64,000 bases of DNA from a virus, in IMG/VR virus record IMGVR_UViG_3300024308_000302, positions 124,001 to 188,000 of that record; one strand, given 5' to 3'. The notes under the pieces were generated by a model. It was not told the DNA's origin. It saw only the letters and a program-made list of their open reading frames with translations, and did not search any database. Positions 1-64,000 of this stretch are shown here, one piece after another. Every line of letters starts with the position of its first letter. Positions within the stretch are counted from its first letter, which is position 1. Made by a program: the position numbers and the translations under genes.

Positions 1-690
1 TATAATGTAGTTGATAGAATCTGAATGGCCTTGAGGAATCAAATTATTCTGTAGATCATTGGCAAAAACAAGATGATCTGATGTTACATCCATAAAGCTT
101 TGATGTTCTTCAATGCCATTAGGGTAGTTGCATTTTCTTTGAATTCCTTCACCCCAAATAGAAATTTGTTGAACATCATCAAGTTTATCCCAATGTGGGC
201 CATCTTTAACCAAAACAGACCCCATAGAAATAACACCATCTTTCATATAGTATGAAGTAGTAGATCCACAAACATGACAATAAGTAGATGGAGCATGAGT
301 TGGCATAATTGCTTGTTTATAAAAGTAAATTGGAGCATCCATAATTTCATCACGGATTAACTCATAACTTTTTCCCTTTTTAATAGCAATATGAATATCA
401 CATACCATTGATTTTAAACATGTCATAACATTTTGTTTAATACTTTCTAGAACAAGCTTGGCCATTCTGGATTTATCATTAGCAAGATTCCCCAGAGTGT
501 AGCCTGAAAAAAGGTTGCTATTGTGCCCACCAAGATCAAGTAGAGTAGAATTGAAAGCATCATTCAATTCGTTTTGAAAAACAGAATGAGTAATAGTATG
601 TTCAGCCATAGACCAAGAAGTATCGCCAGTGGATGCCGATATGCATTTTTGGTGAATAGCTTTGATTAATTGTTCATAATTAATAATCAT
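1..690 (-). CDS. Zinc-knuckle paralogue (family A), truncated by window edge
   Basis: The first 230 residues of a protein whose C-terminus lies outside the window; the frame is open from the ATG at 690 to base 1. It is the third member of a family whose complete copies lie at 9930-11039 and 11117-12205. Shared landmarks are an N-terminal DLGGHN box, a CHVCG knuckle followed by YYMKDGVIS, and a later CNYPNG cysteine, so it probably binds one zinc. An AAGG site precedes the ATG, and a GTGACA-17-TATAAT promoter lies just upstream. The function is unknown. Confidence 0.85.
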   Translation of the reverse strand, partial: MIINYEQLIKAIHQKCISASTGDTSWSMAEHTITHSVFQNELNDAFNSTLLDLGGHNSNLFSGYTLGNLANDKSRMAKLVLESIKQNVMTCLKSMVCDIHIAIKKGKSYELIRDEIMDAPIYFYKQAIMPTHAPSTYCHVCGSTTSYYMKDGVISMGSVLVKDGPHWDKLDDVQQISIWGEGIQRKCNYPNGIEEHQSFMDVTSDHLVFANDLQNNLIPQGHSDSINYII

Positions 691-720
691 AGTTAACCTT
701 TTGGTGAAAATTAATACTTG

Positions 721-749
721 ATTATACAACAAAACAAAATATTTGTCAC
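721..749 (-). promoter_or_regulatory. Sigma70-like promoter of the partial family A gene
   Basis: On the minus strand GTGACA and TATAAT are separated by 17 bp. The ATG follows about 30 nt downstream, and the preceding transcript's terminator sits immediately upstream. Confidence 0.7.
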
Positions 750-760
750 CAGAAATAAAA

Positions 761-784
761 AAGACCTCCGAAGAGGTCTTTTAA
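761..784 (-). terminator. Intrinsic terminator with UUCG loop
   Basis: On the minus strand GACCTC, TTCG, GAGGTC is followed by a T run. It ends the transcript carrying the 881-1279 gene and the tRNA-like remnant. Confidence 0.85.
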
Positions 785-785
785 A

Positions 786-849
786 TGTGTAGTAGGATTC
801 GAACCTAACAAATGGTTAACAAACCAAGCTCCCAACTGAGTACACTGGC
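786..849 (-). pseudogene. Truncated tRNA-Asn-like remnant
   Basis: A T-arm with GGTTCGAATCC and a GTGTA/TACAC acceptor pairing are present, together with a CTC/GAG D-stem and a TTGTTAA loop that would read Asn codons. The element is only about 60 nt: positions 8-9 and part of the anticodon stem are missing, and no CCA is encoded. An intact tRNA-Asn(GUU) lies at 2567-2642, so this may be a decayed duplicate. Confidence 0.5.
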
Positions 850-880
850 AATTATATCTAATTAGAGGAATTATTGCAAG

Positions 881-1279
881 TTAATAAGAATAAAATTTTC
901 TCATTCTAATTGATTTGTTAATGATTTTCCTAAGCTCTACTTTTTTCTGAACAACATCAGAAGTAGCTTCGATTACCTTGAAAATACGATTTTGTAAGGC
1001 TTCTACATCTTCCTGAAATTTAAAGTAGCGTGATTTAGAGAAGTCATCCATTTCTTCATTGAATTCATCATTTTTCAAGTTAACTATGTCTGTCATGTAA
1101 AGACAGGTAGCATAGTTATTCATGTCAGAATAAAAAGTGGCATTAGCTAAAGAAAGCTCATGTTTAGCCAGAGCAACCATCGAATTTACTGATCGCATTT
1201 TATCAAAAAGAACATTTCGTTTTTTAATGTATACTCGCTTGCATGCACGATAAGCACTAAAACTGTTCAAAAATGACAT
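881..1279 (-). CDS. Hypothetical protein, helical
   Basis: A 132-residue protein, lysine- and glutamate-rich and predicted mainly helical, with a basic C-terminus (RKIINKSIRMRKFY). The ATG at 1279 is preferred over the one at 1288 because AGGA lies 7 nt before it; the upstream ATG overlaps that AGGA site. It is transcribed toward the tRNA-like remnant. No family recognised. Confidence 0.7.
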   Translation of the reverse strand: MSFLNSFSAYRACKRVYIKKRNVLFDKMRSVNSMVALAKHELSLANATFYSDMNNYATCLYMTDIVNLKNDEFNEEMDDFSKSRYFKFQEDVEALQNRIFKVIEATSDVVQKKVELRKIINKSIRMRKFYSY

Positions 1280-1418
1280 GGAAAACATCCTATATGTATT
1301 TGAATATCTATTTTAGCAAAATACGATAAGAAAGTAAAGAAAAAAGCCACTCAATTTTCTTTTTAACTGACATATAAACTCCTGCTAAATATGTTATGTA
1401 CTTAATAAAGATAATTAA

Positions 1419-1886
1419 TCAAGTGCAAAACAGACCAGAATCTTTTGAGTATAAAATATGTTCAGCATCATTTTTAACAACGAACATAATTTGACCGGCT
1501 GATTCAACCACTTCTTTATCGTTATGGATATGAGCAAAATAAGTATCACAAGTCAAAACACCAAATGGTTCATGTGCAGTTTCTGGATACAAATCGAAAA
1601 GGACAGACAATTGAGATTTTTTCTGTTCTCCTTTCGAAAACCCAAAAAGAACAAAATCTTCGTCAGCAGTACAAACATCAATATCGAATTTGTATTTATG
1701 TGCCAGTGCAATATCAAGTGGATTATCATTGAATGAGTCCCAACCAACAGGATCGCAATCTGTAAAATCTGCCATCACCTTAGTAAGTTGGTCAGATGAC
1801 AAACTTGAAATTTTAGCCAAAGAAATAGAGTGGGATAGGCCCACAATGTCATGTACTTTAAATTGATTCTCTTGCTCATTAGACAT
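1419..1886 (-). CDS. Hypothetical acidic protein
   Basis: A 155-residue soluble acidic protein that starts MSNEQENQFKVHD. The open frame runs on to 2084, but the extension reads through the tRNA at 1975-2050 and is rejected. The ribosome site before 1886 is weak. It ends in TGA. The gene shares a direction with the tRNA cluster upstream, from which it is separated by a terminator at 1946-1970. No family recognised. Confidence 0.7.
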   Translation of the reverse strand: MSNEQENQFKVHDIVGLSHSISLAKISSLSSDQLTKVMADFTDCDPVGWDSFNDNPLDIALAHKYKFDIDVCTADEDFVLFGFSKGEQKKSQLSVLFDLYPETAHEPFGVLTCDTYFAHIHNDKEVVESAGQIMFVVKNDAEHILYSKDSGLFCT

Positions 1887-1945
1887 GTTTGATATCCACT
1901 GTGTTAATGGATGTATTATATCAAAAAAGGATTTTAAAGTAAATA

Positions 1946-1970
1946 AAAAACCATGCCGAAGCATGGTTTC
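1946..1970 (-). terminator. Intrinsic terminator with UUCG loop
   Basis: On the minus strand ACCATGC, TTCG, GCATGGT and a T run follow the tRNA pair at 1975-2132. Confidence 0.85.
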
Positions 1971-1974
1971 TAAG

Positions 1975-2050
1975 TGGTGCCCCCGATAGGAATCGAACCT
2001 ATGACGCGGAGTTGTCTTAACTCCCGCTCTACCTGCTGAGCTACAAGGGA
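1975..2050 (-). tRNA. tRNA with unusual anticodon loop (no U33)
   Basis: All arms have canonical lengths (76 nt with encoded CCA): D-stem GCTC/GAGC, anticodon stem GGAGT/ACTCC and T-arm ATAGG/CCTAT. The loop reads TAAGACA, so position 33 is A instead of the near-universal U and the triplet at 34-36 is AGA. Leu- or Val-type readings need a shifted loop. Pair 1-72 is also mismatched. The decoding identity cannot be assigned. Confidence 0.75.
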
Positions 2051-2056
2051 CTAATC

Positions 2057-2132
<76 letters not shown>

Positions 2133-2235
2133 ATAATGATTTTTTAAAAACAGTGTTTACTCACTGATGTTTTATTCAGCATAAACTGCTCTGTGTTTTT
2201 CTTCACAGTTGGATATGCCAAAAACATATCCGAAA

Positions 2236-2312
2236 TGGTTGCGGGGGTAGGATTTGAACCTACGATCTCCAGCTTATGAGACTGGTGAGTTACCGGGCTT
2301 CTCCACCCCGCG
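2236..2312 (-). tRNA. Initiator tRNA-fMet(CAU)
   Basis: A 77-nt cloverleaf with loop CTCATAA. Initiator hallmarks are present: an unpaired C1-A72 in the acceptor, a D-arm TGGAGAAGCCCGGTAACTC closely resembling the E. coli initiator, and an encoded CAACCA end. The anticodon stem CCAGT/GCTGG lacks the three consecutive G-C pairs of the E. coli initiator, which is a notable departure. Confidence 0.9.
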
Positions 2313-2320
2313 TCAAAACT

Positions 2321-2533
2321 TTAAATTACTTTCAAAACTTGCCATTGTCGCTCAATGTTACTATGAACATCATCAAATTCGTCAAGCTCATCAGCAATCA
2401 ACTTGTTCTCTTGCATTCTTTCCATGCTATGAGTGATCTTCTTGCTATCTCGACCCGGAGAGCAGCAACTCAGTGCTCGCTTACCCCAATATTCATAGCC
2501 AGTAGATTTTGAACCTTTAACCGTTCTACTCAT
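2321..2533 (-). CDS. Small conserved phage-type protein between tRNAs
   Basis: A 70-residue basic-then-acidic protein that begins MSRTVKGSKSTGYEYW and contains KKITHSMERMQE. Short proteins of this look (GSKG.GYDYW...KK.TH..ER) occur in tRNA regions of large phages; function unknown. AGAGG lies 6 nt before the ATG. It sits between tRNA-fMet and tRNA-Asn, so it is probably co-transcribed with them. Confidence 0.75.
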   Translation of the reverse strand: MSRTVKGSKSTGYEYWGKRALSCCSPGRDSKKITHSMERMQENKLIADELDEFDDVHSNIERQWQVLKVI

Positions 2534-2566
2534 ACTACACCTCTAAATAAAGACACATTTCAAAAC

Positions 2567-2642
<76 letters not shown>

Positions 2643-2675
2643 ATTAAACGGTAACTGTTAGAATCATACAGCCAT

Positions 2676-2786
2676 ACCTTTGTTACAGATTCATATAGGC
2701 CATCGAGACAGCCTTCCACAAAGGTTTTAAGCAAGTAGGAGGGTAAGCCTTTCCTCTTTCTTCCCACGGTTCAAGCCGCTTGCTTA
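2676..2786. ncRNA. Structured intergenic RNA element
   Basis: Two long perfect stems lie side by side: ACCTTTGT (2676-2683) with ACAAAGGT (2718-2725), and TAAGCAAG (2728-2735) with CTTGCTTA (2779-2786). The loop of the first contains a GGC/GCC inner stem. No open frame with a ribosome site is present. It lies just upstream of tRNA-Asn in minus-strand transcription, so minus is the likelier strand. Confidence 0.5.
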
Positions 2787-2970
2787 GGTAAATCATTTTT
2801 TAAATCTTCTTTTTGTATCTCGTCTTGATGTGCTCATTATAAGCATTGGAACTAGGAATGTCAACATATTTTTTTAAAAAATTGGATATTTTTTTTAGAT
2901 AAAAAACAGTAAGTTATTAACATTTGTATCTAATACTGTTAAAAATGAAAATCAATATCATTTCAAAGTG

Positions 2971-3249
2971 TTAACGTTTAAAAAAATCAAATAACATTTT
3001 AGAAATGAATGTCAAAGCTAAAACTATAAATACAAAACTTGATCCCATACCTACAGCATACAAAATTTTTGAAAACTCCATATAAGAATGATATTGATCA
3101 ATTGTACCTATAAACTTCGACGGATCAGATTTTAGATCCATAAAGCGATTCGCTGAAAATAAAATAAAAATGGCAGCAGAAAAAGTAAAAAAAATAAAAG
3201 CTAATTGACTGTTACCCATATTTGCAATTCTTTTTATTGTATTTAACAT
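2971..3249 (-). CDS. Small membrane protein, two TM segments
   Basis: A 92-residue protein with hydrophobic stretches at about residues 17-33 (AFIFFTFSAAIFILF) and 62-82 (VGMGSSFVFIVLALTFI). An excellent AAAGGAG site lies 7 nt before the ATG. It appears to be a single-gene unit. No family recognised. Confidence 0.75.
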   Translation of the reverse strand: MLNTIKRIANMGNSQLAFIFFTFSAAIFILFSANRFMDLKSDPSKFIGTIDQYHSYMEFSKILYAVGMGSSFVFIVLALTFISKMLFDFFKR

Positions 3250-3337
3250 GAATATCTCCTTTTATTTTAAAAAAGATAACAAGAAAATAAAATAAATCAA
3301 GTTAAGATTAACTATTATTTAAAGGAATATATAAAAT

Positions 3338-3361
3338 AAAAAGCCAACAAGATGTTGGCTC
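3338..3361 (-). terminator. Intrinsic terminator
   Basis: AGCCAACA, TCT, TGTTGGCT and a T run on the minus strand, downstream of the ATPase gene. Confidence 0.85.
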
Positions 3362-3383
3362 TAAAGTATTAATCTCAATTAAA

Positions 3384-4055
3384 TCAGTCCGATCTGTTTA
3401 ATTGTTCAATCCGTTTCCAAGTTTCACGGTTTTTAGCTTTCAGCCCCAAAAGGTCTTCAATACTTGCGGGTTGGAATGATTCATCCAGCCACTGCTCAAA
3501 CGTTTTATTCGCATCACCAACAAATACACTTGAGTATGGAACTACAAGTTCTTTCATAGCATAATTCACCAATTTGCGAGAGTGTGTAATAACTACAATC
3601 AAACCTAGTTGCTCATGGTGTTCATTAATTTGTTGTGCGATATATTGGCCAAGAGCAGAAGAATATTCATCAGCCAAACCAAGATCTGGTTCATCAAGAA
3701 TCAACACAGAGTTGGTTTCTTCAACTGTAGCCTGAATTCCTTTGATAGCGGAACTAACACTATTCATACCTGTGCTGCTGTCAGCTTCATCACCAAAAAT
3801 CAAACGTTGCCCAAACGAACCAGAAGTCCGATTTCGCATCGAGCATGAACGTTTTGTTGCATTGGCTTCTTCTGACACATATTCTACAATTTTCCCAATA
3901 ACACTTTTTCCGCTGGCATTAGAACCAACCACAAACAAGATTTTTGAAGTGGGGTTAATATTGAAATTAACTGGAATGATTGCGTTGTTTTCATCATTAT
4001 TGAAAATTTCAGCATTTTCAAAACGGTCTTGTACAAGCTGAATAATGTTGGTCAT
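3384..4055 (-). CDS. ABC/SMC-type ATPase
   Basis: A 223-residue P-loop ATPase. Residues 43-51 form a Walker A (GSNASGKSV). A signature-like SGSFGQR lies near residue 82, Walker B is SVLILDEPDLG near 120, and VVITHS near 154 fits the H-loop. This order is typical of ABC/AAA_21-type soluble ATPases related to Rad50/SMC or OLD proteins. No membrane or nuclease domain is fused to it. The partner and substrate cannot be told; the flanking genes are unrelated. Confidence 0.8.
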   Translation of the reverse strand: MTNIIQLVQDRFENAEIFNNDENNAIIPVNFNINPTSKILFVVGSNASGKSVIGKIVEYVSEEANATKRSCSMRNRTSGSFGQRLIFGDEADSSTGMNSVSSAIKGIQATVEETNSVLILDEPDLGLADEYSSALGQYIAQQINEHHEQLGLIVVITHSRKLVNYAMKELVVPYSSVFVGDANKTFEQWLDESFQPASIEDLLGLKAKNRETWKRIEQLNRSD

Positions 4056-4120
4056 TAAAGTATTCTCATCAATAAAAAGTAGGTTATCATATCGTATTTT
4101 AAGAATCGAGTCAACAAAAA

Positions 4121-4140
4121 ATCCGACTAGAAGTCGGATT
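4121..4140 (-). terminator. Intrinsic terminator
   Basis: AATCCGACT, TCT, AGTCGGATT and a T run on the minus strand, after the membrane protein gene at 4147-4911. Confidence 0.85.
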
Positions 4141-4146
4141 ATGAAG

Positions 4147-4911
4147 TTATTTTATTAATTCTGTTTTTTGTTTAGGACAAATGGAAGCATCATCACAGGT
4201 TGCATGAGAGCCCAAAATTAATTCTTTTTGAGTGTCAGTGATAATGGCTTGTTCAAAAGGACGGTGAGATTGTTGAATATAATCAATCAAATAAGAATCA
4301 TATGTCATAACTAAACCAGCTAAAACAACAATAATTATGGCTGGAAACAATAATCCTTCTTTGATGTATTCATAAAGAGTGACAAAAATAATTACATATA
4401 AAATGATATTGAAAAAATATCCATCCTCAAAACTAGAATAATCATCTATAAAGTAAATAAAGTTATATAAAGCCCCAATAAGTGATATTACAATACCAAC
4501 TAAGACTAAAAAAAATGAAAAACCTTTAAATAACTTCTTATTTTTGACAGCATCTAATTTCTCATCAACAGATAAAGATGATGACATAACTCTTCGTAAT
4601 TGTAGAGAATAAATGATTTCTCCAATAATACTGATAGCTAATAGTGAAAATAAAAAGAATATAGAATCATAGTCTGTAACCTCTATGCCAACATCAAAGA
4701 AATATAATGCAGCAAAGTTTAAAATAAATGCAAGGCCAATAATAGAAGTAGCTTTGGATAACATTTTAGAAAGATAGGAACTAATGGATGTGTCAAGTTC
4801 AAATGCTTCATTCAATTCTTTAATCTCTTCTTTCAATTGTTGCTCAGGAGTTATAGTGTCAGTAGCATTTTTTGTTAGCTTTTTTATAACTCGTTCATTA
4901 CGTATTTTCAT
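4147..4911 (-). CDS. Multi-pass membrane protein
   Basis: A 254-residue protein. A charged coiled-coil-like N-terminus (residues 20-45, PEQQLKEEIKELNEAFEL) is followed by about six hydrophobic segments between residues 55 and 215, and a cysteine-containing hydrophilic tail (ATCDDASICPKQ). The two close cysteines could form a disulfide if the tail is periplasmic. No family recognised. Confidence 0.75.
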   Translation of the reverse strand: MKIRNERVIKKLTKNATDTITPEQQLKEEIKELNEAFELDTSISSYLSKMLSKATSIIGLAFILNFAALYFFDVGIEVTDYDSIFFLFSLLAISIIGEIIYSLQLRRVMSSSLSVDEKLDAVKNKKLFKGFSFFLVLVGIVISLIGALYNFIYFIDDYSSFEDGYFFNIILYVIIFVTLYEYIKEGLLFPAIIIVVLAGLVMTYDSYLIDYIQQSHRPFEQAIITDTQKELILGSHATCDDASICPKQKTELIK

Positions 4912-5005
4912 ATAAAGTTGTATATTAATTAATTATAGTATATCAAAGAAAATAAAATATTGAATAGTGTTTTAATATTAATATAATAAATAAAACGAGG
5001 TAATT

Positions 5006-5584
5006 ATGTTAAAAAAAATAAAATCGGCATTAAAAGAAAGGAAATACATAACAGTAAAATATGGTGATGAAATGGCAGTTCATTATCCAAAAAAAAGATT
5101 TTCACCAAAAAATGGTATACATAGAAAATTTTATTTAGGTGATGAATTTTGTTCTAATAATACAGATATTAAAATAGGTTTAATGCCTTATTTAGACAAT
5201 GAATTACCAGATTTAATAATAATAGATGAAAAAACCAATCAGTTGACTGAAATGATTTATGTTGTTGATGGTTTAGGATATATCGGAAGAATAGATTGCG
5301 AAAAACCAGCAAAAATAGTAATTAAAGATGGCAAAATAATAAAAGAACAGTATGCAAGATTCGTAAGAAAAAGAGGTGAAAAGAACCATTATTCGATCAA
5401 ATCAAGGATTGCTAAATTTGGAGTAACACAATACACCATACCAGATACAGTGATATACGAAGAAGATGGAAGTATAAATGAAATAGAATCTTTTTGGAGA
5501 TTTGAAGTTGAAAAAGGAAATCAGTTATACGAATTAGATACTGAACTATTATCTTTTGAAAAATATAGATCCTTTAAATTATAA
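5006..5584 (+). CDS. Hypothetical protein, possibly frameshifted at its 3' end
   Basis: One of few plus-strand genes; 192 residues, lysine-rich, with an ACGAGG-type site before the ATG. Near its end a run of five A (about 5561) precedes a frame that stays open for about 55 more codons to 5729. Deleting one A would fuse the two. The stop at 5584 may therefore be a natural frameshift, a programmed +1 shift or a sequencing error. No family recognised. Confidence 0.7.
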   Translation: MLKKIKSALKERKYITVKYGDEMAVHYPKKRFSPKNGIHRKFYLGDEFCSNNTDIKIGLMPYLDNELPDLIIIDEKTNQLTEMIYVVDGLGYIGRIDCEKPAKIVIKDGKIIKEQYARFVRKRGEKNHYSIKSRIAKFGVTQYTIPDTVIYEEDGSINEIESFWRFEVEKGNQLYELDTELLSFEKYRSFKL

Positions 5585-5729
5585 AAAATGGACACAAACA
5601 GAAAGAATATTGGTAAGTATCTATATGGATGTTGAAGTATACAAAGACATTTTTGATAAATTTGATATTGAATGCAGTATAGAAAGTTTTGAAAAAAATA
5701 AAGAACTATTTGAAATGTACTACACTTAA
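5585..5729 (+). pseudogene. Out-of-frame C-terminal extension of the 5006 gene
   Basis: In the +1 frame relative to the upstream gene this reads an uninterrupted protein-like sequence containing WTQTERILVSIYMDVEVY and ending MYYT at TAA. It has no ribosome site of its own. Composition resembles the upstream gene, supporting one longer ancestral gene of about 240 codons. Confidence 0.45.
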
Positions 5730-5754
5730 AAAAAAATCCACCCGAAGGTGGATT
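5730..5754 (-). terminator. Intrinsic terminator with UUCG loop
   Basis: On the minus strand AATCCACC, TTCG, GGTGGATT and a long T run follow the tRNA at 5761-5837. The plus-strand reading has only a weak U tail. Confidence 0.8.
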
Positions 5755-5760
5755 AGAATA

Positions 5761-5837
5761 TGGTGGATGTAGATGGATTCGAACCACCACCCCGACCCTA
5801 CACAGGCCAGTATACTACCAATTAAGATTATACACCC
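5761..5837 (-). tRNA. tRNA of unclear identity (abnormal anticodon loop)
   Basis: A 77-nt element with acceptor GGGTGTA/TACATCC, T-arm GGTGG/CCATC and encoded CCA. The best anticodon stem, TGGCC/GGTCG, leaves loop TGTGTAG with G at position 33. The alternative loop CTGTGTA would give a GTG (His) anticodon but has no stem. The D-stem ATCT/AGTA is weak. It may be altered or decaying. Confidence 0.6.
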
Positions 5838-5986
5838 ATAGTCGCAGCATTATGCCACTTGACCTTCGCCCCTAACCTACGCTTGGCCCGGATGAACCTA
5901 ATGTTCATCTCCCGTATAAATAGAGCCGGTTCACCCAACCGTTTTATTCAGACACTAAGTCCAAAGCTCTTTAAAACATAATAATT
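5838..5986 (-). other. Structured spacer between tRNAs
   Basis: No gene. Several hairpins are visible: GATGAAC (5891-5897) with GTTCATC (5903-5909), CGGTT (5927-5931) with AACCG (5937-5941), and a GCCA/TGGC pairing around 5854-5887. It may be a processed leader or small RNA of the tRNA transcript. Confidence 0.4.
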
Positions 5987-6086
5987 TGGTGCCGGAAAAA
6001 GGATTCGAACCTATACTCACCCAGTTAGCATGCCGCCTTCCAAGTAGCTCTCACTTAAATTTTCACTATGTTCAAAAGTAATCGGC
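5987..6086 (-). tRNA. tRNA-like element, possibly degenerate Ser/Leu class
   Basis: The 3' part is clear: TAGGTTCGAATCC T-arm and TTCCGGC plus ACCA. The matching 5' GCCG lies about 100 nt away at 6083-6086, giving a long element in which only four acceptor pairs form. A GCT triplet sits in a plausible loop region. The D-arm is not recognisable. Probably a decayed or rearranged tRNA. Confidence 0.4.
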
Positions 6087-6265
6087 CTAATTACCCATTA
6101 CAAAGCTTCCATTTAAGTTCTATGCCGTTCTGGTGATTGATCGATTCACCCACTTGCACAAACCATTGAGACTTATTCCAACATGTAAAGTGAGAACAAC
6201 AAACAAGCTGAATTTCTTCGCCTTCACTGACGCCATTAACTAGGTCAATGTGTTCTTCTCAAAAC

Positions 6266-6344
6266 TGGTCGGAGTGGCAGGATTCGAACCTGCGACATCT
6301 TGCTCCCAAAGCAAGCGGTATAAGCCGGGCTAACCTACACTCCG
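6266..6344 (-). tRNA. tRNA-Pro(UGG)
   Basis: Acceptor CGGAGTG/CACTCCG with the C1-G72 pair typical of tRNA-Pro, loop TTTGGGA (anticodon TGG), encoded CCA. The 79-nt length reflects a long D-loop. The spacer 6087-6265 upstream of the 5987 element contains no gene, only short hairpins. Confidence 0.92.
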
Positions 6345-6417
6345 TATCAACTCTTTATGGTGGCCATTATAGCCTAAAACTAGTTAACCGTCAACACCTT
6401 TTTTTAATTATTTTCAA

Positions 6418-7260
6418 TCATTCATGACATTGGTACAAAGCAAAAACAGTATCATCAGGCATAGAAGACATAGTTGTCCAAATAGATTCCAACCAAGCAA
6501 GCTCATCAGCAATTGGAAGTGGGCCAATACAATGAGGTTTTTTATTGATTTCGCCATTAATGATGAACGCATAAGACGCAACTGAATACAGTTCACGAAG
6601 TCTTACAAACAATTCTCGTTCTGGTTCATAATCATAAATGCTTGCATACATAGGGAAAGTGCCTTTCTTCTGCTCTTCCCAAAACTCATCATGAAAAGCA
6701 TCGCCCAAATAGTTATTATGTTTTGCAGCTAACGCATAGAAGGCATCATAATGGCGACCAGCAAATTCACCAGATTCTTTAAAGATGCGTTCAAAATCGA
6801 TATCACCTTTTAAGACCATATCAGCAGTATTCGGGCGAATTACAGTGCCTTTGCGTGGAATACCAGTTTTAATACCAGTTCGACCTTCTTTAACATAATA
6901 GAATCCAGCCCATCCACCACCAAGGGTAAATCCATTGCATTCAGCAAGATCATTTTGGCGTGAAAGAACTTTTTGAACTTGACCAGTATCATCAAGAGTG
7001 TAATACCCATTGTAATGCTCACCATAAGTATCTACTTCTTGGCCGGGTTTAAGCTCATTAATGCACATGTTTTCACATTCATTCAACAAATAATCTGAAA
7101 GAAATCCTTCAAAATCTGCTGGCATTTGAATGCCCAAGTCATACGTAATATCTTTTAGTACCATATAAGGATTAGGCAGTTCTGGAACATGAACACTGGA
7201 ATATTTCAGCATTTGCTGCTCTGGATTATCACCAATCACAGTTACAATAAACGAACCCAT
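6418..7260 (-). CDS. Hypothetical protein (MGSFIVTVIGDNPE start)
   Basis: A 280-residue soluble protein. The frame opens 19 codons earlier, but GAGGA lies 8 nt before the ATG at 7260, and the earlier part overlaps a TGTTATAAT promoter. It contains a glycine-rich WAGFYY segment and several DF/DY pairs; no catalytic motif is recognisable. The opening VTVIGDNPE resembles conserved hypothetical proteins of T4-like phages, whose role is unknown. Confidence 0.75.
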   Translation of the reverse strand: MGSFIVTVIGDNPEQQMLKYSSVHVPELPNPYMVLKDITYDLGIQMPADFEGFLSDYLLNECENMCINELKPGQEVDTYGEHYNGYYTLDDTGQVQKVLSRQNDLAECNGFTLGGGWAGFYYVKEGRTGIKTGIPRKGTVIRPNTADMVLKGDIDFERIFKESGEFAGRHYDAFYALAAKHNNYLGDAFHDEFWEEQKKGTFPMYASIYDYEPERELFVRLRELYSVASYAFIINGEINKKPHCIGPLPIADELAWLESIWTTMSSMPDDTVFALYQCHE

Positions 7261-7317
7261 AAGAAAATCCTCATAAAAAATTTGACTGATTATAACATAA
7301 AAATAAGCATATACCAA

Positions 7318-8187
7318 TTAAATAATATGCATATCAAACAAATCTAAATTACTAGTCAAAGTTGTTTTATCTGATGCATAATCTATCCTAAACTTATATA
7401 GAAAACCTTTAAAACCATCAAGTCCATTAATAGCTAAATCATTATATGATGGATAATCATTAAATATATCACTAAATAGATCTGGAAAATCTTCACAACA
7501 TCTCATTATATTTAAAAAACTATTTTCGAAATTCAAATAATCACTTGAATATAATTCTGGTATGTCATTCACACCAAAAATAATAGTCTTATTTGAAAAA
7601 GATGAATTACAAAAAAACTCAATATTAGTAATTGTTTTTTTGTGATCATTCATTGTCTTAACCAAAAAGATAGACGATTTATTAAGAAAGAGAGTCGTCA
7701 AATCTTTTTCTTTAACAGTAGCTGAAAAATCAAAACGTCTTTCGAAATGAGCAGACATAAAATTGAAAGATGCATCTACAGAAATAGAAACATAATTAGT
7801 ATTCATTAGTATAGTGCTTGGTATATTTGAAATATCAAATTTAAATGTTATAAGAAAACGTTGATTTTCAAAAGGCACAGTAGAGTGATATCTTTTTTGC
7901 TTTAACTCACTTTGGTCAGAATAATAATTTGTTTTATTGTCTAAAGAGATATCAACATAATTAATTGTTCCAAGATAGTTGAAATTATATATCCAACGTT
8001 TACTAGAAGAAGCATGGGGGTTATATTTAAATAAAAAATTATCCATAGGGTGCAAAGAACTTGCCGTAATATCACAAGTGAATTCCAATAATGCAAGTAA
8101 CTTTAAATTTATAAACGATTCAAAGTCATCTGCTATATCTATATCATAATGCTCTACATCACATTTTATTGCGTTAAAAATAGACAT
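7318..8187 (-). CDS. Family B paralogue (hydrophobic C-terminal tail)
   Basis: A 289-residue soluble protein ending LDLFDMHII, the tail pattern shared by about ten otherwise diverged proteins in this window (see findings). AGGA precedes the ATG, and a TGTTATAAT -10 lies about 25 nt upstream. Beta-rich composition in the middle (VSISVDASFNFMSAHF) matches other members. No known family. Confidence 0.75.
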   Translation of the reverse strand: MSIFNAIKCDVEHYDIDIADDFESFINLKLLALLEFTCDITASSLHPMDNFLFKYNPHASSSKRWIYNFNYLGTINYVDISLDNKTNYYSDQSELKQKRYHSTVPFENQRFLITFKFDISNIPSTILMNTNYVSISVDASFNFMSAHFERRFDFSATVKEKDLTTLFLNKSSIFLVKTMNDHKKTITNIEFFCNSSFSNKTIIFGVNDIPELYSSDYLNFENSFLNIMRCCEDFPDLFSDIFNDYPSYNDLAINGLDGFKGFLYKFRIDYASDKTTLTSNLDLFDMHII

Positions 8188-8287
8188 AAAATATCCTAAA
8201 AAATTTTGCTAATTATAACATATAACAAATGAAAAAACCATATTAAATATAGTATATCAACCATTTTAATAGAGCAAAAAAAATAAA

Positions 8288-8322
8288 TAAAAAAAAGAGC
8301 TATCCATCACTGGAAGCTCTTC
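8288..8322 (-). terminator. Terminator after the split tRNA-Leu-like locus
   Basis: On the minus strand AGAGCT pairs with AGCTCT around an inner TCC/GGA stem and is followed by a T run. Confidence 0.75.
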
Positions 8323-8389
8323 TTAAATTAGTGCTGGCTAGCCAGCCTAGTTCCTATTTTTTAAATTTCCCCTCGAAAGGAGCAAAAAT

Positions 8390-8442
8390 GTGTCTACCAA
8401 TTCCACCACCTCAGCATAACTGAGAGAAGGACTCGAACCTTC
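8390..8442 (-). tRNA. Split, apparently permuted tRNA-Leu-like gene
   Basis: Reading the minus strand, a 3' half (T-arm GAAGGTTCGAGTCCTTC plus acceptor TCTCAGT) comes first. After only TAT (8416-8418) follows a Leu-type 5' half: acceptor GCTGAGG and D-arm with GGAATTGGTAGACAC. The two acceptor strands pair over 7 bp with two G-U. No partner halves are visible on the outer sides, and no anticodon arm can be assigned. Either a circularly permuted gene or the fused ends of two decayed tandem copies. Confidence 0.5.
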
Positions 8443-8538
8443 AAATAAGAACAATCAGGACGTAAACGCGGGAAACAGTCTGGTTGTTGTCTTGATGCTT
8501 ATAGAGTAACAAAAACTAACTATACAGACAAGATATTT

Positions 8539-8763
8539 TTAATTTTTTATGTCCCATTTAGACGAATGGTTGTGGGTAATTTTGAATATGCTAACCATCA
8601 TAATGCAAATGATAGCCTGAACAACAGAAAAAGAAACAACATCTTTAAGAACATCTTGTTTAAATATTGCGGCAAGTCCAAATAAAATAGCAGATATTAC
8701 AACATGACCAAGCACATACATAATCAAATAACGATTAATATTTTTTGGTTCTGGAGCACTCAT
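8539..8763 (-). CDS. Small membrane protein, two TM segments
   Basis: A 74-residue protein with hydrophobic helices at about residues 13-34 (LIMYVLGHVVISAILFGLA) and 42-61 (VSFSVVQAIICIMMVSIF), then a hydrophilic tail. TGAGG lies 9 nt before the ATG. The size resembles small phage inner-membrane proteins, but nothing specific identifies it. Confidence 0.75.
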   Translation of the reverse strand: MSAPEPKNINRYLIMYVLGHVVISAILFGLAAIFKQDVLKDVVSFSVVQAIICIMMVSIFKITHNHSSKWDIKN

Positions 8764-8857
8764 AATTGAAGCCTCAAAAGTTAAATAAAAAACACTTAAT
8801 CTAAATTGATACTATTATATCAAAACAGAAAAAGTGTTTCAACTGATTTACTTAGAT

Positions 8858-9343
8858 TTAAACCAAAAAGAGTTTTTTCATTTCTGTAATGCGTTCCTCA
8901 GTAAAACTTCGAGCAGAAAATTTATTAGGCTCCGATTCTTTATTTCGAATGAGTGCAGCTTGCTTTTGAAGAACCTCAATTTGCTTCTCGATTTCGTGAA
9001 GCTTGTTAGCGTCATCTATATCAAGATTACGCTGTGCTGTTTCAAATGCATTATTCAAAAATTTCTCAATAAGATGCCTATCATGAACCAAATGATAAAC
9101 AACAGATTGATCTCCAAGACACATACCATTTGCCTGACTGTATACGTCCATTGATGACCAAGACTTTTCACTTACTGGATCAAGCAACGTAACATCTTTA
9201 CTTGTGCTAAATTGATGTTCAGTAATATGCTCAACAACAGAAATTGCATTTTGCATGAATCGTTTAAAATGATAACTGTTATTCCAAAGATACATATCTT
9301 TAAGATTAACTACTTTATCACCAACTTTAAATTTAGTTTCCAT
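8858..9343 (-). CDS. Hypothetical protein with SH3-like N-terminus
   Basis: A 161-residue protein. Residues 3-14 (TKFKVGDKVVNL) resemble the opening strand of small SH3/KOW-type barrels, and residues 110-135 look like a short coiled coil (NKLHEIEKQIEVLQKQAAL). It lies 9 nt after the 9353 gene in the same operon. No family recognised. Confidence 0.75.
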   Translation of the reverse strand: METKFKVGDKVVNLKDMYLWNNSYHFKRFMQNAISVVEHITEHQFSTSKDVTLLDPVSEKSWSSMDVYSQANGMCLGDQSVVYHLVHDRHLIEKFLNNAFETAQRNLDIDDANKLHEIEKQIEVLQKQAALIRNKESEPNKFSARSFTEERITEMKKLFLV

Positions 9344-9352
9344 AAATTAACC

Positions 9353-9871
9353 TCAAATAACAGAAAATGCTGTTTTCAGTTCTTGATTGATACCAAGCTT
9401 AGAGTGTTCTTTTAGAACATCTTTTAACCATGATTTTTTATCAATATTTTGATTTTTGATGCCAAGTTTAGCAACCTCAACAATACTTGAAATCATTTCT
9501 TTTTGGATTTCAACATAGCGTTCGCCATAAACTTCTTTTGCAACTTCGGCTGGATTGTTAATTTTTCCATATTTGTTAAACAGAACAAGAATAGAGTCAG
9601 CACGATAGCGATCAGTTACTGAATTATCGTTAGCATATTTTGAGATTTCATACTTAAAATATTTCAAAGACAGTTCATGTTTCAATGGAGTAGTAATAAA
9701 GAAATCGAGAGCTTGTCGCCAAACCCAAATACCAGTTTCTGAATGCCAAGCATCAATCTTACGATAAACCATCACGAGTTTATCTTGAATAGTAGCCGTG
9801 GCATAAGGGACTTTTTTGATTCGAGCAAATTGCTTCAATGGTTCCATAATGATACTCTCATGTTTTGTCAT
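9353..9871 (-). CDS. Hypothetical helical protein
   Basis: A 172-residue protein, first gene of a two-gene operon with 8858-9343. It is rich in Lys, Ile and aromatic residues and appears all-helical. A TTGTTT-17-TATAAT promoter (9879-9907) lies directly upstream. No family recognised. Confidence 0.75.
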   Translation of the reverse strand: MTKHESIIMEPLKQFARIKKVPYATATIQDKLVMVYRKIDAWHSETGIWVWRQALDFFITTPLKHELSLKYFKYEISKYANDNSVTDRYRADSILVLFNKYGKINNPAEVAKEVYGERYVEIQKEMISSIVEVAKLGIKNQNIDKKSWLKDVLKEHSKLGINQELKTAFSVI

Positions 9872-9878
9872 AAGCTGT

Positions 9879-9907
9879 ATTATAACAAATTTGAGTTAAC
9901 GAAACAA
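9879..9907 (-). promoter_or_regulatory. Sigma70-like promoter
   Basis: On the minus strand TTGTTT, 17 bp, TATAAT, with TG one base before the -10. It is a typical example of the promoter seen before most operons here, directly after the previous terminator. Confidence 0.8.
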
Positions 9908-9910
9908 GAA

Positions 9911-9930
9911 AAATCAGCCATATGGCTGAT
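9911..9930 (-). terminator. Intrinsic terminator
   Basis: AATCAGCC, ATAT, GGCTGATT and a T run on the minus strand, overlapping the stop of the 9930 gene. Confidence 0.8.
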
Positions 9931-11039
9931 TAATCATCTACTGGTTCGATGGAAAATAACATGCCATCACCACCATTAAAGTATGTCATAATTTTATAAC
10001 GACCGGGTTTAACTTTGATAGCAATACCATCATACATCAAAACAGCTTCTTTAAATGACATATTGCAATTTTTAGCATATTCCTCAAGAACTGTACCATC
10101 AACAACTTGAACAGTAAACAGATCGTAGTCAAAAGTTCCTTTTGCTCTAAATCCATCTACATTAATAGGAAATGTTGATTTTGATTTATTCTGCCAAGAT
10201 TCAGCATAAACAGATGCAATAACTTTAGTGGTTTTATTATAAATAACAGAAGTTGGCAATCGCCCAGAATTAACACGAAGAACTCCTTTAGCCAACCAGT
10301 ATTCTTGTGTGTACAAGCGTCCAGCATCTGAATAATGAGACATTGGTAATTCAGATTTACTATCAATATAATCGTTAGCAGCAAAAATATTGAAACCAAC
10401 TAAATCATCAAAATCATTTGCAATAACAATATGTTCAGATTTAATATCAATAAATTGTTCAACAGTATTAATGCCATTTGGATAAGGGCATTCAAGGCTG
10501 TTGTCATCATGAGACATTAAGCTTTGAATACTGTTGTGTACAAAGTTCCAACTTGGATGTTGTGAATTGATTTCTGGACTTAAAGAAATAATTCCATCTT
10601 TCATATAATAGTTATTATTACGACCACAAACACGGCAAGAACCATAAGTGGAATTGAAATGAAGCATTGGAGCCAATTTAAAATGAACAGGGGCTTTCAA
10701 AATATCAGATTTGATTGCTTCATAGGACTCATTTTTAACAATTTTATTATGAACTTCTTCAATCAAACGGCCAAGTAAAGTCATAACATTTGACTTAACA
10801 GTATTGTAAAAATGTTCATTGCCAGATACATGCAATTGAGCAAGCGTTTTACCATTAAACATATTTTTATTATGACCACCAAAATCAAAGACTGTAGCAT
10901 CAAAAGCATCTTTCAAGTCATTGTTAAAAATAGTTTCTTGAACGGATTCAATAGTAGCAGCCCAATCATCATTATTATTGATTGATTTTTGGCATTGATT
11001 GTAAATTGAATCAACAAGTGCTGGATAATTTAGAAACAT
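9930..11039 (-). CDS. Zinc-knuckle paralogue (family A)
   Basis: A 369-residue protein. DFGGHN at residues 51-56, a CRVCGRNNNYYMKDG knuckle near 136-150 and CPYPNG near 190 are shared with the neighbours at 11117 and 1-690. The C-terminus holds PGRYKIMTYF near residue 350. AAGGAAA precedes the ATG. The copies are diverged, so this is an old duplication. The function is unknown; a nucleic-acid or protein-binding role for the knuckle is inference. Confidence 0.85.
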   Translation of the reverse strand: MFLNYPALVDSIYNQCQKSINNNDDWAATIESVQETIFNNDLKDAFDATVFDFGGHNKNMFNGKTLAQLHVSGNEHFYNTVKSNVMTLLGRLIEEVHNKIVKNESYEAIKSDILKAPVHFKLAPMLHFNSTYGSCRVCGRNNNYYMKDGIISLSPEINSQHPSWNFVHNSIQSLMSHDDNSLECPYPNGINTVEQFIDIKSEHIVIANDFDDLVGFNIFAANDYIDSKSELPMSHYSDAGRLYTQEYWLAKGVLRVNSGRLPTSVIYNKTTKVIASVYAESWQNKSKSTFPINVDGFRAKGTFDYDLFTVQVVDGTVLEEYAKNCNMSFKEAVLMYDGIAIKVKPGRYKIMTYFNGGDGMLFSIEPVDD

Positions 11040-11116
11040 AGAATAATTTCCTTAAAATGATGAACAATTATAACATAATTAAAGATCAAAAACAACAAAG
11101 CCAGTAGAAACTGGCA

Positions 11117-12205
11117 TTAGATTTGTTCCATGAAGAAAAAAACAGGTCTATCGCTATATCGATGGGCACTATAGCAGGTCACTTTATATCGACCCGGTTT
11201 GACAGAAATTTTTTCTGCCCCAGCTTGACTTAATGCAAGACTCAGAGTTTTCTTTTGCTCTTTACAAACTTTTTTGAATTCTTTTAATGTCATCATTTGA
11301 ACTGCCCAAACCTCAGTAGAGACAGTCATTTTTTTAACCATATTAGAAATATCAATAGGGAATGAATACATTTTTTTAGATTTCCAAGCATCGGTATCAA
11401 TTGCTGCAATAGATCCAGTTACTTTGTCTACACAAAGATGAGGGCTTGTATTACCACTTTGGACATAAATAACATTTTTGTTATTCCAAAACTCTTGGCT
11501 GTATTTAACACCTAAATCACTGTTAATATCATTGCTATAGCCAGATTTTTCTGAAATGTATTTCGCAGATTCCATATACAATTTTGGAAATACAGAAATG
11601 ATATTATCACTGACAACTAGAGTTGTGTCATCGATATCAATTTCATACGAATATGAATCAAGACCATCTGGCAATGAACAAGTGTGTGAGTTGCGTTCAG
11701 AGAAATGCAAAGAATACAGTTTTTGTTCCATTGCTGATAAGTTATTCCAAAGAGGATGCTTCTCAGTAACATGAGCATCTTTTGAAATTACACCATCACC
11801 CATGAAATAATTTGTTCTGCGACCACAAACAAAACAATAATCATCATGAATTTGAAACATAGAAAAAACAGAAGGTTTTGACAAGAACGAGTCTTGTACA
11901 GACGTTAACGAAAGACCCTCAGAAATAAGGTGTTCAACACTGGCAATCAACATTGACAAATTAGAAACCGTTTTCTTTTTAATTGTATCAAAAAGTTCAT
12001 TTGAATGACGATATTTAGAATTCATAAGATCTTTTAAAGTTTCACCTTCAAAATCCCGTAAATTATGGCCAGAAAAATCAAGCACAGTCGATTCAAATGG
12101 TTCTTTCAAAAATCCATCAATAACACGGATTTCAAGACAATCTTTAGTGCCATTAGAGATTTCTGTAAACAACAGTTCAATTAGACTAGAGTAATTAAAA
12201 ATCAT
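11117..12205 (-). CDS. Zinc-knuckle paralogue (family A)
   Basis: A 362-residue protein, tandem to 9930-11039. Landmarks: DFSGHN near residue 44, CFVCGRRTNYFMGDG near 128, CSLPDG near 184 and a C-terminal PGRYKVTCY. AAGG lies 8 nt before the ATG. A terminator with loop GAAA (11098-11117) overlaps the stop. Confidence 0.85.
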   Translation of the reverse strand: MIFNYSSLIELLFTEISNGTKDCLEIRVIDGFLKEPFESTVLDFSGHNLRDFEGETLKDLMNSKYRHSNELFDTIKKKTVSNLSMLIASVEHLISEGLSLTSVQDSFLSKPSVFSMFQIHDDYCFVCGRRTNYFMGDGVISKDAHVTEKHPLWNNLSAMEQKLYSLHFSERNSHTCSLPDGLDSYSYEIDIDDTTLVVSDNIISVFPKLYMESAKYISEKSGYSNDINSDLGVKYSQEFWNNKNVIYVQSGNTSPHLCVDKVTGSIAAIDTDAWKSKKMYSFPIDISNMVKKMTVSTEVWAVQMMTLKEFKKVCKEQKKTLSLALSQAGAEKISVKPGRYKVTCYSAHRYSDRPVFFFMEQI

Positions 12206-12225
12206 TTTTATACCTTATAAAAAAT

Positions 12226-12246
12226 AAGCCAACCCGAAGGTTAGCT
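12226..12246 (-). terminator. Intrinsic terminator with UUCG loop
   Basis: AGCTAACC, TTCG, GGTTGGCT and a T-rich tail on the minus strand, overlapping the stop of the 12241 gene. Confidence 0.8.
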
Positions 12247-12423
12247 AATATTTTGAGTGACTTGAAGAGCATATCGATGCTGCACAATACGATGGGTCAC
12301 ATTAGGTTCTTTTTCATCAAAGTCTTTTTTGATCTCGCGTGCTTTACGTCGAGTGAATGCACGGTCAATAACTTTTTTACTTAGACCTTGAACAATATCA
12401 TATTCATACTTAAACTGTCGCAT
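12241..12423 (-). CDS. Small basic hypothetical protein
   Basis: A 60-residue, Lys/Arg-rich protein (DRAFTRRKAREIKKDF). A perfect AAGGAGG lies 5 nt before the ATG. It begins 9 nt after the lipoprotein protease gene and is surely co-transcribed with it. No family recognised. Confidence 0.75.
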   Translation of the reverse strand: MRQFKYEYDIVQGLSKKVIDRAFTRRKAREIKKDFDEKEPNVTHRIVQHRYALQVTQNIS

Positions 12424-12432
12424 ATGTCCTCC

Positions 12433-13032
12433 TTAAGACTTGTCTGGATTTTGTGCTTGGAACTTTTCCCACTCTTGTTGAATGATATTTCGTGGAAGGT
12501 ATACAGAAACATCAGATTGCTCACCATCAACAAGAACTTTGACAGTAGAGTAGGCTACGTTGATACCCACTACTTCTTGTTTTGCATTAAGAACAGGTCC
12601 ACCAGACATACCACGAATAATCAGAGTTTTCACAGCACGATAATCTGTTTTATCATGAGCGTTTACCGTACCAATATCAGCACCTTGTCGAATAGTAGGT
12701 TCTTTTTGGTAAGGGCGTGGATAACCAGTCATGGAAAGGATTTCGCCTTTTTGAGCGTCTGCCCATACTGGAACTACATTCGAACGTTTTTTAACAAAAC
12801 GAACATCATAATCTTCTGAGTTGTAAGCCACCTGATGTTTTACATCGGAATGTTTTACAGTAACAGCATAATCTTTGTTCCATTGCACATAGCTGGAAGT
12901 AGCATTTCCAACAAGACCATCACGAACAAGCATTTGGCCATAAGGAGAACCAACATCAGTTTTATGGCTAGCACAACCCGTGCAAATAGCAAAAACAGCA
13001 ATCATAGCAAGAGCGATTTTTTTAGAGAACAT
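12433..13032 (-). CDS. Trypsin-like serine protease lipoprotein
   Basis: A 199-residue protein. Residues 1-20 are a lipoprotein signal with CTGC as the lipobox (lipidated Cys20). The mature part has a chymotrypsin/S1C-like order: His in TVKHSD (near 60), Asp in EDYDVRF (near 77) and Ser in GMSGGPV (near 145). A triad is therefore visible although the protein is short and lacks a PDZ domain. It would act at the inner or outer membrane facing the periplasm. The promoter TTGATT-17-TATAAT is at 13068-13096, and it forms an operon with 12241-12423. Confidence 0.8.
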   Translation of the reverse strand: MFSKKIALAMIAVFAICTGCASHKTDVGSPYGQMLVRDGLVGNATSSYVQWNKDYAVTVKHSDVKHQVAYNSEDYDVRFVKKRSNVVPVWADAQKGEILSMTGYPRPYQKEPTIRQGADIGTVNAHDKTDYRAVKTLIIRGMSGGPVLNAKQEVVGINVAYSTVKVLVDGEQSDVSVYLPRNIIQQEWEKFQAQNPDKS

Positions 13033-13067
13033 TTACAACCTCATTAGTCTGTGTGTTTGATGGGATG

Positions 13068-13096
13068 ATTATAACAAAAGTATTCTATTTAATCAA
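13068..13096 (-). promoter_or_regulatory. Sigma70-like promoter of the protease lipoprotein
   Basis: TTGATT, 17 bp, TATAAT on the minus strand, with TG one base before the -10. Confidence 0.8.
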
Positions 13097-13140
13097 GAAA
13101 TATAATCTATTTAGGAGCAAAGAAATCTCCAAAAATAAAA

Positions 13141-13156
13141 AAGGGCCGAAGCCCTT
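13141..13156 (-). terminator. Intrinsic terminator with UUCG loop
   Basis: AAGGGC, TTCG, GCCCTT and a T run on the minus strand after the 13155 gene. Confidence 0.85.
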
Positions 13157-13697
13157 ATGAAACCTGAATCAGTGTTCGTGCATGCTCAATGTCTTGGATG
13201 CCTTGCAGATAAGTTTCAACACTAAACTCACCTTTTTTACTTTCCATCATTTCGTTGTAATTGTCTACACGTTCTTGGAGTTCATCATTTTCAATGAAAT
13301 AATGAGAGCCGTGATTGGTGAAAACAACTTTATTGCCTTCTTGAGTTTGAACAACCCAAGCAGTACCATCACAATCCCACGATTCCCACATCAAATCAAA
13401 GATGAAAATTGCTTTGTACTCAACCCCGTTCACTTTTACTGGGATTTTTAGTTGTTCTTGCATAAAAAGATATTCCATGCGATCAACACGCGATTTTTGA
13501 AACTCTGGCTCAAGAATTTGAGTGAAATTGATAATTCCTTTTCGTTCTTCCTTAGTGTAAGTTTGTTCAAGAACTTTCCACAATTCAGCAGACCACTGAG
13601 AAATATCCTGAGTTGTATTATAAAAAGAAAAATCCGTGTCTTTGACTTTGACACCAAAAACTACCAATTCTTTAACTTGCTCAACGCCAATAGTCAT
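13155..13697 (-). CDS. Hypothetical acidic protein
   Basis: A 180-residue protein. The ATG at 13697 (MTIGVEQVKEL) has AGAGA about 8 nt upstream and is preferred to the one 10 codons earlier. The middle is rich in Trp and Asp (DLMWESWDCDGTAWVV). No family recognised. Confidence 0.75.
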   Translation of the reverse strand: MTIGVEQVKELVVFGVKVKDTDFSFYNTTQDISQWSAELWKVLEQTYTKEERKGIINFTQILEPEFQKSRVDRMEYLFMQEQLKIPVKVNGVEYKAIFIFDLMWESWDCDGTAWVVQTQEGNKVVFTNHGSHYFIENDELQERVDNYNEMMESKKGEFSVETYLQGIQDIEHARTLIQVS

Positions 13698-13762
13698 TTT
13701 GATTATCTCTTTAAGATTGAGAGACAATTATATCACACTAATGAAATTGGAACAATAAAAAA

Positions 13763-13780
13763 AAGAGGCTCAAGCCTCTT
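13763..13780 (-). terminator. Intrinsic terminator
   Basis: AAGAGGCT and AGCCTCTT with a two-base spacer and T runs on both strands; it ends the 13770 gene. Confidence 0.75.
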
Positions 13781-14012
13781 TTTCTTCTACAGTGACAACC
13801 AAACCATTAACTAATTCAGCATGAGTACAAACTTTCTGCACAATAATCAAATCGAACTTCAAATCAGATTGTTTAATTTCTGGTTGACCAGTCATATACC
13901 ACACGCCTGCATTATGATAGGCCATCATAATTACAAGACCATATTGAACGGAATAATAAGTATGGTCAGTGATCTCAATATTTTGTGGATTATGGAGACG
14001 TTCTTTTGACAT
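13770..14012 (-). CDS. Hypothetical protein
   Basis: An 80-residue protein that starts MSKERLHNPQNIEITD. The stop lies inside its terminator. Promoter TTGTTT-17-TATAAT is at 14045-14073. No family recognised. Confidence 0.7.
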   Translation of the reverse strand: MSKERLHNPQNIEITDHTYYSVQYGLVIMMAYHNAGVWYMTGQPEIKQSDLKFDLIIVQKVCTHAELVNGLVVTVEEKEA

Positions 14013-14044
14013 GAAAACCTCTATGATTTGTTTGGATTGACCGT

Positions 14045-14073
14045 ATTATACAAGGTATACGGTTTTTAAACAA
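14045..14073 (-). promoter_or_regulatory. Sigma70-like promoter
   Basis: TTGTTT, 17 bp, TATAAT on the minus strand. Confidence 0.8.
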
Positions 14074-14080
14074 GAAAAAT

Positions 14081-14284
14081 TTAGTCTTCTTCTTGTTTTA
14101 CTGGTTGACGCAGTGGGAATTCAGCATAATCATAATACTGACGTTCGCCTTTTTCCTTGAGTTCATCAACCATGGCAATAGCCATTTCTGGAGTTGATAC
14201 TACATCAATAACTTGACGATCTGCAACAGTTGGGTAGTATCGGTCCCAACCATAGACCAGATAAACAAAAACTTCTTTTGACAT
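14081..14284 (-). CDS. Hypothetical acidic protein
   Basis: A 67-residue protein (MSKEVFVYLVYGWDRYYP), second in an operon 12 nt after the 14297 gene. It shares the MSKE start with its neighbour at 13770. Nothing identifies its role. Confidence 0.7.
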   Translation of the reverse strand: MSKEVFVYLVYGWDRYYPTVADRQVIDVVSTPEMAIAMVDELKEKGERQYYDYAEFPLRQPVKQEED

Positions 14285-14296
14285 AACTTATTCCTC

Positions 14297-14644
14297 TTAG
14301 AAACGAAGACTCAAAAAATCTTTAATAGTCGTTTTTTCTTCATCAGAAAGACCAATTAATTTTACATCATCCATAGAATCAAGACCAGCCCAACGAGCCA
14401 GAAAAGATGCATCAAACCAAGCTCTTTCCATACAAGTAGAATGAGCTTCTGCTTGAGATTTTTTTTCCAGAAAGTTCTTAGTCTGCCAGCAACTATTATC
14501 AAGAGAAGATGCCATCATGAATTCGTCATCAGAAATGTCAGTTCTTACAAGTCGAGTAAAAAATTGGACATTACCAGAAGACTCACACATTTTAACAATA
14601 TGAACATCAACATTAGGAAGGCGTTTTTTGACAGATTTTTTCAT
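14297..14644 (-). CDS. Hypothetical protein
   Basis: A 115-residue protein with a basic start (MKKSVKKRLPNVDVHIVK); first gene of the pair with 14081. TGTTATAAT lies about 20 nt before the gene. No family recognised. Confidence 0.7.
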   Translation of the reverse strand: MKKSVKKRLPNVDVHIVKMCESSGNVQFFTRLVRTDISDDEFMMASSLDNSCWQTKNFLEKKSQAEAHSTCMERAWFDASFLARWAGLDSMDDVKLIGLSDEEKTTIKDFLSLRF

Positions 14645-14693
14645 GATACAACTCCATTAATTCAGGCAATTATAACAAAATAACTCATAGTTA

Positions 14694-14981
14694 TCAAGTA
14701 ACCTTTTTCACTTCTTTCATGGCCTGTTGAGCCAGCACACCTTTCTCAAGCTGAATAGTTGTAGGTTCATCCCAATCGGCATATTGATCATTTTTGTAAT
14801 TGTAAGGATTTCCATAGAAAAACAATGCTTTTCGGCAAATTCTAAGCACTTTATTACGAGCAACAGTTTTCTTCTTAAAAACACCAGCAATTCTAACCCA
14901 ATGGTTACGTTGCTCTGTCATCTGAGCCAATTCAGATTGAAGGCGAACTACCTCCAATTGCAGTTCTTCAATGGTTTTCAT
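14694..14981 (-). CDS. Hypothetical coiled-coil protein
   Basis: A 95-residue protein whose residues 3-30 form a heptad-like coiled coil (EELQLEVVRLQSELAQM) followed by a basic segment (FKKKTVARNKVLRICRK). It may bind nucleic acid or a partner protein; this is inference. Confidence 0.7.
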   Translation of the reverse strand: MKTIEELQLEVVRLQSELAQMTEQRNHWVRIAGVFKKKTVARNKVLRICRKALFFYGNPYNYKNDQYADWDEPTTIQLEKGVLAQQAMKEVKKVT

Positions 14982-15014
14982 AGATTTAACACCATATTAT
15001 TGAAAGGTCATCAA

Positions 15015-15275
15015 TTATAGCATATTTTTAAGCCAATTACAGAATGTATGTAATTTTGTAGGTCGATCTAGAATTTTTTTGTCTTGAATAGGAGACATCA
15101 CGACAGTGCGGGCAGACCAACCATATTGAGAGCCTTTACAAGTAACATCCAATCCGCCATTTGAATGTGCATAAGTGACAAGTGCATCATCAAACATAGA
15201 GTTATGATGATATTGACGAACTACATCACCAGCAGCAAAAGGTTGTGTAGAAGTTCGTCTTTTATTATCACTCAT
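15015..15275 (-). CDS. Hypothetical protein overlapping the endonuclease gene
   Basis: An 86-residue protein. Residues 12-21 (FAAGDVVRQY) resemble the first strand of a small barrel. Its start overlaps the end of the endonuclease gene by 8 nt, which implies translational coupling. No family recognised. Confidence 0.7.
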   Translation of the reverse strand: MSDNKRRTSTQPFAAGDVVRQYHHNSMFDDALVTYAHSNGGLDVTCKGSQYGWSARTVVMSPIQDKKILDRPTKLHTFCNWLKNML

Positions 15276-16476
15276 AAACTACCTCACTATTAAAAACAGA
15301 AAGAATATTATGTATTTTAGCATATTCTTTGTATGAAATGCGAATTAATTTAATGTCATTTTCTTGGCAATAAGTATTTTTGTATTGATCTCTATATTGG
15401 AGTTCATCAAAACCATTTTCACCACCAAAAAATGTGGTAGGTTCAAAATGTTGTCTACCATCATATTCAATGCAAGTATTAAAAGATGGCAAGTAAAAAT
15501 CAGCTCTCAAATAAGAACCAGTTTTAGGATTTTTGCAGATAGGATACTGCTCAACAAAATCAATGTTATTATCTTTGAAGAATTCTCTAATACGAGATTC
15601 ACCTTTTGAAGAACGGCAAACTGGGCAACCTTTACCAGAAGCATGACAACGTGAACGTTGCATAAAAATACCATGTTTTCTGCAATTGATGGCAACTTTT
15701 GTCTTAAAGTTAACATAAACAGTCTTGGAATAATCATACAGATCTCCATGAATCTGTTTGAATTCATCAATCAATGATTCAGTAGTAACTACAGGATAAC
15801 TTTTATTTGACTGTGCGGCTTTAATCACACCACATTTTTGACAACCAGCACCTTGTATATGATTGGTAACTCTTTGTTCAAAAGAACCATGCTCTTTACA
15901 AACAATAGTAACAACCTGTTTAATATTTTTATAAGAATGAATATTGGAATAATCATATGCATAATTATGAACAAGATTGAATTTTTCAATCAAACTATTC
16001 AGTGTATAGATAGTAGTAACTTGTTTATCAGGAACTGAAATTAATTTTTTAGGTTGGTTTTTTTTATTAGAATACTTAATTCCCGACAATATAGCCTTAA
16101 TTACACCACAATGTGGGCAACCATACCCTTGAATATGCTGATCGGCTCTTTGTTCAAAAGAACCATGTGTTTTGCAAATGATAATAACTTTAGAACGTAC
16201 ATTTTCAAAAACGACATTTGAATAATCATAGATGTTTGAATGAACAGATTCAAATTTTTCAAGCAGTGTTTCTAATGTATAGCGACGATTACTTTGAGCA
16301 CATACAGGACATCCACGGCCTTTGCAATGAGTCTCAACAGTTTTGAAGAAAGATCCATGTTTGTGACAAATGATTTCTACTTTAGCTGTATGATTTACAT
16401 AATTAACATTAGAGTAATCATAGAGATCACCATGCAATGCTTTGAAACGTTCAATGACAGATTCAGTAGTATTCAT
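15268..16476 (-). CDS. Zinc-repeat endonuclease, homing-type
   Basis: A 402-residue protein. Four repeats of about 65 residues each read F..vH...YDYS, then a KV.I.C..HG.F segment, then H..G.GCP.C, the pattern of DUF723-type zinc modules found in phage homing endonucleases. Residues 300-395 carry a C-terminal nuclease-like domain with RADFYLPSFNTCIEYDGRQH and YRDQYKNTYC, as in Vsr/PD-(D/E)xK folds. It probably recognises DNA with the repeats and nicks or cuts it. tRNA-Gly lies directly upstream. Confidence 0.75.
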   Translation of the reverse strand: MNTTESVIERFKALHGDLYDYSNVNYVNHTAKVEIICHKHGSFFKTVETHCKGRGCPVCAQSNRRYTLETLLEKFESVHSNIYDYSNVVFENVRSKVIIICKTHGSFEQRADQHIQGYGCPHCGVIKAILSGIKYSNKKNQPKKLISVPDKQVTTIYTLNSLIEKFNLVHNYAYDYSNIHSYKNIKQVVTIVCKEHGSFEQRVTNHIQGAGCQKCGVIKAAQSNKSYPVVTTESLIDEFKQIHGDLYDYSKTVYVNFKTKVAINCRKHGIFMQRSRCHASGKGCPVCRSSKGESRIREFFKDNNIDFVEQYPICKNPKTGSYLRADFYLPSFNTCIEYDGRQHFEPTTFFGGENGFDELQYRDQYKNTYCQENDIKLIRISYKEYAKIHNILSVFNSEVVYE

Positions 16477-16494
16477 AATAGAACCTTTGGAAAA

Positions 16495-16514
16495 TAAAAA
16501 GGCCCGTTAAGGCC
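16495..16514 (-). terminator. Terminator of the tRNA-Gly transcript
   Basis: GGCC, TTAACG, GGCC and a T run on the minus strand, downstream of tRNA-Gly and the repeat at 16540-16618. Confidence 0.7.
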
Positions 16515-16539
16515 ATCTTTCTATTGAATATTTCTTTTA

Positions 16540-16618
16540 TTTACGTGGGCCTATTCAAGCACCACATCTCATCGATAGGCTTTCTTTTTTTTACATGGGC
16601 ATACCTTAGCACCATATC
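16540..16618 (-). repeat. Tandem 29-bp repeat, two copies
   Basis: Copies at 16540-16568 and 16590-16618, 50 bp apart, share most positions (plus strand TTACRTGGGCMTA then GCACCAYATCT). They sit between tRNA-Gly and its terminator, so they are transcribed on minus. One copy reads AAGG, 7 nt, ATG TAA; the other reads ACG TAA at that place. The remaining spacers 16500-16627 and 16702-16876 hold no gene. Confidence 0.6.
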
Positions 16619-16627
16619 TTTCAAAGC

Positions 16628-16701
16628 TGGAGCGGAATACGAGGATCGAACTCGTCTCTTTAGCTTGGAAGGCTAAGGCCCAACCACTAGACCAATTCCG
16701 C
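16628..16701 (-). tRNA. tRNA-Gly(UCC)
   Basis: A 74-nt cloverleaf with acceptor GCGGAAT/ATTCCGC, discriminator T, loop CTTCCAA (anticodon TCC) and encoded CCA. Confidence 0.95.
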
Positions 16702-16876
16702 ATAAGTCAGCAGTAACTTTTCAGTTGCAGGTCAAAAAATCAACCTACTCCAATTAGGAAACCCGCCGAAGGTTTTAATGTTTAAATTCTAACAAACAAA
16801 TCAAAAACAGTCAAGCACAATTATCAAGAAAATTTAAAAATATGGCACACTTAAAAGCATGCCATAAGCCATCAAA

Positions 16877-17341
16877 TTAGCTACCAGTAGTCAATTCATA
16901 ATTATCATCATTATCTTTGAGATTAAAGCTTTCAATATAGATATGATGAAAATCTTCTGAACTACAAATTAGGTTCTCAGCAAATTCCCACATTTCAAGC
17001 CAAGTAACATTCTTATTAATCTCTAATGTAATTCCTGAATAAGTTAACGTGTCAACAAAACCAAATACAGCATTCATGTCTTTAACTTCATAGATAGACC
17101 AGATGCTAGTGTAGTTGTTAGCTTCTTGAATTTTGTTGAAACGGTTATAATCTGAATCAAAAGCCTTATCTGCAGCCTCAACTTCTGGCTGAATAAGCTC
17201 TTTAACAACAGCAAGAACTTCTGCAAAATCAGCCTGAATCTCTTGTGACATGTTTTGCAACTTATGTTCAAGTTGAGCCAGCTTTGGATAGACAGCAACC
17301 AGTTTGAGCAGACTTTCTTGAGTGGCATTTGCTTGAGTCAT
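16877..17341 (-). CDS. Hypothetical helical acidic protein
   Basis: A 154-residue protein that starts MTQANATQESLLKLVAVY; residues 15-70 look like a long amphipathic helical hairpin (KLAQLEHKLQNMSQEIQ). TGCTATAAT lies about 20 nt upstream. No family recognised. Confidence 0.75.
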   Translation of the reverse strand: MTQANATQESLLKLVAVYPKLAQLEHKLQNMSQEIQADFAEVLAVVKELIQPEVEAADKAFDSDYNRFNKIQEANNYTSIWSIYEVKDMNAVFGFVDTLTYSGITLEINKNVTWLEMWEFAENLICSSEDFHHIYIESFNLKDNDDNYELTTGS

Positions 17342-17405
17342 AAATCACCTACGAATTAATAATAGACGTGTATTATAGCAATTTTTCACACATAAAGCAA
17401 ACAAG

Positions 17406-17819
17406 TCAGTCAATCTTTTTGCGTTTAATTACATGACGATTGAACTTGAATTTTTGACCAACCAAAGATTGGTACATATGACTTTTACCAACAGCATCAA
17501 CTTTCAGCAAGGTAACATGAGGATTATGAGGACGTTCTTCAACGGCTCCATAACCTTTCAATACAGAGTTAATATAGAAACTCCAATCGCAATCCTCCAT
17601 TTCAGCGACAATATAAACACCGCCACGTACAGGCCATTCAGTAACTGCTTTAACTACTGCAGTCTTAGGCTGGAATCCATATTGTGGAATATCAAGAATG
17701 GAGCCTGATAGATCAAGACAAGTAGTCAGATGAAAATCTTCTTTTTCAAGGCCAAGTGCTTTAATCAAATCATTTGATTCAGGGTCAAGATAAGCAGCAG
17801 CGAAAGCAACTTCTCGCAT
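17406..17819 (-). CDS. 2H phosphoesterase, Acb1-like
   Basis: A 137-residue protein with the two motifs of the 2H phosphoesterase fold: H30-L-T32 (DFHLTT) and H101-V-T103 (NPHVTLL). The stretch before motif 2 (VYIVAEMEDCDWS, then LKGYGAVEERPHNPHVTL) closely follows the layout of phage Acb1, which cuts cyclic oligonucleotide messengers and blocks CBASS. The length fits (Acb1 is about 150 residues). Other 2H roles, such as 2'-5' RNA ligase-like cleavage, are possible. A TATAAT promoter lies upstream. Confidence 0.75.
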   Translation of the reverse strand: MREVAFAAAYLDPESNDLIKALGLEKEDFHLTTCLDLSGSILDIPQYGFQPKTAVVKAVTEWPVRGGVYIVAEMEDCDWSFYINSVLKGYGAVEERPHNPHVTLLKVDAVGKSHMYQSLVGQKFKFNRHVIKRKKID

Positions 17820-17885
17820 AGAATACTCCTTCTAATGATGCCTCAATTATACAAGGTGAAGAAAAAAATGCAAATGAAAGTCAAA

Positions 17886-18140
17886 TTAACAAGATTGTTT
17901 AAGAGAATCAGCCCATTCACCAATCATAACGTTATCTGCTTCAATCTGTTCAAGCTCACTAATAGCCTTATGAGCTTCTGAAATAAGTTCTGTAAGACAT
18001 TCTTTACTCATAGACTGACCACAACTCATCAGGGTTTGTTTAATAGAGGCCAGATGAGATTTAGTGCCATAAATGGTCATACGAATATTACTGGATTTTT
18101 GATTGATTTCTTTCAATGCCATTTCTTCAATTTTTTTCAT
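17886..18140 (-). CDS. Hypothetical helical protein
   Basis: An 84-residue protein that starts MKKIEEMALKEINQKS, with an acidic coiled-coil-like segment (ELISEAHKAISELEQIEA). Promoter GTGACA-17-TATAAT (18179-18207). It is divergent from the plus-strand gene at 18254. No family recognised. Confidence 0.7.
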   Translation of the reverse strand: MKKIEEMALKEINQKSSNIRMTIYGTKSHLASIKQTLMSCGQSMSKECLTELISEAHKAISELEQIEADNVMIGEWADSLKQSC

Positions 18141-18253
18141 CGCACAACTCCAAGTTGAGAATAAATTAATAGGATATGATTATATCAAAAAACAGAATTG
18201 ATGTCACTGGATTTTTATTCAATTGTAAATAGAATATTAGAAAAGGAGTCAAA

Positions 18254-18610
18254 ATGATAAATAGACAAGAGATCTTAGATTATGTGGAAAAACGCTACAA
18301 CACCAAACCTGAACAGCTATTTGCGAAACATCCTACTTATTCTGTGTTAAGAAATGAAAAATCTAAAAAATGGTATGGAATTGTAATGAATATCGAAAAA
18401 AGGAAAATTGGTATTAATGAAGAAGGTAACACTGATATTATCAATATAAAAGGAAATCCAGAATTTAATAGCATATTAAGAAGTCAAAGTTACATATTGC
18501 CAGCTTATCATATGAATAAAAAACATTGGATAACTGTAGTATTAAATAATGATTGTAAAAAAGAAGAATTATTTGAATTAATAGATTGGAGTTATCAATT
18601 GACGAAATGA
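18254..18610 (+). CDS. YjbR/MmcQ-family protein (CyaY-like fold)
   Basis: A 118-residue protein matching the MmcQ/YjbR family: starts NRQEILDYVEKRY, has a central KWYGIVMNI strand, and ends with the diagnostic YILPAYHMNKKHWITVVL followed by a helix with ELIDWSYQL. Bacterial YjbR proteins adopt a double-wing DNA-binding-like fold; their cellular role is not firmly known. AAAGGAG lies 6 nt before the ATG. It is a rare plus-strand gene. Confidence 0.85.
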   Translation: MINRQEILDYVEKRYNTKPEQLFAKHPTYSVLRNEKSKKWYGIVMNIEKRKIGINEEGNTDIINIKGNPEFNSILRSQSYILPAYHMNKKHWITVVLNNDCKKEELFELIDWSYQLTK

Positions 18611-18634
18611 AAAAACCGCCCGAAGGCGGTTAGT
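18611..18634 (-). terminator. Terminator between convergent genes
   Basis: AACCGCC, TTCG, GGCGGTT and a T run on the minus strand, ending the antiporter transcript. Confidence 0.85.
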
Positions 18635-18644
18635 TGTTTCTATC

Positions 18645-19997
18645 TTAATTTGTAATTACTGCGTGAATCTTCTTCTTTTCAACATTTTCTGGATTTTCAT
18701 GGTCATGTTTTTCTGCTTCAACATGAGCATTATTTGGGTCTTCATCTTTATCAAACAAGAGATTAACCAACTTACCAACAGTCAAACCTTGAATCAGAAT
18801 GGAACCCAGTACAATCACATAAGTCAGCGGAAGCAGAATGTCTTTTTCAGGGCTTGGCGGAAGTGCCAGAACAAGAGCAATCGACACGCCACCACGTAGA
18901 CCACCCCAAGCCAACAATGCTGCACTACCTTTGCCAAAGCCTGTTTCTTTACGAATGCCTTTCATGACAGCCAAAGGCGGAATAACAGTAAGAAGACGGC
19001 TCAGAACCAGCACCACAAAGAGAGTTATAGCAATAACAACATGCAGAACCCCAAACTGTACAACCAAAAGTTCAAGACCAATCAGAGCGAACAACACCCC
19101 GTTCAAGAATTCATCAATTACATGCCAGAAACTATCAACTACACGGTGTGTATCGTCATTCATATGTTTGAATGGCTTGTAACCAAGGCAAAGACCAGCA
19201 ACAACAATTGCCAATGGAGAAGATACATGAATGAAGCTTGCAAGAGTAGCACCACCAACAACCATCATCAAAGTAACCATTACAGCAATGTGTGCTTCAT
19301 GAATAGTTTTAAGCAATCCAACAGTCAACATACCAAGAGCAAGACCATAAGCAATACCACCAACAGCTTCTTGCAAGAACAACATAGATACAGAGCTAAG
19401 GGTTGGTTCACCACCAGAAACAATCAAAGCGAACAAGATAGTAAAGGCAACGATAGCAGTACCATCATTAAACAGTGATTCACCTACAATCGTCACACGA
19501 AGGTTCTTAGGAGCACCAGCTTTGCGAAGAATACCCATAACAGCAATAGGGTCAGTAGGGCTAATCAATGCACCAAACAGGAAGCAATAAAGAATGTTAA
19601 CCTTGAAGTTAAGAGCAGTCAGAACCTGATACGTACAAAAGCCAATGACAACAGTTGCAATCAGAACACCCAAAGTAGCCAAGCCTGCAATAGCCCATTT
19701 ATGAGTTTTCAAATCACTTACGTTAACTGTCAAACATCCTGCAAAAAGCAATGCAGGCAGAATCCAGACCATCAACAATTCATGAAAATTAATCTTGGAA
19801 ATCATGTCAATTGCAGCTTCTTCCAAGAATGGATATCCAAGTTTGCTGGCAGTAAGGATGACAACACTCATCATCAGAGAGCCAAACATCACACCAATGG
19901 CATGTGGTAGTTTGAAAAATTTGTAATTTAGATATGTCATGAGAGTAGTAATGCTCATAAAGACAGCCACAACTGTCAACATTTGATCTGGTTTCAT
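18645..19997 (-). CDS. CPA1 family Na+(K+)/H+ antiporter
   Basis: A 450-residue, 12-13 TM protein. The transport core has SPTDPIAV near residue 148 and GESLFNDGTAIVAF near 174 (the ND ion-binding pair of electroneutral CPA1 exchangers), with LLAWGGLRGGVSIAL near 365. It ends with a His/Glu/Asp-rich cytoplasmic tail. It appears intact. Expected role: exchange of protons for Na+ or K+ across the inner membrane. Visibly more GC-rich than its neighbours, suggesting recent host origin. AGGA precedes the ATG; own promoter TTGCAT-17-TATAAT. Confidence 0.95.
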   Translation of the reverse strand: MKPDQMLTVVAVFMSITTLMTYLNYKFFKLPHAIGVMFGSLMMSVVILTASKLGYPFLEEAAIDMISKINFHELLMVWILPALLFAGCLTVNVSDLKTHKWAIAGLATLGVLIATVVIGFCTYQVLTALNFKVNILYCFLFGALISPTDPIAVMGILRKAGAPKNLRVTIVGESLFNDGTAIVAFTILFALIVSGGEPTLSSVSMLFLQEAVGGIAYGLALGMLTVGLLKTIHEAHIAVMVTLMMVVGGATLASFIHVSSPLAIVVAGLCLGYKPFKHMNDDTHRVVDSFWHVIDEFLNGVLFALIGLELLVVQFGVLHVVIAITLFVVLVLSRLLTVIPPLAVMKGIRKETGFGKGSAALLAWGGLRGGVSIALVLALPPSPEKDILLPLTYVIVLGSILIQGLTVGKLVNLLFDKDEDPNNAHVEAEKHDHENPENVEKKKIHAVITN

Positions 19998-20036
19998 ATG
20001 TAGTCCTATTTAAGTGGTCGATTGATTTATAGGTAA

Positions 20037-20065
20037 ATTATACAAAATGTGATTTCGCAATGCAA
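20037..20065 (-). promoter_or_regulatory. Promoter of the antiporter gene
   Basis: TTGCAT, 17 bp, TATAAT on the minus strand, about 40 nt before the ATG. Confidence 0.75.
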
Positions 20066-20125
20066 CACTTTTTTGTCGCAGTTATAGAAAAATATTATAT
20101 TAAAATTTGCAATAATAGAAGAAAA

Positions 20126-20320
20126 TTACACCTTTTCTTCAACAATCCTGATAGGTATATCAAGGAACACCCAAGAACCATTAACAGACTTGATCCAAAC
20201 TGGTGCATCTGTACACATTTCATCGATTTCATCTTGTGTCATTTCGAGAAATGCTGGAGGTAAGCCAACCATATCTTCGTGGTTAGAAATGTATTCAACA
20301 TACTCATGATAAATGCTCAT
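20126..20320 (-). CDS. Small acidic hypothetical protein
   Basis: A 64-residue protein that starts MSIYHEYVEYISNHED and contains an acidic EMTQDEIDEMC helix. It is separate from the antiporter by the antiporter promoter. No family recognised. Confidence 0.7.
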   Translation of the reverse strand: MSIYHEYVEYISNHEDMVGLPPAFLEMTQDEIDEMCTDAPVWIKSVNGSWVFLDIPIRIVEEKV

Positions 20321-20482
20321 AAAACCCCCTACATAGTCAATAATAACATTTTATCAAATACGAGAAAAATAAGCAACAAAATTTCTCAAAGTGACTTTAT
20401 AATGTTATAATAGTTCTTAAAATGTAAAAAATAAAACATGACAACAAAATGTAATTAAAGACAAGTTGAATTAAAAATAAAA

Positions 20483-20504
20483 AAGCCTTGATTACTCAAG
20501 GCTT
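20483..20504 (-). terminator. Intrinsic terminator
   Basis: AAGCCTTGA, GTAA, TCAAGGCTT and a T run on the minus strand after the 20511 gene. Confidence 0.85.
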
Positions 20505-20510
20505 CTTTTT

Positions 20511-20759
20511 TTAGACCTTACGAATGACAATGTAGTCGTCGTAATCACCAGCGTCATAGAGGTCATAGGTGAGACAGCGAGTATGAATCTTCTCGGCCTC
20601 AATCACAATGTCTTCAAAATTGGTGTCAGCACCCCACTTTTCTTTAGTAAGCTCAATGATTTGAGCAAGAGAGTAGTTGGCAGAAGATAACAGATACATT
20701 GTGTTCGCATCATTGTCTGGTTCATAGTTAGTAATCGAACCATTGCGAGTATAACCCAT
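20511..20759 (-). CDS. Hypothetical acidic protein
   Basis: An 82-residue protein; the ATG at 20759 (MGYTRNGSITNYEP) has AGGAAG about 9 nt upstream, while the frame's earlier part contains the GGTATAAT promoter. It is Asp/Tyr-rich at the end (DLYDAGDYDDYIV). No family recognised. Confidence 0.7.
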   Translation of the reverse strand: MGYTRNGSITNYEPDNDANTMYLLSSANYSLAQIIELTKEKWGADTNFEDIVIEAEKIHTRCLTYDLYDAGDYDDYIVIRKV

Positions 20760-20825
20760 TTTATAAGCTTCCTGTTTGGTTTGTGTGTGAGAATTATACC
20801 TGAAAATCAAACTATCATCAAGCTT

Positions 20826-21428
20826 TTAAAACACCATCATTTTAAAAATCTCAAGACGTTCTGTAAATGACTCTGAATTGAAATCATACACACCGTATTC
20901 AAAAAATTCAGGAAACAACTGTCCAACATCATCGTTTTTACTACTGGTGTATAATTTTGCATACAAAAATAAGATTTCGTTACCAGTAAAATCAAAATTG
21001 TGAAAATCAGAGCCATAAGAAGTTACAAAATCTTGTTTAGTCACTTCAAAATTAGCATTCATTTCTGTTCTTGAAATGAGATATGGAGGCTTATTGACTG
21101 GAGTTAAATTTGAAAAAAACAAATAAGTTGGTTCAAAATCATTAATGAACTTTATTGTCATCTTCGCACTTGGAGTGTCCATAAACTTCAAAGGATTAAA
21201 GTTGACTTTAAACCTTAATGGTTCTTTAGGAACAGCATTGACTTTTGGACAAGCAGGGCGATTAAAGTGGCTGAAAATTCGTTCAGCCGCTTCATTGTTT
21301 TTTGAAATAATATATTCATCGACATAAGAAATTGATTCAACAGAATCAGAATCTTGCTCATGATAGGAAGATATTGCCTGAGTTAGTGAACGATTGGAAT
21401 TATCCCAATACATATCAGTGAGCCTCAA
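20826..21428 (-). CDS. Family B paralogue (hydrophobic C-terminal tail)
   Basis: A 200-residue protein ending RLEIFKMMVF. The C-terminal 60 residues (FPEFFEYGVYDF...RLEIF) align with the 21828-22472 product (FPEYHNHGAWVF...RLELL). The start overlaps the stop of the preceding gene by the ATGA arrangement, so the two are translationally coupled. Unknown function. Confidence 0.75.
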   Translation of the reverse strand: MRLTDMYWDNSNRSLTQAISSYHEQDSDSVESISYVDEYIISKNNEAAERIFSHFNRPACPKVNAVPKEPLRFKVNFNPLKFMDTPSAKMTIKFINDFEPTYLFFSNLTPVNKPPYLISRTEMNANFEVTKQDFVTSYGSDFHNFDFTGNEILFLYAKLYTSSKNDDVGQLFPEFFEYGVYDFNSESFTERLEIFKMMVF

Positions 21429-21751
21429 AGTTTTCGAAAATCATTAAAAGTAAATTCTTGTTTTGCATCATTCCCAATTGTAACCGAAAGGATTTCATCA
21501 GAAAAATCGCAGAAATAAGATGCAACACGGACACTATTTTCGTCACGAATAGTCAAACTTGCCCAAGAAATCTCATCACTAAAATCTTTAAATTCGAAAG
21601 AATTCTTTTTTTCTGGGCAGAGATAAGTTTTAATGTTACTTTCAAGACCAGCAATGAATGGATGATTAGCATTGTGATAACGAGCAACAGCTTCTTTCAG
21701 TGACTGAATAAAATCATTCATCGAAGCTTGATTGGTATGTACACTGTCCAT
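21425..21751 (-). CDS. Hypothetical protein coupled to a family B gene
   Basis: A 108-residue protein. TGAGG lies about 8 nt before the ATG at 21751. Its TGA overlaps the ATG of the next gene, which suggests that the two products act together. Phe/Asp-rich C-terminal half (FCDFSDEILSV). No family recognised. Confidence 0.7.
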   Translation of the reverse strand: MDSVHTNQASMNDFIQSLKEAVARYHNANHPFIAGLESNIKTYLCPEKKNSFEFKDFSDEISWASLTIRDENSVRVASYFCDFSDEILSVTIGNDAKQEFTFNDFRKL

Positions 21752-21827
21752 TGCTTAAACCTCAACTGTTTTAAAGTAGATTGATTTTAGCAAAAAAGTC
21801 AAAATAAAGCAAGCCATTTTGAGAAGA

Positions 21828-22472
21828 CTAATAATTAGCGAATCTCAACAATTCAAGTCTCTGTTGTATATCATTACTCTCAAATACCCAAGCACCATGA
21901 TTATGATATTCTGGAAAAATCTCTTTCATGAATGGATTGTTATAATTAACAAATAGTTCAATAAGTATTAACTCATCTTTAAAATTGGCAATCATAGACT
22001 GATCTTTTGTCAATAAAAAATTAAAAACAGAATCAGTTGAATATTCACGCCTCCAATATCGATAAGAAATAGAAATCAAATTACATTTTGAATCGAATTC
22101 TAAACATAAAGGTTGACGAATATAGCATAAACTATTTTCAAAAGATACTATAGTTGAAATTGAATAAGTATTTACTTCATCATTTTTAATAAATACTTTA
22201 TGTTCATTGTTAATTAGACCAAAAGACTCAATAACTGGAATTATATTTGGTGGACTTTTCAATATATATGAAGAACCAACATCAGAAGAGTTAATTATAA
22301 GTGGCAATCGATAATCAAATTTATCACAAAAAGAAATTTGATATCGGTCAGAAAATTTAATATGAAAATCTTTTATAAGATCAATGGCTTTGAAAGAATT
22401 ATTTAACTCTTTTGGCGGTATATTATGCACAGATTTTTTATATTTCTGATACATAGAAGAAATAGTTAGCAT
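21828..22472 (-). CDS. Family B paralogue, ends in TAG
   Basis: A 214-residue protein ending RLELLRFANY, then an amber stop. It aligns over its last 60 residues with the 20826-21428 product. Amber suppression would add about 18 residues. No known family. Confidence 0.75.
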   Translation of the reverse strand: MLTISSMYQKYKKSVHNIPPKELNNSFKAIDLIKDFHIKFSDRYQISFCDKFDYRLPLIINSSDVGSSYILKSPPNIIPVIESFGLINNEHKVFIKNDEVNTYSISTIVSFENSLCYIRQPLCLEFDSKCNLISISYRYWRREYSTDSVFNFLLTKDQSMIANFKDELILIELFVNYNNPFMKEIFPEYHNHGAWVFESNDIQQRLELLRFANY

Positions 22473-22607
22473 ATTAAGCCCTTTAAATTTCTATTAAAAT
22501 ATTATAAAAATAGTGATTATAGCACCATATATCAAAAAAATAAAGTGCCATCATAGAAAAATAAAAAATATGTGTTATGATTACTGCAAGTAATTGGAGG
22601 ATTAATC

Positions 22608-22886
22608 ATGAATAAATGTGTAGCAATCAGAATGTTTATTGATAAGGATGATCAATCTAAATTAAATGTCTACAATAGTAATGGAAACTTATATTGCATA
22701 GACAAAGAAAATAGAGTCCATAAATTAAGGGCTGAAAAACATAGTTCCTATGTTGAAGAGGAACTGAGAGAACTTGCAATAAAACATAACTTACGTGAAA
22801 TTGGCACAAGAGTTGTTGATGTTAAGATTTTAAATGAATGTGATGGAAAAGAATATAATCTTGTTGATTACTTAGATCAAATTTAA
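22608..22886 (+). CDS. Hypothetical protein
   Basis: A 92-residue mixed-charge protein with a TGGAGG site 7 nt before the ATG; plus strand, single gene, followed by a plus-strand terminator. No family recognised. Confidence 0.75.
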   Translation: MNKCVAIRMFIDKDDQSKLNVYNSNGNLYCIDKENRVHKLRAEKHSSYVEEELRELAIKHNLREIGTRVVDVKILNECDGKEYNLVDYLDQI

Positions 22887-22904
22887 AATATAAGTAAAGA
22901 AACA

Positions 22905-22927
22905 AAAGACGCTGAAGCGTCTTTTTT
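22905..22927 (+). terminator. Intrinsic terminator
   Basis: AAAGACGC, TGAA, GCGTCTTT and a T run on the plus strand. Confidence 0.85.
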
Positions 22928-22977
22928 AATTTGCAGTAAATAAGTGCAATGATACAATTGAAAAAAATGGAGAAATT

Positions 22978-23583
22978 ATGTTTATCAAAAGTATATTGAG
23001 AAGTGTAATAATAGTATCAAGTTTAATGACACAAATAGCATATGCAGATAATAGCATCAAATCAGGAACCTATGAATTTGTTAAATTAGTAGTAACACCA
23101 GAGAAAAAAATACAAGGTGTGTTTCTTGAAGAATTTGGAGTAGGAGTGAACATAAGCTGTAGTTTCAATTTTGAAGGTCAGCTAACAGATAAGAAAGTAA
23201 CCAAATTAAGAACATGGGGCAGTGAAGACATAGACGGATCTATTGAAAGAGTAGGCGACGGCATTGTTAAATTAAAAGTAAATGGTGATCACCCCGGCTG
23301 TATGGGCTTGTCTGGAAACTTCTTGAAAGAAGGCATGGACATTAAACTAGATGAAAGTAAGAAATGGATACGATTTGCTGCTATAAGCAAAGATAAAGTC
23401 TATTTAAGCAAAGCAGATAATAAAGATATCAAAAGTAAAGTCTACATTATAAAAGATAATGTCTTTGCAATATTGAAAGAAGAAGGTGATAAAGTGTTTA
23501 TTGAATATATAAATCATAATGCCAAATCATTTAAAGGCTGGATAAATAAATCTGACTATAAAGATTTTAAAGACTCAATATAA
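22978..23583 (+). CDS. Secreted protein with C-terminal SH3-like segment
   Basis: A 201-residue protein. Residues 1-23 are a Sec signal peptide ending IAYA, with mature start DNS. Two mature cysteines (INISC-like near 59 and PGCMG near 107) could form a disulfide. The last 60 residues (VYIIKDNVFAILKEEGDKVFIEYI) look like a bacterial SH3-type domain, which often binds cell wall. TGGAG precedes the ATG. Plus strand, single gene with a UUCG terminator. Confidence 0.8.
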   Translation: MFIKSILRSVIIVSSLMTQIAYADNSIKSGTYEFVKLVVTPEKKIQGVFLEEFGVGVNISCSFNFEGQLTDKKVTKLRTWGSEDIDGSIERVGDGIVKLKVNGDHPGCMGLSGNFLKEGMDIKLDESKKWIRFAAISKDKVYLSKADNKDIKSKVYIIKDNVFAILKEEGDKVFIEYINHNAKSFKGWINKSDYKDFKDSI

Positions 23584-23590
23584 GAAAAAT

Positions 23591-23614
23591 AAAAGGAGCT
23601 TCGGCTCCTTTTTT
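23591..23614 (+). terminator. Intrinsic terminator with UUCG loop
   Basis: AAGGAGC, TTCG, GCTCCTT and a T run on the plus strand. Confidence 0.9.
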
Positions 23615-23643
23615 AATATCAAGAATATAAAGATATATCCTCT

Positions 23644-24393
23644 TTAAAGAAGAGCCATTTCAACAATATCTGAATACATAGAAATATTTTCATTATTCAA
23701 TTCATAAAGTGGAAAATCAATATCAGAGTAACTTGAATTATTGATTAGAGACATAATATCTGGATAAAGATAATATTGTAATACAAGCCAGAATGCTTTG
23801 TTCCAATAAGTTTTAGAAAATTTACTTAAATGAATCGAAACTTTGTGTTGAGAATTTAAATTAAAGACAACATCTTTTAAATTGAAGTTTAAATCAAAAA
23901 TAAAATCATAGTCAACATATACATTATGAGGCTGAGTAGGTCTAAATTTCATGCATATAATTGAATCTGTTGGTTTCATATAAACAACAAAACTTGTCAC
24001 TGTTGAATTATAAGCCAATTGATTTAGAATATTATCATCAAATTCTTTAAACATATTATTGCGACATTTTATGAACCAATCATGTTTCAAAAAACAATAA
24101 TAATTTTGATTTTTAAAATCTTCAAAGCGAACAAGTGCTTTATAGATAAATGAAATATGATGGCTGACATTCAAAACAAATGATGATTCGCCATTAGGAT
24201 CAATATAATGTTTAAATAGAATTCTTTTAACAGAACTCTTGTCAAAACAAATCTTATCATTCTGAATATAAATGAGCCTTGACGATTCTTCAAATTTTTC
24301 TGGTGTAACAGAAGACTTTATCGCTGAATATAAATCATACACCAGTGGTTTATTAAGCTCATAAATAGCTTTTGCAGATAGCTTCTTTGTCAT
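23644..24393 (-). CDS. Family B paralogue (hydrophobic C-terminal tail)
   Basis: A 249-residue protein ending YSDIVEMALL. It aligns along its length with the 24461-25180 product: shared RILFKHY/RTLFKYV near residue 62, FDLNFNLKDVVF/FDLDFNYIDVEF near 170 and an aromatic helix after it. Tandem duplication. No known family. Confidence 0.75.
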   Translation of the reverse strand: MTKKLSAKAIYELNKPLVYDLYSAIKSSVTPEKFEESSRLIYIQNDKICFDKSSVKRILFKHYIDPNGESSFVLNVSHHISFIYKALVRFEDFKNQNYYCFLKHDWFIKCRNNMFKEFDDNILNQLAYNSTVTSFVVYMKPTDSIICMKFRPTQPHNVYVDYDFIFDLNFNLKDVVFNLNSQHKVSIHLSKFSKTYWNKAFWLVLQYYLYPDIMSLINNSSYSDIDFPLYELNNENISMYSDIVEMALL

Positions 24394-24460
24394 AGTGATA
24401 ACCTAAATTTGATCTTTCAAATATATATCAAAATAAAAATTTATTTATATCGGATATAAA

Positions 24461-25180
24461 TCAACAACTTTTGTTCATACCAACAAGTTCATAACAGTCA
24501 GACAAATTGGTATCTTTAATGTATTCTCTAAAAGGTACTTCATTAGTAGAGATAGCTTCATCTAAAGCCATCTTAACATCAACATCTGTATAATAATTAA
24601 ACAAAACATAGAATGCTTGAATTCTGTTTTCAACTGTGAACTTTTTTAAATCTTCAATTTGATAACGATCATTATGAAATGGAGCTTGAAATTCAACATC
24701 AATGTAATTGAAATCCAAATCAAATTTAACTTGATAATGAACATTACGCTTCGAAACATATGAGTGCTTAGAGAAACACATAACAATATTTTGAGTAGTA
24801 TCATTCATTCGAATATAGAAATCAATAAGAACAGAAGTCATCATTTCTTCGAGAAGAAATGCACCTAACTGGTCTTTCATCTTTTTCCGACCTGATTTAA
24901 ACCAAGGATGCTGCAGCACAAACTTCTCATCATCAGTCAAATTTGAAAAATCAGAACGAATTAAAACCGCACAAAAATTATGCTTGCTTTTTTCGATATC
25001 AAGGCCAAAACAAGCATCACCATTATGTGCAGCAACATACTTAAATAAAGTTCGTTCAACATTATTTTGTTTAAAAAGAATGGTATTTCGTTTCATGAAA
25101 ATATTTGGATGACCATCATCAGAGTCAATTGATGCAACAATTGTGTCATACAATGTTTTAGCAAATGTTTTATTTTTCAT
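24461..25180 (-). CDS. Family B paralogue
   Basis: A 239-residue protein ending YELVGMNKSC, a diverged form of the shared tail. The ATG at 25180 with AGGG upstream is preferred to a GTG three codons earlier. Tandem paralogue of 23644-24393. Confidence 0.75.
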   Translation of the reverse strand: MKNKTFAKTLYDTIVASIDSDDGHPNIFMKRNTILFKQNNVERTLFKYVAAHNGDACFGLDIEKSKHNFCAVLIRSDFSNLTDDEKFVLQHPWFKSGRKKMKDQLGAFLLEEMMTSVLIDFYIRMNDTTQNIVMCFSKHSYVSKRNVHYQVKFDLDFNYIDVEFQAPFHNDRYQIEDLKKFTVENRIQAFYVLFNYYTDVDVKMALDEAISTNEVPFREYIKDTNLSDCYELVGMNKSC

Positions 25181-25227
25181 GATAAACACCCTATAAATTT
25201 TACCTATTATATCATAAATACAATAAA

Positions 25228-25986
25228 TTATAAAGAATTATTAGGAATAATATCTTCAATATTAACTTCAATAAGCTGTTCATCAACTACATTATAAATA
25301 GTTTTGATGTAACTGCTAAGATGCTCAAGATCATGGTAAAACTCAACAACATACCAGTCTGGTTTGGGTACATCCTTTGCAACTCTATTGATTTGGTCAA
25401 TGCAGTATTTCATTTCTCGATGATGCTGAAAACTGTAAGTGTTACATTTATAAAGGTTGGCATGTTTTTTATTGCCTTCACGTTTTAACTCGTGAACAAG
25501 ATTATCTCTTGAAGTGACTGCCATTTGAAGTTCACAATATTTACCATCAATCGTATATTTATTATTTTCTTCATCAGGTGTGAATTTCAAATAAATAGTA
25601 GACGCTTTTTTAGGATTAAATGTTTCTCCAAAGAACAAAGAAGCAAAGAAAAGACCTTCATAGGAGTTTTTAAAAGTAAAATCAGCTAGAAAAGTTTTAA
25701 GATTATCAATGTCTCTCTGAGATAATCCATCTTCTAAATATGTACTATCTGAGTCTTTCCAAGAATCACGCCAAAATGGATTGGTAAAATCGAAAACAAT
25801 GCTTTTGAAAGAATAACGTGGGTTTTTCGTATCAATAAAAAGAGAAAAACGATTGGAAGTAGACTGAGCAAAATAACAATCTACAATGTTGCTTTCTGGA
25901 TGGTTGATGATTTCTTTCAAACGGGATAGAAATTCATGATGTTTAGTTAAATCAGTATAAAAAGAAACGCGGTTGTCAGAATACAT
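25228..25986 (-). CDS. Hypothetical protein
   Basis: A 252-residue soluble protein. The ATG at 25986 has GAGGTG 6 nt upstream; the upstream extension is rejected. It contains many aromatic residues and a FKSIVFDFTNPFW segment reminiscent of family B, but lacks the tail. It is divergent from the secreted gene at 26256. No family recognised. Confidence 0.7.
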   Translation of the reverse strand: MYSDNRVSFYTDLTKHHEFLSRLKEIINHPESNIVDCYFAQSTSNRFSLFIDTKNPRYSFKSIVFDFTNPFWRDSWKDSDSTYLEDGLSQRDIDNLKTFLADFTFKNSYEGLFFASLFFGETFNPKKASTIYLKFTPDEENNKYTIDGKYCELQMAVTSRDNLVHELKREGNKKHANLYKCNTYSFQHHREMKYCIDQINRVAKDVPKPDWYVVEFYHDLEHLSSYIKTIYNVVDEQLIEVNIEDIIPNNSL

Positions 25987-26181
25987 AATAACACCTCTTA
26001 ATAATAATTGAATAATAATACAAAAGTTGCTAAATTTTGTCAAATGATATGAGATTAAGAGCTTGAATGTTATTTAGATAAAAGAGAAATCAATAAAAAA
26101 TCATTTTCAAAACATTTTTTTCGCAATTATAATAATCATGAATGTTTAAAATAAAACGAGATAAAGTTTTAAATTTAAAAA

Positions 26182-26236
26182 AAGTAAACATATTTGACAA
26201 CAATTAAAACAAAAGATATTTTATAAAAGTTTACTT
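26182..26236 (+). promoter_or_regulatory. Promoter flanked by an 8-bp inverted repeat
   Basis: TTGACA (26194-26199), 17 bp, TATTTT (26217-26222). The promoter is enclosed by AAGTAAAC (26182-26189) and GTTTACTT (26229-26236), a natural operator arrangement for a dimeric repressor. Confidence 0.6.
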
Positions 26237-26255
26237 AATAAATAATGGAGAATTT

Positions 26256-26726
26256 ATGTTAAAAACAATACTGGCTACAACATTATCAATATTAGCTTTA
26301 TCATCACATGCTGACACAGTAATATCACCAAAACCTGAAAATATTTATCTTTTTGATATTAAAGATAAAGAAAAGACTTTTGAAGGGACATATGCAATAG
26401 GTTTAGACGAAAATGTATTATTAAAATGCGACAATAAGAACAAAGTACCAGATGAAATTGATTATAGTTGTAAATTTGATTTAAAAACTGACAATAATTT
26501 TAATATAAACAATGAAGCTATAACAGGAGTTCAAATATTATTGATACCAACAGTGATTGAAAAAGATGTATTAAGAACTAACATTGTATATAGACAAAGG
26601 ATTGATCAAACACATTCCATAAATTCTGTTATGGTAGACCAACAATTGAAATTAAACAAAAAGAATGAAATAAAATTAACAGATGATAATAATCTTTACA
26701 TTACTGTTAAAAAAGAAAAATATTAA
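26256..26726 (+). CDS. Secreted hypothetical protein
   Basis: A 156-residue protein. Residues 1-19 form a Sec signal peptide ending SSHA; the mature protein is Asn/Lys/Asp-rich with two cysteines (LLKCDN and YSCKF) that may pair. TGGAG lies 6 nt before the ATG. Plus strand, under the TTGACA promoter at 26182-26236. No family recognised. Confidence 0.75.
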   Translation: MLKTILATTLSILALSSHADTVISPKPENIYLFDIKDKEKTFEGTYAIGLDENVLLKCDNKNKVPDEIDYSCKFDLKTDNNFNINNEAITGVQILLIPTVIEKDVLRTNIVYRQRIDQTHSINSVMVDQQLKLNKKNEIKLTDDNNLYITVKKEKY

Positions 26727-26733
26727 TATAAAA

Positions 26734-26754
26734 AAAGCACCATCAAGGTGCTTT
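26734..26754. terminator. Terminator between convergent genes
   Basis: AAAGCACC, ATCA, AGGTGCTTT between the ends of 26256-26726 and 26775-27542, with A/T runs usable on the minus strand. Confidence 0.7.
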
Positions 26755-26774
26755 GTTATACAGCGAAGAATACT

Positions 26775-27542
26775 TTAAATTTTGGACATATCCAGTAAAT
26801 CAACCAAATCTTTAAAGCTCATACCTTTACCATCAAATGCTTCTCTATTTTTTTGCTCGATCAACATTGAAAGAAAGTCATTCAGATAAGCATCCAATTG
26901 GGTATCAAGTTTCAATACAGCATTCTTTTCAAAGAAATCATTATAACTGTTAGATGCATCAGTAACAATATTCGCAACTTTATTGTCAACATCAAAACCA
27001 ACTGCAAAACGAACTTGTTGTCTACTGGAAAGACAAAGAGCAATCAAACCTTTCAGTTTGGTATTATCTGATTCATCTTCAAAGTGCCAGTCAAACTGAA
27101 TACCACAGCTAAAAGACTTTTTGCTAAATTTTGGCTGCATGACAAACGATACAGAGTCTTCAACTTCATATTCACCAGAAGGCTCATGAAGATCAGGTTT
27201 CAAAATGCTTTCAAAGCTGACAGGTTTGATAGGTTCGAACAACTCCTTGAATGAAGGATGTTCGTTAACTTCGAGCAGGAAGTCATTCAGCATTTCAAAT
27301 TGAGCACGATTGACATTATCAAGACCAAAAATTGGTGCAATCGTTTCGTAGTGCTCTTTGTTGATGGTAAGACGATAGATCGAAGTACCCACAACGTTAA
27401 AAATAAGTTTAGAATTTTTTTCTTCACCAACAGTCACATAAAAATCACTACAGTAATCTTTGAACGTGTGTTCATCGTTAGGAAAATGGAAATTCAAGAA
27501 ATCCTGAATTCGTGCTTTGAATTTTTCTTGATGTTCGTTCAT
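26775..27542 (-). CDS. Family B-like paralogue (C-terminal tail)
   Basis: A 255-residue soluble protein ending LVDLLDMSKI, close to the shared tail pattern. The N-terminal half has alternating strands and aromatic residues, as in family B; overall similarity is weak. No known family. Confidence 0.7.
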   Translation of the reverse strand: MNEHQEKFKARIQDFLNFHFPNDEHTFKDYCSDFYVTVGEEKNSKLIFNVVGTSIYRLTINKEHYETIAPIFGLDNVNRAQFEMLNDFLLEVNEHPSFKELFEPIKPVSFESILKPDLHEPSGEYEVEDSVSFVMQPKFSKKSFSCGIQFDWHFEDESDNTKLKGLIALCLSSRQQVRFAVGFDVDNKVANIVTDASNSYNDFFEKNAVLKLDTQLDAYLNDFLSMLIEQKNREAFDGKGMSFKDLVDLLDMSKI

Positions 27543-27685
27543 AACAATTTACCATTGATGGATAGGAATGGCAGTATTATACCAAAAAAAGGGTTCGTAG
27601 ACAAGTTAATTTGTGACAAATGATAATTTGAAAATCTTGATTATGTTTTTTAATGACTTATAGTCACACTATAACGAGAAAGAAA

Positions 27686-27706
27686 AAAGAGGCTGGTGCC
27701 TCTTTT
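27686..27706 (-). terminator. Terminator of the toxin-immunity operon
   Basis: AAAAGAGGC, ACCA, GCCTCTTT and a T run on the minus strand. Confidence 0.8.
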
Positions 27707-27723
27707 ATTAGTAAAAACTTTAT

Positions 27724-28470
27724 TTAAGGAATTTTAAAGATGTCTAAATAATTTGAAATAACAATATCATCTGAAATAATCACATCACCATTTGAAAGAT
27801 CAATAAATAGTTCTTTGTCAGAACTTGTTTTTCCAAAATTAAACTTTGTAGTAACAGAATTATTTATCGTTCTTAAATAATCAAAGCCATAAATAAAATC
27901 AATGGTATCACAATATTTAATATTCTTATAAACATAAGTAATATGTATATGGTTAATACCATATTTAACAATACTCAAAAAATCAGCCAAAATTGGACTG
28001 TTAATATGATTAAGCGAACAGATTTCGTTATCAGTAAACTTAAATATGACACATTCATCATCTTCGTCATTTTCTGACAGACAGTTAATTAACTCTGAAA
28101 GAGGCATAGATAGTTCAGAAAAATGATAGAAGTTTATTTCACCACAATAATAAACTAATCCAGTGTCAGCATTAAAAACAAAATAATCGCCGCCAATGTC
28201 TGTTGCAAAAATAAAAGAATTATTAGGCATTGATGGAAGTTTATCACGCAATATTTGTGTTTGATATGATTTTGTCTCTTTTAGTATAGATTTAGCATTT
28301 AAAATCTCATAAACAGAAACAATATTTTCTTTGGCATTAAAAACAAAACTAATGTCAGGACTTAAATAATAGCCTGAATTCATTTTGTTAAAGATTTTCT
28401 CATCATCTACATTAATTGAAATATTAAGAGATTTTTTAATTTTATCTAATTTAATCAAATTTTCCACCAT
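27724..28470 (-). CDS. SUKH (SMI1/KNR4-type) immunity protein
   Basis: A 248-residue cytosolic protein. The core resembles the SUKH superfamily: NNSFIFATDIGGDYFVFN followed by TGLVYYCGE matches the IGGD..hh.d...G.VYh.. pattern, then an acidic helix (SELINCLSENDEDDE). SUKH proteins bind and neutralise polymorphic nuclease toxins. The ATG at 28470 lies inside the end of the WHH nuclease gene (20-nt overlap), so the two are translationally coupled and the assignment fits. A start 7 codons earlier is possible. Confidence 0.8.
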   Translation of the reverse strand: MVENLIKLDKIKKSLNISINVDDEKIFNKMNSGYYLSPDISFVFNAKENIVSVYEILNAKSILKETKSYQTQILRDKLPSMPNNSFIFATDIGGDYFVFNADTGLVYYCGEINFYHFSELSMPLSELINCLSENDEDDECVIFKFTDNEICSLNHINSPILADFLSIVKYGINHIHITYVYKNIKYCDTIDFIYGFDYLRTINNSVTTKFNFGKTSSDKELFIDLSNGDVIISDDIVISNYLDIFKIP

Positions 28471-29116
28471 TATTAAAAACTGCTTGACCACCAGTATGTT
28501 TTACTTCATCATGTATCTTTCGAGGTACTAATTGCATAGTTTTACCATTTTCATGATGATGCCACGTATAACCTTTTGGAGTTTTCGAAAAACCAGCTTG
28601 CTTGTTTGCAAGAGCAAAGTCTTTAGCTCTAACACCTGTCAGTTGAATATCAACTTGCTTAATTGAAACTTTAGAAAAATCAGGAAAACCTTGTGGTGTA
28701 AATTTTATACCACTTGGATGAACTTGTCCAGCATATTTACTATTTATTGGAGCACGTCCACCAATAGTCGGAATAAGAGACGGAGGGCCAGTTGCAGGCG
28801 GTTTTGTTACTATTGTTTTAGGAACATTAATATTCTGAACTTTAGAAAGAAATTGCTGAGATTCATTTTTTAAATTCGCATATTTTGGATTAGCAACTAT
28901 TTTTGATAAATTATCAACTGCTTTTTGTTTTAAAGCAGGATTTTTAATAATGTTATTAACAACAGTTGATTGTAATTTAGGATTCTTAATTGCCGAAACA
29001 AGAATTTTAGTACCAACCAATAATGCAATTTTACTTTTAATACCAGCCTCTGCTAAACTCATATTCAGAATAAGCAAAGAAGATAAAAAACTTGCTATTA
29101 ATAATTTAAATTTCAT
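28451..29116 (-). CDS. Secreted WHH-family HNH/EndoVII nuclease toxin
   Basis: A 221-residue protein. Residues 1-24 are a Sec signal peptide (ending LAEA). Residues 25-110 form an Ala/Lys/Val-rich helical spacer with proline-rich TKPPATGPPSLIP. The C-terminal domain (about 130-221) carries HPSGIKF, DFSK, and GYTWHHHENGKTMQLVPR, the signature of the WHH nuclease family (PF14414 type) of polymorphic and T6SS toxins, then IHDEVKHTGG. It probably cleaves DNA or RNA. The downstream overlapping gene encodes its likely immunity protein. No T6SS or CDI delivery domain is fused. Confidence 0.9.
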   Translation of the reverse strand: MKFKLLIASFLSSLLILNMSLAEAGIKSKIALLVGTKILVSAIKNPKLQSTVVNNIIKNPALKQKAVDNLSKIVANPKYANLKNESQQFLSKVQNINVPKTIVTKPPATGPPSLIPTIGGRAPINSKYAGQVHPSGIKFTPQGFPDFSKVSIKQVDIQLTGVRAKDFALANKQAGFSKTPKGYTWHHHENGKTMQLVPRKIHDEVKHTGGQAVFNNGGKFD

Positions 29117-29183
29117 AGTATCCCTTAATAAAATATTAGAATAATACTGTAAAAAGGGGGAATGTCAACTGATGAAAATAAAA

Positions 29184-29204
29184 AAAGAGGCCGAAGCCTC
29201 TTTT
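29184..29204 (-). terminator. Intrinsic terminator with UUCG-type loop
   Basis: AAAGAGGC, TTCG, GCCTCTTT and a T run on the minus strand, after the 29219 gene and before the toxin operon. Confidence 0.85.
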
Positions 29205-29218
29205 ATGAAATCTGGAAT

Positions 29219-29428
29219 TTAATCCAGTTTGATTTTTTTGAACAGCAACGAAGTGCTGACGCTCATGATTCGACCCATTCCCTTGATGGTCAAAGCCTCA
29301 GTATCGAGTAGGGCGACCATGTAAACACTCAGACTTTGAAAGTGCTGATGTGCTTTCGATGGTTCATTCTCATGCTTGATAGCGTTGAGGAAAGAACGAA
29401 TACGTTTACGGCAAGTTTGGTTGGCCAT
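29219..29428 (-). CDS. Small basic hypothetical protein
   Basis: A 69-residue protein (MANQTCRKRIRSFLNAIK). The ATG at 29428 has GGAGA 8 nt upstream. It begins 43 nt after the micro-ORF at 29471-29491. No family recognised. Confidence 0.7.
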   Translation of the reverse strand: MANQTCRKRIRSFLNAIKHENEPSKAHQHFQSLSVYMVALLDTEALTIKGMGRIMSVSTSLLFKKIKLD

Positions 29429-29470
29429 TCTCAAATCTCCATTATTGGCAAACAAAATTGTTAAAAATGA

Positions 29471-29491
29471 TTAGGAAGCATCGCTAGACAT
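29471..29491 (-). CDS. Micro-ORF MSSDAS with strong ribosome site
   Basis: ATG TCT AGC GAT GCT TCC TAA, six residues, preceded by AAGGAGA at 7 nt, the best type of ribosome site in this region. It precedes the 29219-29428 gene, so it may be a leader peptide, or a micro-gene like those at 59.7-59.9 kb. Confidence 0.5.
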   Translation of the reverse strand: MSSDAS

Positions 29492-29554
29492 AATGTTGTC
29501 TCCTTATTCTATTAAGCAAAGTGTACTATAAATGAACATCAAAAACAAGCTATT

Positions 29555-29884
29555 TCAACGAATTAAACGGCTCAAATCAGTGAAAAACGCCGCTTTCTTT
29601 TCATAGTTCAATTGAGCATTATCAAAGAGAGCTTTCAATTCTCTTTCAATTTTTTTATAATTATCATCAATTTCTGGATTAAACATCAAATAAAGACGAT
29701 TAAGGAATTTAAGCATAATATCATGCAGAGCAAAAAACTCAACAAATGCCCGTCTATTTTGAATTCTCTGAACAGATGAATAGGACTCTTTATAAATCTT
29801 CACCAAATTAACAAACACAATCGATTGATGAACAGTTACATCCAAATTTTCCAGTTTTGCGAGTGCTTCATTAATGATAGTCAT
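29555..29884 (-). CDS. Hypothetical helical protein
   Basis: A 109-residue protein, helical throughout, starting MTIINEALAKLENLDV. Two nucleotides separate it from the upstream gene 29887-30132, so they share an operon. No family recognised. Confidence 0.7.
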   Translation of the reverse strand: MTIINEALAKLENLDVTVHQSIVFVNLVKIYKESYSSVQRIQNRRAFVEFFALHDIMLKFLNRLYLMFNPEIDDNYKKIERELKALFDNAQLNYEKKAAFFTDLSRLIR

Positions 29885-29886
29885 AT

Positions 29887-30132
29887 TTATTTTACCTTTT
29901 TGAAACCACAGTCATAAGAAGTGTTTGCATAACGATGGTACTGACCTTTGTTGATACGCTGAGCATAAAGTTCAGCCAACCAACGGGACTTGAATTTATA
30001 CTTCACTTTAAAACCAGTGCTCACAGTACGAATATCGGCTGTTTCAAATTCCCCGCTGAAATAAACTCTTACGGTACGGAAAAGGCGTTTGGTGAATACT
30101 TTGAAAATAAGACCTGTAAAACCATAGCTCAT
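29887..30132 (-). CDS. Small basic hypothetical protein
   Basis: An 81-residue, strongly basic, aromatic-rich protein (VFTKRLFRTVRVYFSG, KVKYKFKSRW). First gene of the pair with 29555. It may bind nucleic acid, by charge only. Confidence 0.7.
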   Translation of the reverse strand: MSYGFTGLIFKVFTKRLFRTVRVYFSGEFETADIRTVSTGFKVKYKFKSRWLAELYAQRINKGQYHRYANTSYDCGFKKVK

Positions 30133-30195
30133 GGTAAAGCCCTCGGGTGTTTTAAAGCTGAATTATAGCATCATTAAGAAAAATGAGCAAGATAT

Positions 30196-31323
30196 TTAAG
30201 AAATCTTATTTTTGATTTTGCTGGTTTTAAAGAGTTGTTTTAAATCAGTTCTACTAACTTTACCAACTTGCTCTAACTGATGTATTTCTTGTATTTTAGA
30301 TAAAAGATGAGCATGCACTGAATCATAATTGTCCGCATTAAGATTGGCATTGATATAATCTGATGTAAATGGTAAATATGAGTTTTTAAGAACAGGAACT
30401 TTATCTGCATTTTTTAACATGTAATCATGCATTTTTGACTTCAAATAAAGACTGCCATCATCAGTAAATTGAGAACTTTCATAGAAGTATTTTTTATCTG
30501 CACAATAGTCAATAATAGAATTTGATACCATTGTTCCTAAATTCTGTCCTCTAAAATCATAATTGACAGCAATGAATCCTAAATATTTAAATTTGTCTAC
30601 ATGATGAGAAGGGCTAACAAAAGGATTTTTCATAATAGAACCTATTGCAGCAATGTCTTCATCATTATGATAAATAAACCATGTATCATTTTCTTGCTTT
30701 TCCATATTAACAAAAGTTAAACCATTATTGAGATTTAAATAATGTTCTAACCCAGCGTTAGAAGCAAAAGATTGTTCTTTAATCAAATTTGAAATTGATT
30801 CAAGCGAAATATCACCTTCAATAATGGAAAATTGAAGATCATTTTTTGATTTCAAATGTAGTTGTTGTTTTAATGGATTTTTCTCAAACAACTTAGCGTA
30901 ATAAGGATCATTACAGAGATCATTAATGATAGATAAAACTTCTGGTGTATGTTCTGTAACTTCTTTTATCTTGTGACTAAAAAAATCACTGCTATCTATT
31001 ATTTTTTTGACAAATAATCCATTTTGAATGTGATAGTTGAAACGTTCATTAAGCTTATGCTCTTCCAAAACACGTAAATCTTTTTGAAAAGGTGAAGAGA
31101 TATAGGTAAAAGAAACACCATCATCAGTAGCAGATTCAAACAATTTGAAACCCTGATATTTTTTATCAAAATAATAAGACTGTGTTATAGCATGTAATAC
31201 CGTATTACAAACATGAGAAGCTACCGACAAGGAATTAATATCATTTTCATTGATTATGCCATAATTATCTTCATAAGATTTTTTAATAGCATTTTCAAAA
31301 TTAGAAAAATAGTAATGAGACAT
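30196..31323 (-). CDS. GNAT-like acyltransferase
   Basis: A 375-residue protein. Residues 245-275 hold a GNAT motif A: YLGFIAVNYDFRGQNLGTM, with the acetyl-CoA loop RGQ.LG. Before it FVNMEKQENDTWFIYHNDEDIAAIG matches the core strands. The 200-residue N-terminal region is of unknown fold. It may acetylate a host or phage protein; the substrate is unknown. Confidence 0.7.
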   Translation of the reverse strand: MSHYYFSNFENAIKKSYEDNYGIINENDINSLSVASHVCNTVLHAITQSYYFDKKYQGFKLFESATDDGVSFTYISSPFQKDLRVLEEHKLNERFNYHIQNGLFVKKIIDSSDFFSHKIKEVTEHTPEVLSIINDLCNDPYYAKLFEKNPLKQQLHLKSKNDLQFSIIEGDISLESISNLIKEQSFASNAGLEHYLNLNNGLTFVNMEKQENDTWFIYHNDEDIAAIGSIMKNPFVSPSHHVDKFKYLGFIAVNYDFRGQNLGTMVSNSIIDYCADKKYFYESSQFTDDGSLYLKSKMHDYMLKNADKVPVLKNSYLPFTSDYINANLNADNYDSVHAHLLSKIQEIHQLEQVGKVSRTDLKQLFKTSKIKNKIS

Positions 31324-31403
31324 GTTTATAAGTAAGTGTTATATACTAATTATTATACTACATATTTAAAATAAAAAAAGTATTAATAAAAAATCAACTT
31401 ATA

Positions 31404-31427
31404 AAAAAAGCCCACTGATGTGGGCAT
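31404..31427 (-). terminator. Intrinsic terminator
   Basis: GCCCACA-type stem (GCCCAC with GTGGGC) and a T run on the minus strand after the 31431 gene. Confidence 0.8.
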
Positions 31428-31430
31428 TAT

Positions 31431-32402
31431 TTAAGCGAACTTATGAAGCTTGTTAACTAAAGTTTTCAAATTTTCTTTATACTCAGCAGTTACAATGCTG
31501 TTAACCAGACCAGCCATTTGTGGAATACTGATATAGTGAATGTCATCAACTTTTTGAGAAAACTGTCTGAAAGAGTCAATAACACCATCAGATTTGTAAC
31601 CACAAACCTTTTGAACAATAGATGATTGAAGTACCACATTATCATCAACAATCACATAAGGGATAACATCAGAACCAATAATGATTACAGATTTATCTTT
31701 ATCAATATTAACAACTGCAGCTTTACGTGGAGTATTGCGGTTAAAACTGTTAAATAGTGTTACCAATTTTTTAGCATAAGTCTGATTGTTCATTTCGCTT
31801 GCAATAAGCGGGAACTTACTGAGAGGAATAAAGTTTGAAATACCATTCTTTGTTTTAAGTTTAACAGAAAATTCTTGAAAGTTATCACGAACTTTTAGAT
31901 TCTTATAACCACAATAACGCAAAATATCAGTTGCTTTAACAACAATCTCACCAGAATTAGTTGCTACAGAGAAGTAGTGTTTATTAACTTCAATAAAATC
32001 TTCAAGGTCATCTTCAATGGCAACTTCTTTTCGATTTTTGATAGCAGTCATAAAATTACGCAAAAGCCCAGCAACAGCGGCATTCAAAAGAGAGTGGTGA
32101 TTTTGATTGTTAGACAACACACCTACTACATAAGGCAGGTTTTTGATAGCATCAACTGGAATAAAAGAAGCTGATGGATAAAGCTCAATGAAGCTTTTGA
32201 GTTTCAATCGAGCATCATAACGCTTGACCAGATCTCTGTTTACACTACCATTGTCATCCAATTTATAATTCAAGATAGCCATCATGTCATCAAAACAGAA
32301 ATAGGATTTATTGCTTTCAGTTTCATAGACAATACGAATGTCTTGCTTGAGCATTGTGAAGGTGGTAAACAGGTAATTTTTGTATTTGGACCAAGTATGC
32401 AT
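31431..32402 (-). CDS. Protein with three Bro-N-like repeats
   Basis: A 323-residue protein. Three regions follow one plan: MMAILNYKL (near 41), TDILRYCGYKN (near 164) and SSIVQKVCGYKS (near 264), each followed by a charged R.F..FS.K segment and an IPL-type strand. This resembles the Bro-N/antirepressor domain (helix, ALGYKN, then YIsE...). If real, it is a triplicated Bro-N-like DNA-binding protein. Promoter TTGTTT-17-TATAAT at 32436-32464. Confidence 0.6.
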   Translation of the reverse strand: MHTWSKYKNYLFTTFTMLKQDIRIVYETESNKSYFCFDDMMAILNYKLDDNGSVNRDLVKRYDARLKLKSFIELYPSASFIPVDAIKNLPYVVGVLSNNQNHHSLLNAAVAGLLRNFMTAIKNRKEVAIEDDLEDFIEVNKHYFSVATNSGEIVVKATDILRYCGYKNLKVRDNFQEFSVKLKTKNGISNFIPLSKFPLIASEMNNQTYAKKLVTLFNSFNRNTPRKAAVVNIDKDKSVIIIGSDVIPYVIVDDNVVLQSSIVQKVCGYKSDGVIDSFRQFSQKVDDIHYISIPQMAGLVNSIVTAEYKENLKTLVNKLHKFA

Positions 32403-32435
32403 TAAGAGAAAACCTTACAAATTTAAGATGGGGTA

Positions 32436-32464
32436 ATTATAACAAAGAAACAGGCGTTAAACAA
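32436..32464 (-). promoter_or_regulatory. Sigma70-like promoter
   Basis: TTGTTT, 17 bp, TATAAT on the minus strand, with TG one base before the -10; 34 nt before the Bro-N-like gene. Confidence 0.8.
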
Positions 32465-32488
32465 GAAAAAAAGGCATAAAAATATGCC

Positions 32489-32812
32489 TTAAACGAAAAC
32501 AACATCTGAACGAGTTCTTGGCGTGAACTCAAGAGGATAACCAGCAGAGACACCCATTTGAATAAGGTTATCAGTGACAAATTCAACCAAAACACAGTCA
32601 ACATCAAAATCAAAAGAACTCTGGCCTTTGTCATAAACCATAAAATCAGAGCTAATAGAGTGATTTGATCTTTTTAAACTGATTTCAAAATCTTCATAAT
32701 CACTATTCGAGTGATATTTTGAATAATAAGCGGCTTTAACAGAAGGACCAAACATATCTTTAAAAAACTTGGTAAGACCTTCATTCAGAATTGCATATTG
32801 AATAGAAGACAT
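32489..32812 (-). CDS. Hypothetical protein
   Basis: A 107-residue protein; ATG at 32812 with a full GGAGG 7 nt upstream, so the 9-codon extension is rejected. It is co-transcribed with the small gene at 32851. No family recognised. Confidence 0.7.
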   Translation of the reverse strand: MSSIQYAILNEGLTKFFKDMFGPSVKAAYYSKYHSNSDYEDFEISLKRSNHSISSDFMVYDKGQSSFDFDVDCVLVEFVTDNLIQMGVSAGYPLEFTPRTRSDVVFV

Positions 32813-32850
32813 GATTAAACCTCCAAAAAATAAAGGCACATTGCTGTGCC

Positions 32851-32976
32851 TTAGTATTGTTCCTTTAGATGGGCACGCTTATCGCGGCCTTTCTTTTCCT
32901 TGCGTTTTTTGTCCACCTGAACAGAAGATTTGTTGTAGGTGTTCATGTGTTTTGCAACAAAGTTGTTTTTCATCAT
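32851..32976 (-). CDS. Small very basic protein
   Basis: A 41-residue protein starting MMKNNFVAKHMNTY with DKKRKEKKGRDKRAH in the second half. GAGGG lies just before the first ATG, and a TTGATT-17-TATAAT promoter at 33006-33034. Similar in style to the two MQGS proteins near 45.5 and 47.1 kb. Too short for common ORF cut-offs. Function unknown; charge suggests RNA or ribosome binding. Confidence 0.7.
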   Translation of the reverse strand: MMKNNFVAKHMNTYNKSSVQVDKKRKEKKGRDKRAHLKEQY

Positions 32977-33005
32977 AAAACCCTCAATAAGTTTGGAATG
33001 CGAGC

Positions 33006-33034
33006 ATTATACACAAAATCCAAACTAAAATCAA
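33006..33034 (-). promoter_or_regulatory. Sigma70-like promoter
   Basis: TTGATT, 17 bp, TATAAT with TG just upstream, on the minus strand. Confidence 0.8.
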
Positions 33035-33047
33035 GGATTTTGCGAGT

Positions 33048-33371
33048 TTACTTCACCTGACGTAGTTCTTGTGCCAGATTTGGATGATGCAGATTTTGCA
33101 GCAAGATGTTACGAATAAATGCACCATGTTTGTAAAGACTGATTTTAGTTACATGACCATCAGCACCATGACTGATAACCAATTTAAAATGGTCACCTAC
33201 TAATGAAACCTGAATATTTTTGCGGTCAGCAACTACTGAAACTTCATCACCAAAGCCACATGATTTATGGACCTTATCAAGCTCTTTTTGAGCATTACTG
33301 ATAAAAGCCCGAAGCAAATCTTTGGTGGTATGGTCAATAAACTGATTTTCAAATTTATTCAGAGAACTCAT
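33048..33371 (-). CDS. Hypothetical protein
   Basis: A 107-residue protein starting MSSLNKFENQFIDHT, with a beta-rich middle (VVADRKNIQVSLVGDHFKLVIS). GGGTGA lies before the ATG at 33371. The tRNA-like remnant lies just upstream. No family recognised. Confidence 0.7.
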   Translation of the reverse strand: MSSLNKFENQFIDHTTKDLLRAFISNAQKELDKVHKSCGFGDEVSVVADRKNIQVSLVGDHFKLVISHGADGHVTKISLYKHGAFIRNILLQNLHHPNLAQELRQVK

Positions 33372-33437
33372 AGCAATCACCCGAAGTTAGTTAAAGAAAA
33401 TCCAGAAACCCTATTAGAATCTCTGGAGGTAATGAAT

Positions 33438-33497
33438 TGGAGGTGCGTATGGAATTTTACCACGGATGTTGCAACTGGATTTTATAGTCTCCGCACC
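33438..33497 (-). pseudogene. Armless tRNA-Cys-like remnant
   Basis: A 60-nt element with acceptor GGTGCG/CGCACC, discriminator T, encoded CCA, a GTGG/CCAT T-stem-like hairpin and a TTGCAAC segment that would hold a Cys GCA anticodon. There is no anticodon stem and no TTCG T-loop. It looks like a shrunken tRNA-Cys. The plus-strand GGAGG sites here come from the CCTCCA end and are not taken as ribosome sites. Confidence 0.4.
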
Positions 33498-33587
33498 TAC
33501 AGACCACCAGCATCCCCTTTCGTTTGGCCAAAACTTTCACATCAACGGAGCAAGTATATCAAAAAAACACACCGCTGTAAAGCCTTT

Positions 33588-34037
33588 TCAATCTTTTAAA
33601 GAGAAATTTTTAACAGTGTTTTTACCATTTTCAACGGTATGGATTTGTACAGATTCATTGTATACAATAATAACAGACATTTGTGTATTTTTTATATCAT
33701 TGACCATATCAAGAGAAGTATAACCACTTGAGAAAGAACATTCAGCAGATGAACATTCTGTAAAAAAATCACTAATGATATCTTTAATTTTTTTGACAAA
33801 GTTCAAATGAAGCTCTTCATCAAAATAATCACCTTTACGGGTAACAAAATTGATCGATTCGTGAACTCGTTTTGGCATTGTATAAAAAGAAGATTCTAAA
33901 TTGGAAATAAAAAGGTCAAGCGAAGCTTTATTATTCGCTTTCTGTAAAATGGTGTTAAGTTCTTCATCGGTTCCCTGCCAACCACCTACAGCAAGAAGGC
34001 CACGAACGTAATCAAGATTATATTCAGCAATGTTCAT
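33588..34037 (-). CDS. Hypothetical protein
   Basis: A 149-residue protein starting MNIAEYNLDYVRGLLAVGGW; the helical N-terminal half has a GGWQGTDEELNTIL turn resembling a degenerate helix-turn-helix or EF-like loop, but this is not diagnostic. No family recognised. Confidence 0.7.
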   Translation of the reverse strand: MNIAEYNLDYVRGLLAVGGWQGTDEELNTILQKANNKASLDLFISNLESSFYTMPKRVHESINFVTRKGDYFDEELHLNFVKKIKDIISDFFTECSSAECSFSSGYTSLDMVNDIKNTQMSVIIVYNESVQIHTVENGKNTVKNFSLKD

Positions 34038-34081
34038 AGTTAATCCTATTATATAAAGATATTTATTATACCATGATAATG

Positions 34082-35125
34082 CTAAATTTCAATCATTTCA
34101 AGCAGAGCAACATCCTCTTTTGTAAGTGTATTTGTTTCAAAAGGGATATCTAATAGGCTTTTCACTTCTCTAGTTGGCATATACATTAAAGTTAATTGTT
34201 TAATATAATCTAAAAAATATATTCTATAATATTGAAAGCTTAAATCACAATTTAAATTATTAAAATCGATCTTTAATTCAATTGATTCATCAAATAAAAC
34301 ATTGCAATCATGTTCCTCATGATAATTTATAACGACTGTTTCAATGAAACTTGTTTGCAAATTAGAATCAATGTGCCACATAATATTGATAAATGACTCA
34401 AAACCAATATGGCTTGCAGTAGTGTTGATTTTAAAATATAAGATAAAAGAGCTTTTTGATACAGATTCTAATAAAAGAGGTTTATCAATAATGAATTTCC
34501 CATGTCTTTTGAGATTACCTACTTCAGAATCAGTCCACTGCAAAACTTGTTCAATATAACGAATTAAAGATAAAGCCTTGCAACTGTCATCTGTAAATTT
34601 CAATTCATTTGAAATATGGCCTGCATTTTTATAAGCATCATCTTTATACGTGCCAATTAGTAAAGATGTCTTTTCATTGTTGTAACAAATAAAATAAGTA
34701 TGTAAATTAAAATAATGTTTGTTTTTTCTTAGATTAAAATTATCAAGATCTCCATAAACAATAGTTTCAATAGATGGAAGCATTTTTGAAAATACATAAC
34801 TATCAAGTTGCTTATAATAAATGAAATTTTTATACATGTAATTGTAAATGAATTTCTTTTTTGAAAACTTAAAGCTATCAGGTAAAATTGAATGATTATT
34901 AGCAACTAAGGCATCATTAAAAAGAACATAAGTATGACAAAAGGTAGTAGATATATCAGACTGCTTAATAAAACTTAGAAAAATATCAAACCCATTAACA
35001 TGATAAGAATAAGTTTCATAGTACATAGCAGAAGCTGTCGAAATAGTTTTAGTGATTTTTTTGTTATCGATGATTAAAGAATGAAAATTTAGATTGTTCT
35101 TAACATAACGAATAATATTAAACAT
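34082..35125 (-). CDS. Family B paralogue, ends in TAG
   Basis: A 347-residue protein ending TKEDVALLEMIEI before an amber stop. The tail matches the 57692 and 47555 products (LNQDDLMVVDM, LSEDTLMLLSM). Beta-rich with many aromatic residues. No known family. Confidence 0.75.
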   Translation of the reverse strand: MFNIIRYVKNNLNFHSLIIDNKKITKTISTASAMYYETYSYHVNGFDIFLSFIKQSDISTTFCHTYVLFNDALVANNHSILPDSFKFSKKKFIYNYMYKNFIYYKQLDSYVFSKMLPSIETIVYGDLDNFNLRKNKHYFNLHTYFICYNNEKTSLLIGTYKDDAYKNAGHISNELKFTDDSCKALSLIRYIEQVLQWTDSEVGNLKRHGKFIIDKPLLLESVSKSSFILYFKINTTASHIGFESFINIMWHIDSNLQTSFIETVVINYHEEHDCNVLFDESIELKIDFNNLNCDLSFQYYRIYFLDYIKQLTLMYMPTREVKSLLDIPFETNTLTKEDVALLEMIEI

Positions 35126-35180
35126 AATTTAGTCCTGTAGTCAAAAAAGTATAGGCTAAAAATATTTAATGTCAAAAAAA

Positions 35181-35198
35181 AACCGCCCGAAGGCGGTT
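35181..35198 (-). terminator. Intrinsic terminator with UUCG loop
   Basis: AACCGCC, TTCG, GGCGGTT and a T run on the minus strand after MYG1. Confidence 0.85.
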
Positions 35199-35217
35199 GT
35201 AATGAACTGTCAAACAG

Positions 35218-36126
35218 TTATTGAATTTTCCCTTCGTGTGAAAGGATGATGAATCGAGCAACTTTAACAGCGTCTTCAATGCTGCCTTTGAAGAAGGTCA
35301 AGAAACCACTTTTATGGCAGAACCACAGACCTTCAATACCAGATACTTTCACCAATTCATCTTCTTTCAGTCCCCGCCAAGCCATTGGTGTTGGCGATTT
35401 CTGAGAGAAATCATTACGTGGGTCAGATGGAACAGTTTTAATGGCCCAAGTACCATTGCTATGTGGGTAGATAACCATTTTCTTGTCAGTCAATTTAGCC
35501 ACACGTTTTGTAGCATCCTTCACGTTGCTTTCGCAGACAACAACATCTGGATAAATTTCACTTTTCTTGATTGCTTTCACAATTTCTTTATCAGCCTTGA
35601 TGTTACCACGCACATAAGTAAAGAAGTTGATGAAGTAATCAACAGCAGCACGCAAAGCACGCTTGAACTGACGATCTTGTGCCGAAGGATCATCTGGTTT
35701 ACGGTTGTACATGACCAAGAAAATCAATTCAGACATTTTTTCAAGACCATTATCGTGCATATCAACACGACGAATCAGGTCATTTTCAATAACATCCATA
35801 GTATCTTCGTTCATGTGCTGATGAAGTTTCTTATTTTCACGCAGCCATTTCCAAACGATGCCGCAAGAAGACATAGGAAGGCCGTCTTTCCAACGCAAAG
35901 AATCATCGTTTTGGTGATGGTCGAAGTTACGCATTTCTGGGTCATAAACACCACCAACATCGACTACAAAGGTGTCTTTGTCAGCACGAGCAGCAGCAAG
36001 AATTTTTTCGTCACGGGTACGAATGAGTTCAACTTTTTCATCTTTAGCAGTAAAGTAGGTTTCCAAAAGAGCGATTGCGATCAATTCGTCAATGTGGAAT
36101 TGTTGAGAGTGAGTAACGACTTTCAT
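35218..36126 (-). CDS. MYG1-family metal-dependent exonuclease
   Basis: A 302-residue protein close to full MYG1/GAMM1 length. Motifs: THSQQFHIDE (residues 5-14), RTRDEKIL, VDVGGVYDPEMRNFDHHQ (DHH motif near 73), SSCGIVWKW, and a C-terminal PMAWRGLKEDELVKVSGIEG. Eukaryotic MYG1 is a 3'-5' RNA exonuclease of nucleus and mitochondria; bacterial homologues are poorly studied. It is more GC-rich than its neighbours. It probably degrades RNA or oligonucleotides. Single-gene unit with its own terminator. Confidence 0.9.
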   Translation of the reverse strand: MKVVTHSQQFHIDELIAIALLETYFTAKDEKVELIRTRDEKILAAARADKDTFVVDVGGVYDPEMRNFDHHQNDDSLRWKDGLPMSSCGIVWKWLRENKKLHQHMNEDTMDVIENDLIRRVDMHDNGLEKMSELIFLVMYNRKPDDPSAQDRQFKRALRAAVDYFINFFTYVRGNIKADKEIVKAIKKSEIYPDVVVCESNVKDATKRVAKLTDKKMVIYPHSNGTWAIKTVPSDPRNDFSQKSPTPMAWRGLKEDELVKVSGIEGLWFCHKSGFLTFFKGSIEDAVKVARFIILSHEGKIQ

Positions 36127-36300
36127 TTCATTAGTCCTTGTTTATTTGATGAGGCTATTATACACAAAAAACTGAATAGAAGCAAGAAAATTAATAATTG
36201 AAAAAACTGAGATACAAACCATATTATGTACAATCATTTTAATAGCACAAAAAATGTGTTACAATATTACCATAAACAAAACAAAACAAAAAGGAAAGAT

Positions 36301-36837
36301 ATGTTGTTATTCAAAAAATCATTGGCTGATAAATTAGAAGCAAAAATAATCGAATTATCAACAGAATTCAGGGATGAATATCAAAAAAGACACAACCAGA
36401 ATTATTTGGATGGATTAGAGCAAAAAGTAAAATCAAACAAATTTAAAGCTGCTGCTGGTTTTGTTGGTGCAACAGTTGCAGGAGTTGCTAGCATCGGTGG
36501 AGTATTTGGCGTTGCAGCAGGTGCAATAGCCACAACAGCAATTATCCCAGTTGTAGGTGTCAGTACAGTGATAGGTATCACAGCACTTGGGTATGCAGGG
36601 ATAAAAAAATTGGTAGCTGATAAGGCAAATAAAGAATTGTTAGACAACTACGATCCAGTAGTAGGACATAAGCTTGAGAATAAATTTGAAAGTAAATTAA
36701 GAAAATTATTATCAAAAACTGGTGATTCAATGAGTGAGCAATTAAACCAGATAAAAGATGCAATAAAAAATAATGATATGAACAGCTATGAAAAAGCAAT
36801 TAATGATGTAAAAAAGGCTGCCAAAAATAAAATTTGA
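36301..36837 (+). CDS. Glycine-zipper membrane protein
   Basis: A 178-residue protein. ATG at 36301 chosen for AAGGAA 6 nt upstream. A basic helical N-terminus is followed by about 50 residues rich in Gly/Ala/Val (FVGATVAGVASIGGVFGVAA and on), with GxxxG-like spacing as in glycine-zipper or pore-forming hairpins, then a charged helical tail. It could be a membrane-permeabilising or holin-like protein; no signal peptide. Plus strand, isolated, with its own terminator. Confidence 0.7.
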   Translation: MLLFKKSLADKLEAKIIELSTEFRDEYQKRHNQNYLDGLEQKVKSNKFKAAAGFVGATVAGVASIGGVFGVAAGAIATTAIIPVVGVSTVIGITALGYAGIKKLVADKANKELLDNYDPVVGHKLENKFESKLRKLLSKTGDSMSEQLNQIKDAIKNNDMNSYEKAINDVKKAAKNKI

Positions 36838-36854
36838 AATAATTTAAAAATAAA

Positions 36855-36877
36855 AAAGAAGCTGAAGCTTCTTTTTT
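36855..36877 (+). terminator. Intrinsic terminator
   Basis: AAAGAAGC, TGAA, GCTTCTTT and a T run on the plus strand. Confidence 0.85.
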
Positions 36878-36908
36878 TAACAATTAATTTCTGTATGTTA
36901 TTAAATTT

Positions 36909-37367
36909 TTAGGAATTTTTATTTAATTCAACAGCTTGAAGTGTCTTTGCGTTCTTAATTTGATCATGAAGAATACCAATAAAAAATACAAGAAAGAAAC
37001 AATAAAACATGGGTAAAATACTAAAAAAGAAAGAAAGGAGTAATCCAAAAGAGATCGGTAATATTGAGATATTACGTAAAACTAAAAAACTTTTAAGATC
37101 ATCTTCTTTAACTTGTAAAAACGTTAATGTCCACCAAGCCATATATAATAACCAAGATATGCTAACATATACTAGATATTTATCAACAAAATGAATTAAA
37201 GGTCCGAGCGTGTAATCATAGATAAATTTTAATGTATCATATATATAACCTGACTGACTGACTAAACTTTGAAGAGTTATTGTTATAACGCTCAAAATTA
37301 AAATAATACCAACAAGTTGTAAGAAAGATTTAAACATAACAGAGCATAATTTTTTATTTTGTATCAT
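36909..37367 (-). CDS. Membrane protein, about four TM segments
   Basis: A 152-residue protein with hydrophobic stretches near residues 11-32, 62-82, 96-113 and 115-135. AAAGGATA precedes the ATG. No family recognised. Confidence 0.75.
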   Translation of the reverse strand: MIQNKKLCSVMFKSFLQLVGIILILSVITITLQSLVSQSGYIYDTLKFIYDYTLGPLIHFVDKYLVYVSISWLLYMAWWTLTFLQVKEDDLKSFLVLRNISILPISFGLLLSFFFSILPMFYCFFLVFFIGILHDQIKNAKTLQAVELNKNS

Positions 37368-37477
37368 AATATATCCTTTATATAAGCTAAATAATAAAAT
37401 AACAAAAATAGAATACCATTCAAAAATACAAAATCAACAATTAACTAAGTAGTATTTAAATTTTAAAAATCAAAAAA

Positions 37478-37494
37478 AACCGCCTAAGCGGTTT
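37478..37494 (-). terminator. Intrinsic terminator
   Basis: AACCGC, TTAG, GCGGTT and a T run on the minus strand after the 37515 gene. Confidence 0.8.
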
Positions 37495-37514
37495 AGTTGT
37501 GTCGAACATAAGCT

Positions 37515-38126
37515 CTATTGAAGTAAATTCGCAAGATTTTTAAGTTTTTCTGCAACTTCTGGAGAAATTGTTGGTAAGAACTTCTTTTGAATATCTTTTA
37601 ATTTTTTAAATTGCTCAAAATGCATAGGATAAGTCCAATCATCAACAGAATGCCCTGAACAATTGTTTTTACAGTATTCATTTCTAAGAACAATAATGGA
37701 AACATCAGTAAGATCAACTACAGCTTTTTTCCAACTACTTTCAATATTTTCTGGCAAGTTAAATAGCAAAGAATAATTATTCAGAGAATGTAAATCAGTA
37801 GTTGTAAATGGTTTTTCAAATTCCATAGTATTAGCAACAACAAAATCAAAATTTTCTTCAATAATTTTAAGCTTTGAAACAATAATCTGATTAGTAATTG
37901 ATTGATTTGATTTCAAGCCACTAATAGGGAAATCAGTTAGATCAATTTTTCCAGCAGGATCATCTTCAAGTGAAATTTTACGTGAAAGAATAGTACCATC
38001 AGGAAGCCATTCTGATTCAGGATCACGGATAAGTACATGTTTCAAAACATCCATTCGGCTTTGAAAAAGGAGTGGATATTTGATAATGTGATTTTTGATA
38101 TTAATTTCTGCTGGAGCTAAAGGCAT
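37515..38126 (-). CDS. Hypothetical protein, ends in TAG
   Basis: A 203-residue soluble protein starting MPLAPAEINIKNHII. It contains NEYCKNNCSGHSVDDW, a possible metal or disulfide site. It ends at an amber codon; readthrough would run about 17 codons across the terminator. No family recognised. Confidence 0.7.
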   Translation of the reverse strand: MPLAPAEINIKNHIIKYPLLFQSRMDVLKHVLIRDPESEWLPDGTILSRKISLEDDPAGKIDLTDFPISGLKSNQSITNQIIVSKLKIIEENFDFVVANTMEFEKPFTTTDLHSLNNYSLLFNLPENIESSWKKAVVDLTDVSIIVLRNEYCKNNCSGHSVDDWTYPMHFEQFKKLKDIQKKFLPTISPEVAEKLKNLANLLQ

Positions 38127-38186
38127 GACTGTATCCTCTAAATAATTAGATAATTATAGCATAGACCAATATAATAAACAATAAAA

Positions 38187-38205
38187 AAGCACCCGAAGGT
38201 GCTTT
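38187..38205 (-). terminator. Intrinsic terminator with UUCG loop
   Basis: AAAGCACC, TTCG, GGTGCTTT and a T run on the minus strand after the 38204 gene. Confidence 0.85.
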
Positions 38206-38428
38206 AATCCAATTCTACTGCATATAACATGTCATAATAAACAAAAACAATTTTGTTATGTTCAACAGAAACATTTTTGATTCTTTTCTTTTGTAAACTA
38301 CGACCTGATTTTTTTAGAAACTGAGCATGAGCAATTTCAATGAGTTCTGGTTCAAGTACAGACAGTTCTTTTTTGAGTGCTTCAAATCGTGAAAATTTTT
38401 CTTTAATTTCATCTGAAACGAGTTGCAT
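38204..38428 (-). CDS. Small hypothetical protein
   Basis: A 74-residue protein: helical N-half (EIKEKFSRFEALKKELSVLE), basic middle (KKSGRSLQKKRIK), then two strands. It lies downstream of the 38509 gene. No family recognised. Confidence 0.7.
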   Translation of the reverse strand: MQLVSDEIKEKFSRFEALKKELSVLEPELIEIAHAQFLKKSGRSLQKKRIKNVSVEHNKIVFVYYDMLYAVELD

Positions 38429-38508
38429 ATTTTTTCCTTATAGATAATGTTAAAACAGGAACCTACCTGTTTCAAGCCAATTATATAGTAATATATAGTA
38501 AATGTCTA

Positions 38509-38955
38509 CTACATTTTTTTACCATCAAAAATGACAGTTTCATCAGGATCAAATCGAATGGCTGCACATATGACAATAGATTTGTCATAGTCCAATTCAT
38601 AATTCATATGTGTGCTTGGCTCAAGACTTCTAAGACTACGAATTAGAGCATCAGACCTATCATGAGTGATTAAAGAAGCAATAATTTGCAATTGGCCATA
38701 ATTGACGATGTTGCGAATAACAATCCTCAAAGACGATTTATCTTGAGAAATAGAAGCTGGTCTGGCATAAATAACTTCTTTTTTGCAGAGAAGTTCAATG
38801 GATTTGTCATCATATAGCATGAATTCCAAACATCGATCTGGCTGTAATGAGCGTGCTTTATCAACACGATCCTTAGTTTTGATGAATGTACCCAAGACAT
38901 TAAAATCTGCTGGCGTAGCAAATCCTTGGGCTACTAAAAAATTTGTATGTGCCAT
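38509..38955 (-). CDS. Hypothetical protein ending in tandem amber stops
   Basis: A 148-residue mixed alpha/beta protein starting MAHTNFLVAQGFATP. It ends DGKKM followed by TAG TAG, two amber codons in a row. A doubled stop is what one expects where single amber codons may be read through. No family recognised. Confidence 0.7.
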   Translation of the reverse strand: MAHTNFLVAQGFATPADFNVLGTFIKTKDRVDKARSLQPDRCLEFMLYDDKSIELLCKKEVIYARPASISQDKSSLRIVIRNIVNYGQLQIIASLITHDRSDALIRSLRSLEPSTHMNYELDYDKSIVICAAIRFDPDETVIFDGKKM

Positions 38956-39014
38956 AATAGAAACCTCATTAATGCAAAAACTATATCACTAATACTTAAA
39001 AAATACAAATAAAA

Positions 39015-39034
39015 AAACCGCTCGAAAGCGGTTT
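39015..39034 (-). terminator. Terminator of the 39.0-39.4 kb tRNA/ncRNA transcript
   Basis: AAACCGCT, TTCG, AGCGGTTT and a T run on the minus strand. Confidence 0.85.
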
Positions 39035-39040
39035 AGTGTT

Positions 39041-39117
39041 TGGTACAGTCAGGAGGATTTGAACCTCCAACCTTCCTCGGCAAAATGAGGATGCTCCACC
39101 CATTGAGCTACAACTGT
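39041..39117 (-). tRNA. tRNA with 8-nt anticodon loop
   Basis: A good cloverleaf (acceptor ACAGTTG/TGACTGT, D-stem GCTC/GAGC, T-stem GGAGG/CCTCC, encoded CCA). The anticodon stem TCCTC/GAGGA encloses ATTTTGCC, eight bases rather than seven. Depending on register it would read Lys (TTT) or Gln (TTG) codons. Enlarged loops are typical of +1 frameshift suppressor tRNAs. Confidence 0.8.
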
Positions 39118-39130
39118 AGAAATTAGGTCA

Positions 39131-39213
39131 GGGATGGAGAAACCTCTCAACATCCCCTAGTGACACGCCCCGCGACACCGCTGTCACCTCGCACCCTTTA
39201 GCGGATGCCCCAC
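39131..39213 (-). ncRNA. Conserved three-hairpin RNA, copy A
   Basis: Stems: GGGATG/CATCCC (39131-39156), GTGACA/TGTCAC (39160-39187) and GCACCC/GGATGC (39191-39208; a G-U pair on the minus strand). A second copy at 59608-59693 keeps the same fold with compensatory changes. Both copies lie immediately upstream of a tRNA in minus-strand transcription. Confidence 0.75.
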
Positions 39214-39285
39214 AAGTCTTTCATGTTCTGTATGTTGCTTATAATATCAAACTTTGAAGCTTTAGTCAACATCTTTTTAATTAGG

Positions 39286-39356
39286 CTCCGTGGTCTGGAT
39301 TCGAACCAGAGACTCCCCCTAATCGCGGAGTTGTTTTACCACTAAACTACCACGAA
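39286..39356 (-). tRNA. tRNA with abnormal loop, possibly Ile(GAU)
   Basis: Acceptor TTCGTGG/CCACGGA, D-stem GTTT/AAAC, T-arm TCTGG/CCAGA. The anticodon stem ACTCC/GGGGG leaves loop GCGATTA: C at position 33 and GAT at 34-36. CCA is not encoded (CCT follows the discriminator). Identity is uncertain. Confidence 0.7.
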
Positions 39357-39652
39357 ATAACATCTTGTTTCAATGTGTGTATAATATCAAAAAATAGAAA
39401 ATAAGTAAAGATATTTATTATAAAAAATATCTAACAACATATCAATTATAATAGTTTTTTTTAATTTAAAATCATGGAAATAATTTAATAAAATTTATGA
39501 TAAAGTATAGATTATGCTTAAAAAATAAAATTTTATTTTGTGTCATGGTGGTTTCTTTACTTATATAAAAAATGCTTTTAAATCAATTTAATTTAATTTG
39601 ATTTATTTTAAAAGTATATTAAAATATAAATATAACAACATCTAATATAAGC
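39357..39652 (+). other. Very AT-rich regulatory region
   Basis: No gene. It contains an 18-bp perfect palindrome AAAATAAAATTTTATTTT and, further on, AAATCAA/TTGATTT arms about 10 bp apart before the secreted gene at 39653. These look like operator or nucleoid-protein sites, but no factor can be named. Confidence 0.4.
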
Positions 39653-40192
39653 ATGAAAAAGAAAATAATAAAAATAATAAGTACATTTAGTTTAATAATT
39701 GTAAGCAACCATGTTATAGCAAAAGACTATTATATGCATATACCTCTTGAGAAAGACCAAATAATAATTGGAAATGAAAATGAAAATAGTCAGGAAGGTA
39801 ATAATGGAGTTGGACAAGAACCGGGAGAAACTTGTTCCAATAGTTTTGCCTATGTAGGAAAAGAATCTTTCGATATAACATATAGTGCAGGAATGATAGT
39901 TTTTACATTAAAAAATACAACTGGTTATGATTCATATACATCAATGATTGGTAAAAGTTTTGTAAAATTATTAGTTGTTACAGAATTACAGGGAATATCA
40001 AGTCATACTGCTGGAGCATTATTAGTGGAAGGGACTCCATTACAGTACACAGTTCGTTCTGGAGAATCAATCAAGATGACAATAACACCTAAATCATACA
40101 ATATGGAAACATTTGAAGAGTGTGCAAGCGGAATACCAGTAGAAGTTATTAATGCAACATATGATCAAATAACAAATTTGCCGTCTAATTAA
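39653..40192 (+). CDS. Secreted family C protein
   Basis: A 179-residue protein. Residues 1-23 form a Sec signal (ending VIA), then KDYYMHIPLEKDQIIIGNEN, a reduced form of the family motif AK[IV]PLE..GG.LP..SIIIG. Two cysteines (GETCSNS and FEECASG) as in other members. There is no clear ribosome site before the ATG. Probably a periplasmic or exported protein; function unknown. Confidence 0.75.
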   Translation: MKKKIIKIISTFSLIIVSNHVIAKDYYMHIPLEKDQIIIGNENENSQEGNNGVGQEPGETCSNSFAYVGKESFDITYSAGMIVFTLKNTTGYDSYTSMIGKSFVKLLVVTELQGISSHTAGALLVEGTPLQYTVRSGESIKMTITPKSYNMETFEECASGIPVEVINATYDQITNLPSN

Positions 40193-40214
40193 AAAGGAAG
40201 CATAAGCTTCCTTT
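40192..40214. terminator. Terminator between convergent genes
   Basis: AAAAGGAAGC, ATAA, GCTTCCTTTT with a T run on the plus strand. Confidence 0.85.
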
Positions 40215-40228
40215 TTTTAATTAAGGAA

Positions 40229-40912
40229 TTAAGAGTTGTAGCCTCGTAGCTGTTCAAACCCAGCTTTGAAACCTTTTTTAACAAAGTCTTTTGCATCAAT
40301 TTTGTTAATGAAACGTTGTCCATAGCTTAAATTATCAGTGCCAAGGAACAAAACAACCCAATCAAGACCTTTAATGTTCTCATCTGTGTCTGTATCAAAA
40401 AAATGCCCTTTTCTTTCCATAATAAAAACTGGAACATAAGCTTTTTTATTGTCATTAACAAAAGACATATAAGAAAGCTGGCAATAATTAGATAAAATTT
40501 GATGATTATATGAATTAGGTACTTCAATATATCCTACAAAACTACCATCAAAATAGGAACTAAAATCAGAACCCCAATCTTTCAAATCAGCAACATCATT
40601 ATTACAAAGTTCAAGAGGAATGCCAGAGTTTTTAGTCAAAGACTCAATATCTTCATTTGTAATAGTTTTAACACTATCCATAAATGATTGAAGATTTTTT
40701 GTGTCAGTATAATTGGGTTCTCGCAAAATATTGCCCACTTTTCGCTCAACCCGTTGACCTAACATATCTACAACTTCACACACAACAGATTTATCATTCT
40801 CAAGAAGAATACCAGTACGCTCAAAGAAATCTTCTGATGATTCAGCAAGGATTTCAACAGCAACAACGTGCTTGCCCCAGTTCATATAAACCTTACGACC
40901 AATAACTTGCAT
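40229..40912 (-). CDS. Hypothetical protein
   Basis: A 227-residue protein; the ATG at 40912 (MQVIGRKVYMNWGKH) has TGAGG 8 nt upstream. It ends with a basic/aromatic stretch (KKGFKAGFEQLRGY). No family recognised. Confidence 0.7.
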   Translation of the reverse strand: MQVIGRKVYMNWGKHVVAVEILAESSEDFFERTGILLENDKSVVCEVVDMLGQRVERKVGNILREPNYTDTKNLQSFMDSVKTITNEDIESLTKNSGIPLELCNNDVADLKDWGSDFSSYFDGSFVGYIEVPNSYNHQILSNYCQLSYMSFVNDNKKAYVPVFIMERKGHFFDTDTDENIKGLDWVVLFLGTDNLSYGQRFINKIDAKDFVKKGFKAGFEQLRGYNS

Positions 40913-40990
40913 AATTAAAACCTCATAGGAGTTTGAGAATATGAGTATATTATAGCAAAAAAACATTGCTATTGGAAGCTATTGTTTAGA

Positions 40991-41722
40991 TTAAAATTCT
41001 GCCATTTCAAGGACAGACATATCTGTTTTCAACAAATTTAAGTTTTCACCATACGTATTCATCCAATTTAATAAAAATTTAACAAAACTAACAATATCTT
41101 GATTTACAATTGATGGATGACTTCCCTCAAAAACCTGATAAAAACTATCATTAGCCCTATGATATTTTGACATAAAATAATTGAAGTAATAATGAACATC
41201 TTTGTTATAAACAAAAAATTGTGATAATTCTGGAAGTTTATTAAGTTTGAATTTTATTAATGGATCTTCTGCAATATGCCAATACATCAGAATAGAAAGA
41301 TGGGCGTCTTTATCAAACGAATAATGAATATCTATACAACTTAGTGCAAAATTATCATGAGAATGTTGAACACCACCAATAGTATAGCTATTTTTAGCAA
41401 TTGCTGATAAATAGTTAAAATTATTATCAACATTGATAGTGACATTATAAAAGAATGAATTAATTCCTTTAAATAAGTTATCATGATCGAAGTTAAAAGA
41501 AACTTGTAAATTGTCTTCATAGAGAAGAACAATTACATAACCATAAGGATATTCATATTCTAATCCATAGTTGCTATGGGCACAATTAAATGAAAAATCT
41601 TTTGAACAAACATCAATAGAACAAACCTTATTGAGTAAAAATGAAAGTTGTTGCCTGATAAACTTGTGATGCTCACCAGACAACTTTAGATTATTTCTTT
41701 TGAAATCAGAAAACAGTGACAT
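40991..41722 (-). CDS. Family B paralogue (hydrophobic C-terminal tail)
   Basis: A 243-residue protein ending LKTDMSVLEMAEF. Its middle VTINVDNNFNYLSA resembles VSISVDASFNFMSA of the 7318 product. The ATG lies 3 nt after the stop of 41726-42136, so it is translationally coupled. Function unknown. Confidence 0.75.
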   Translation of the reverse strand: MSLFSDFKRNNLKLSGEHHKFIRQQLSFLLNKVCSIDVCSKDFSFNCAHSNYGLEYEYPYGYVIVLLYEDNLQVSFNFDHDNLFKGINSFFYNVTINVDNNFNYLSAIAKNSYTIGGVQHSHDNFALSCIDIHYSFDKDAHLSILMYWHIAEDPLIKFKLNKLPELSQFFVYNKDVHYYFNYFMSKYHRANDSFYQVFEGSHPSIVNQDIVSFVKFLLNWMNTYGENLNLLKTDMSVLEMAEF

Positions 41723-41725
41723 CAA

Positions 41726-42136
41726 TTAACTCACATAAATACAACGACTTTGTAATGCCAAAAATTCATTTGGAATAAAGCCCGGATATGTATAACAATC
41801 ACAAATCAAAATTAGAGGACATGGTTTATTAACTACAAGATCATAAATAACTTTGAATTGTGATTCATTAGAAAAATTAACATTAGAAAGTATTAACATA
41901 GCATTTGAATGGCTCTTAATTAAATCATTAATAAAATCAAGGTCAAAATTGACATCAAAATTAGAGGCCCTTGTATAAATTGAGTCAGCATTTGGATGTT
42001 TTGCATCAAGCAACATGATAGTTGCATCGCTATGCTCACGAGCAATATGTGCAAGATCGGTTTCGCCTAGAGTTTTAACCATCAAAGGAATATTAGAAGA
42101 AACAAAAGATTTAAAAGCGTCTATTTTATTCATCAT
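41726..42136 (-). CDS. Hypothetical protein coupled to a family B gene
   Basis: A 136-residue alpha/beta protein with repeated hydrophobic strands (ATIMLLDAKH, NAMLILSNVNF, CPLILICDCYT) spaced like a small Rossmann fold. AGGTGA precedes the doubled ATG. It is upstream of, and coupled to, 40991-41722. No family recognised. Confidence 0.7.
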   Translation of the reverse strand: MMNKIDAFKSFVSSNIPLMVKTLGETDLAHIAREHSDATIMLLDAKHPNADSIYTRASNFDVNFDLDFINDLIKSHSNAMLILSNVNFSNESQFKVIYDLVVNKPCPLILICDCYTYPGFIPNEFLALQSRCIYVS

Positions 42137-42197
42137 TTATCACCTAATTGTTTGAAAAAATGATTATAACACGAATCAAAAAAAGAAACAAGAATAA

Positions 42198-42449
42198 TCA
42201 AGTGTCTTCAGTACCTAATGCATCATCCAAAACACGTTCACAAATACCCAATAAAGACTCAAATTGTTCTTTTACATGAGATTTTTCCAACAGTACAGCC
42301 TGTTCTTCTTGAGAAAGCTTAGAAATGTCAATATTTGCTACAGTGTTAATCTTTTTAGAACACCCTAGCAATGGTGTTTGCTGAACAGAAGGAATAATAA
42401 CATGTTCTGGAGGATCTTGTTTCTTCAAATTATCTAATTTATGTTCCAT
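42198..42449 (-). CDS. Small acidic hypothetical protein
   Basis: An 83-residue protein starting MEHKLDNLKKQDPPEH and ending DDALGTEDT; in an operon 11 nt after 42461-42841. No family recognised. Confidence 0.7.
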   Translation of the reverse strand: MEHKLDNLKKQDPPEHVIIPSVQQTPLLGCSKKINTVANIDISKLSQEEQAVLLEKSHVKEQFESLLGICERVLDDALGTEDT

Positions 42450-42460
42450 TGATCAATCAC

Positions 42461-42841
42461 TTATTCATCTGGAAAAATAATTGAATTATCTTTGATTTCA
42501 GACCAAAGCACACGAATGTCATCACCTTTAGTGTAATCATAGATACCTTCAAAACCAATACAGTCATCTAATACAAGATAGCGATCATCATGACCATAAC
42601 CACAAACTTGCCAGTGATCAGACCAAAACATATGCTCTACCAAGTCTTTGAGATTAGGATAAGTTTTACGCATCACATCCCAACTCGAAGCTTCAACACG
42701 GTCAGAAATGTCTTGATCAGGAGCATCAGCATCTTCTGCAATAACAACACATTTGAAGTGTTCAGTGCCACGAATACGCTCTTCTTTAAAAACAAGATTA
42801 ATCGTGCAAATTTCTGCTGATACGGCTACTTGTTGAGACAT
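42461..42841 (-). CDS. Family D paralogue
   Basis: A 126-residue protein, one of three relatives (44085-44435, 55981-56328). The shared plan is EERIRGTEHFKC, SW..m...YP.LKDLVEHMFWSDHW, G.EGIYDY and a final V.W strand. Function unknown. The operon also holds PTH2 upstream and 42198 downstream. Confidence 0.75.
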   Translation of the reverse strand: MSQQVAVSAEICTINLVFKEERIRGTEHFKCVVIAEDADAPDQDISDRVEASSWDVMRKTYPNLKDLVEHMFWSDHWQVCGYGHDDRYLVLDDCIGFEGIYDYTKGDDIRVLWSEIKDNSIIFPDE

Positions 42842-42860
42842 TCAGAATTCTCCAATTAGT

Positions 42861-43331
42861 TTAAAAACAAGTGAAACGTTTGGTGATTTCGCGGGCTTCT
42901 TCTTGTGTACAAGGCCCAATACCGAGGCCAGTAATAATCAACTGCCCATTAAAATGTGGTGGATAAATATGCCCTCGATCAACAACAATGGCACAAGGAA
43001 TACCCGCTTTACGTGCCAAATTGTAAGCTTTGACAAGTTGATTACTATTTTTTGCCTTCATTGCAACTTTGGCACCACCATTATAAGCATCATTATGCTC
43101 ATTACACCAAACACGATACGCTTGAGCAACTTCTGGTTTATGATGTTCAGCAGAACGCAAAGCATCAGTATAGGCGTGACCAGCCTGCGGAAGAAGTTTG
43201 CCAGTTTCCATCACAATATCAGTACGCAAAATAGCATACTGATAATAATAAGGCTTATCATCTGGCCGACTATTGGCAAGAGCTTGTGCCAAAATATCTT
43301 CTTCGGTCAAATCAATAATATCAAGGCTCAT
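42861..43331 (-). CDS. Peptidyl-tRNA hydrolase 2 (PTH2)
   Basis: A 156-residue PTH2-fold protein: YYQYAILRTDIVMETGKLLP then QAGHAYTDAL (substrate-binding QxxHA), a GGAKVAMKAKNSNQLVKAY strand-helix, AGIPCAIVVDRG and C-terminal ITGLGIGPCTQEEAREITKRF. PTH2 cleaves peptidyl-tRNA to recycle tRNA. It is the archaeal/eukaryotic-type enzyme, uncommon in bacteria but found in large phages. It fits the tRNA-rich genome and may counter drop-off products of the micro-ORFs. First gene of the 42198-43331 operon. Confidence 0.9.
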   Translation of the reverse strand: MSLDIIDLTEEDILAQALANSRPDDKPYYYQYAILRTDIVMETGKLLPQAGHAYTDALRSAEHHKPEVAQAYRVWCNEHNDAYNGGAKVAMKAKNSNQLVKAYNLARKAGIPCAIVVDRGHIYPPHFNGQLIITGLGIGPCTQEEAREITKRFTCF

Positions 43332-43360
43332 AGGGCATCCTAAATTATGTATGTTAAAAA

Positions 43361-43678
43361 TTATTTGATGATGGTCAGTTCGTCAAGACCCATTTTACTC
43401 ATCAACATGACACCAGATTCAGTATCAAATTGCCATTCAACAATTTTACCACTTGTGAAGACAACAATGCAAGTGTGTTCAAAATTCAAGCCAACAATAC
43501 CTTGTCGAAAATCTTTGAACTCTTCTTCAAGATCGGCATTGATAGCACGAAACTGAGTCAGATCATAATCATCATCTGCCGTAACAGCCAGATAAACTTG
43601 ATCAACAACATTACCAAAGAATTGATAAAAAACATCAGTCAGTGCATTGTTAGCAATAGCAAAGTTTTTGATGGACAT
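43361..43678 (-). CDS. Hypothetical protein
   Basis: A 105-residue protein starting MSIKNFAIANNALTDVF, helical then beta-rich. TGTTATAAT lies 30 nt upstream. No family recognised. Confidence 0.7.
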   Translation of the reverse strand: MSIKNFAIANNALTDVFYQFFGNVVDQVYLAVTADDDYDLTQFRAINADLEEEFKDFRQGIVGLNFEHTCIVVFTSGKIVEWQFDTESGVMLMSKMGLDELTIIK

Positions 43679-43742
43679 GATACTGTACCTATTGGTTTAA
43701 AGTATCCTATTATAACACAATGAAGGTTGCATGAAAACCTTT

Positions 43743-44063
43743 TTATCTTAAATATCCAAAACATGAGTGTTTTTCAATATCGTTTACATTAAGATGAACA
43801 GATTTAATACCATTTATTTGATGAACAATTTGTTCAACCACTACAATTGAACCTACATTTATAACATTATTACATTTTTCTGGAATTGATAGTTTTTCAA
43901 ATATAAGACCATCATTAGATTTCAAATTCAAATAATTATTTCCAGTATCATCCTGATATTTTGCAGTTACACTCCACAAAGCGGGCCTAACATCCGTTTT
44001 TTCGTGATAAAATGTACATCCACTAATAATTAGCAAAACAAAAATAAAAAGAATATTTTTCAT
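43743..44063 (-). CDS. Small lipoprotein
   Basis: A 106-residue protein. Signal MKNILFIFVLLIISGC with lipobox ISGC, lipidated at Cys16. The mature part is beta-rich with cysteines in PEKCNN and KHSCFG. The ATG lies 8 codons, in frame, after the amber stop of 44085-44435, so suppression would join the two proteins. Likely periplasm-facing. Confidence 0.75.
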   Translation of the reverse strand: MKNILFIFVLLIISGCTFYHEKTDVRPALWSVTAKYQDDTGNNYLNLKSNDGLIFEKLSIPEKCNNVINVGSIVVVEQIVHQINGIKSVHLNVNDIEKHSCFGYLR

Positions 44064-44084
44064 AATAAAATTCCCAATAGTTAA

Positions 44085-44435
44085 CTATGATTGATTATAG
44101 TTAGCCCAGAATGATTTAACTTCTGGCCAAGAAACTTCAATTGTATCTGATTTATTAAATTCATAAATACCATCATGTCCAATAACAGAATTAACAAAAA
44201 GAACATTATGTTGATCAACAGCAAATATAGGATGCCAACTATCTGTTTCAAATAAATCAATTAAGACTTCTTTTAATGTGGGATATGCAGATTTAAAATC
44301 TTCCCAACTTTGAAGAACAATTTCCTCTTGCTTATCGTAATCATTTTTTTGGATTGCCACCAAAGTACAAATTTTTTTATCTGAACCTCTAACATTAGAT
44401 TCAATGAATTCTAAGTTTAAACCAATTCTTTCCAT
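44085..44435 (-). CDS. Family D paralogue, ends in TAG in frame with the next gene
   Basis: A 116-residue protein: SNVRGSDKKICTL, SWEDFKSAYPTLKEVLIDLF, TDSWHP, IGHDGIYEF. It ends at an amber codon, and the frame continues open through LTIGNFI into the lipoprotein gene. Function unknown. Confidence 0.75.
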   Translation of the reverse strand: MERIGLNLEFIESNVRGSDKKICTLVAIQKNDYDKQEEIVLQSWEDFKSAYPTLKEVLIDLFETDSWHPIFAVDQHNVLFVNSVIGHDGIYEFNKSDTIEVSWPEVKSFWANYNQS

Positions 44436-44463
44436 TCTCTAATCCTTTTAATGTTAAATAAAA

Positions 44464-44483
44464 AAAGACGCCTAAGCGTCTTT
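44464..44483 (-). terminator. Intrinsic terminator overlapping a stop codon
   Basis: AAAGACGC, TTAG, GCGTCTTT and a T run on the minus strand; the TAG stop of 44472-44726 is in the loop. Confidence 0.85.
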
Positions 44484-44726
44484 AATTTCGAAAGTTTCTC
44501 CTACATAGTATAGGATACTATGATGGCCTTTATCTCTGGCATAATCAATGCCCACAGTGTCTAGCCAATCATTGTATGAACCTGAATACGCTCTGATTGT
44601 ATTATCACCATTTGGGTAATCAGGATCACTCCAAATGAAATTGCCACAAGTTGTTTCAATGAAAAACTCATGTCCAAAAGACCAAAAAAAATGGCCATCA
44701 AGCAACAACAATTCTTCTTTTTTCAT
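44472..44726 (-). CDS. Small aromatic-rich protein, ends in TAG
   Basis: An 84-residue protein (MKKEELLLLDGHFFWSFGHEFF) rich in Trp, Tyr and Asp. The amber stop is in the loop of its terminator. No family recognised. Confidence 0.7.
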   Translation of the reverse strand: MKKEELLLLDGHFFWSFGHEFFIETTCGNFIWSDPDYPNGDNTIRAYSGSYNDWLDTVGIDYARDKGHHSILYYVGETFEIKDA

Positions 44727-44811
44727 CTTTATTTCTCCTTGGTTGAAAGCTTTAAAGTAATTAGTAGGAAATATAAATAAAGATAAAGAAAAACATTACG
44801 TTAGTAAAAGC

Positions 44812-44895
44812 TGGTGCCCGGAGCCGGACTCGAACCGGCACGGCTTTCGCCGGAAGATTTTAAGTCTTCTGTGTCTACCATTTCACCATCCGGGC
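44812..44895 (-). tRNA. tRNA-Leu(UAA)
   Basis: An 84-nt class II cloverleaf: acceptor GCCCGGA/TCCGGGC, anticodon arm GAAGA-CTTAAAA-TCTTC, long variable arm CGGCGAAAGCCG, encoded CCA. First of six Leu(UAA) genes. Confidence 0.95.
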
Positions 44896-44963
44896 ATAAA
44901 CAAAGATAACTCTTTGTTAACGGATATATTTTAAAAGATTTAAGTTAAATAATCAAGTTTTAA

Positions 44964-45278
44964 TTAATTATTTTTTGTCATTCTCGCTTTTAAAGTCTCT
45001 GCACCGAAAATAAAAGAATCAAACATCATTTTGAATTCTTCAATAAGTGTGTCTTCTGGAACTGAAAGAATACGTTCGTAAATTACTCGAAAAGCATGAT
45101 ACTGACCACAGCCAAGCTTTTGGTGCAGCAAAAAAGATTCTTTAAAACATGCAATTTTAAAATCACCCGGAGCAAGCTCAACCAAGCGACCAGACATATC
45201 AGAAAATTTTTCTTCAATGTCATCTGCAACAGAATTGACAAAAACAAGATCAGAAACAGAAAGTGGTGACATATTCAT
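44964..45278 (-). CDS. Hypothetical protein
   Basis: A 104-residue protein starting MNMSPLSVSDLVFVNS. It may be a remote relative of the 49186-49512 product (similar order of F....D, CF.E and EEF..M...F). Located between two tRNA-Leu genes. No family recognised. Confidence 0.7.
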   Translation of the reverse strand: MNMSPLSVSDLVFVNSVADDIEEKFSDMSGRLVELAPGDFKIACFKESFLLHQKLGCGQYHAFRVIYERILSVPEDTLIEEFKMMFDSFIFGAETLKARMTKNN

Positions 45279-45308
45279 TTTTTAGACCTTTTCTAATATT
45301 AAGAAATT

Positions 45309-45393
45309 TGGTGCCCGGTGCCAGACTCGAACTGGCACGGATTTCGCCGGAAGATTTTAAGTCTTCTGTGTCTACCAATTTCACCAACAGGGC
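45309..45393 (-). tRNA. tRNA-Leu(UAA)
   Basis: 85 nt, same anticodon arm as 44812-44895; acceptor GCCCTGT/ACCGGGC has one mismatch. CCA encoded. Seven nt before tRNA-Arg. Confidence 0.92.
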
Positions 45394-45399
45394 ATAATT

Positions 45400-45476
45400 T
45401 GGCCCATGCGGCAGGACTCGAACCTGCGACCATCCGCTTAGAAGGCGGATGCTCTATCCAACTGAGCTACGCACGG
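45400..45476 (-). tRNA. tRNA-Arg(UCU)
   Basis: 77 nt, acceptor CCGTGCG/CGCATGG, discriminator G, loop CTTCTAA (anticodon TCT), encoded CCA. Confidence 0.95.
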
Positions 45477-45485
45477 ATGTTTGTC

Positions 45486-45614
45486 TTAGGCGTCCTGATG
45501 ACGATTGCGGCGTTTGTCACGGAATTTACGGTCATTTTTCGCAAAATTGCGGGTTTCTTTGTCACGACCCTTGGAAGTGAATTTTTCGGTCATATCGCGG
45601 TGAGAACCTTGCAT
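45486..45614 (-). CDS. Small basic MQGS protein, copy 1
   Basis: A 42-residue protein MQGSHRDMTEKFTSKG followed by KFRDKRRNRHQDA. ATG at 45614 has AAGGAA 8 nt upstream and a TTTACA-17-TATAAT promoter. Paralogue of 47022-47156 (MQGSYGDATERF ... RRNKRRNRHKDAD). Both lie beside a tRNA-Leu gene. Very high Arg/Lys content suggests RNA or ribosome binding. The open frame extends upstream to the amber stop of 45771-46022. Confidence 0.75.
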   Translation of the reverse strand: MQGSHRDMTEKFTSKGRDKETRNFAKNDRKFRDKRRNRHQDA

Positions 45615-45650
45615 TTCGTATTTCCTTGTATGTTTCGTTTTGATGGCTCC

Positions 45651-45679
45651 ATTATAGAGAAATTGGTACTGCATGTAAA
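45651..45679 (-). promoter_or_regulatory. Strong sigma70-like promoter
   Basis: TTTACA, 17 bp, TATAAT on the minus strand, driving the MQGS gene, tRNA-Arg and tRNA-Leu. Confidence 0.8.
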
Positions 45680-45770
45680 GCATTATTTTCGTTTTTTCTA
45701 AATTGTTTTTGATTGATTTTAAACAATAAATTAAAATAAACCAGAGGGCAGATTTAATAGAACCTGAAAA

Positions 45771-46022
45771 CTACAGGTTCATAGCTGACAACTTATGCCG
45801 AGCGAATTCTAAGACTTCTGCAAGTTCAAAACCATCCAAATCACCAAGATGAGCCACAACATGTGGATTGCGAGATGCCCACAGATCACCTTCTTTTTTA
45901 ATCACTGTAGTGCCTTCTGTAGCTCCCCAACCAGCAATCACCGTGCCACGGCAAGCAAAGCCTGTATGACAAACACTGGAACTGCCATCAGCAAAAATGA
46001 TTTCTTTGGGTTCATCAGACAT
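45771..46022 (-). CDS. Small hypothetical protein, ends in TAG
   Basis: An 83-residue protein starting MSDEPKEIIFADGSSS; GGGTG lies 6 nt before the ATG, so the 28-codon extension is rejected. The amber stop sits in a weak hairpin AACCTG/CAGGTT. The same frame stays open for 29 codons and runs into the frame of the MQGS protein. No family recognised. Confidence 0.7.
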   Translation of the reverse strand: MSDEPKEIIFADGSSSVCHTGFACRGTVIAGWGATEGTTVIKKEGDLWASRNPHVVAHLGDLDGFELAEVLEFARHKLSAMNL

Positions 46023-46247
46023 AATAACACCCCAAACATTTTTACTGCAGAGAGCTAGAGCATATTTTTTAATTGTCAGACTTGTGATGTTTTTTACTTG
46101 AGTCATGTGAAAATACCTATATATCGTTGATTTAATAAAGTAATTTTGGTAAAAATTAGAATTTGAAGCAAGAAGTTTGAATTATACCATATTGAATAAT
46201 CGTAAGCAAAAAAAATCTGGCTAAAACCAGATCTTTAAATTATTGAT

Positions 46248-46610
46248 TTAGGTTACTGCAATTTGATTTGTATATTTTCGTTGATTTTTATAAATGTCAT
46301 TCGCCTTTTCTTCACTGATTTGAACAAGATTGATAAGGGGAGCGTTTTCAAAGACATTATAAAACCAATCAGAAACAGCCTGAGTATAAGTATATCCGGG
46401 GACACAAGAAACTCTTTTAAATTTCAGAATAGGACGGCCACGACCATCAACAACTACGCTCTTAGAAATATACAAAGGAGAGTCTTTTCCTGCATCAGCA
46501 TCAACAAAGAAAGTTGAACCAATGTAAGGATTATTGTTATAACAGATGAACACATAACAAAAACAACCCAAAAGGAATAGAGCACACACAATAAAAATCA
46601 ATGTTGGCAT
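46248..46610 (-). CDS. Membrane-anchored hypothetical protein
   Basis: A 120-residue protein with one N-terminal helix (LIFIVCALFLLGCFCYVFI) and a soluble domain with Gly-Arg-Gly turn (VVVDGRGRPILKF). It may be a signal-anchored periplasmic protein. The spacer 46611-46905 holds only a terminator at about 46785-46803 and no gene. Confidence 0.7.
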   Translation of the reverse strand: MPTLIFIVCALFLLGCFCYVFICYNNNPYIGSTFFVDADAGKDSPLYISKSVVVDGRGRPILKFKRVSCVPGYTYTQAVSDWFYNVFENAPLINLVQISEEKANDIYKNQRKYTNQIAVT

Positions 46611-46784
46611 AATTTAATCCTCTTATTGTTCAATTTTTTAAATGTTATAAAGCTAAACTGATATTCAAGAGTATGGTAAAATTTACAAAAGTTGAATGAA
46701 CAGTTGCGAGAGGTTTATTTTATCAAAAAATGACACAAAATACAACAATAAGTGATGAATTCACACAAAAATTAAATAACAAAA

Positions 46785-46803
46785 AACCCCTTCTAAGAGG
46801 GGC
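46785..46803 (-). terminator. Intrinsic terminator
   Basis: CCCCTCT, TAG, AGAGGGG-type stem with T run on the minus strand, downstream of the tRNA-Leu at 46906. Confidence 0.7.
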
Positions 46804-46905
46804 TGTTCAATCTCTATTAATTAGTTTTCTATAAGTAACTTACTGAATGGATAGCTTACATTTTGAACGTTCATTAATTATCAGTAGTTTTATTGTAGTT
46901 GAATT

Positions 46906-46989
46906 TGGTGCCCGAAGCCAGACTCGAACTGGCACGGCTCTCGCCGGAAGATTTTAAGTCTTCTGTGTCTACCATTCCACCATTCGGGC
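46906..46989 (-). tRNA. tRNA-Leu(UAA)
   Basis: 84 nt, acceptor GCCCGAA/TTCGGGC, anticodon arm GAAGA-CTTAAAA-TCTTC, encoded CCA. Confidence 0.95.
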
Positions 46990-47021
46990 TTAAAAATGGT
47001 CTACCGTAGTAGACCTGTTAA

Positions 47022-47156
47022 TCAGTCTGCGTCTTTATGACGGTTTCGGCGTTTATTGCGTCGGTTACGATCTTCTCGATGAGCACGAGCTTTTTCTGGA
47101 TCTTTTTGTTTACGGCCACTGAAACGTTCTGTTGCATCACCATAAGAACCTTGCAT
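47022..47156 (-). CDS. Small basic MQGS protein, copy 2
   Basis: A 44-residue protein beginning MQGSYGDATERFSGRKQ and ending NRRNKRRNRHKDAD at TGA. GAGGA lies 9 nt before the ATG. Paralogue of 45486-45614; co-transcribed with the tRNA-Leu 33 nt downstream. Promoter TTGCAC-17-TAATAT upstream. Confidence 0.75.
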   Translation of the reverse strand: MQGSYGDATERFSGRKQKDPEKARAHREDRNRRNKRRNRHKDAD

Positions 47157-47247
47157 TTTTTACATCCTCTTTTTTGGGTAATCTTTGTAACTTTGTAGCT
47201 TTATATTATCAACGTTTTTTTAAATGTGCAAGCTTTTTTTTGCAATT

Positions 47248-47466
47248 TTAAGTCAATTTTTGTGCAGCATCGTAGGCAAGTGCAAATGTACGGAAAGCGT
47301 CAATCTCAACAGCTTCACCACCATGAGTTGGAATCTCAAAAAGATGGAAAAGACCACCATCACGGATTTCAATATACCACCCATCATCAATATATGGGGC
47401 ATTTTGAACAATCATATGGCCAGTTGACGGATCAAAAAAAGAAAAAAGCGGAATATTAGTAGACAT
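47248..47466 (-). CDS. Small hypothetical protein
   Basis: A 72-residue protein starting MSTNIPLFSFFDPSTGHM with aromatic-rich strands (DDGWYIEIRDGGLFHLFEI). No family recognised. Confidence 0.7.
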   Translation of the reverse strand: MSTNIPLFSFFDPSTGHMIVQNAPYIDDGWYIEIRDGGLFHLFEIPTHGGEAVEIDAFRTFALAYDAAQKLT

Positions 47467-47554
47467 AAATCACCTCATAATTTAAACCTATAATAGCATA
47501 AAACACTATAAATTCAAGAAAAAAATTTTGGTGAGGTCTTTATTGTGTTTGAAA

Positions 47555-48550
47555 TTAAATAGAATACATACTGAGCAACATTAAAGTGTCTTCTGACAGT
47601 GGCAATGCAGGTGAAATATCAATCTCTTTTAACATTCTAATCGTTTGCATTGATGGGTATCTTGATAAACAATAATTATATCTGGACATGTAAACTTTTT
47701 TAAATTTATTTACATAGTCAATATAATCATTATTGAGGTACTGTTTATATTGAATAGATAATGTACCAGACTCATATGTTATAATCATGAATCTATCATA
47801 AGATTTAACAGAAGAGTCTGACTTATCACTATCAGATGGATGATGTTCAACAATAAGCTCATACTTTCGTCCATTTTTATACAACAAACATGGATTGTAG
47901 TCATTTTTAAGAATTCTAACTTTTTTTGTATCAATGTATTTTTCAAAACTAATAGCTATATCACGCACAGCTTCCATTGATGTAAAATCACTGAATCGGC
48001 CAACTTCAAAAATCAACTTATCAGCAATATAAAAGTGAGCTTTATTTAAGATGGAACCTGTTTTTGAAAGTAGACAAAAAGAGATACGCTCAACACCAGT
48101 AACAACTGTTTTTTGTAATATTTTAATTTCTGGATAATAATTTTCATCTAAAGTAAGTAAGTTAGGGACTTTAGATAAACTTTGAGAATCGTTGCCTGTC
48201 AATAAGTCCATTAAATCTGGATGATTGTTAAACACGCCTACATAACGATTTTTTAAATAAGGAAAAACAGAAGAATCCATTGTTAAAAGTATGTTTTTAT
48301 TAATACATTCCATAATGAAATCTTGATGATTTAAAGATGATTCATACTTCATACAATAATCCATAGAAACTTGACTAACAAAATCTTTTATACTTAAAAA
48401 TAAGAAGCCATCTAAAAATGTAGCGTTAGCTAATAGATTATTATTTAATTTCAATGAATAGGAATTATTAGTAAATTCTTTAATAGAAGATACAACTGAA
48501 TCTACGTCCTCTTTTTTCTTGAAATAATCCTTTAACTTATTTAAAAACAT
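47555..48550 (-). CDS. Family B paralogue (hydrophobic C-terminal tail)
   Basis: A 331-residue protein ending PLSEDTLMLLSMYSI, nearly the same tail plan as the 57692 product. It also shares MQTIRMLKEIDIS ahead of the tail with SFSVLEKLDNLGLS there. No known family. Confidence 0.75.
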   Translation of the reverse strand: MFLNKLKDYFKKKEDVDSVVSSIKEFTNNSYSLKLNNNLLANATFLDGFLFLSIKDFVSQVSMDYCMKYESSLNHQDFIMECINKNILLTMDSSVFPYLKNRYVGVFNNHPDLMDLLTGNDSQSLSKVPNLLTLDENYYPEIKILQKTVVTGVERISFCLLSKTGSILNKAHFYIADKLIFEVGRFSDFTSMEAVRDIAISFEKYIDTKKVRILKNDYNPCLLYKNGRKYELIVEHHPSDSDKSDSSVKSYDRFMIITYESGTLSIQYKQYLNNDYIDYVNKFKKVYMSRYNYCLSRYPSMQTIRMLKEIDISPALPLSEDTLMLLSMYSI

Positions 48551-48661
48551 AATAATATTAAATGTGCATGATTATAGTATGCAACATAATAATACTTTTT
48601 CAAATAAAAAAGCCAACATTGAATGCTGGCTTATTAATGGAATTATTTAATTAGAAAAGTG

Positions 48662-48913
48662 TTAAATTCTTGATATAAGTAGACAAATTATGAAAGTAAT
48701 AATATAAGCAGAAAGCCAAATAACTTTAAAAGGTCTGGTTTTAATTTTGGTTGCAAAAGGTGTAACACGTTCAACCATTTGAACAACAATTGGATATGAG
48801 GCCAATAACTCTTGTTCACATTTAATAAGAATGTGATTATTTGGACTATGATAACGTTCAAGCAATATAGTAGGTATCAGACAACAACTTACAAACAAAA
48901 AAATAAATAGCAT
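48662..48913 (-). CDS. Small membrane protein, in frame after an amber stop
   Basis: An 83-residue protein with TM segments at residues 1-19 and 67-83. The ATG lies 4 codons, in frame, after the amber stop of 48923-49159, so suppression would fuse the secreted protein to this membrane anchor. AGG precedes the ATG, so separate initiation is also possible. Confidence 0.7.
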   Translation of the reverse strand: MLFIFLFVSCCLIPTILLERYHSPNNHILIKCEQELLASYPIVVQMVERVTPFATKIKTRPFKVIWLSAYIITFIICLLISRI

Positions 48914-48922
48914 TACACATAC

Positions 48923-49159
48923 CTAATAAATAATAGTAACAAGATGTGAAACACCATTTTTAAGAATAACATCTCTTTTTTCAACTTTTGTTTGAACATT
49001 TTTACCATTATTCCCACAATCAACAGAAACTACAGTATTGAGTGCAGATGCAATGCAAGCATCAGGTAGAATAACCAAGCGAACTTCAATATAGCCAGTC
49101 ATTGTGCCAGCATGCACACTGAATGGAATCAACAACAAAGGCAATATCTTTTTCCACAT
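48923..49159 (-). CDS. Small secreted protein, ends in TAG
   Basis: A 78-residue protein. Residues 1-17 form a Sec signal (ending SVHA). The mature part GTMTGYIEVRLVILPDACIA and VSVDCGNNG has two cysteines likely in a disulfide, a plan reminiscent of small pilus/spore-coat U-like domains, though far too short for a confident match. It ends at an amber stop with the next gene in frame. Confidence 0.7.
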   Translation of the reverse strand: MWKKILPLLLIPFSVHAGTMTGYIEVRLVILPDACIASALNTVVSVDCGNNGKNVQTKVEKRDVILKNGVSHLVTIIY

Positions 49160-49185
49160 GATTATTTTACCTGTACTGGATGATT

Positions 49186-49512
49186 TTAATTAGGTTTAAT
49201 CAATGAAAGAGAGAATTTGAAAGCTTCATACATGCTTACATATTCTTCACGCACTTTAGTTTCATTGAATGAGCAAACCATAGAGCGGAAATAACGATAA
49301 GCTGGATAAGCTTTAATTCCATCTTGTTTGAGTTCTGCTTTGATAGCTTCTGCAAAGCAAGCAGAAATGAAAATGCCATGACTAACAGAACCTCGACCAG
49401 TAATATCAAAACATTTAAAATCAATATCATCAAAGCTAGCTCGCAATGATTCAATTTGTGCATCACTCAGATCATGAGTAGTTTGCTTAGTGTTATCAAT
49501 AGCATTGTGCAT
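49186..49512 (-). CDS. Hypothetical protein
   Basis: A 108-residue protein. GGAG lies 6 nt before the ATG at 49512 (MHNAIDN), favouring it over the two ATGs just upstream, the first of which overlaps the stop of 49524-50165. No family recognised; possible remote relative of 44964-45278. Confidence 0.65.
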   Translation of the reverse strand: MHNAIDNTKQTTHDLSDAQIESLRASFDDIDFKCFDITGRGSVSHGIFISACFAEAIKAELKQDGIKAYPAYRYFRSMVCSFNETKVREEYVSMYEAFKFSLSLIKPN

Positions 49513-49523
49513 ATGCATCTCCA

Positions 49524-50165
49524 TTAGATAAGAATCATTTTTAAGGCTTCAATTTTATCATTTAACATATGTTTTTGCAATGCAACTTTGAAATCTTTTT
49601 CCTGAAATATTTCAAAAAAGGCATCTGGTCTTTTATAAGCTATGTAGCTGAGTCTTATTGTTTCAAGAATTTCATTATAATCAAGAGTATCGTTCACAAT
49701 TTCTACGATACTATTATTTTCAATGTAAAAATCCTTAAAGTATGACAAATAGTTAGACTTTGTATAATATTCAAACCTATTTTCAAGGTGGTATAAATCA
49801 ACTCCAGCAGAGTAAATATGATTTTCATTAAGAATAAAACAACTCCAAGATTCTCTATCAACAGTAAATTGAGATGAAATTTTCATGTTATAATTAGTAT
49901 TAAATGGCAATTTAAGTAAGTAACTAGAAGGTAAGCGAATTTCAAACCCCAGAAATCCACTTTTACCATAAGCCACGTTCAATGTGGCAATTACTGATTG
50001 TTTAAAAGAAAATTCAAATTGTTCATAATCAGCACAATAAACATGAACTACACCGTTATTAATAAGTTGAAACTTATCATTAATAATTTTGAAAAGCTTA
50101 ACAATGGTTTCCTTCTCAACTTTTGGATACCATTGATCTTGATTAACTAATAAGAAATCAATCAT
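49524..50165 (-). CDS. Family B paralogue (hydrophobic C-terminal tail)
   Basis: A 213-residue protein ending NDKIEALKMILI. In an operon between the NADAR-like gene (upstream, 1 nt gap) and 49186. No known family. Confidence 0.75.
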   Translation of the reverse strand: MIDFLLVNQDQWYPKVEKETIVKLFKIINDKFQLINNGVVHVYCADYEQFEFSFKQSVIATLNVAYGKSGFLGFEIRLPSSYLLKLPFNTNYNMKISSQFTVDRESWSCFILNENHIYSAGVDLYHLENRFEYYTKSNYLSYFKDFYIENNSIVEIVNDTLDYNEILETIRLSYIAYKRPDAFFEIFQEKDFKVALQKHMLNDKIEALKMILI

Positions 50166-50166
50166 G

Positions 50167-50682
50167 TTAGATTTCCAGATTTAAATGCATACGCATAAGG
50201 TGTCTAACTCTTGAGATCTCTTCAATAATCCAATCATATTGAGGAACAGTAATGATTTTTGCATTTTGCTGATCTTTACCAAAATAATAATAATGAACAA
50301 GAGGCAATGTTGAATAGGTCAATTCTTTAAGGATATCTTTATTTTGACGAAGTTTACAACGAATGGCTTCACAAACGTCTTCTTTGAAATAATAAGAAAA
50401 AATACCAGAACTGTCATCGTCTTTTACAGGAAGAAGTTTACGACCTAATTCTTTTGCAGCAAGTCCATAGGTCAATTTGATTTCTTCTGAATCAATGCCA
50501 TGTTCCAAAAGAAGACGGAAATACCAAAAGGCTTCTACTGATGCAAATTTACCATATTTGGGATGAACAAAATAACTACGATTAAAGTTAGTTAGCTTTT
50601 TGCCAAGAGCAGTTTTACCACGACTAAACACATTGATGTGATCGACGCCATCATTCAAGGGCGAAAGGATTATGTTTGTCAT
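50167..50682 (-). CDS. NADAR-like protein
   Basis: A 171-residue protein resembling the NADAR (YbiA) superfamily: LGKKLTNFNRSYFVHPKYGKF, then SVEAFWYFRLLLEHG (family pattern LSNF...y....SvEh.yq..K), and later CEAIRCKLRQNKD and ATIT-like helix. NADAR enzymes hydrolyse ADP-ribose N-glycosidic bonds and reverse guanine ADP-ribosylation by DarT-type toxins. Here Glu in SVEA keeps the usual acidic residue. The function in this diverged form is inferred. Confidence 0.65.
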   Translation of the reverse strand: MTNIILSPLNDGVDHINVFSRGKTALGKKLTNFNRSYFVHPKYGKFASVEAFWYFRLLLEHGIDSEEIKLTYGLAAKELGRKLLPVKDDDSSGIFSYYFKEDVCEAIRCKLRQNKDILKELTYSTLPLVHYYYFGKDQQNAKIITVPQYDWIIEEISRVRHLMRMHLNLEI

Positions 50683-50738
50683 AATTAGCTCCTTGTCAAA
50701 TCAGAATTATAACATAATATCAATCGAAAATAAAGAAA

Positions 50739-50757
50739 AACCCGCTTAGAGCGGGTT
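50739..50757 (-). terminator. Intrinsic terminator
   Basis: AACCCGC, TCTAA, GCGGGTT and a T run on the minus strand after the Nudix gene. Confidence 0.85.
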
Positions 50758-51318
50758 ATCATTCACTTCAACTACACAAGGTTTAATGATGCCTGAATCA
50801 AGCAAAATATCAAGTTCAGTTTTACCAGTGCCTGCCCAAGCAGCAGTTCGAAGATTTTTCGGAGCATCAGGGGTCATGTGAACCACAACAAGACCAGAGC
50901 TTTCAACGCGACCATGATAGCTGGAACATGCTTTCATACGGAGTTCATACAGTTCATCTACCGAAACTTTACAAGCGTAAAGGTGAGTATTTTGAGTAAG
51001 GCGTTTTCCAGTCATATGATGAGAACAAATTAGGGTAAGGTCTTCTGCATTTGGTGTATGCCCAATTTCTTCACCAGACTCACGAAGTGCAGCAGTAATG
51101 AGGTCTTCACCTTCATCTACCTGACCACCCACAAAGCCCATACTACCATCCCAACGAACCATAACACCAAGCAGAGAAACTTTAGCAAACCATGCACCTT
51201 CACCCCATTTGCGGCAGTCTGGGTTAGTTTGATACAGGTGGGTTGGGTCAGCATAAAATGCAATGAACACAGAGTTTTTGTCAGCCATAGTGCCATTAGG
51301 AACGCGGGATACTTGCAT
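50746..51318 (-). CDS. Nudix hydrolase
   Basis: A 190-residue protein with a complete Nudix box (residues 64-86): GGQVDEGEDLITAALRESGEEIG, here given in two parts, GGQVDEGED and ALRESGEEIG. The fold surrounds it with MVRWDGSMGFVG and a C-terminal helix. Nudix enzymes cleave nucleoside diphosphate derivatives such as ADP-ribose, NADH or dinucleoside polyphosphates; the substrate cannot be told. Its position next to a NADAR-like gene suggests ADP-ribose metabolism. Confidence 0.9.
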   Translation of the reverse strand: MQVSRVPNGTMADKNSVFIAFYADPTHLYQTNPDCRKWGEGAWFAKVSLLGVMVRWDGSMGFVGGQVDEGEDLITAALRESGEEIGHTPNAEDLTLICSHHMTGKRLTQNTHLYACKVSVDELYELRMKACSSYHGRVESSGLVVVHMTPDAPKNLRTAAWAGTGKTELDILLDSGIIKPCVVEVNDNPL

Positions 51319-51372
51319 GGTAAATCCTCAATGATTAATGTAGATCTATTATAATATATCCTGAATAATCAA

Positions 51373-52164
51373 TCAACACCTATTTGGGGATTTTGATTCA
51401 TGCAGGCCATATTTGACAACAAAATCACAAAAGTCAGCATAAGTGATTGAGCCACCTTTTGAGAATAGCTGATTCAAATCTTCTGAAAACGAACGATGGA
51501 GAACAGTCAGATCAACTGGATAGATTTTATTGATGTTTATATTTTGCATATAGCGAGTAGTTTTTTCTAAATTATGCTCAAATTCAAGCTCAATACTTTC
51601 TGCAATCTTAATAATATCATTTTTTCCAATGTGGTGAATACCACTAAACATAGCACCAGATTCAAAGATCCAATGACGTTCAATCAACTTATCTCGATAT
51701 TTCTTACAAGACAACTCAATAACATCTTTCATATCAGACAAGGCATCAAAAATATTTTTTATATCACCATCTTTTACAGCACTATTAAAACCATCAACTT
51801 CATAAGAATCATTAGTATTAAAATCAATGCAATCCATAACGTCAGATTCATGGTCGCATCCATAGACAAGATTATGTAGGAGAGCCACTGTAAATTGATG
51901 ATGCAGTTGAGATTTTAATTCCATTTCAGCTAGCCTCATCTTATAGGTGTTAGATGTTTCTACCAAAACATCATAATTGATAGTCTCAACAAATTTTGGC
52001 ATAAAAGTTTTTACAAAATTATCAAAATCTGGGCCAATAAGATATAAAGGATCATGTGTATTATAGCTATCTACCCAAAAATAAGTAGCACGAGCAGCGA
52101 CTACACCAGACATAAGGTATAGCTGAGGATTGGTCAAAGAACAAATATCAGTAACTCTTGTCAT
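51373..52164 (-). CDS. Hypothetical helical protein
   Basis: A 263-residue, mainly helical protein with several Asp/His-rich loops (YGCDHESDVMDCIDF, GIHHIGKND). The HH and HD pairs might bind metal; no known motif. It is a single gene. Confidence 0.7.
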   Translation of the reverse strand: MTRVTDICSLTNPQLYLMSGVVAARATYFWVDSYNTHDPLYLIGPDFDNFVKTFMPKFVETINYDVLVETSNTYKMRLAEMELKSQLHHQFTVALLHNLVYGCDHESDVMDCIDFNTNDSYEVDGFNSAVKDGDIKNIFDALSDMKDVIELSCKKYRDKLIERHWIFESGAMFSGIHHIGKNDIIKIAESIELEFEHNLEKTTRYMQNININKIYPVDLTVLHRSFSEDLNQLFSKGGSITYADFCDFVVKYGLHESKSPNRC

Positions 52165-52292
52165 AGATAACCTTTATTAAATTAAAATGGTTGAATTTTC
52201 AATATTCAACCAATTTGGTTGTTAAAAAAAACAATAAAATTTTACTTTTGTCAAGTTTAAAATAGAATTTTTATTCAAATAATTCAATTATT

Positions 52293-52502
52293 TTAAAGAT
52301 CTGTGAATCCACCATAGCCATTTTGCGGATAATGGTCATTTTCAAGCTTGCTCAACGCTGCCTTACGTTTTTGTTCGATAAATGCGGTCGATGAAAAAAT
52401 GGACTTGTTTTTTAATTCATTATCGTATGTTTGATTGATTTGCTGTTTTTCACTACGATAATGATCTTGTGCAGAATAACCAGAATCAGAATTGCTCATC
52501 AT
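52293..52502 (-). CDS. Small hypothetical protein
   Basis: A 69-residue hydrophilic protein starting MMSNSDSGYSAQDHYRS with a helical SALSKLEN-type segment. AAGGAG lies upstream. No family recognised. Confidence 0.7.
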   Translation of the reverse strand: MMSNSDSGYSAQDHYRSEKQQINQTYDNELKNKSIFSSTAFIEQKRKAALSKLENDHYPQNGYGGFTDL

Positions 52503-52600
52503 ATAATAAATACTCCTTAAACAATAAAAATAATATCAAATAAATAAAAAAAAGGCAATAAAAAAGCCATCATTAGATGGCCTTTTAAACAACCTACATA

Positions 52601-52915
52601 TTAACTTTCGAAAAGCTCACCAATTTTGAGAGCCATCATCATATCTCCTTCGATACGGAGCTTACCACTCATGAAAGCCTGCATACCGTCAAGTTCACCA
52701 GTAGACATAGCATACAGGGTGTCTGAATCAGCTACAAAGGTAGTAGTCGATTCCTTTGGAGCAGTTTCAACAACAGTACAGGCAGAATTTTTAATTTGCA
52801 AGTAGAAGTCTTTGTCATCAGGAACATTGAAATGATAAATCAGATCAAGACCAGAAGCCGCTTCTGCGTTGAATTTAGCAATGAAATTGGTTTGTGCTTG
52901 TGCTGTTTTAGACAT
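52601..52915 (-). CDS. SCP2 sterol-binding-domain protein
   Basis: A 104-residue single SCP2 domain: YHFNVPDDKDFYLQIKN, TTFVADSDTLYAMSTGELDG, then the diagnostic AFMSGKLRIEGDMMMALKIGELF (given here in part: FMSGKLRIEGDMMMAL). Such domains bind hydrophobic ligands (lipids, acyl-CoA) in a small tunnel. Full domain length, no signal peptide. Co-oriented with tRNA-Leu downstream on the plus side (52937). Confidence 0.9.
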   Translation of the reverse strand: MSKTAQAQTNFIAKFNAEAASGLDLIYHFNVPDDKDFYLQIKNSACTVVETAPKESTTTFVADSDTLYAMSTGELDGMQAFMSGKLRIEGDMMMALKIGELFES

Positions 52916-52936
52916 ATTGTTTCTCCACGATTAATT

Positions 52937-53023
52937 TGGTGCCCAAAGCCAGACTCGAACTGGCACTCCGATTAAGGAAAGGGATTTTAAGTCCCCCGCG
53001 TCTACCGATTTCACCATTTGGGC
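52937..53023 (-). tRNA. tRNA-Leu(UAA), second sequence class
   Basis: 87 nt, acceptor GCCCAAA/TTTGGGC, anticodon loop CTTAAAA in a GGGGA/TCCC stem, variable arm CCTTTCCTTAATCGGAG. Same class as 57332-57417. CCA encoded. Confidence 0.95.
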
Positions 53024-53065
53024 GTGCGACTATTCTAATAAAGAATATTAAAACAGTCAATACTT

Positions 53066-53305
53066 TTATGATTTTTCTTGAGATTTTTTGAGTTGATGTT
53101 CTGCATCAAGCTCACGAATAGCAATATCCATTCTCATTCGATCAAGAACAGTGCTCTTTGCAATATCATTAGCATCAGCAATTTGATAAGGATTCAAAAA
53201 AGTTTCAAGATAAGCTAATGCTGTATTCCGGTCAGCCTCATTCATGAAACTCAACATCAATTGGCCACGGTTGAGGTCCAATTCAGTCTTGTCAATTTCA
53301 AGCAT
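53066..53305 (-). CDS. Small acidic hypothetical protein
   Basis: A 79-residue protein starting MLEIDKTELDLNRGQL, helical, ending LKKSQEKS. No family recognised. Confidence 0.7.
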   Translation of the reverse strand: MLEIDKTELDLNRGQLMLSFMNEADRNTALAYLETFLNPYQIADANDIAKSTVLDRMRMDIAIRELDAEHQLKKSQEKS

Positions 53306-53439
53306 AATAACCTCTACACCTTATCCGTTGATTGGATGTGTAGTATAACAATATTCTGAAACATGGTCAATCATTAATGATGCGGATTATAGCAAAATTT
53401 TCTCAAAGTTAGCAAGTTAATTCTGTGATTTTGGAGCAG

Positions 53440-54051
53440 TCATTTGTATCGATAGGAAGTCACACGCTGACCTTGGACAAAATGATAAATATCAGTAACA
53501 ACAGAATCTACATATTCAACATAATGTATGCCAAGTGTATTAATGCTTTTGTTATTATATTGTCTGGTATGGATTTGTTTTATCTTGTCATCAATATAAA
53601 TATAAGATGCATACCAATAACCTTTATTTTTATCAACTTTTAAAGATTCCATAATTCGACCATTAACACAAATAACTTCTGATATTGAATAAACCCCATA
53701 ATTTAAATCTAAATCTACTTCAAAAATAGAATCATTCTCTTTAAAATAATAAATAGTATTTGTTTGAACTTGCTGCTTATCAGTAATTGTAATTTGAGCA
53801 ATGAAATCATCAATCATACGATGTTCATACAATGAAGTATATGTAAGAGGCTTAACTCTCAGATATTTAGAATGTTTCACATCCACTAACTCAAGCCCTA
53901 ATGGCTCAAGAGAATAGGTTAAATCTTTAGACCAGAATATTCTGTTGAAAGTAGTTGGTGCTTCATTAATAACTTTTTTAATAAATTCTGGATCTTTTAT
54001 TTTTAAAGAGAAATCATCTATTTTATGTTTAATATCATTCACTGTTAGCAT
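53440..54051 (-). CDS. Hypothetical protein, possible family B core
   Basis: A 203-residue beta-rich protein. VDLDLNYGVYSISE resembles the strand found in family B (FDLDFNYIDVEF), but the C-terminal tail is absent. It is divergent from the secreted gene at 54205, sharing an intergenic inverted repeat. No known family. Confidence 0.65.
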   Translation of the reverse strand: MLTVNDIKHKIDDFSLKIKDPEFIKKVINEAPTTFNRIFWSKDLTYSLEPLGLELVDVKHSKYLRVKPLTYTSLYEHRMIDDFIAQITITDKQQVQTNTIYYFKENDSIFEVDLDLNYGVYSISEVICVNGRIMESLKVDKNKGYWYASYIYIDDKIKQIHTRQYNNKSINTLGIHYVEYVDSVVTDIYHFVQGQRVTSYRYK

Positions 54052-54064
54052 AATTATAATGTAA

Positions 54065-54123
54065 TCATTTTGATATTAGTTTAAGTGAAAAGAATGAAAA
54101 AATCAAATATCAAAACAATACAT
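54065..54123. promoter_or_regulatory. Inverted repeat between divergent genes
   Basis: TTTTGATATT and AATATCAAAA arms, about 35 bp apart, lie in the AT-rich gap between 53440-54051 and 54205-54972; the outer bases TGTAAT/ATTACA extend the symmetry. Probable operator. Confidence 0.45.
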
Positions 54124-54204
54124 TACAAAAAATATCATATAACAAATTGTATTATTTTAAAATAGATATATAATGATAAATATATATAATAATTTGGGTG
54201 CGAC

Positions 54205-54972
54205 ATGAATAAATCAAAATTAAGTTTCCCAGCAATAGTTGTTTGTATGTTAAGTTACAATGCTTCAAATGCAGCATATGTAGCAAAAGTTCCATTAGAG
54301 ATTCCACAAGGTGGATCGCTACCATATAATAGTATAATAATTGGTTCAGGTAATAAAGAATTAGATTTCGATCCACCTGATCCATTACCCACAGATGATG
54401 GTGTTGTATGCGAATACAATCTAACCAATTCTCCTAATATATCTGTTTATACAGATGGAATAATGAAGAGTCCTGATAATGAATGGATATCCTATAAGGA
54501 GATTTATTATCAAGGACAAAAAGTAATCAATGCTTTTAAAGGCAAAGAAATATTTAGACAAAATGATGAAATGTATAATATAGGTTACTATGAAGTATGT
54601 ATACAAGGTTCTCCATTATATAGTAATCAAAATAATGAAGTAGAAAATCAAGAATGGGATCAAGATGATTGTAGATATAATAACGAAACGGGAACTCAAT
54701 ATTCTTGGACTACCACCACTACAAGTGATGGTAGATATGCATTCCTGAATGCAAGTCTAGGAAGCTTTGGATATGTTACAGCAAATAGTAGTAATATAAT
54801 ATTCCCAGTAGGTACTATAACTGTACCAGAGGGAAAAATATTACCAGAAGGAAAGCAAAGAATAATAATAGGGAACACTGCATTTGATAGAGGTAACTAT
54901 TATGGATCTGTAAATATAGGTAATAATGTTTTCCAAAGCAAATATGAAGTATGTAAAAAAACAGGAAAATAA
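54205..54972 (+). CDS. Secreted family C protein with duplicated motif
   Basis: A 255-residue protein. Sec signal residues 1-23 (ending ASNA), then AYVAKVPLEIPQGGSLPYNS and IIIGSG. A second, shorter copy of the motif appears near residue 210 (ITVPEGKILPEGKQRIIIGN), so the protein looks like two related modules. Cysteines in VVCEYN, YEVCIQG, DDCRYN and YEVCKKT. A GGTG site is present. Function unknown. Confidence 0.8.
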   Translation: MNKSKLSFPAIVVCMLSYNASNAAYVAKVPLEIPQGGSLPYNSIIIGSGNKELDFDPPDPLPTDDGVVCEYNLTNSPNISVYTDGIMKSPDNEWISYKEIYYQGQKVINAFKGKEIFRQNDEMYNIGYYEVCIQGSPLYSNQNNEVENQEWDQDDCRYNNETGTQYSWTTTTTSDGRYAFLNASLGSFGYVTANSSNIIFPVGTITVPEGKILPEGKQRIIIGNTAFDRGNYYGSVNIGNNVFQSKYEVCKKTGK

Positions 54973-54974
54973 AA

Positions 54975-54996
54975 AAAGCCATCAAAAGATGGCTTT
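54975..54996. terminator. Terminator between convergent genes
   Basis: AAAGCCATC, AAAA, GATGGCTTT between 54205-54972 and 55005-55343. Confidence 0.8.
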
Positions 54997-55004
54997 CTTA
55001 TTAA

Positions 55005-55343
55005 TCATGTTTCGTTATCTTTTAAAATTTGACATAGCCAGCTTGATGCATCATTAAGATGAGATTCACCAGCGTCAATTTCATCCAGAAGCTTTCGGAA
55101 AGTATCAATATCGTTACAGCGTTCTTTTCGTGTATTTGTAAGCAGTTCAATAGCATCCGCTTTACCAGTTAGATCATCTGGTGATGAACTAAGCGTTGTC
55201 AGAACTCGATCAATACTAATTAAGTCATCACGAACTTTTTTGTAAAGCTTATCAATTGTTTGTCGAATTTCATATAATTTGAAATTAGATTTACCAACAA
55301 GATCATTTGATTCTTTAATAGCTTTTAGTACAAGTTTTTGCAT
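55005..55343 (-). CDS. Hypothetical helical protein
   Basis: A 112-residue protein (MQKLVLKAIKESNDLVGKSN); ATG at 55343 with GGAG 9 nt upstream. Almost entirely charged helices. Follows 55359-55574 in an operon. No family recognised. Confidence 0.7.
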   Translation of the reverse strand: MQKLVLKAIKESNDLVGKSNFKLYEIRQTIDKLYKKVRDDLISIDRVLTTLSSSPDDLTGKADAIELLTNTRKERCNDIDTFRKLLDEIDAGESHLNDASSWLCQILKDNET

Positions 55344-55358
55344 GAATGATAACTCCAA

Positions 55359-55574
55359 TTAAATAATAGTCTCAAATCTATCAGAAATGTGATAACCATT
55401 AAGTTTAAGCCAATGTTTAATTTTCCCAGAGTCGTGCTCATGAAAAGTTTGTAATTGCTTGGTTCTCTCAGCATCCCAAAGAATAAAAAGACCTGAGCCG
55501 TATGAAGCAAGATATTCCAGACAAGCTGGTGTTGTGATTGGTTTTGAAAAAATAGATAGGAATTTTTTAAACAT
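55359..55574 (-). CDS. Small hypothetical protein
   Basis: A 71-residue protein starting MFKKFLSIFSKPITTP. The open frame extends to 55745 but crosses the tRNA-Leu(CAA), so that part is rejected. GGAG lies upstream. No family recognised. Confidence 0.65.
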   Translation of the reverse strand: MFKKFLSIFSKPITTPACLEYLASYGSGLFILWDAERTKQLQTFHEHDSGKIKHWLKLNGYHISDRFETII

Positions 55575-55609
55575 ATTTATTGAAACTCCTTTAGGTATTA
55601 TTTGAAAAT

Positions 55610-55693
55610 TGGTGCCCAAGGTCGGACTCGAACCGACACGTCTTTCGACAGAGGATTTTGAATCCACCGCGTCTACCATTCCACCACTCGGGC
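55610..55693 (-). tRNA. tRNA-Leu(CAA)
   Basis: 84 nt, acceptor GCCCGAG/CTTGGGC, anticodon loop TTCAAAA (CAA), long variable arm, encoded CCA. Confidence 0.94.
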
Positions 55694-55839
55694 TAAAAAT
55701 TCTACCCGCTGCGTAAGCTAAAAGCGTCCTCACACTGAAACACAAGTGTTAATGGCGATTTTGCTATTAACTTGCAACACACTAGTCAATTCGGTGTCCA
55801 ATGAGATTGGATTCAGCAAATTGAACGGCGTAGAAAAAC

Positions 55840-55914
55840 TGGTGCTAAGGACGGGATTCGAACCCGTGACCATCGGATTTAGAGGCCGTTGCTCTGCCGC
55901 TGAGCTACCAAAGC
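55840..55914 (-). tRNA. Amber-suppressor tRNA(CUA), copy 1
   Basis: 75 nt. Canonical D-arm and T-arm (ACGGG/CCCGT), loop CTCTAAA with U33, anticodon CTA and A37, which reads UAG. The anticodon stem has a C31-U39 mismatch, and two U-U pairs interrupt the acceptor GCTTTGG/CCTTAGC. Sister of 56849-56923. Confidence 0.85.
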
Positions 55915-55980
55915 ATGTTATTACTATCACTTGTTTTGTTGAGCCATTATACAACAAGACCCAACAAGAAACAAGTATTT

Positions 55981-56328
55981 TTATCGTTTAATTGCGACTT
56001 CCGTATCCCAATCCACTTCAACTCGCTGATTTTCATCGAAATCATAAAGACCTTCATGTCCAGATATTGATTCAATGTAAAGAGTTCGTTCACCACCTCG
56101 CCAACGAGCACTCCAGCTATCAGTATCAAAAATATCAATCAGAATATCTTTTAATGTAGGATACTTTTGTTTAAAAGACTTCCAACTCTTGTCAATCAGG
56201 ATTTCATCAACATGACCACCATTATTACCGAGTTCGGTGGCCCTCATGATACATTGATATTTTTTTGTGCCACGAATTCTGGTTTCTTCAAAGGTTATAT
56301 CTAAACCAATTTCTTCATTCAGAGCCAT
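55981..56328 (-). CDS. Family D paralogue
   Basis: A 115-residue protein: EETRIRGTKKYQC, SWKSFKQKYPTLKDILIDIF, TDSWSARW, SGHEGLYDF, VEVDW. Closest to 44085-44435. Lies between the first suppressor tRNA and tRNA-Met/Ile, so it is co-transcribed with the array. Confidence 0.75.
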   Translation of the reverse strand: MALNEEIGLDITFEETRIRGTKKYQCIMRATELGNNGGHVDEILIDKSWKSFKQKYPTLKDILIDIFDTDSWSARWRGGERTLYIESISGHEGLYDFDENQRVEVDWDTEVAIKR

Positions 56329-56351
56329 AGCAAAATCTCCATGTATAAATT

Positions 56352-56428
56352 TGGTGGGACTTGTAGGACTTGAACCTACGACCTGCCGATTATGAGTCGG
56401 ACGCTCTAACCAACTGAGCTAAAGTCCC
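56352..56428 (-). tRNA. tRNA(CAU), Ile2 or elongator Met
   Basis: 77 nt, acceptor GGGACTT/AAGTCCC, loop CTCATAA. The anticodon stem (CCGA/TCGG) and GGTTCAAGTCC T-arm resemble E. coli tRNA-Ile2, whose C34 is converted to lysidine, more than elongator Met. CCA encoded. Confidence 0.9.
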
Positions 56429-56434
56429 GTAATT

Positions 56435-56845
56435 TTACATCAAACTATCAGCATAAAGCTTTTTGTGTTGATCTACAACACAACCAAAAGAATCTTCATA
56501 CAGATAAACAGATGATTTAATGGTTTCAATTGGTCTTGCCAACTCTGAATACATCAAAGTGTCAACACGATATCCACCACGCCCATTTTTACCTTTCCAA
56601 AGCTCCCAAACAAGTACAGCAAGCGTACCAATTTTGAAAACTTTTTCAGGTTTAAAGCTGCTCACATAATCTACACAACCAAAACCAGCAGCTATATGAA
56701 CTTTAATACCTTTTGGATTAACCTTTACTACAGTGCCAGAACATAACGAATAATCAATTAAGACTTTAACATCATCACCAATAGACAATGTTTTAGTTTC
56801 AATAATTTGTTTGATATGTTCTTCATATAGCATAATGTTATCCAT
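56435..56845 (-). CDS. Hypothetical protein with SH3/KOW-like N-terminus
   Basis: A 136-residue protein; residues 20-50 (LSIGDDVKVLIDYSLCSGTV and VKVNPKGIKVHI) look like a small beta-barrel of SH3/KOW type. It lies within the tRNA array, 3 nt from the suppressor tRNA upstream and 6 nt from the next tRNA. No family recognised. Confidence 0.7.
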   Translation of the reverse strand: MDNIMLYEEHIKQIIETKTLSIGDDVKVLIDYSLCSGTVVKVNPKGIKVHIAAGFGCVDYVSSFKPEKVFKIGTLAVLVWELWKGKNGRGGYRVDTLMYSELARPIETIKSSVYLYEDSFGCVVDQHKKLYADSLM

Positions 56846-56848
56846 AAT

Positions 56849-56923
56849 TGGTGTTAAGGGTGGGATTCGAACCCACGACCATCGGCTTTAGAGGCCGCTG
56901 CTCTACCGCTGAGCTACCAAAAC
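56849..56923 (-). tRNA. Amber-suppressor tRNA(CUA), copy 2
   Basis: 75 nt, acceptor GTTTTGG/CCTTAAC with two U-U pairs as in copy 1, anticodon stem GCGGC/GCCGA, loop CTCTAAA (anticodon CTA), T-stem GTGGG/CCCAC, encoded CCA. Reads UAG. Confidence 0.88.
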
Positions 56924-56968
56924 ATTTATTCTATAAATAAGATACAATTAAAGCATATTTATATAAAC

Positions 56969-57053
56969 TGGTGCCCGGTGCCAGACTCGAACTGGCACGA
57001 CTTTCGCCGGAAGATTTTAAGTCTTCTGTGTCTACCGATTTCACCAACCGGGC
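56969..57053 (-). tRNA. tRNA-Leu(UAA)
   Basis: 85 nt, acceptor GCCCGGT/ACCGGGC, anticodon arm GAAGA-CTTAAAA-TCTTC, encoded CCA. Confidence 0.95.
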
Positions 57054-57331
57054 GTAAAAAATGAATTAAAAATTTGCGTGTGTCGAACTTAACTTTACAA
57101 CACAATCTGATTTACCCAGAGCCTTAGCTAGCCCTGTCTTCACAAGAAGAAAACACACCTAACTCTACAAGAAGTCAGATTTGGTAACTGAATACCTGTG
57201 AAACCATATTGTTGTAAAATAATATCCTTTTTTTCAACCCCTTCGTTTGGGCTGTCAACGTAACATCCGCTGAATAACACCTATATACCTGCAACTGGAT
57301 ATAGTTACAACTTTTTAACTCATTGCAAAAC
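57054..57331 (-). other. Structured spacer inside the tRNA array
   Basis: No supported gene. An AATCTGA/TCAGATT pairing of 7 bp spans about 57105-57180, and a CCCCT/AGGGG-like hairpin lies near 57237. It is transcribed with the array on the minus strand; a processed small RNA is possible. Confidence 0.35.
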
Positions 57332-57417
57332 TGGTGCCCGAAGCCGGACTCGAACCGGCACTCCGATTAAGGAAAGGGATTTTAAGTCCCCCGCGTCTAC
57401 CATTTCACCACTCGGGC
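57332..57417 (-). tRNA. tRNA-Leu(UAA), second sequence class
   Basis: 86 nt, acceptor GCCCGAG/TTCGGGC, anticodon loop CTTAAAA in a GGGGA/TCCC stem, variable arm like 52937-53023, encoded CCA. Confidence 0.95.
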
Positions 57418-57586
57418 TTAAATAAAACATCAATATGGTCTACTCTATTTATGTTCGCACCGAGTAGTTTTCCATACTTACAAGCTATATTGGCAACCGA
57501 AGCTGTTATTCCAAAACAAGCCACTTGTAAGAAGTGCTGTTTCATTGCTGCAAGATTTTGTATCTCCGTTTCGTCTTGATGGGCCT

Positions 57587-57615
57587 ATTATAAAGAAGGT
57601 GACATACAAGGTCAA
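57587..57615 (-). promoter_or_regulatory. Strong promoter of the main tRNA array
   Basis: TTGACC, 17 bp, TATAAT on the minus strand, about 170 bp upstream of the first tRNA-Leu. The leader 57418-57586 holds no gene with a ribosome site. Confidence 0.85.
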
Positions 57616-57691
57616 GTGTTTTTTTTGTTTATTTTTCAAATATTTATCGAAAAAATCTTTGACAAAATCTTAAAGAATATGTTAAGGATAA

Positions 57692-58852
57692 TCAAACAAC
57701 AAACATGTCCACGACCATTAAATCATCTTGATTCAAAGGTGTATCTGTTGAAAGTCCCAAATTATCTAATTTTTCTAGGACAGAAAAAGATGGATGAAAT
57801 GACTTGAAATAGTCAAGTTTATTCACAATGACATTATTAATTGACATTTCATGCTCTTTAACCATATCCAAAGTAAATTTTGAAGACGATTTTTTTAATT
57901 TTCCGTAAAAATAAGTATAAGTAACTAATCTATCATTCTTATATCTAATCAAAGGTGTTTCTTTATTCAAAAGACTTTGCCGGAAATTTGAATAGCTGGG
58001 GCTTTCATCAAGAGCACTGGTGTATTCATTAAATTTTGTAATATAGCTTACAGAAAAAACACGATTTGTTTTTCTAAATAAGCAATATTGATTATCTAAC
58101 GTTTTTAAAACCCGAATATTCTCAAGATTTAAATGCTTCAAATAAAACTCTTTTTTACCTTTTAATTGATCGTTAATACCTTCACGAGTATCCACATCAG
58201 CTAAAAATGAAAAAGGACTTGAAACTATCGTTGATGTAAAGAATGATTCAAAATCACTCAGATGAAAAATATTATTATCAACATAATAATAAACAACAGG
58301 ATCAGTTTTTACTTGATCATTATCATATATAGAATAAAAACTATATTTGAAAATATTTTTTAAAATTTTTTTTCTTTTGAAATAAATAATCTGATATTTT
58401 TTATGTTCCCGATAAATATGTGAATGATATTTATCAAAATCATATCTTTTATGAAATTTAGTTGTTTTTTTCACCAATTGATACATATGTTTAAGATGAT
58501 TATCAAAAGGAGTTTGATGAAAAGACTTAAAAAAACCATTATGGAAATTAACAAAGTCAATTAAATTTCTTTTTGGGATTTTAAATAGAATATTATTTTT
58601 AATGGTATCAACAACAAAATCATCTAAAGATAGTTGACTATCATCCATAGGAGTTGCATAGTTTATTTTTAGAAGTTTTCCTAGCTCATCATGTTGGATT
58701 GTGACATACATAATACGATCATCAAAATCAATAAATGCTTTCAAACCATTATTTGCATTGACATCGTAACGACAGTCACCCAGTTGAGTCACAAAAAAAT
58801 CTGGCTCACTGTATAAACAAATATTTAAAAAGTTAATAAGTTTATGGAGCAT
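57692..58852 (-). CDS. Family B paralogue (hydrophobic C-terminal tail)
   Basis: A 386-residue protein, the largest of the family, ending PLNQDDLMVVDMFVV. ATG at 58852 preferred to a TTG four codons earlier. Basic and aromatic-rich middle (FKRKKILKNIFKYSFYS). No known family. Confidence 0.75.
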   Translation of the reverse strand: MLHKLINFLNICLYSEPDFFVTQLGDCRYDVNANNGLKAFIDFDDRIMYVTIQHDELGKLLKINYATPMDDSQLSLDDFVVDTIKNNILFKIPKRNLIDFVNFHNGFFKSFHQTPFDNHLKHMYQLVKKTTKFHKRYDFDKYHSHIYREHKKYQIIYFKRKKILKNIFKYSFYSIYDNDQVKTDPVVYYYVDNNIFHLSDFESFFTSTIVSSPFSFLADVDTREGINDQLKGKKEFYLKHLNLENIRVLKTLDNQYCLFRKTNRVFSVSYITKFNEYTSALDESPSYSNFRQSLLNKETPLIRYKNDRLVTYTYFYGKLKKSSSKFTLDMVKEHEMSINNVIVNKLDYFKSFHPSFSVLEKLDNLGLSTDTPLNQDDLMVVDMFVV

Positions 58853-58919
58853 AATAGATCCCAAAAATTAAATTTATAGAACCTTCATGATATCATAATT
58901 TTTGTAGGCTTACTAGATA

Positions 58920-59198
58920 TTAATCGCCACGAAAAACAAAATTGCTTGGTGGTAAAGATTTAGAAGGGCCTTCTTTATCAGCCAATGGTTGAATGGTGTA
59001 TAAAACGGTATCCCAGCTTTGATACTGAGTGTTAAACATATAGAGTTTTTTTGTTCTCATGTTCTGTTTGTAATTTTGATTATTGTGGTTATCAATGAAA
59101 TAAACAAAACCATCATAGATATAAGTACATTGAAGCGTTGATTTCGCTTTGTTTTCAACGGTTAAAAGATAAAGAGAGCCTTCATTATATGTTGTCAT
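58920..59198 (-). CDS. Small hypothetical protein
   Basis: A 92-residue beta-rich protein starting MTTYNEGSLYLLTVENK, with YDGFVYFIDNHNNQNY. No family recognised. Confidence 0.7.
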   Translation of the reverse strand: MTTYNEGSLYLLTVENKAKSTLQCTYIYDGFVYFIDNHNNQNYKQNMRTKKLYMFNTQYQSWDTVLYTIQPLADKEGPSKSLPPSNFVFRGD

Positions 59199-59332
59199 TC
59201 CTTATACTCCATTAGAAAGGTTACAGGCAATTTGAAGATCAATCGCCTACATTTACATTATATAAAGATTCATATTTTTTACAAGGCCGTTTCAACAATA
59301 AATAAAATAAAAATTGTTTTTAGAAAAAGATA

Positions 59333-59432
59333 AACCTCTTCAAACTTACTTACACACATTAACATTAATAGAGCTGCTACCTTCCGGTCCTGACTCGGTT
59401 TTCAATGCAATGTTATAAGGGCCGAAGAGGTC
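59333..59432 (-). ncRNA. ffs: Signal recognition particle (4.5S) RNA
   Basis: About 100 nt, minus strand. The domain IV hairpin (59371-59396) carries the invariant SRP features: CAGG, ACC-GGAA-GGT tetraloop stem, then AGCAG; E. coli 4.5S has UCC-GGAA-GGA at this place, so the stem base pair has changed on both sides. Closing stem GACCTCTTC/GAAGAGGTT (9 bp) and inner ACATT/AATGT, CTTA/TAAG pairings complete the rod. A T-rich tail follows. It would bind Ffh and take part in membrane targeting. Confidence 0.9.
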
Positions 59433-59523
59433 TATCATTACAACAACAATAATAACAGAGATTCTAAAATATGCAAGCAAAAAAATAAAAAAAGCCACCA
59501 CAAGGTGACTTTATTTTTTAAGT

Positions 59524-59600
59524 TGGCCCAGCCAGCAGGAATCGAACCTGCAACCGTCCGCTTAGAAGGCGGATGCTCTATCCAATTGAGCTATGGCTGG
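59524..59600 (-). tRNA. tRNA-Arg(UCU), second copy
   Basis: 77 nt, acceptor CCAGCCA/TGGCTGG, discriminator G, loop CTTCTAA, encoded CCA. The conserved three-hairpin RNA lies 7 nt upstream. Confidence 0.95.
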
Positions 59601-59607
59601 ATAAGTT

Positions 59608-59693
59608 TGGAGCGGAGAAAACTTTCTCAACACTCCATCAGTGACACACCCCGCGACACCGCTGTCACCTTGTATCCTTTAGCGGATACCCCA
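59608..59693 (-). ncRNA. Conserved three-hairpin RNA, copy B
   Basis: Same three stems as copy A at 39131-39213: TGGAG/CTCCA, GTGACA/TGTCAC and GTATCC/GGATAC. In the third stem two base pairs differ between the copies and both remain paired. Loops TTTAGC and CCGCGACACCGC are identical. Immediately upstream of tRNA-Arg. Confidence 0.75.
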
Positions 59694-59735
59694 CTTGTTC
59701 TATTAATATAATCTCATAATCTAAATTAAAAATTC

Positions 59736-59744
59736 TTACTGCAT
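59736..59744 (-). CDS. Micro-ORF MQ (ATG CAG TAA)
   Basis: Two-codon ORF preceded by AGAGGTGAG, 10 nt away. The 37-nt block GATAAGTGCC...ATGCAG is a near copy of the one around 59919-59950. Resembles phage minigenes. The conserved block may matter more than the peptide. Confidence 0.45.
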   Translation of the reverse strand: MQ

Positions 59745-59803
59745 TGGAAGCTCACCTCTGGCACTTATCAACTTTAATGAAATGTGAATTAAATTACTGA
59801 TTT

Positions 59804-59830
59804 TTACAGGTCATCATGTTCGTCTTTCAT
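59804..59830 (-). CDS. Micro-ORF MKDEHDDL
   Basis: Eight codons plus TAA with AGAGGTG 5 nt before the ATG. Homologous to the next micro-ORF MKEEFDDI. Both end in an acidic DD pair. Too short for a folded protein; a regulatory peptide or a minigene is likely. Confidence 0.55.
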   Translation of the reverse strand: MKDEHDDL

Positions 59831-59845
59831 AGTAACACCTCTTTT

Positions 59846-59872
59846 TTAAATATCGTCAAATTCTTCTTTCAT
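59846..59872 (-). CDS. Micro-ORF MKEEFDDI
   Basis: Eight codons plus TAA with GAGGA 7 nt before the ATG. It ends 15 nt before the next micro-ORF. Duplicate of MKDEHDDL. Confidence 0.55.
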   Translation of the reverse strand: MKEEFDDI

Positions 59873-59918
59873 TATTTTATCCTCAATATGCTAAATCAAA
59901 ATAGTATCTAATAATATA

Positions 59919-59930
59919 TTAGTGCTGCAT
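59919..59930 (-). CDS. Micro-ORF MQH (ATG CAG CAC TAA)
   Basis: Three-codon ORF preceded by GGAGGTGA (59938-59945), an 8-nt perfect complement of the 16S rRNA 3' end. GTGCT and AGCAC around it can pair and enclose both the ribosome site and the start codon. Confidence 0.45.
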   Translation of the reverse strand: MQH

Positions 59931-59983
59931 TACTGGCTCACCTCCGAGCACCTATCTAATTTTTTACTTCGTTTGTGTCATCT

Positions 59984-60012
59984 ATTCTAATTTATTCAAT
60001 ATTTGGTGTCAA
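59984..60012 (-). promoter_or_regulatory. Second promoter of the micro-ORF transcript
   Basis: TTGACA, 17 bp, TAGAAT on the minus strand. Confidence 0.75.
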
Positions 60013-60084
60013 TCATTTTTTTTATGCGAGAGCTATGATATTTTTCCTTATTTTTCAATTGTTTATCTTGTCTTGTTGATGAGA

Positions 60085-60113
60085 AGTATACAAAAAACAG
60101 GCATAGGCGTCAA
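60085..60113 (-). promoter_or_regulatory. First promoter of the micro-ORF transcript
   Basis: TTGACG, 17 bp, TATACT with TG one base before the -10, on the minus strand. With the previous promoter it should strongly transcribe the micro-ORFs, the three-hairpin RNA and tRNA-Arg. Confidence 0.8.
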
Positions 60114-60121
60114 GCATTTTT

Positions 60122-60535
60122 TTATGAGTTTTCAAATATTTTTATGCTTTCTAAAACTAACCACTCAACGAAGTGTTTAGTTTGTTTTTTTGACAGATTA
60201 ATAGAAATGTTTGTATTGGCTGGGAATGTCAAAAATGTGATTTTAGTATCATTATTAGATAGCTTCCAATGAAAAATGTTGTTTTCAATATTAATGCCTA
60301 ACACACCACCTTGCAAAAAATGAAGTCTTAAATCATAGCCATACATATCTTTATCAACACAAGGCTCGCCAACAACAAAGCAATTTGGATTATAATATTT
60401 TTTAATCGAAATGATTTCAACAGAGGCAAAGTGATCTTTTATACAATAAGCGGCATCATTTTCATTATACGCATAGATAGGTGTCTCATATTGAACATTA
60501 TCTACAATATATCTGGCATAGAAATAAGAAAACAT
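60122..60535 (-). CDS. Hypothetical protein, paralogue pair 1
   Basis: A 137-residue protein related to 60652-61122: both start MF.YF, have CFVVGEP/FFVVEP, then GYDLRLHFLQGGVLGINI/GYNVRQQFFNKGLIGVDV. Function unknown. Confidence 0.75.
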   Translation of the reverse strand: MFSYFYARYIVDNVQYETPIYAYNENDAAYCIKDHFASVEIISIKKYYNPNCFVVGEPCVDKDMYGYDLRLHFLQGGVLGINIENNIFHWKLSNNDTKITFLTFPANTNISINLSKKQTKHFVEWLVLESIKIFENS

Positions 60536-60651
60536 AAATATACCTCAATTTTATACTTTCTATATTACATGGAATATAGCAATATAGCAAAACATAATAA
60601 TTAAAAACGACAAAAGGAGCCGAAGCCCCCTTTTATATCGATTAAAATATA

Positions 60652-61122
60652 TTAAACTGTTACTGCTATTGTTGAATGGAGTTTAATGATAGCTGCACTC
60701 AGGCGATCAATAAGGTGTGATTCATCAATTTCTTCAAGAACAATACTTGAAATTTCATTTTGCTCAATATCATGAACAATGGCTTTACCAATTTCAGTAA
60801 TTTCAAACTCATCCTCAAGACGAATAACTTTTTCAGGATAAGGTTGATACTCAAAAACATAGGTGCTTTCAAAAACATCAACACCGATCAAGCCTTTATT
60901 GAAAAACTGTTGACGTACATTGTATCCATGCAGTCCTTTTTCAACCTTCAACGGCTCTACAACAAAAAATTGAAGATCTGGATATTCAATAACATCTAAG
61001 ATTTCTGCATCAGGTTCTTTATTTTTGAATTCAATGCCAACATCCTTAGCATTAAAGCCAACAACGACAGTGGCTGCTGATTCACCATTCAAATTGTATT
61101 TAATTAAAAAATAAGGAAACAT
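60652..61122 (-). CDS. Hypothetical protein, paralogue pair 2
   Basis: A 156-residue acidic protein related to 60122-60535 over its first 100 residues, with a further acidic helical tail. First or second gene of an operon with 61135 and 61467 upstream. A GAAG-loop terminator follows near 60612. Confidence 0.75.
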   Translation of the reverse strand: MFPYFLIKYNLNGESAATVVVGFNAKDVGIEFKNKEPDAEILDVIEYPDLQFFVVEPLKVEKGLHGYNVRQQFFNKGLIGVDVFESTYVFEYQPYPEKVIRLEDEFEITEIGKAIVHDIEQNEISSIVLEEIDESHLIDRLSAAIIKLHSTIAVTV

Positions 61123-61134
61123 ATAGAACTCCTA

Positions 61135-61461
61135 TTATTCCGAAAAGATAACAACATCAACAGCAGAAGTTGAAAAAATGAGGTTCCATTGCTGAAAGTC
61201 ATGTTCACTATTAAAATCATTTTGACTAAGTTTGCGAACAGCAGCCGCATAATCTTTGAAAAATGCAAGTGCTTTTGTTTGGTCCAGATCTTGAAGGTTC
61301 ACAATAGCACCAGAAGGAATTTCCTTAAAGGTAGTACCTACAAGAACAGTCTGTTCCTCTTCATCAAGCGTCCAAACTTTAACACAATCTGGGGCTTGTT
61401 TTGCAAAAAAAGTCCAACTGTCAGTTACAACACCTACCGCGATAATGGTTTTGGAAGTCAT
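61135..61461 (-). CDS. Hypothetical protein
   Basis: A 108-residue alpha/beta protein starting MTSKTIIAVGVVTDSWTF. Middle gene of a three-gene operon (gaps of 12 and 5 nt). No family recognised. Confidence 0.75.
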   Translation of the reverse strand: MTSKTIIAVGVVTDSWTFFAKQAPDCVKVWTLDEEEQTVLVGTTFKEIPSGAIVNLQDLDQTKALAFFKDYAAAVRKLSQNDFNSEHDFQQWNLIFSTSAVDVVIFSE

Positions 61462-61466
61462 AAAGA

Positions 61467-61916
61467 TTACTCCGAAAAATAGAATTTTGAGATAGCTGAG
61501 TAAACATCATCTGCTTTCTGTTTAGAAAAGAATTGTACCACAATTGGTTTATATTTGGAATGGAATTTTACAGAGAAAGTGTAAAATTCAATACGAGAAC
61601 CAGACCCAAAATAACAGTAGAAAAGATCTTCACTTTTGAGGATATTAGCAAATTCATCAGACAAAGAGACATCGTTTAGATCAATAAAGTCATTTTGAAG
61701 ATTAGAGATAAAAGAAATATTTTTTCTTGAAACCTTCATAGAAAAATCAACAAAATCTTCAACCATTTTATTTAATGGGTTAATAAAAAGACATTGATTT
61801 TCAATGACAAATGTATCAGATGGCAGAACAAAATCATTAGACTGATTATAATTTCTGCTCAAAACATTAGGAGGAATCATAAAATGAACAATATTAGAAG
61901 ATTCGTGATTTTTCAT
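61467..61916 (-). CDS. Hypothetical protein
   Basis: A 149-residue protein starting MKNHESSNIVHFMIPP; first gene of the operon continuing into 61135 and 60652. No family recognised. Confidence 0.75.
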   Translation of the reverse strand: MKNHESSNIVHFMIPPNVLSRNYNQSNDFVLPSDTFVIENQCLFINPLNKMVEDFVDFSMKVSRKNISFISNLQNDFIDLNDVSLSDEFANILKSEDLFYCYFGSGSRIEFYTFSVKFHSKYKPIVVQFFSKQKADDVYSAISKFYFSE

Positions 61917-62008
61917 AAAATAATCTCATTGATTTGAAGCCATATGATAACAAAATAAAGAAGAAAAAACAAGAAAAACCTCCGAAGAGGTTTTCTAAAA
62001 GAGAGTTA

Positions 62009-62464
62009 TTAACGGTTCCAATAATTTTCACTATCAACCCAACTGCCGGGTTCAGGTGCTACAGTAGGATATGAATTCAAGTCTTTTGAACAAATTTCAA
62101 AAATATCAGTAGTTCCTTGCGTGATTACATGGTTGCCTTTTTGTATACCTGCTGGCATGTTAGTTGGAAAACCATATAAATTATAGCCAATTATAGATCC
62201 ATTTAATTGAGCTATCACATTACCCTTTTTATAAGGATATGTATCAGCATTATATTCAGCATAAAAAGTAGTTGAATTAAACGTGCATGGAACAGGTTCT
62301 TCTGGGATTACAGGAGTTTCAGTCTCTAAACTTGAAATAATGATTGCATTATTAGGTAAATGTCCACCACGATCAAGTTCTAATGGGATTTTCATTACAA
62401 AATCGGCAAAAACAAGCGGGCTTAAAAACAATAATGTTAATGTAAATAGCGATGTCTTTTTCAT
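62009..62464 (-). CDS. Secreted family C protein
   Basis: A 151-residue protein. Sec signal residues 1-20 (ending LVFA), then DFVMKIPLELDRGGHLPNNA and IIIS. Shared later segment IGYNLYGFPTNMPAGIQKG and FEICSKDLNSYP. No clear ribosome site. A terminator with loop CGAA lies at about 61978-61995. Confidence 0.8.
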   Translation of the reverse strand: MKKTSLFTLTLLFLSPLVFADFVMKIPLELDRGGHLPNNAIIISSLETETPVIPEEPVPCTFNSTTFYAEYNADTYPYKKGNVIAQLNGSIIGYNLYGFPTNMPAGIQKGNHVITQGTTDIFEICSKDLNSYPTVAPEPGSWVDSENYWNR

Positions 62465-62571
62465 AATCTTAAAATAGTTATCCTAATAATATTATACACT
62501 ATAATATATATATAACAAATAAAAAACCATCATAAGATGGTAATTATTAAGACAACATATAATTAATATAG

Positions 62572-63207
62572 TTACAATGCTATATTAACGCCAACAGATT
62601 CAAACTCTTGAATGATACCACTATTCCAATCATCACTTGGATTATGAACATCCGCCATACAATTACCATTGCTGGACATATAATACAAATTAGTAACAGT
62701 AGCTCCATAACTTGAAGCAATGCCATCAACTGTACTTCTTTTATCCAAGCAAGCAGTTTCAGCAGCATTATCATTACCACCCCATAATGGATGATTTAAT
62801 ACTGGTTTAGTATTTAAATTGTCACCACATATTTGATAATAGTTTGCTTGCATAATTGAATTCATTAATTTACCACGCTTAACACCAGAAGGAATCTGTT
62901 GAGGATAACCAGCTAAATTATAGCCAATGAGATCACCATTGTAATAATATTCTGTATCGCCAACAGTATAAGGAGTTTCTGGTTTTCCAAGTTTAACAAC
63001 GACAATAAAATCACCATTGTCAGGATTGAAAAGACAATTAGAATCATTATCTGGGTTGCTTTCATTACCGTTACCAATGATAATACTATTATCTGGTAAA
63101 CGACCACCATTAAGAACTTCCAAAGGAACTTTAGCAGTATAAGTAGCTGCAAAAGATAATGGTGTTATCAATACAGTGAGAAGCATTATTTGTTTTGTTA
63201 TATTCAT
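62572..63207 (-). CDS. Secreted family C protein
   Basis: A 211-residue protein with start taken at the ATG 63207; the frame opens 8 codons earlier at a TTG. Signal ends SFAA, then TYTAKVPLEVLNGGRLPDNS and IIIGNG. Shared IGYNLAGYPQQIPSGVKRG, QICGDNLNTKP and a C-terminal domain ACLDKRSTVDGIASSYGATV with GNCMADV that is also in 63297-63908. No ribosome site is visible. Confidence 0.8.
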   Translation of the reverse strand: MNITKQIMLLTVLITPLSFAATYTAKVPLEVLNGGRLPDNSIIIGNGNESNPDNDSNCLFNPDNGDFIVVVKLGKPETPYTVGDTEYYYNGDLIGYNLAGYPQQIPSGVKRGKLMNSIMQANYYQICGDNLNTKPVLNHPLWGGNDNAAETACLDKRSTVDGIASSYGATVTNLYYMSSNGNCMADVHNPSDDWNSGIIQEFESVGVNIAL

Positions 63208-63296
63208 AAAAGAAAAGATATAATTATTCAATAATATTTTAATATATCACAAAGGATAGTCAATAAAAAAACATCCGAAGATGTTTTTATTTTTGA

Positions 63297-63908
63297 TTAC
63301 ATACCAATACCAATACCAATTTCATTAAAATCATGTACAATACCATCCCAACCACCTTCTGGATACCTAACATCTGCCATACAATTACCACTGATGTAAT
63401 ATAACCCAGTAACAATCGTTCCATAATTTGCAGCAATAGCATCAGCTTCTGATCTCTTATTTAGACAAGCTTGTTGTTGAGGATCTGACGGAATACTTGG
63501 AAGCCCAGGTGGTGGTACGGCAGGATAGCTACCTAAGTTATCACCACAAATCTCATAAAGTTCACCATATTCATCAGTTGACATGAATTTACCAGCAGAT
63601 AGACCTGCTGGAACATTAACACCATCTTCTGTTGAATAACCAATGAGGTTAGAATTATATGAATAATAAGTTCCACTCTCTTCTATAATGACAAAAGTAC
63701 CAGAATTTTCATCATAATTATATTCACAATTACCTAATTCTGGAGTAGTTGGTTTAGGCGATGAAACATCACCAATGATAATGCTATTGTTTGGTAATCT
63801 GCCACCATTATTGACTTCTAATGGAATTTTAGCAATATAATCAGCAAAAGAAAAGTTTAAAGAAGCTATTAATGCAGCAAATAGAAGAGGTTTTTTTATA
63901 TTTATCAT
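63297..63908 (-). CDS. Secreted family C protein
   Basis: A 203-residue protein. Signal residues 1-22 (ending FSFA), then DYIAKIPLEVNNGGRLPNNS and IIIGD. Shared LIGYSTEDGVNVPAGLSAG, EICGDNLGSYP, ACLNKRSEADAIAANYGTIV and GNCMADVRYP. Closest to 62572-63207. The start has no ribosome site and the upstream region is very AT-rich. Confidence 0.85.
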   Translation of the reverse strand: MINIKKPLLFAALIASLNFSFADYIAKIPLEVNNGGRLPNNSIIIGDVSSPKPTTPELGNCEYNYDENSGTFVIIEESGTYYSYNSNLIGYSTEDGVNVPAGLSAGKFMSTDEYGELYEICGDNLGSYPAVPPPGLPSIPSDPQQQACLNKRSEADAIAANYGTIVTGLYYISGNCMADVRYPEGGWDGIVHDFNEIGIGIGM

Positions 63909-63977
63909 TATATAAGTAATTGTTTTAATTAAATAATACTATGAGTTACATACAAGTCAATATATTTACAAAAATAA

Positions 63978-63998
63978 AAAAGCCCCGAAGGGCCATTT
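63978..63998 (-). terminator. Intrinsic terminator at window end
   Basis: AATGGCCC, TTCG, GGGGCTTTT on the minus strand; it ends a transcript that enters from beyond the window. Confidence 0.75.
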
Positions 63999-64000
63999 TA

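Follow-up and report, generated by a model that had tools for sequence, protein, structure and literature searches.

The analysis of the window (the whole 64-kb stretch of DNA, positions 124001-188000 of the linear IMG/VR virus record G000, 290,157 bp) supports the view that a virus-like contig rich in tRNA genes carries a complete gene for SRP RNA. We propose, with confidence evenly balanced between yes and no, that it is a functional full-length SRP (4.5S) RNA gene of the virus, which would be transcribed on its own and work with the host Ffh in sustaining membrane targeting.

The minus strand of the window matches the Rfam family Bacteria_small_SRP (RF00169) at 59334-59429 over the entire model (1-97 of 97), with a score of 58.7 bits against a gathering cut-off of 40 (cmscan, Rfam 15; E 2.5e-10 for 64 kb). 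The original prediction had placed a complete 4.5S/SRP RNA at 59333-59432 and named an Infernal search with this model as its check; identity and coordinates held, and the strand, which it did not give, is minus. The parts of the RNA are given below.

59334..59429, minus strand: SRP RNA (Bacteria_small_SRP, RF00169), full model length; cmscan 58.7 vs 40 bits, fold z -4.4.
59329..59436, minus strand: extended rod hairpin that takes in the outer stem and is probably the full extent of the RNA; MFE -39.5 kcal/mol.
59373..59394, minus strand: domain IV core GTCAGGACCGGAAGGTAGCAGC, with the CAGG/AGCA internal loop as the predicted Ffh M-domain site; pattern, 0 expected in shuffles.
59382..59385, minus strand: GGAA (GNRA) tetraloop; sequence and fold.
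59355, minus strand: G83-equivalent G in GUGUG, predicted distal GTPase-activation site; invariant alignment column.

For the minus strand, folding predicts a rod at -33.7 kcal/mol, compared with -20.1 (sd 3.1) for shuffled sequences (z -4.4; none of the 200 shuffles was as good), and the plus strand folds much more weakly (z -2.0). The closing stem was first described as having 9 bp, which proved too short: a longer rod with an outer stem spans 59329-59436 and reaches -39.5 kcal/mol. There is a single occurrence of the core TCAGGNNNGNRANNNAGCAG in the 64-kb window, with an expectation of 0.00 in shuffles. Domain IV is composed of GAGU, CAGG, ACC, GGAA, GGU, AGCA and GCUC in this order, which gives the internal loop and the GNRA tetraloop of the predicted site for the Ffh M domain and FtsY. 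GUGUG is retained in the distal arm, and the column of its second G, at 59355, is invariant in all 13 aligned SRP RNAs. We take this residue to be the equivalent of G83 of E. coli 4.5S RNA, the GTPase-activating G of the distal site. In E. coli, the GTPase complex of SRP and its receptor shifts from the tetraloop to the distal site, and a base of the RNA at that site activates hydrolysis (PMC5454536). The window RNA thus has these sequence and structural attributes of Bacteria_small_SRP: a score above the cut-off, full length, the domain IV loops with the GNRA tetraloop, the distal G and a rod-shaped hairpin with conserved pairing.

The gene lies in a genuine tRNA region, as had been predicted, with 20-21 tRNAs in the window. 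Its immediate surroundings comprise the following elements.

59324..59328, minus strand: T-run immediately 3' of the closing stem, candidate self-termination of the SRP RNA; sequence and fold.
59449..59476, minus strand: candidate promoter TTGCAT-16-TATTAT with an extended -10 (TG), which would place the transcription start at about 59442; consensus match only.
59491..59512, minus strand: intrinsic terminator of the upstream tRNA-Arg, which sets tRNA-Arg apart from the SRP gene; terminator scan, 9 pairs.
59524..59600, minus strand: tRNA-Arg(UCU), the next gene upstream; ARAGORN and Rfam, 71.6 bits.
58920..59198, minus strand: downstream ORF of 92 aa with its own promoter-like site at 59284-59257; ORF list, promoter scan.
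57692..58864, minus strand: downstream protein of 390 aa, no family assigned; tblastn against the 437-kb relative.

The tRNA-Arg terminator, the weak promoter match (8/12 consensus positions, below the scan threshold of 9) and the outer stem running into a T-run together make the SRP gene look like an independent transcription unit. The 390-aa protein has no Pfam or PHROG match, and a pattern search revealed no viral homologue in IMG/VR; its full-length homologue in the 437-kb relative G001 is 28% identical (tblastn E 8.7e-35).

The original prediction had concluded from a compensated pair in the tetraloop stem that the RNA is not a host contaminant. As stated this argument is invalid, since ACC-GGAA-GGU is ordinary in bacteria and is found in an Acinetobacter ffs. 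With an identity of 50-71% to the other full-length SRP RNAs of the comparison, the window RNA nevertheless keeps the structure, which argues against a recent host contamination or a decayed copy. Among 15 SRP RNAs from viral contigs, standard pairing holds in 105 of 105 cells across the seven pairs of domain IV, and at two outer helix-1 pairs both partners differ in 7 and 3 of the 15 sequences, respectively. Only these two outer pairs are informative, because the hits had been selected for pairing in helix 2 and two further pairs of helix 1 lay within the search pattern; the invariance of the domain IV core in the 15 RNAs likewise follows partly from the choice of that pattern. Infernal scoring also favours pairing, and the apparent covariation of domain IV should be read as support rather than proof. 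As regards the host, exact matches to a 30-nt core were found only in Acidimicrobiales; they carry little weight, as the rest of the RNA differs.

G000 is probably a fragment of a huge tailed phage. It encodes approximately 36 tRNAs and one RF00169 copy, which is complete and interior (183 kb of 290 kb), and its proteins include a T4-type RNA ligase, an endolysin, HNH nucleases, TnpB, peptidyl-tRNA hydrolase 2 (PTH2) and a Na+/H+ exchanger that shares 71% identity with a Pseudomonas phage exchanger. Six related contigs, among them G001, were recognized through the RNA ligase (64-71% identity); gene order is not kept between G000 and these relatives, and neither Rfam, a looser core pattern nor DNA similarity revealed an SRP RNA in them, although the contigs may be fragments.

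The contig could instead be a plasmid or a cellular fragment and the RNA an ordinary host ffs, a reading that we regard as unlikely. It draws on the large terminase subunit, for which PF03237 and phrog_2 gave no match in G000 or the relatives tested, including G001, whereas phrog_2 detected a terminase in five of five jumbo phages (XacN1, SCTP-2, G, PBECO4, Lak-A1). This is why the phage status of G000 is only probable, and of the originally predicted phage origin the virus-like, tRNA-rich character stood while phage identity is unproven for G000. The sheath profile (PF04984) was also negative in G000 and its relatives; for G000 it is uninformative, being negative in XacN1 and SCTP-2 as well. 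G001, a virus record of 437 kb, moreover contains cell-like genes (DnaK, GatA/GatB, tRNA synthetases including TyrRS, and a chemotaxis receptor). Against a cellular origin stand the roughly 36 tRNAs in 290 kb in which no rRNA, tmRNA or RNase P RNA reached the gathering thresholds and no Ffh was found, the ligase, endolysin and HNH families, the exchanger, a long protein shared by G001 and jumbo phage XacN1 at 45% identity, and the recurrence of SRP RNAs in terminase-bearing contigs, which is independent of G000. Ffh/FtsY (PF00448) was absent from G000 and from 16 related or SRP-bearing records.

Several other properties of G000 were recorded. The tRNAs (window 44812-57417 and L022) include tRNA-Leu(UAA) in many copies. 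Two with CUA anticodons, called Pyl (55840-55914 and 56849-56923), are possible amber suppressors, with no evidence of recoding. A recoded genetic code was considered as the cause of short ORFs and rejected, as readthrough of TAG or TGA brings little gain. Proteins with signal-peptide-like N-termini and a common motif resembling AAYxVKxPLE are encoded at window 54205-54972 and at L022:7429-8667, L026:4485-5351, L027:2646-3410 and L031:11547-12617; the one at 54205-54972 has a homologue in G001 and none in known phages.

IMG/VR was scanned for the core, and the hits were filtered by stem pairing and Rfam; the contigs described here are among the matches listed. These fall into two forms, full-length and domain-IV-only SRP RNAs. 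Besides G000, full-length RNAs are carried by G009 (497 kb) and G010 (372 kb), where the gene sits in a 9-tRNA array, by G055 (16 kb, behind 5 tRNAs) and by G025 (37 kb). G009 and G010 show 100% identity across a compared stretch of 2.9 kb and probably represent one phage species. Domain-IV-only RNAs (44-60 nt) keep the Ffh site and are devoid of the distal GTPase-activation arm; with half of the model missing from them, several fall short of the Rfam cut-off. They are located in or beside tRNAs in G011, G028, G034, G035, G049 (203 kb), G054, G056 and G057 (350 kb), and apart from close same-strand tRNAs in G023 and G024. At L231 (G028), L241 (G057), L166 (G011), L234 (G034) and L235 (G049), the hairpin directly follows a tRNA gene or is enclosed by two, at distances down to 4 nt.

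Terminase (phrog_2) was detected in G009 (E 1.5e-24), G010 (E 1.1e-24) and G028 (E 6.3e-47); the last, of 158 kb, encodes a sheath as well and has its domain-IV-only RNA between tRNAs. Among the matches listed only these contigs have terminase backing and the rest, which include at least about ten similar contigs besides G000, G009/G010 and G028, are viral by IMG/VR calls. The use of SRP RNA by phages in general is supported by the terminase-bearing G009, G010 and G028, and this wider claim rests on them rather than on G000. No Ffh or FtsY was found in the SRP-bearing contigs tested. None of 15 published jumbo or huge phage records, XacN1 included, matched an SRP RNA under the stricter filters used for these large records, which indicates that the RNA is dispensable for a large phage.

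Some matches outside this set were discarded. A 22-nt match in Vibrio phage VP58.5 is not an SRP RNA by Rfam, the record of Acinetobacter phage MD-2021a is a chromosome piece with recA, and Proteus phage Isfahan (L244, KY742649.2, unverified) carries a metazoan SRP RNA (209 bits) that is probably contamination. G059, with a terminase and a full rod, has an integrase nearby, is ambiguous and was left out of the support.

How might the virus use such an RNA? The SRP RNA gene sits with tRNA genes and could belong to a viral translation kit; the T4-type RNA ligase and PTH2 of G000 fit an RNA-repair/translation kit. Transcribed from the viral genome on its own, the RNA would pair with the Ffh of the host, none being encoded in the contig, and form an extra or replacement SRP. 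The presumed benefit is that co-translational membrane targeting of viral proteins would be kept running in infection, for example once the RNA of the host is broken down or its transcription is shut off. The original prediction had invoked many exported and membrane proteins, which a crude hydropathy count supports weakly: 57 of 395 G000 ORFs have signal-like N-termini and 82 of 395 TM-like segments, shares no higher than in a relative without SRP RNA (73/501 and 95/501).

Alternatively, in line with the titration of Ffh that the original prediction also considered, the viral RNA may act as an Ffh decoy or modulator that withdraws host Ffh and slows the insertion of host membrane proteins. 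The domain-IV-only RNAs of other contigs, which retain the Ffh site with no distal arm, look like binders without full activity, and for them such a role is a live option. The window copy is full length and has both the rod and the G83 equivalent, neither of which a sponge would need; the retained distal G favours a working SRP over a pure Ffh sponge and makes the decoy role less likely for this copy; we give it a low probability. Taking both forms together, viral SRP RNAs may constitute a recurrent class of phage genes, in which full-length RNAs would replace or boost the host 4.5S RNA, and domain-IV-only hairpins, cut from tRNA transcripts, would bind host Ffh with no distal GTPase-activating arm and so retune or block membrane targeting in the host; we judge this broader proposal somewhat less likely than not.

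Prophages are known to use host ffs for attachment. Pneumococcal PPH015 prophages integrate in ffs (PMC8637289), and many isolate prophage contigs that carry the pneumococcal ffs were rejected as viral SRP RNAs on this ground, the gene being the host att site. At L004/L015 (IMGVR_UViG_3300024309_000099), one end of the contig has a complete ffs close by and the other a second, degraded copy, which is suggestive of an element integrated in ffs. On these precedents the window gene might be passive cargo, a host ffs captured by chance (as an att site or with tRNA genes), not yet lost and functionless, but this is unlikely, given that G000 has no signs of att-site capture (neither a partial second copy nor an element-edge position), that its one RF00169 copy is complete and lies among tRNA and virus-family genes with the structure kept at 50-71% identity, and that RNAs of this kind are also found within the tRNA arrays of virus contigs unrelated to G000.

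The preferred reading of a working viral SRP RNA would have wider consequences. No description of a phage-encoded SRP RNA was found in the open-access full-text literature, a scope outside which most preprints and subscription papers fall, and the main huge-phage paper makes no mention of SRP (PMC7162821); provisionally, a phage-carried SRP RNA is new to the literature. The data suggest that the protein-targeting machine of the host is in part supplied or adjusted by some phages. If the RNA works, the delivery of proteins by host ribosomes is under phage manipulation and the supply of membrane proteins during infection becomes a testable question, and the domain-IV-only forms would be natural minimal SRP RNAs.

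Among known systems, the window RNA is most readily set beside the bacterial small SRP RNA, exemplified by E. coli 4.5S RNA (ffs), which it resembles in length, rod, domain IV loops, GNRA tetraloop and distal G; it differs from that family in its location on a virus-like genome beside tRNAs and without Ffh, and in its AT-rich helices. With phage tRNA arrays and the translation kits of XacN1 and other jumbo phages it shares the neighbourhood and the principle that the virus provides small, structured RNAs of host type; however, its product serves protein targeting and not decoding, and XacN1 and the 14 other records do without it. The domain-IV-only RNAs (G011, G028, G034, G049, G057) have the same Ffh-binding hairpin and the same tRNA setting, whereas the window RNA is full length. 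Prophages integrated in ffs, such as PPH015 (PMC8637289), likewise have an SRP RNA within the prophage record, but there it is the host att site at the prophage edge, whereas the RNA of G000 is an interior single copy.
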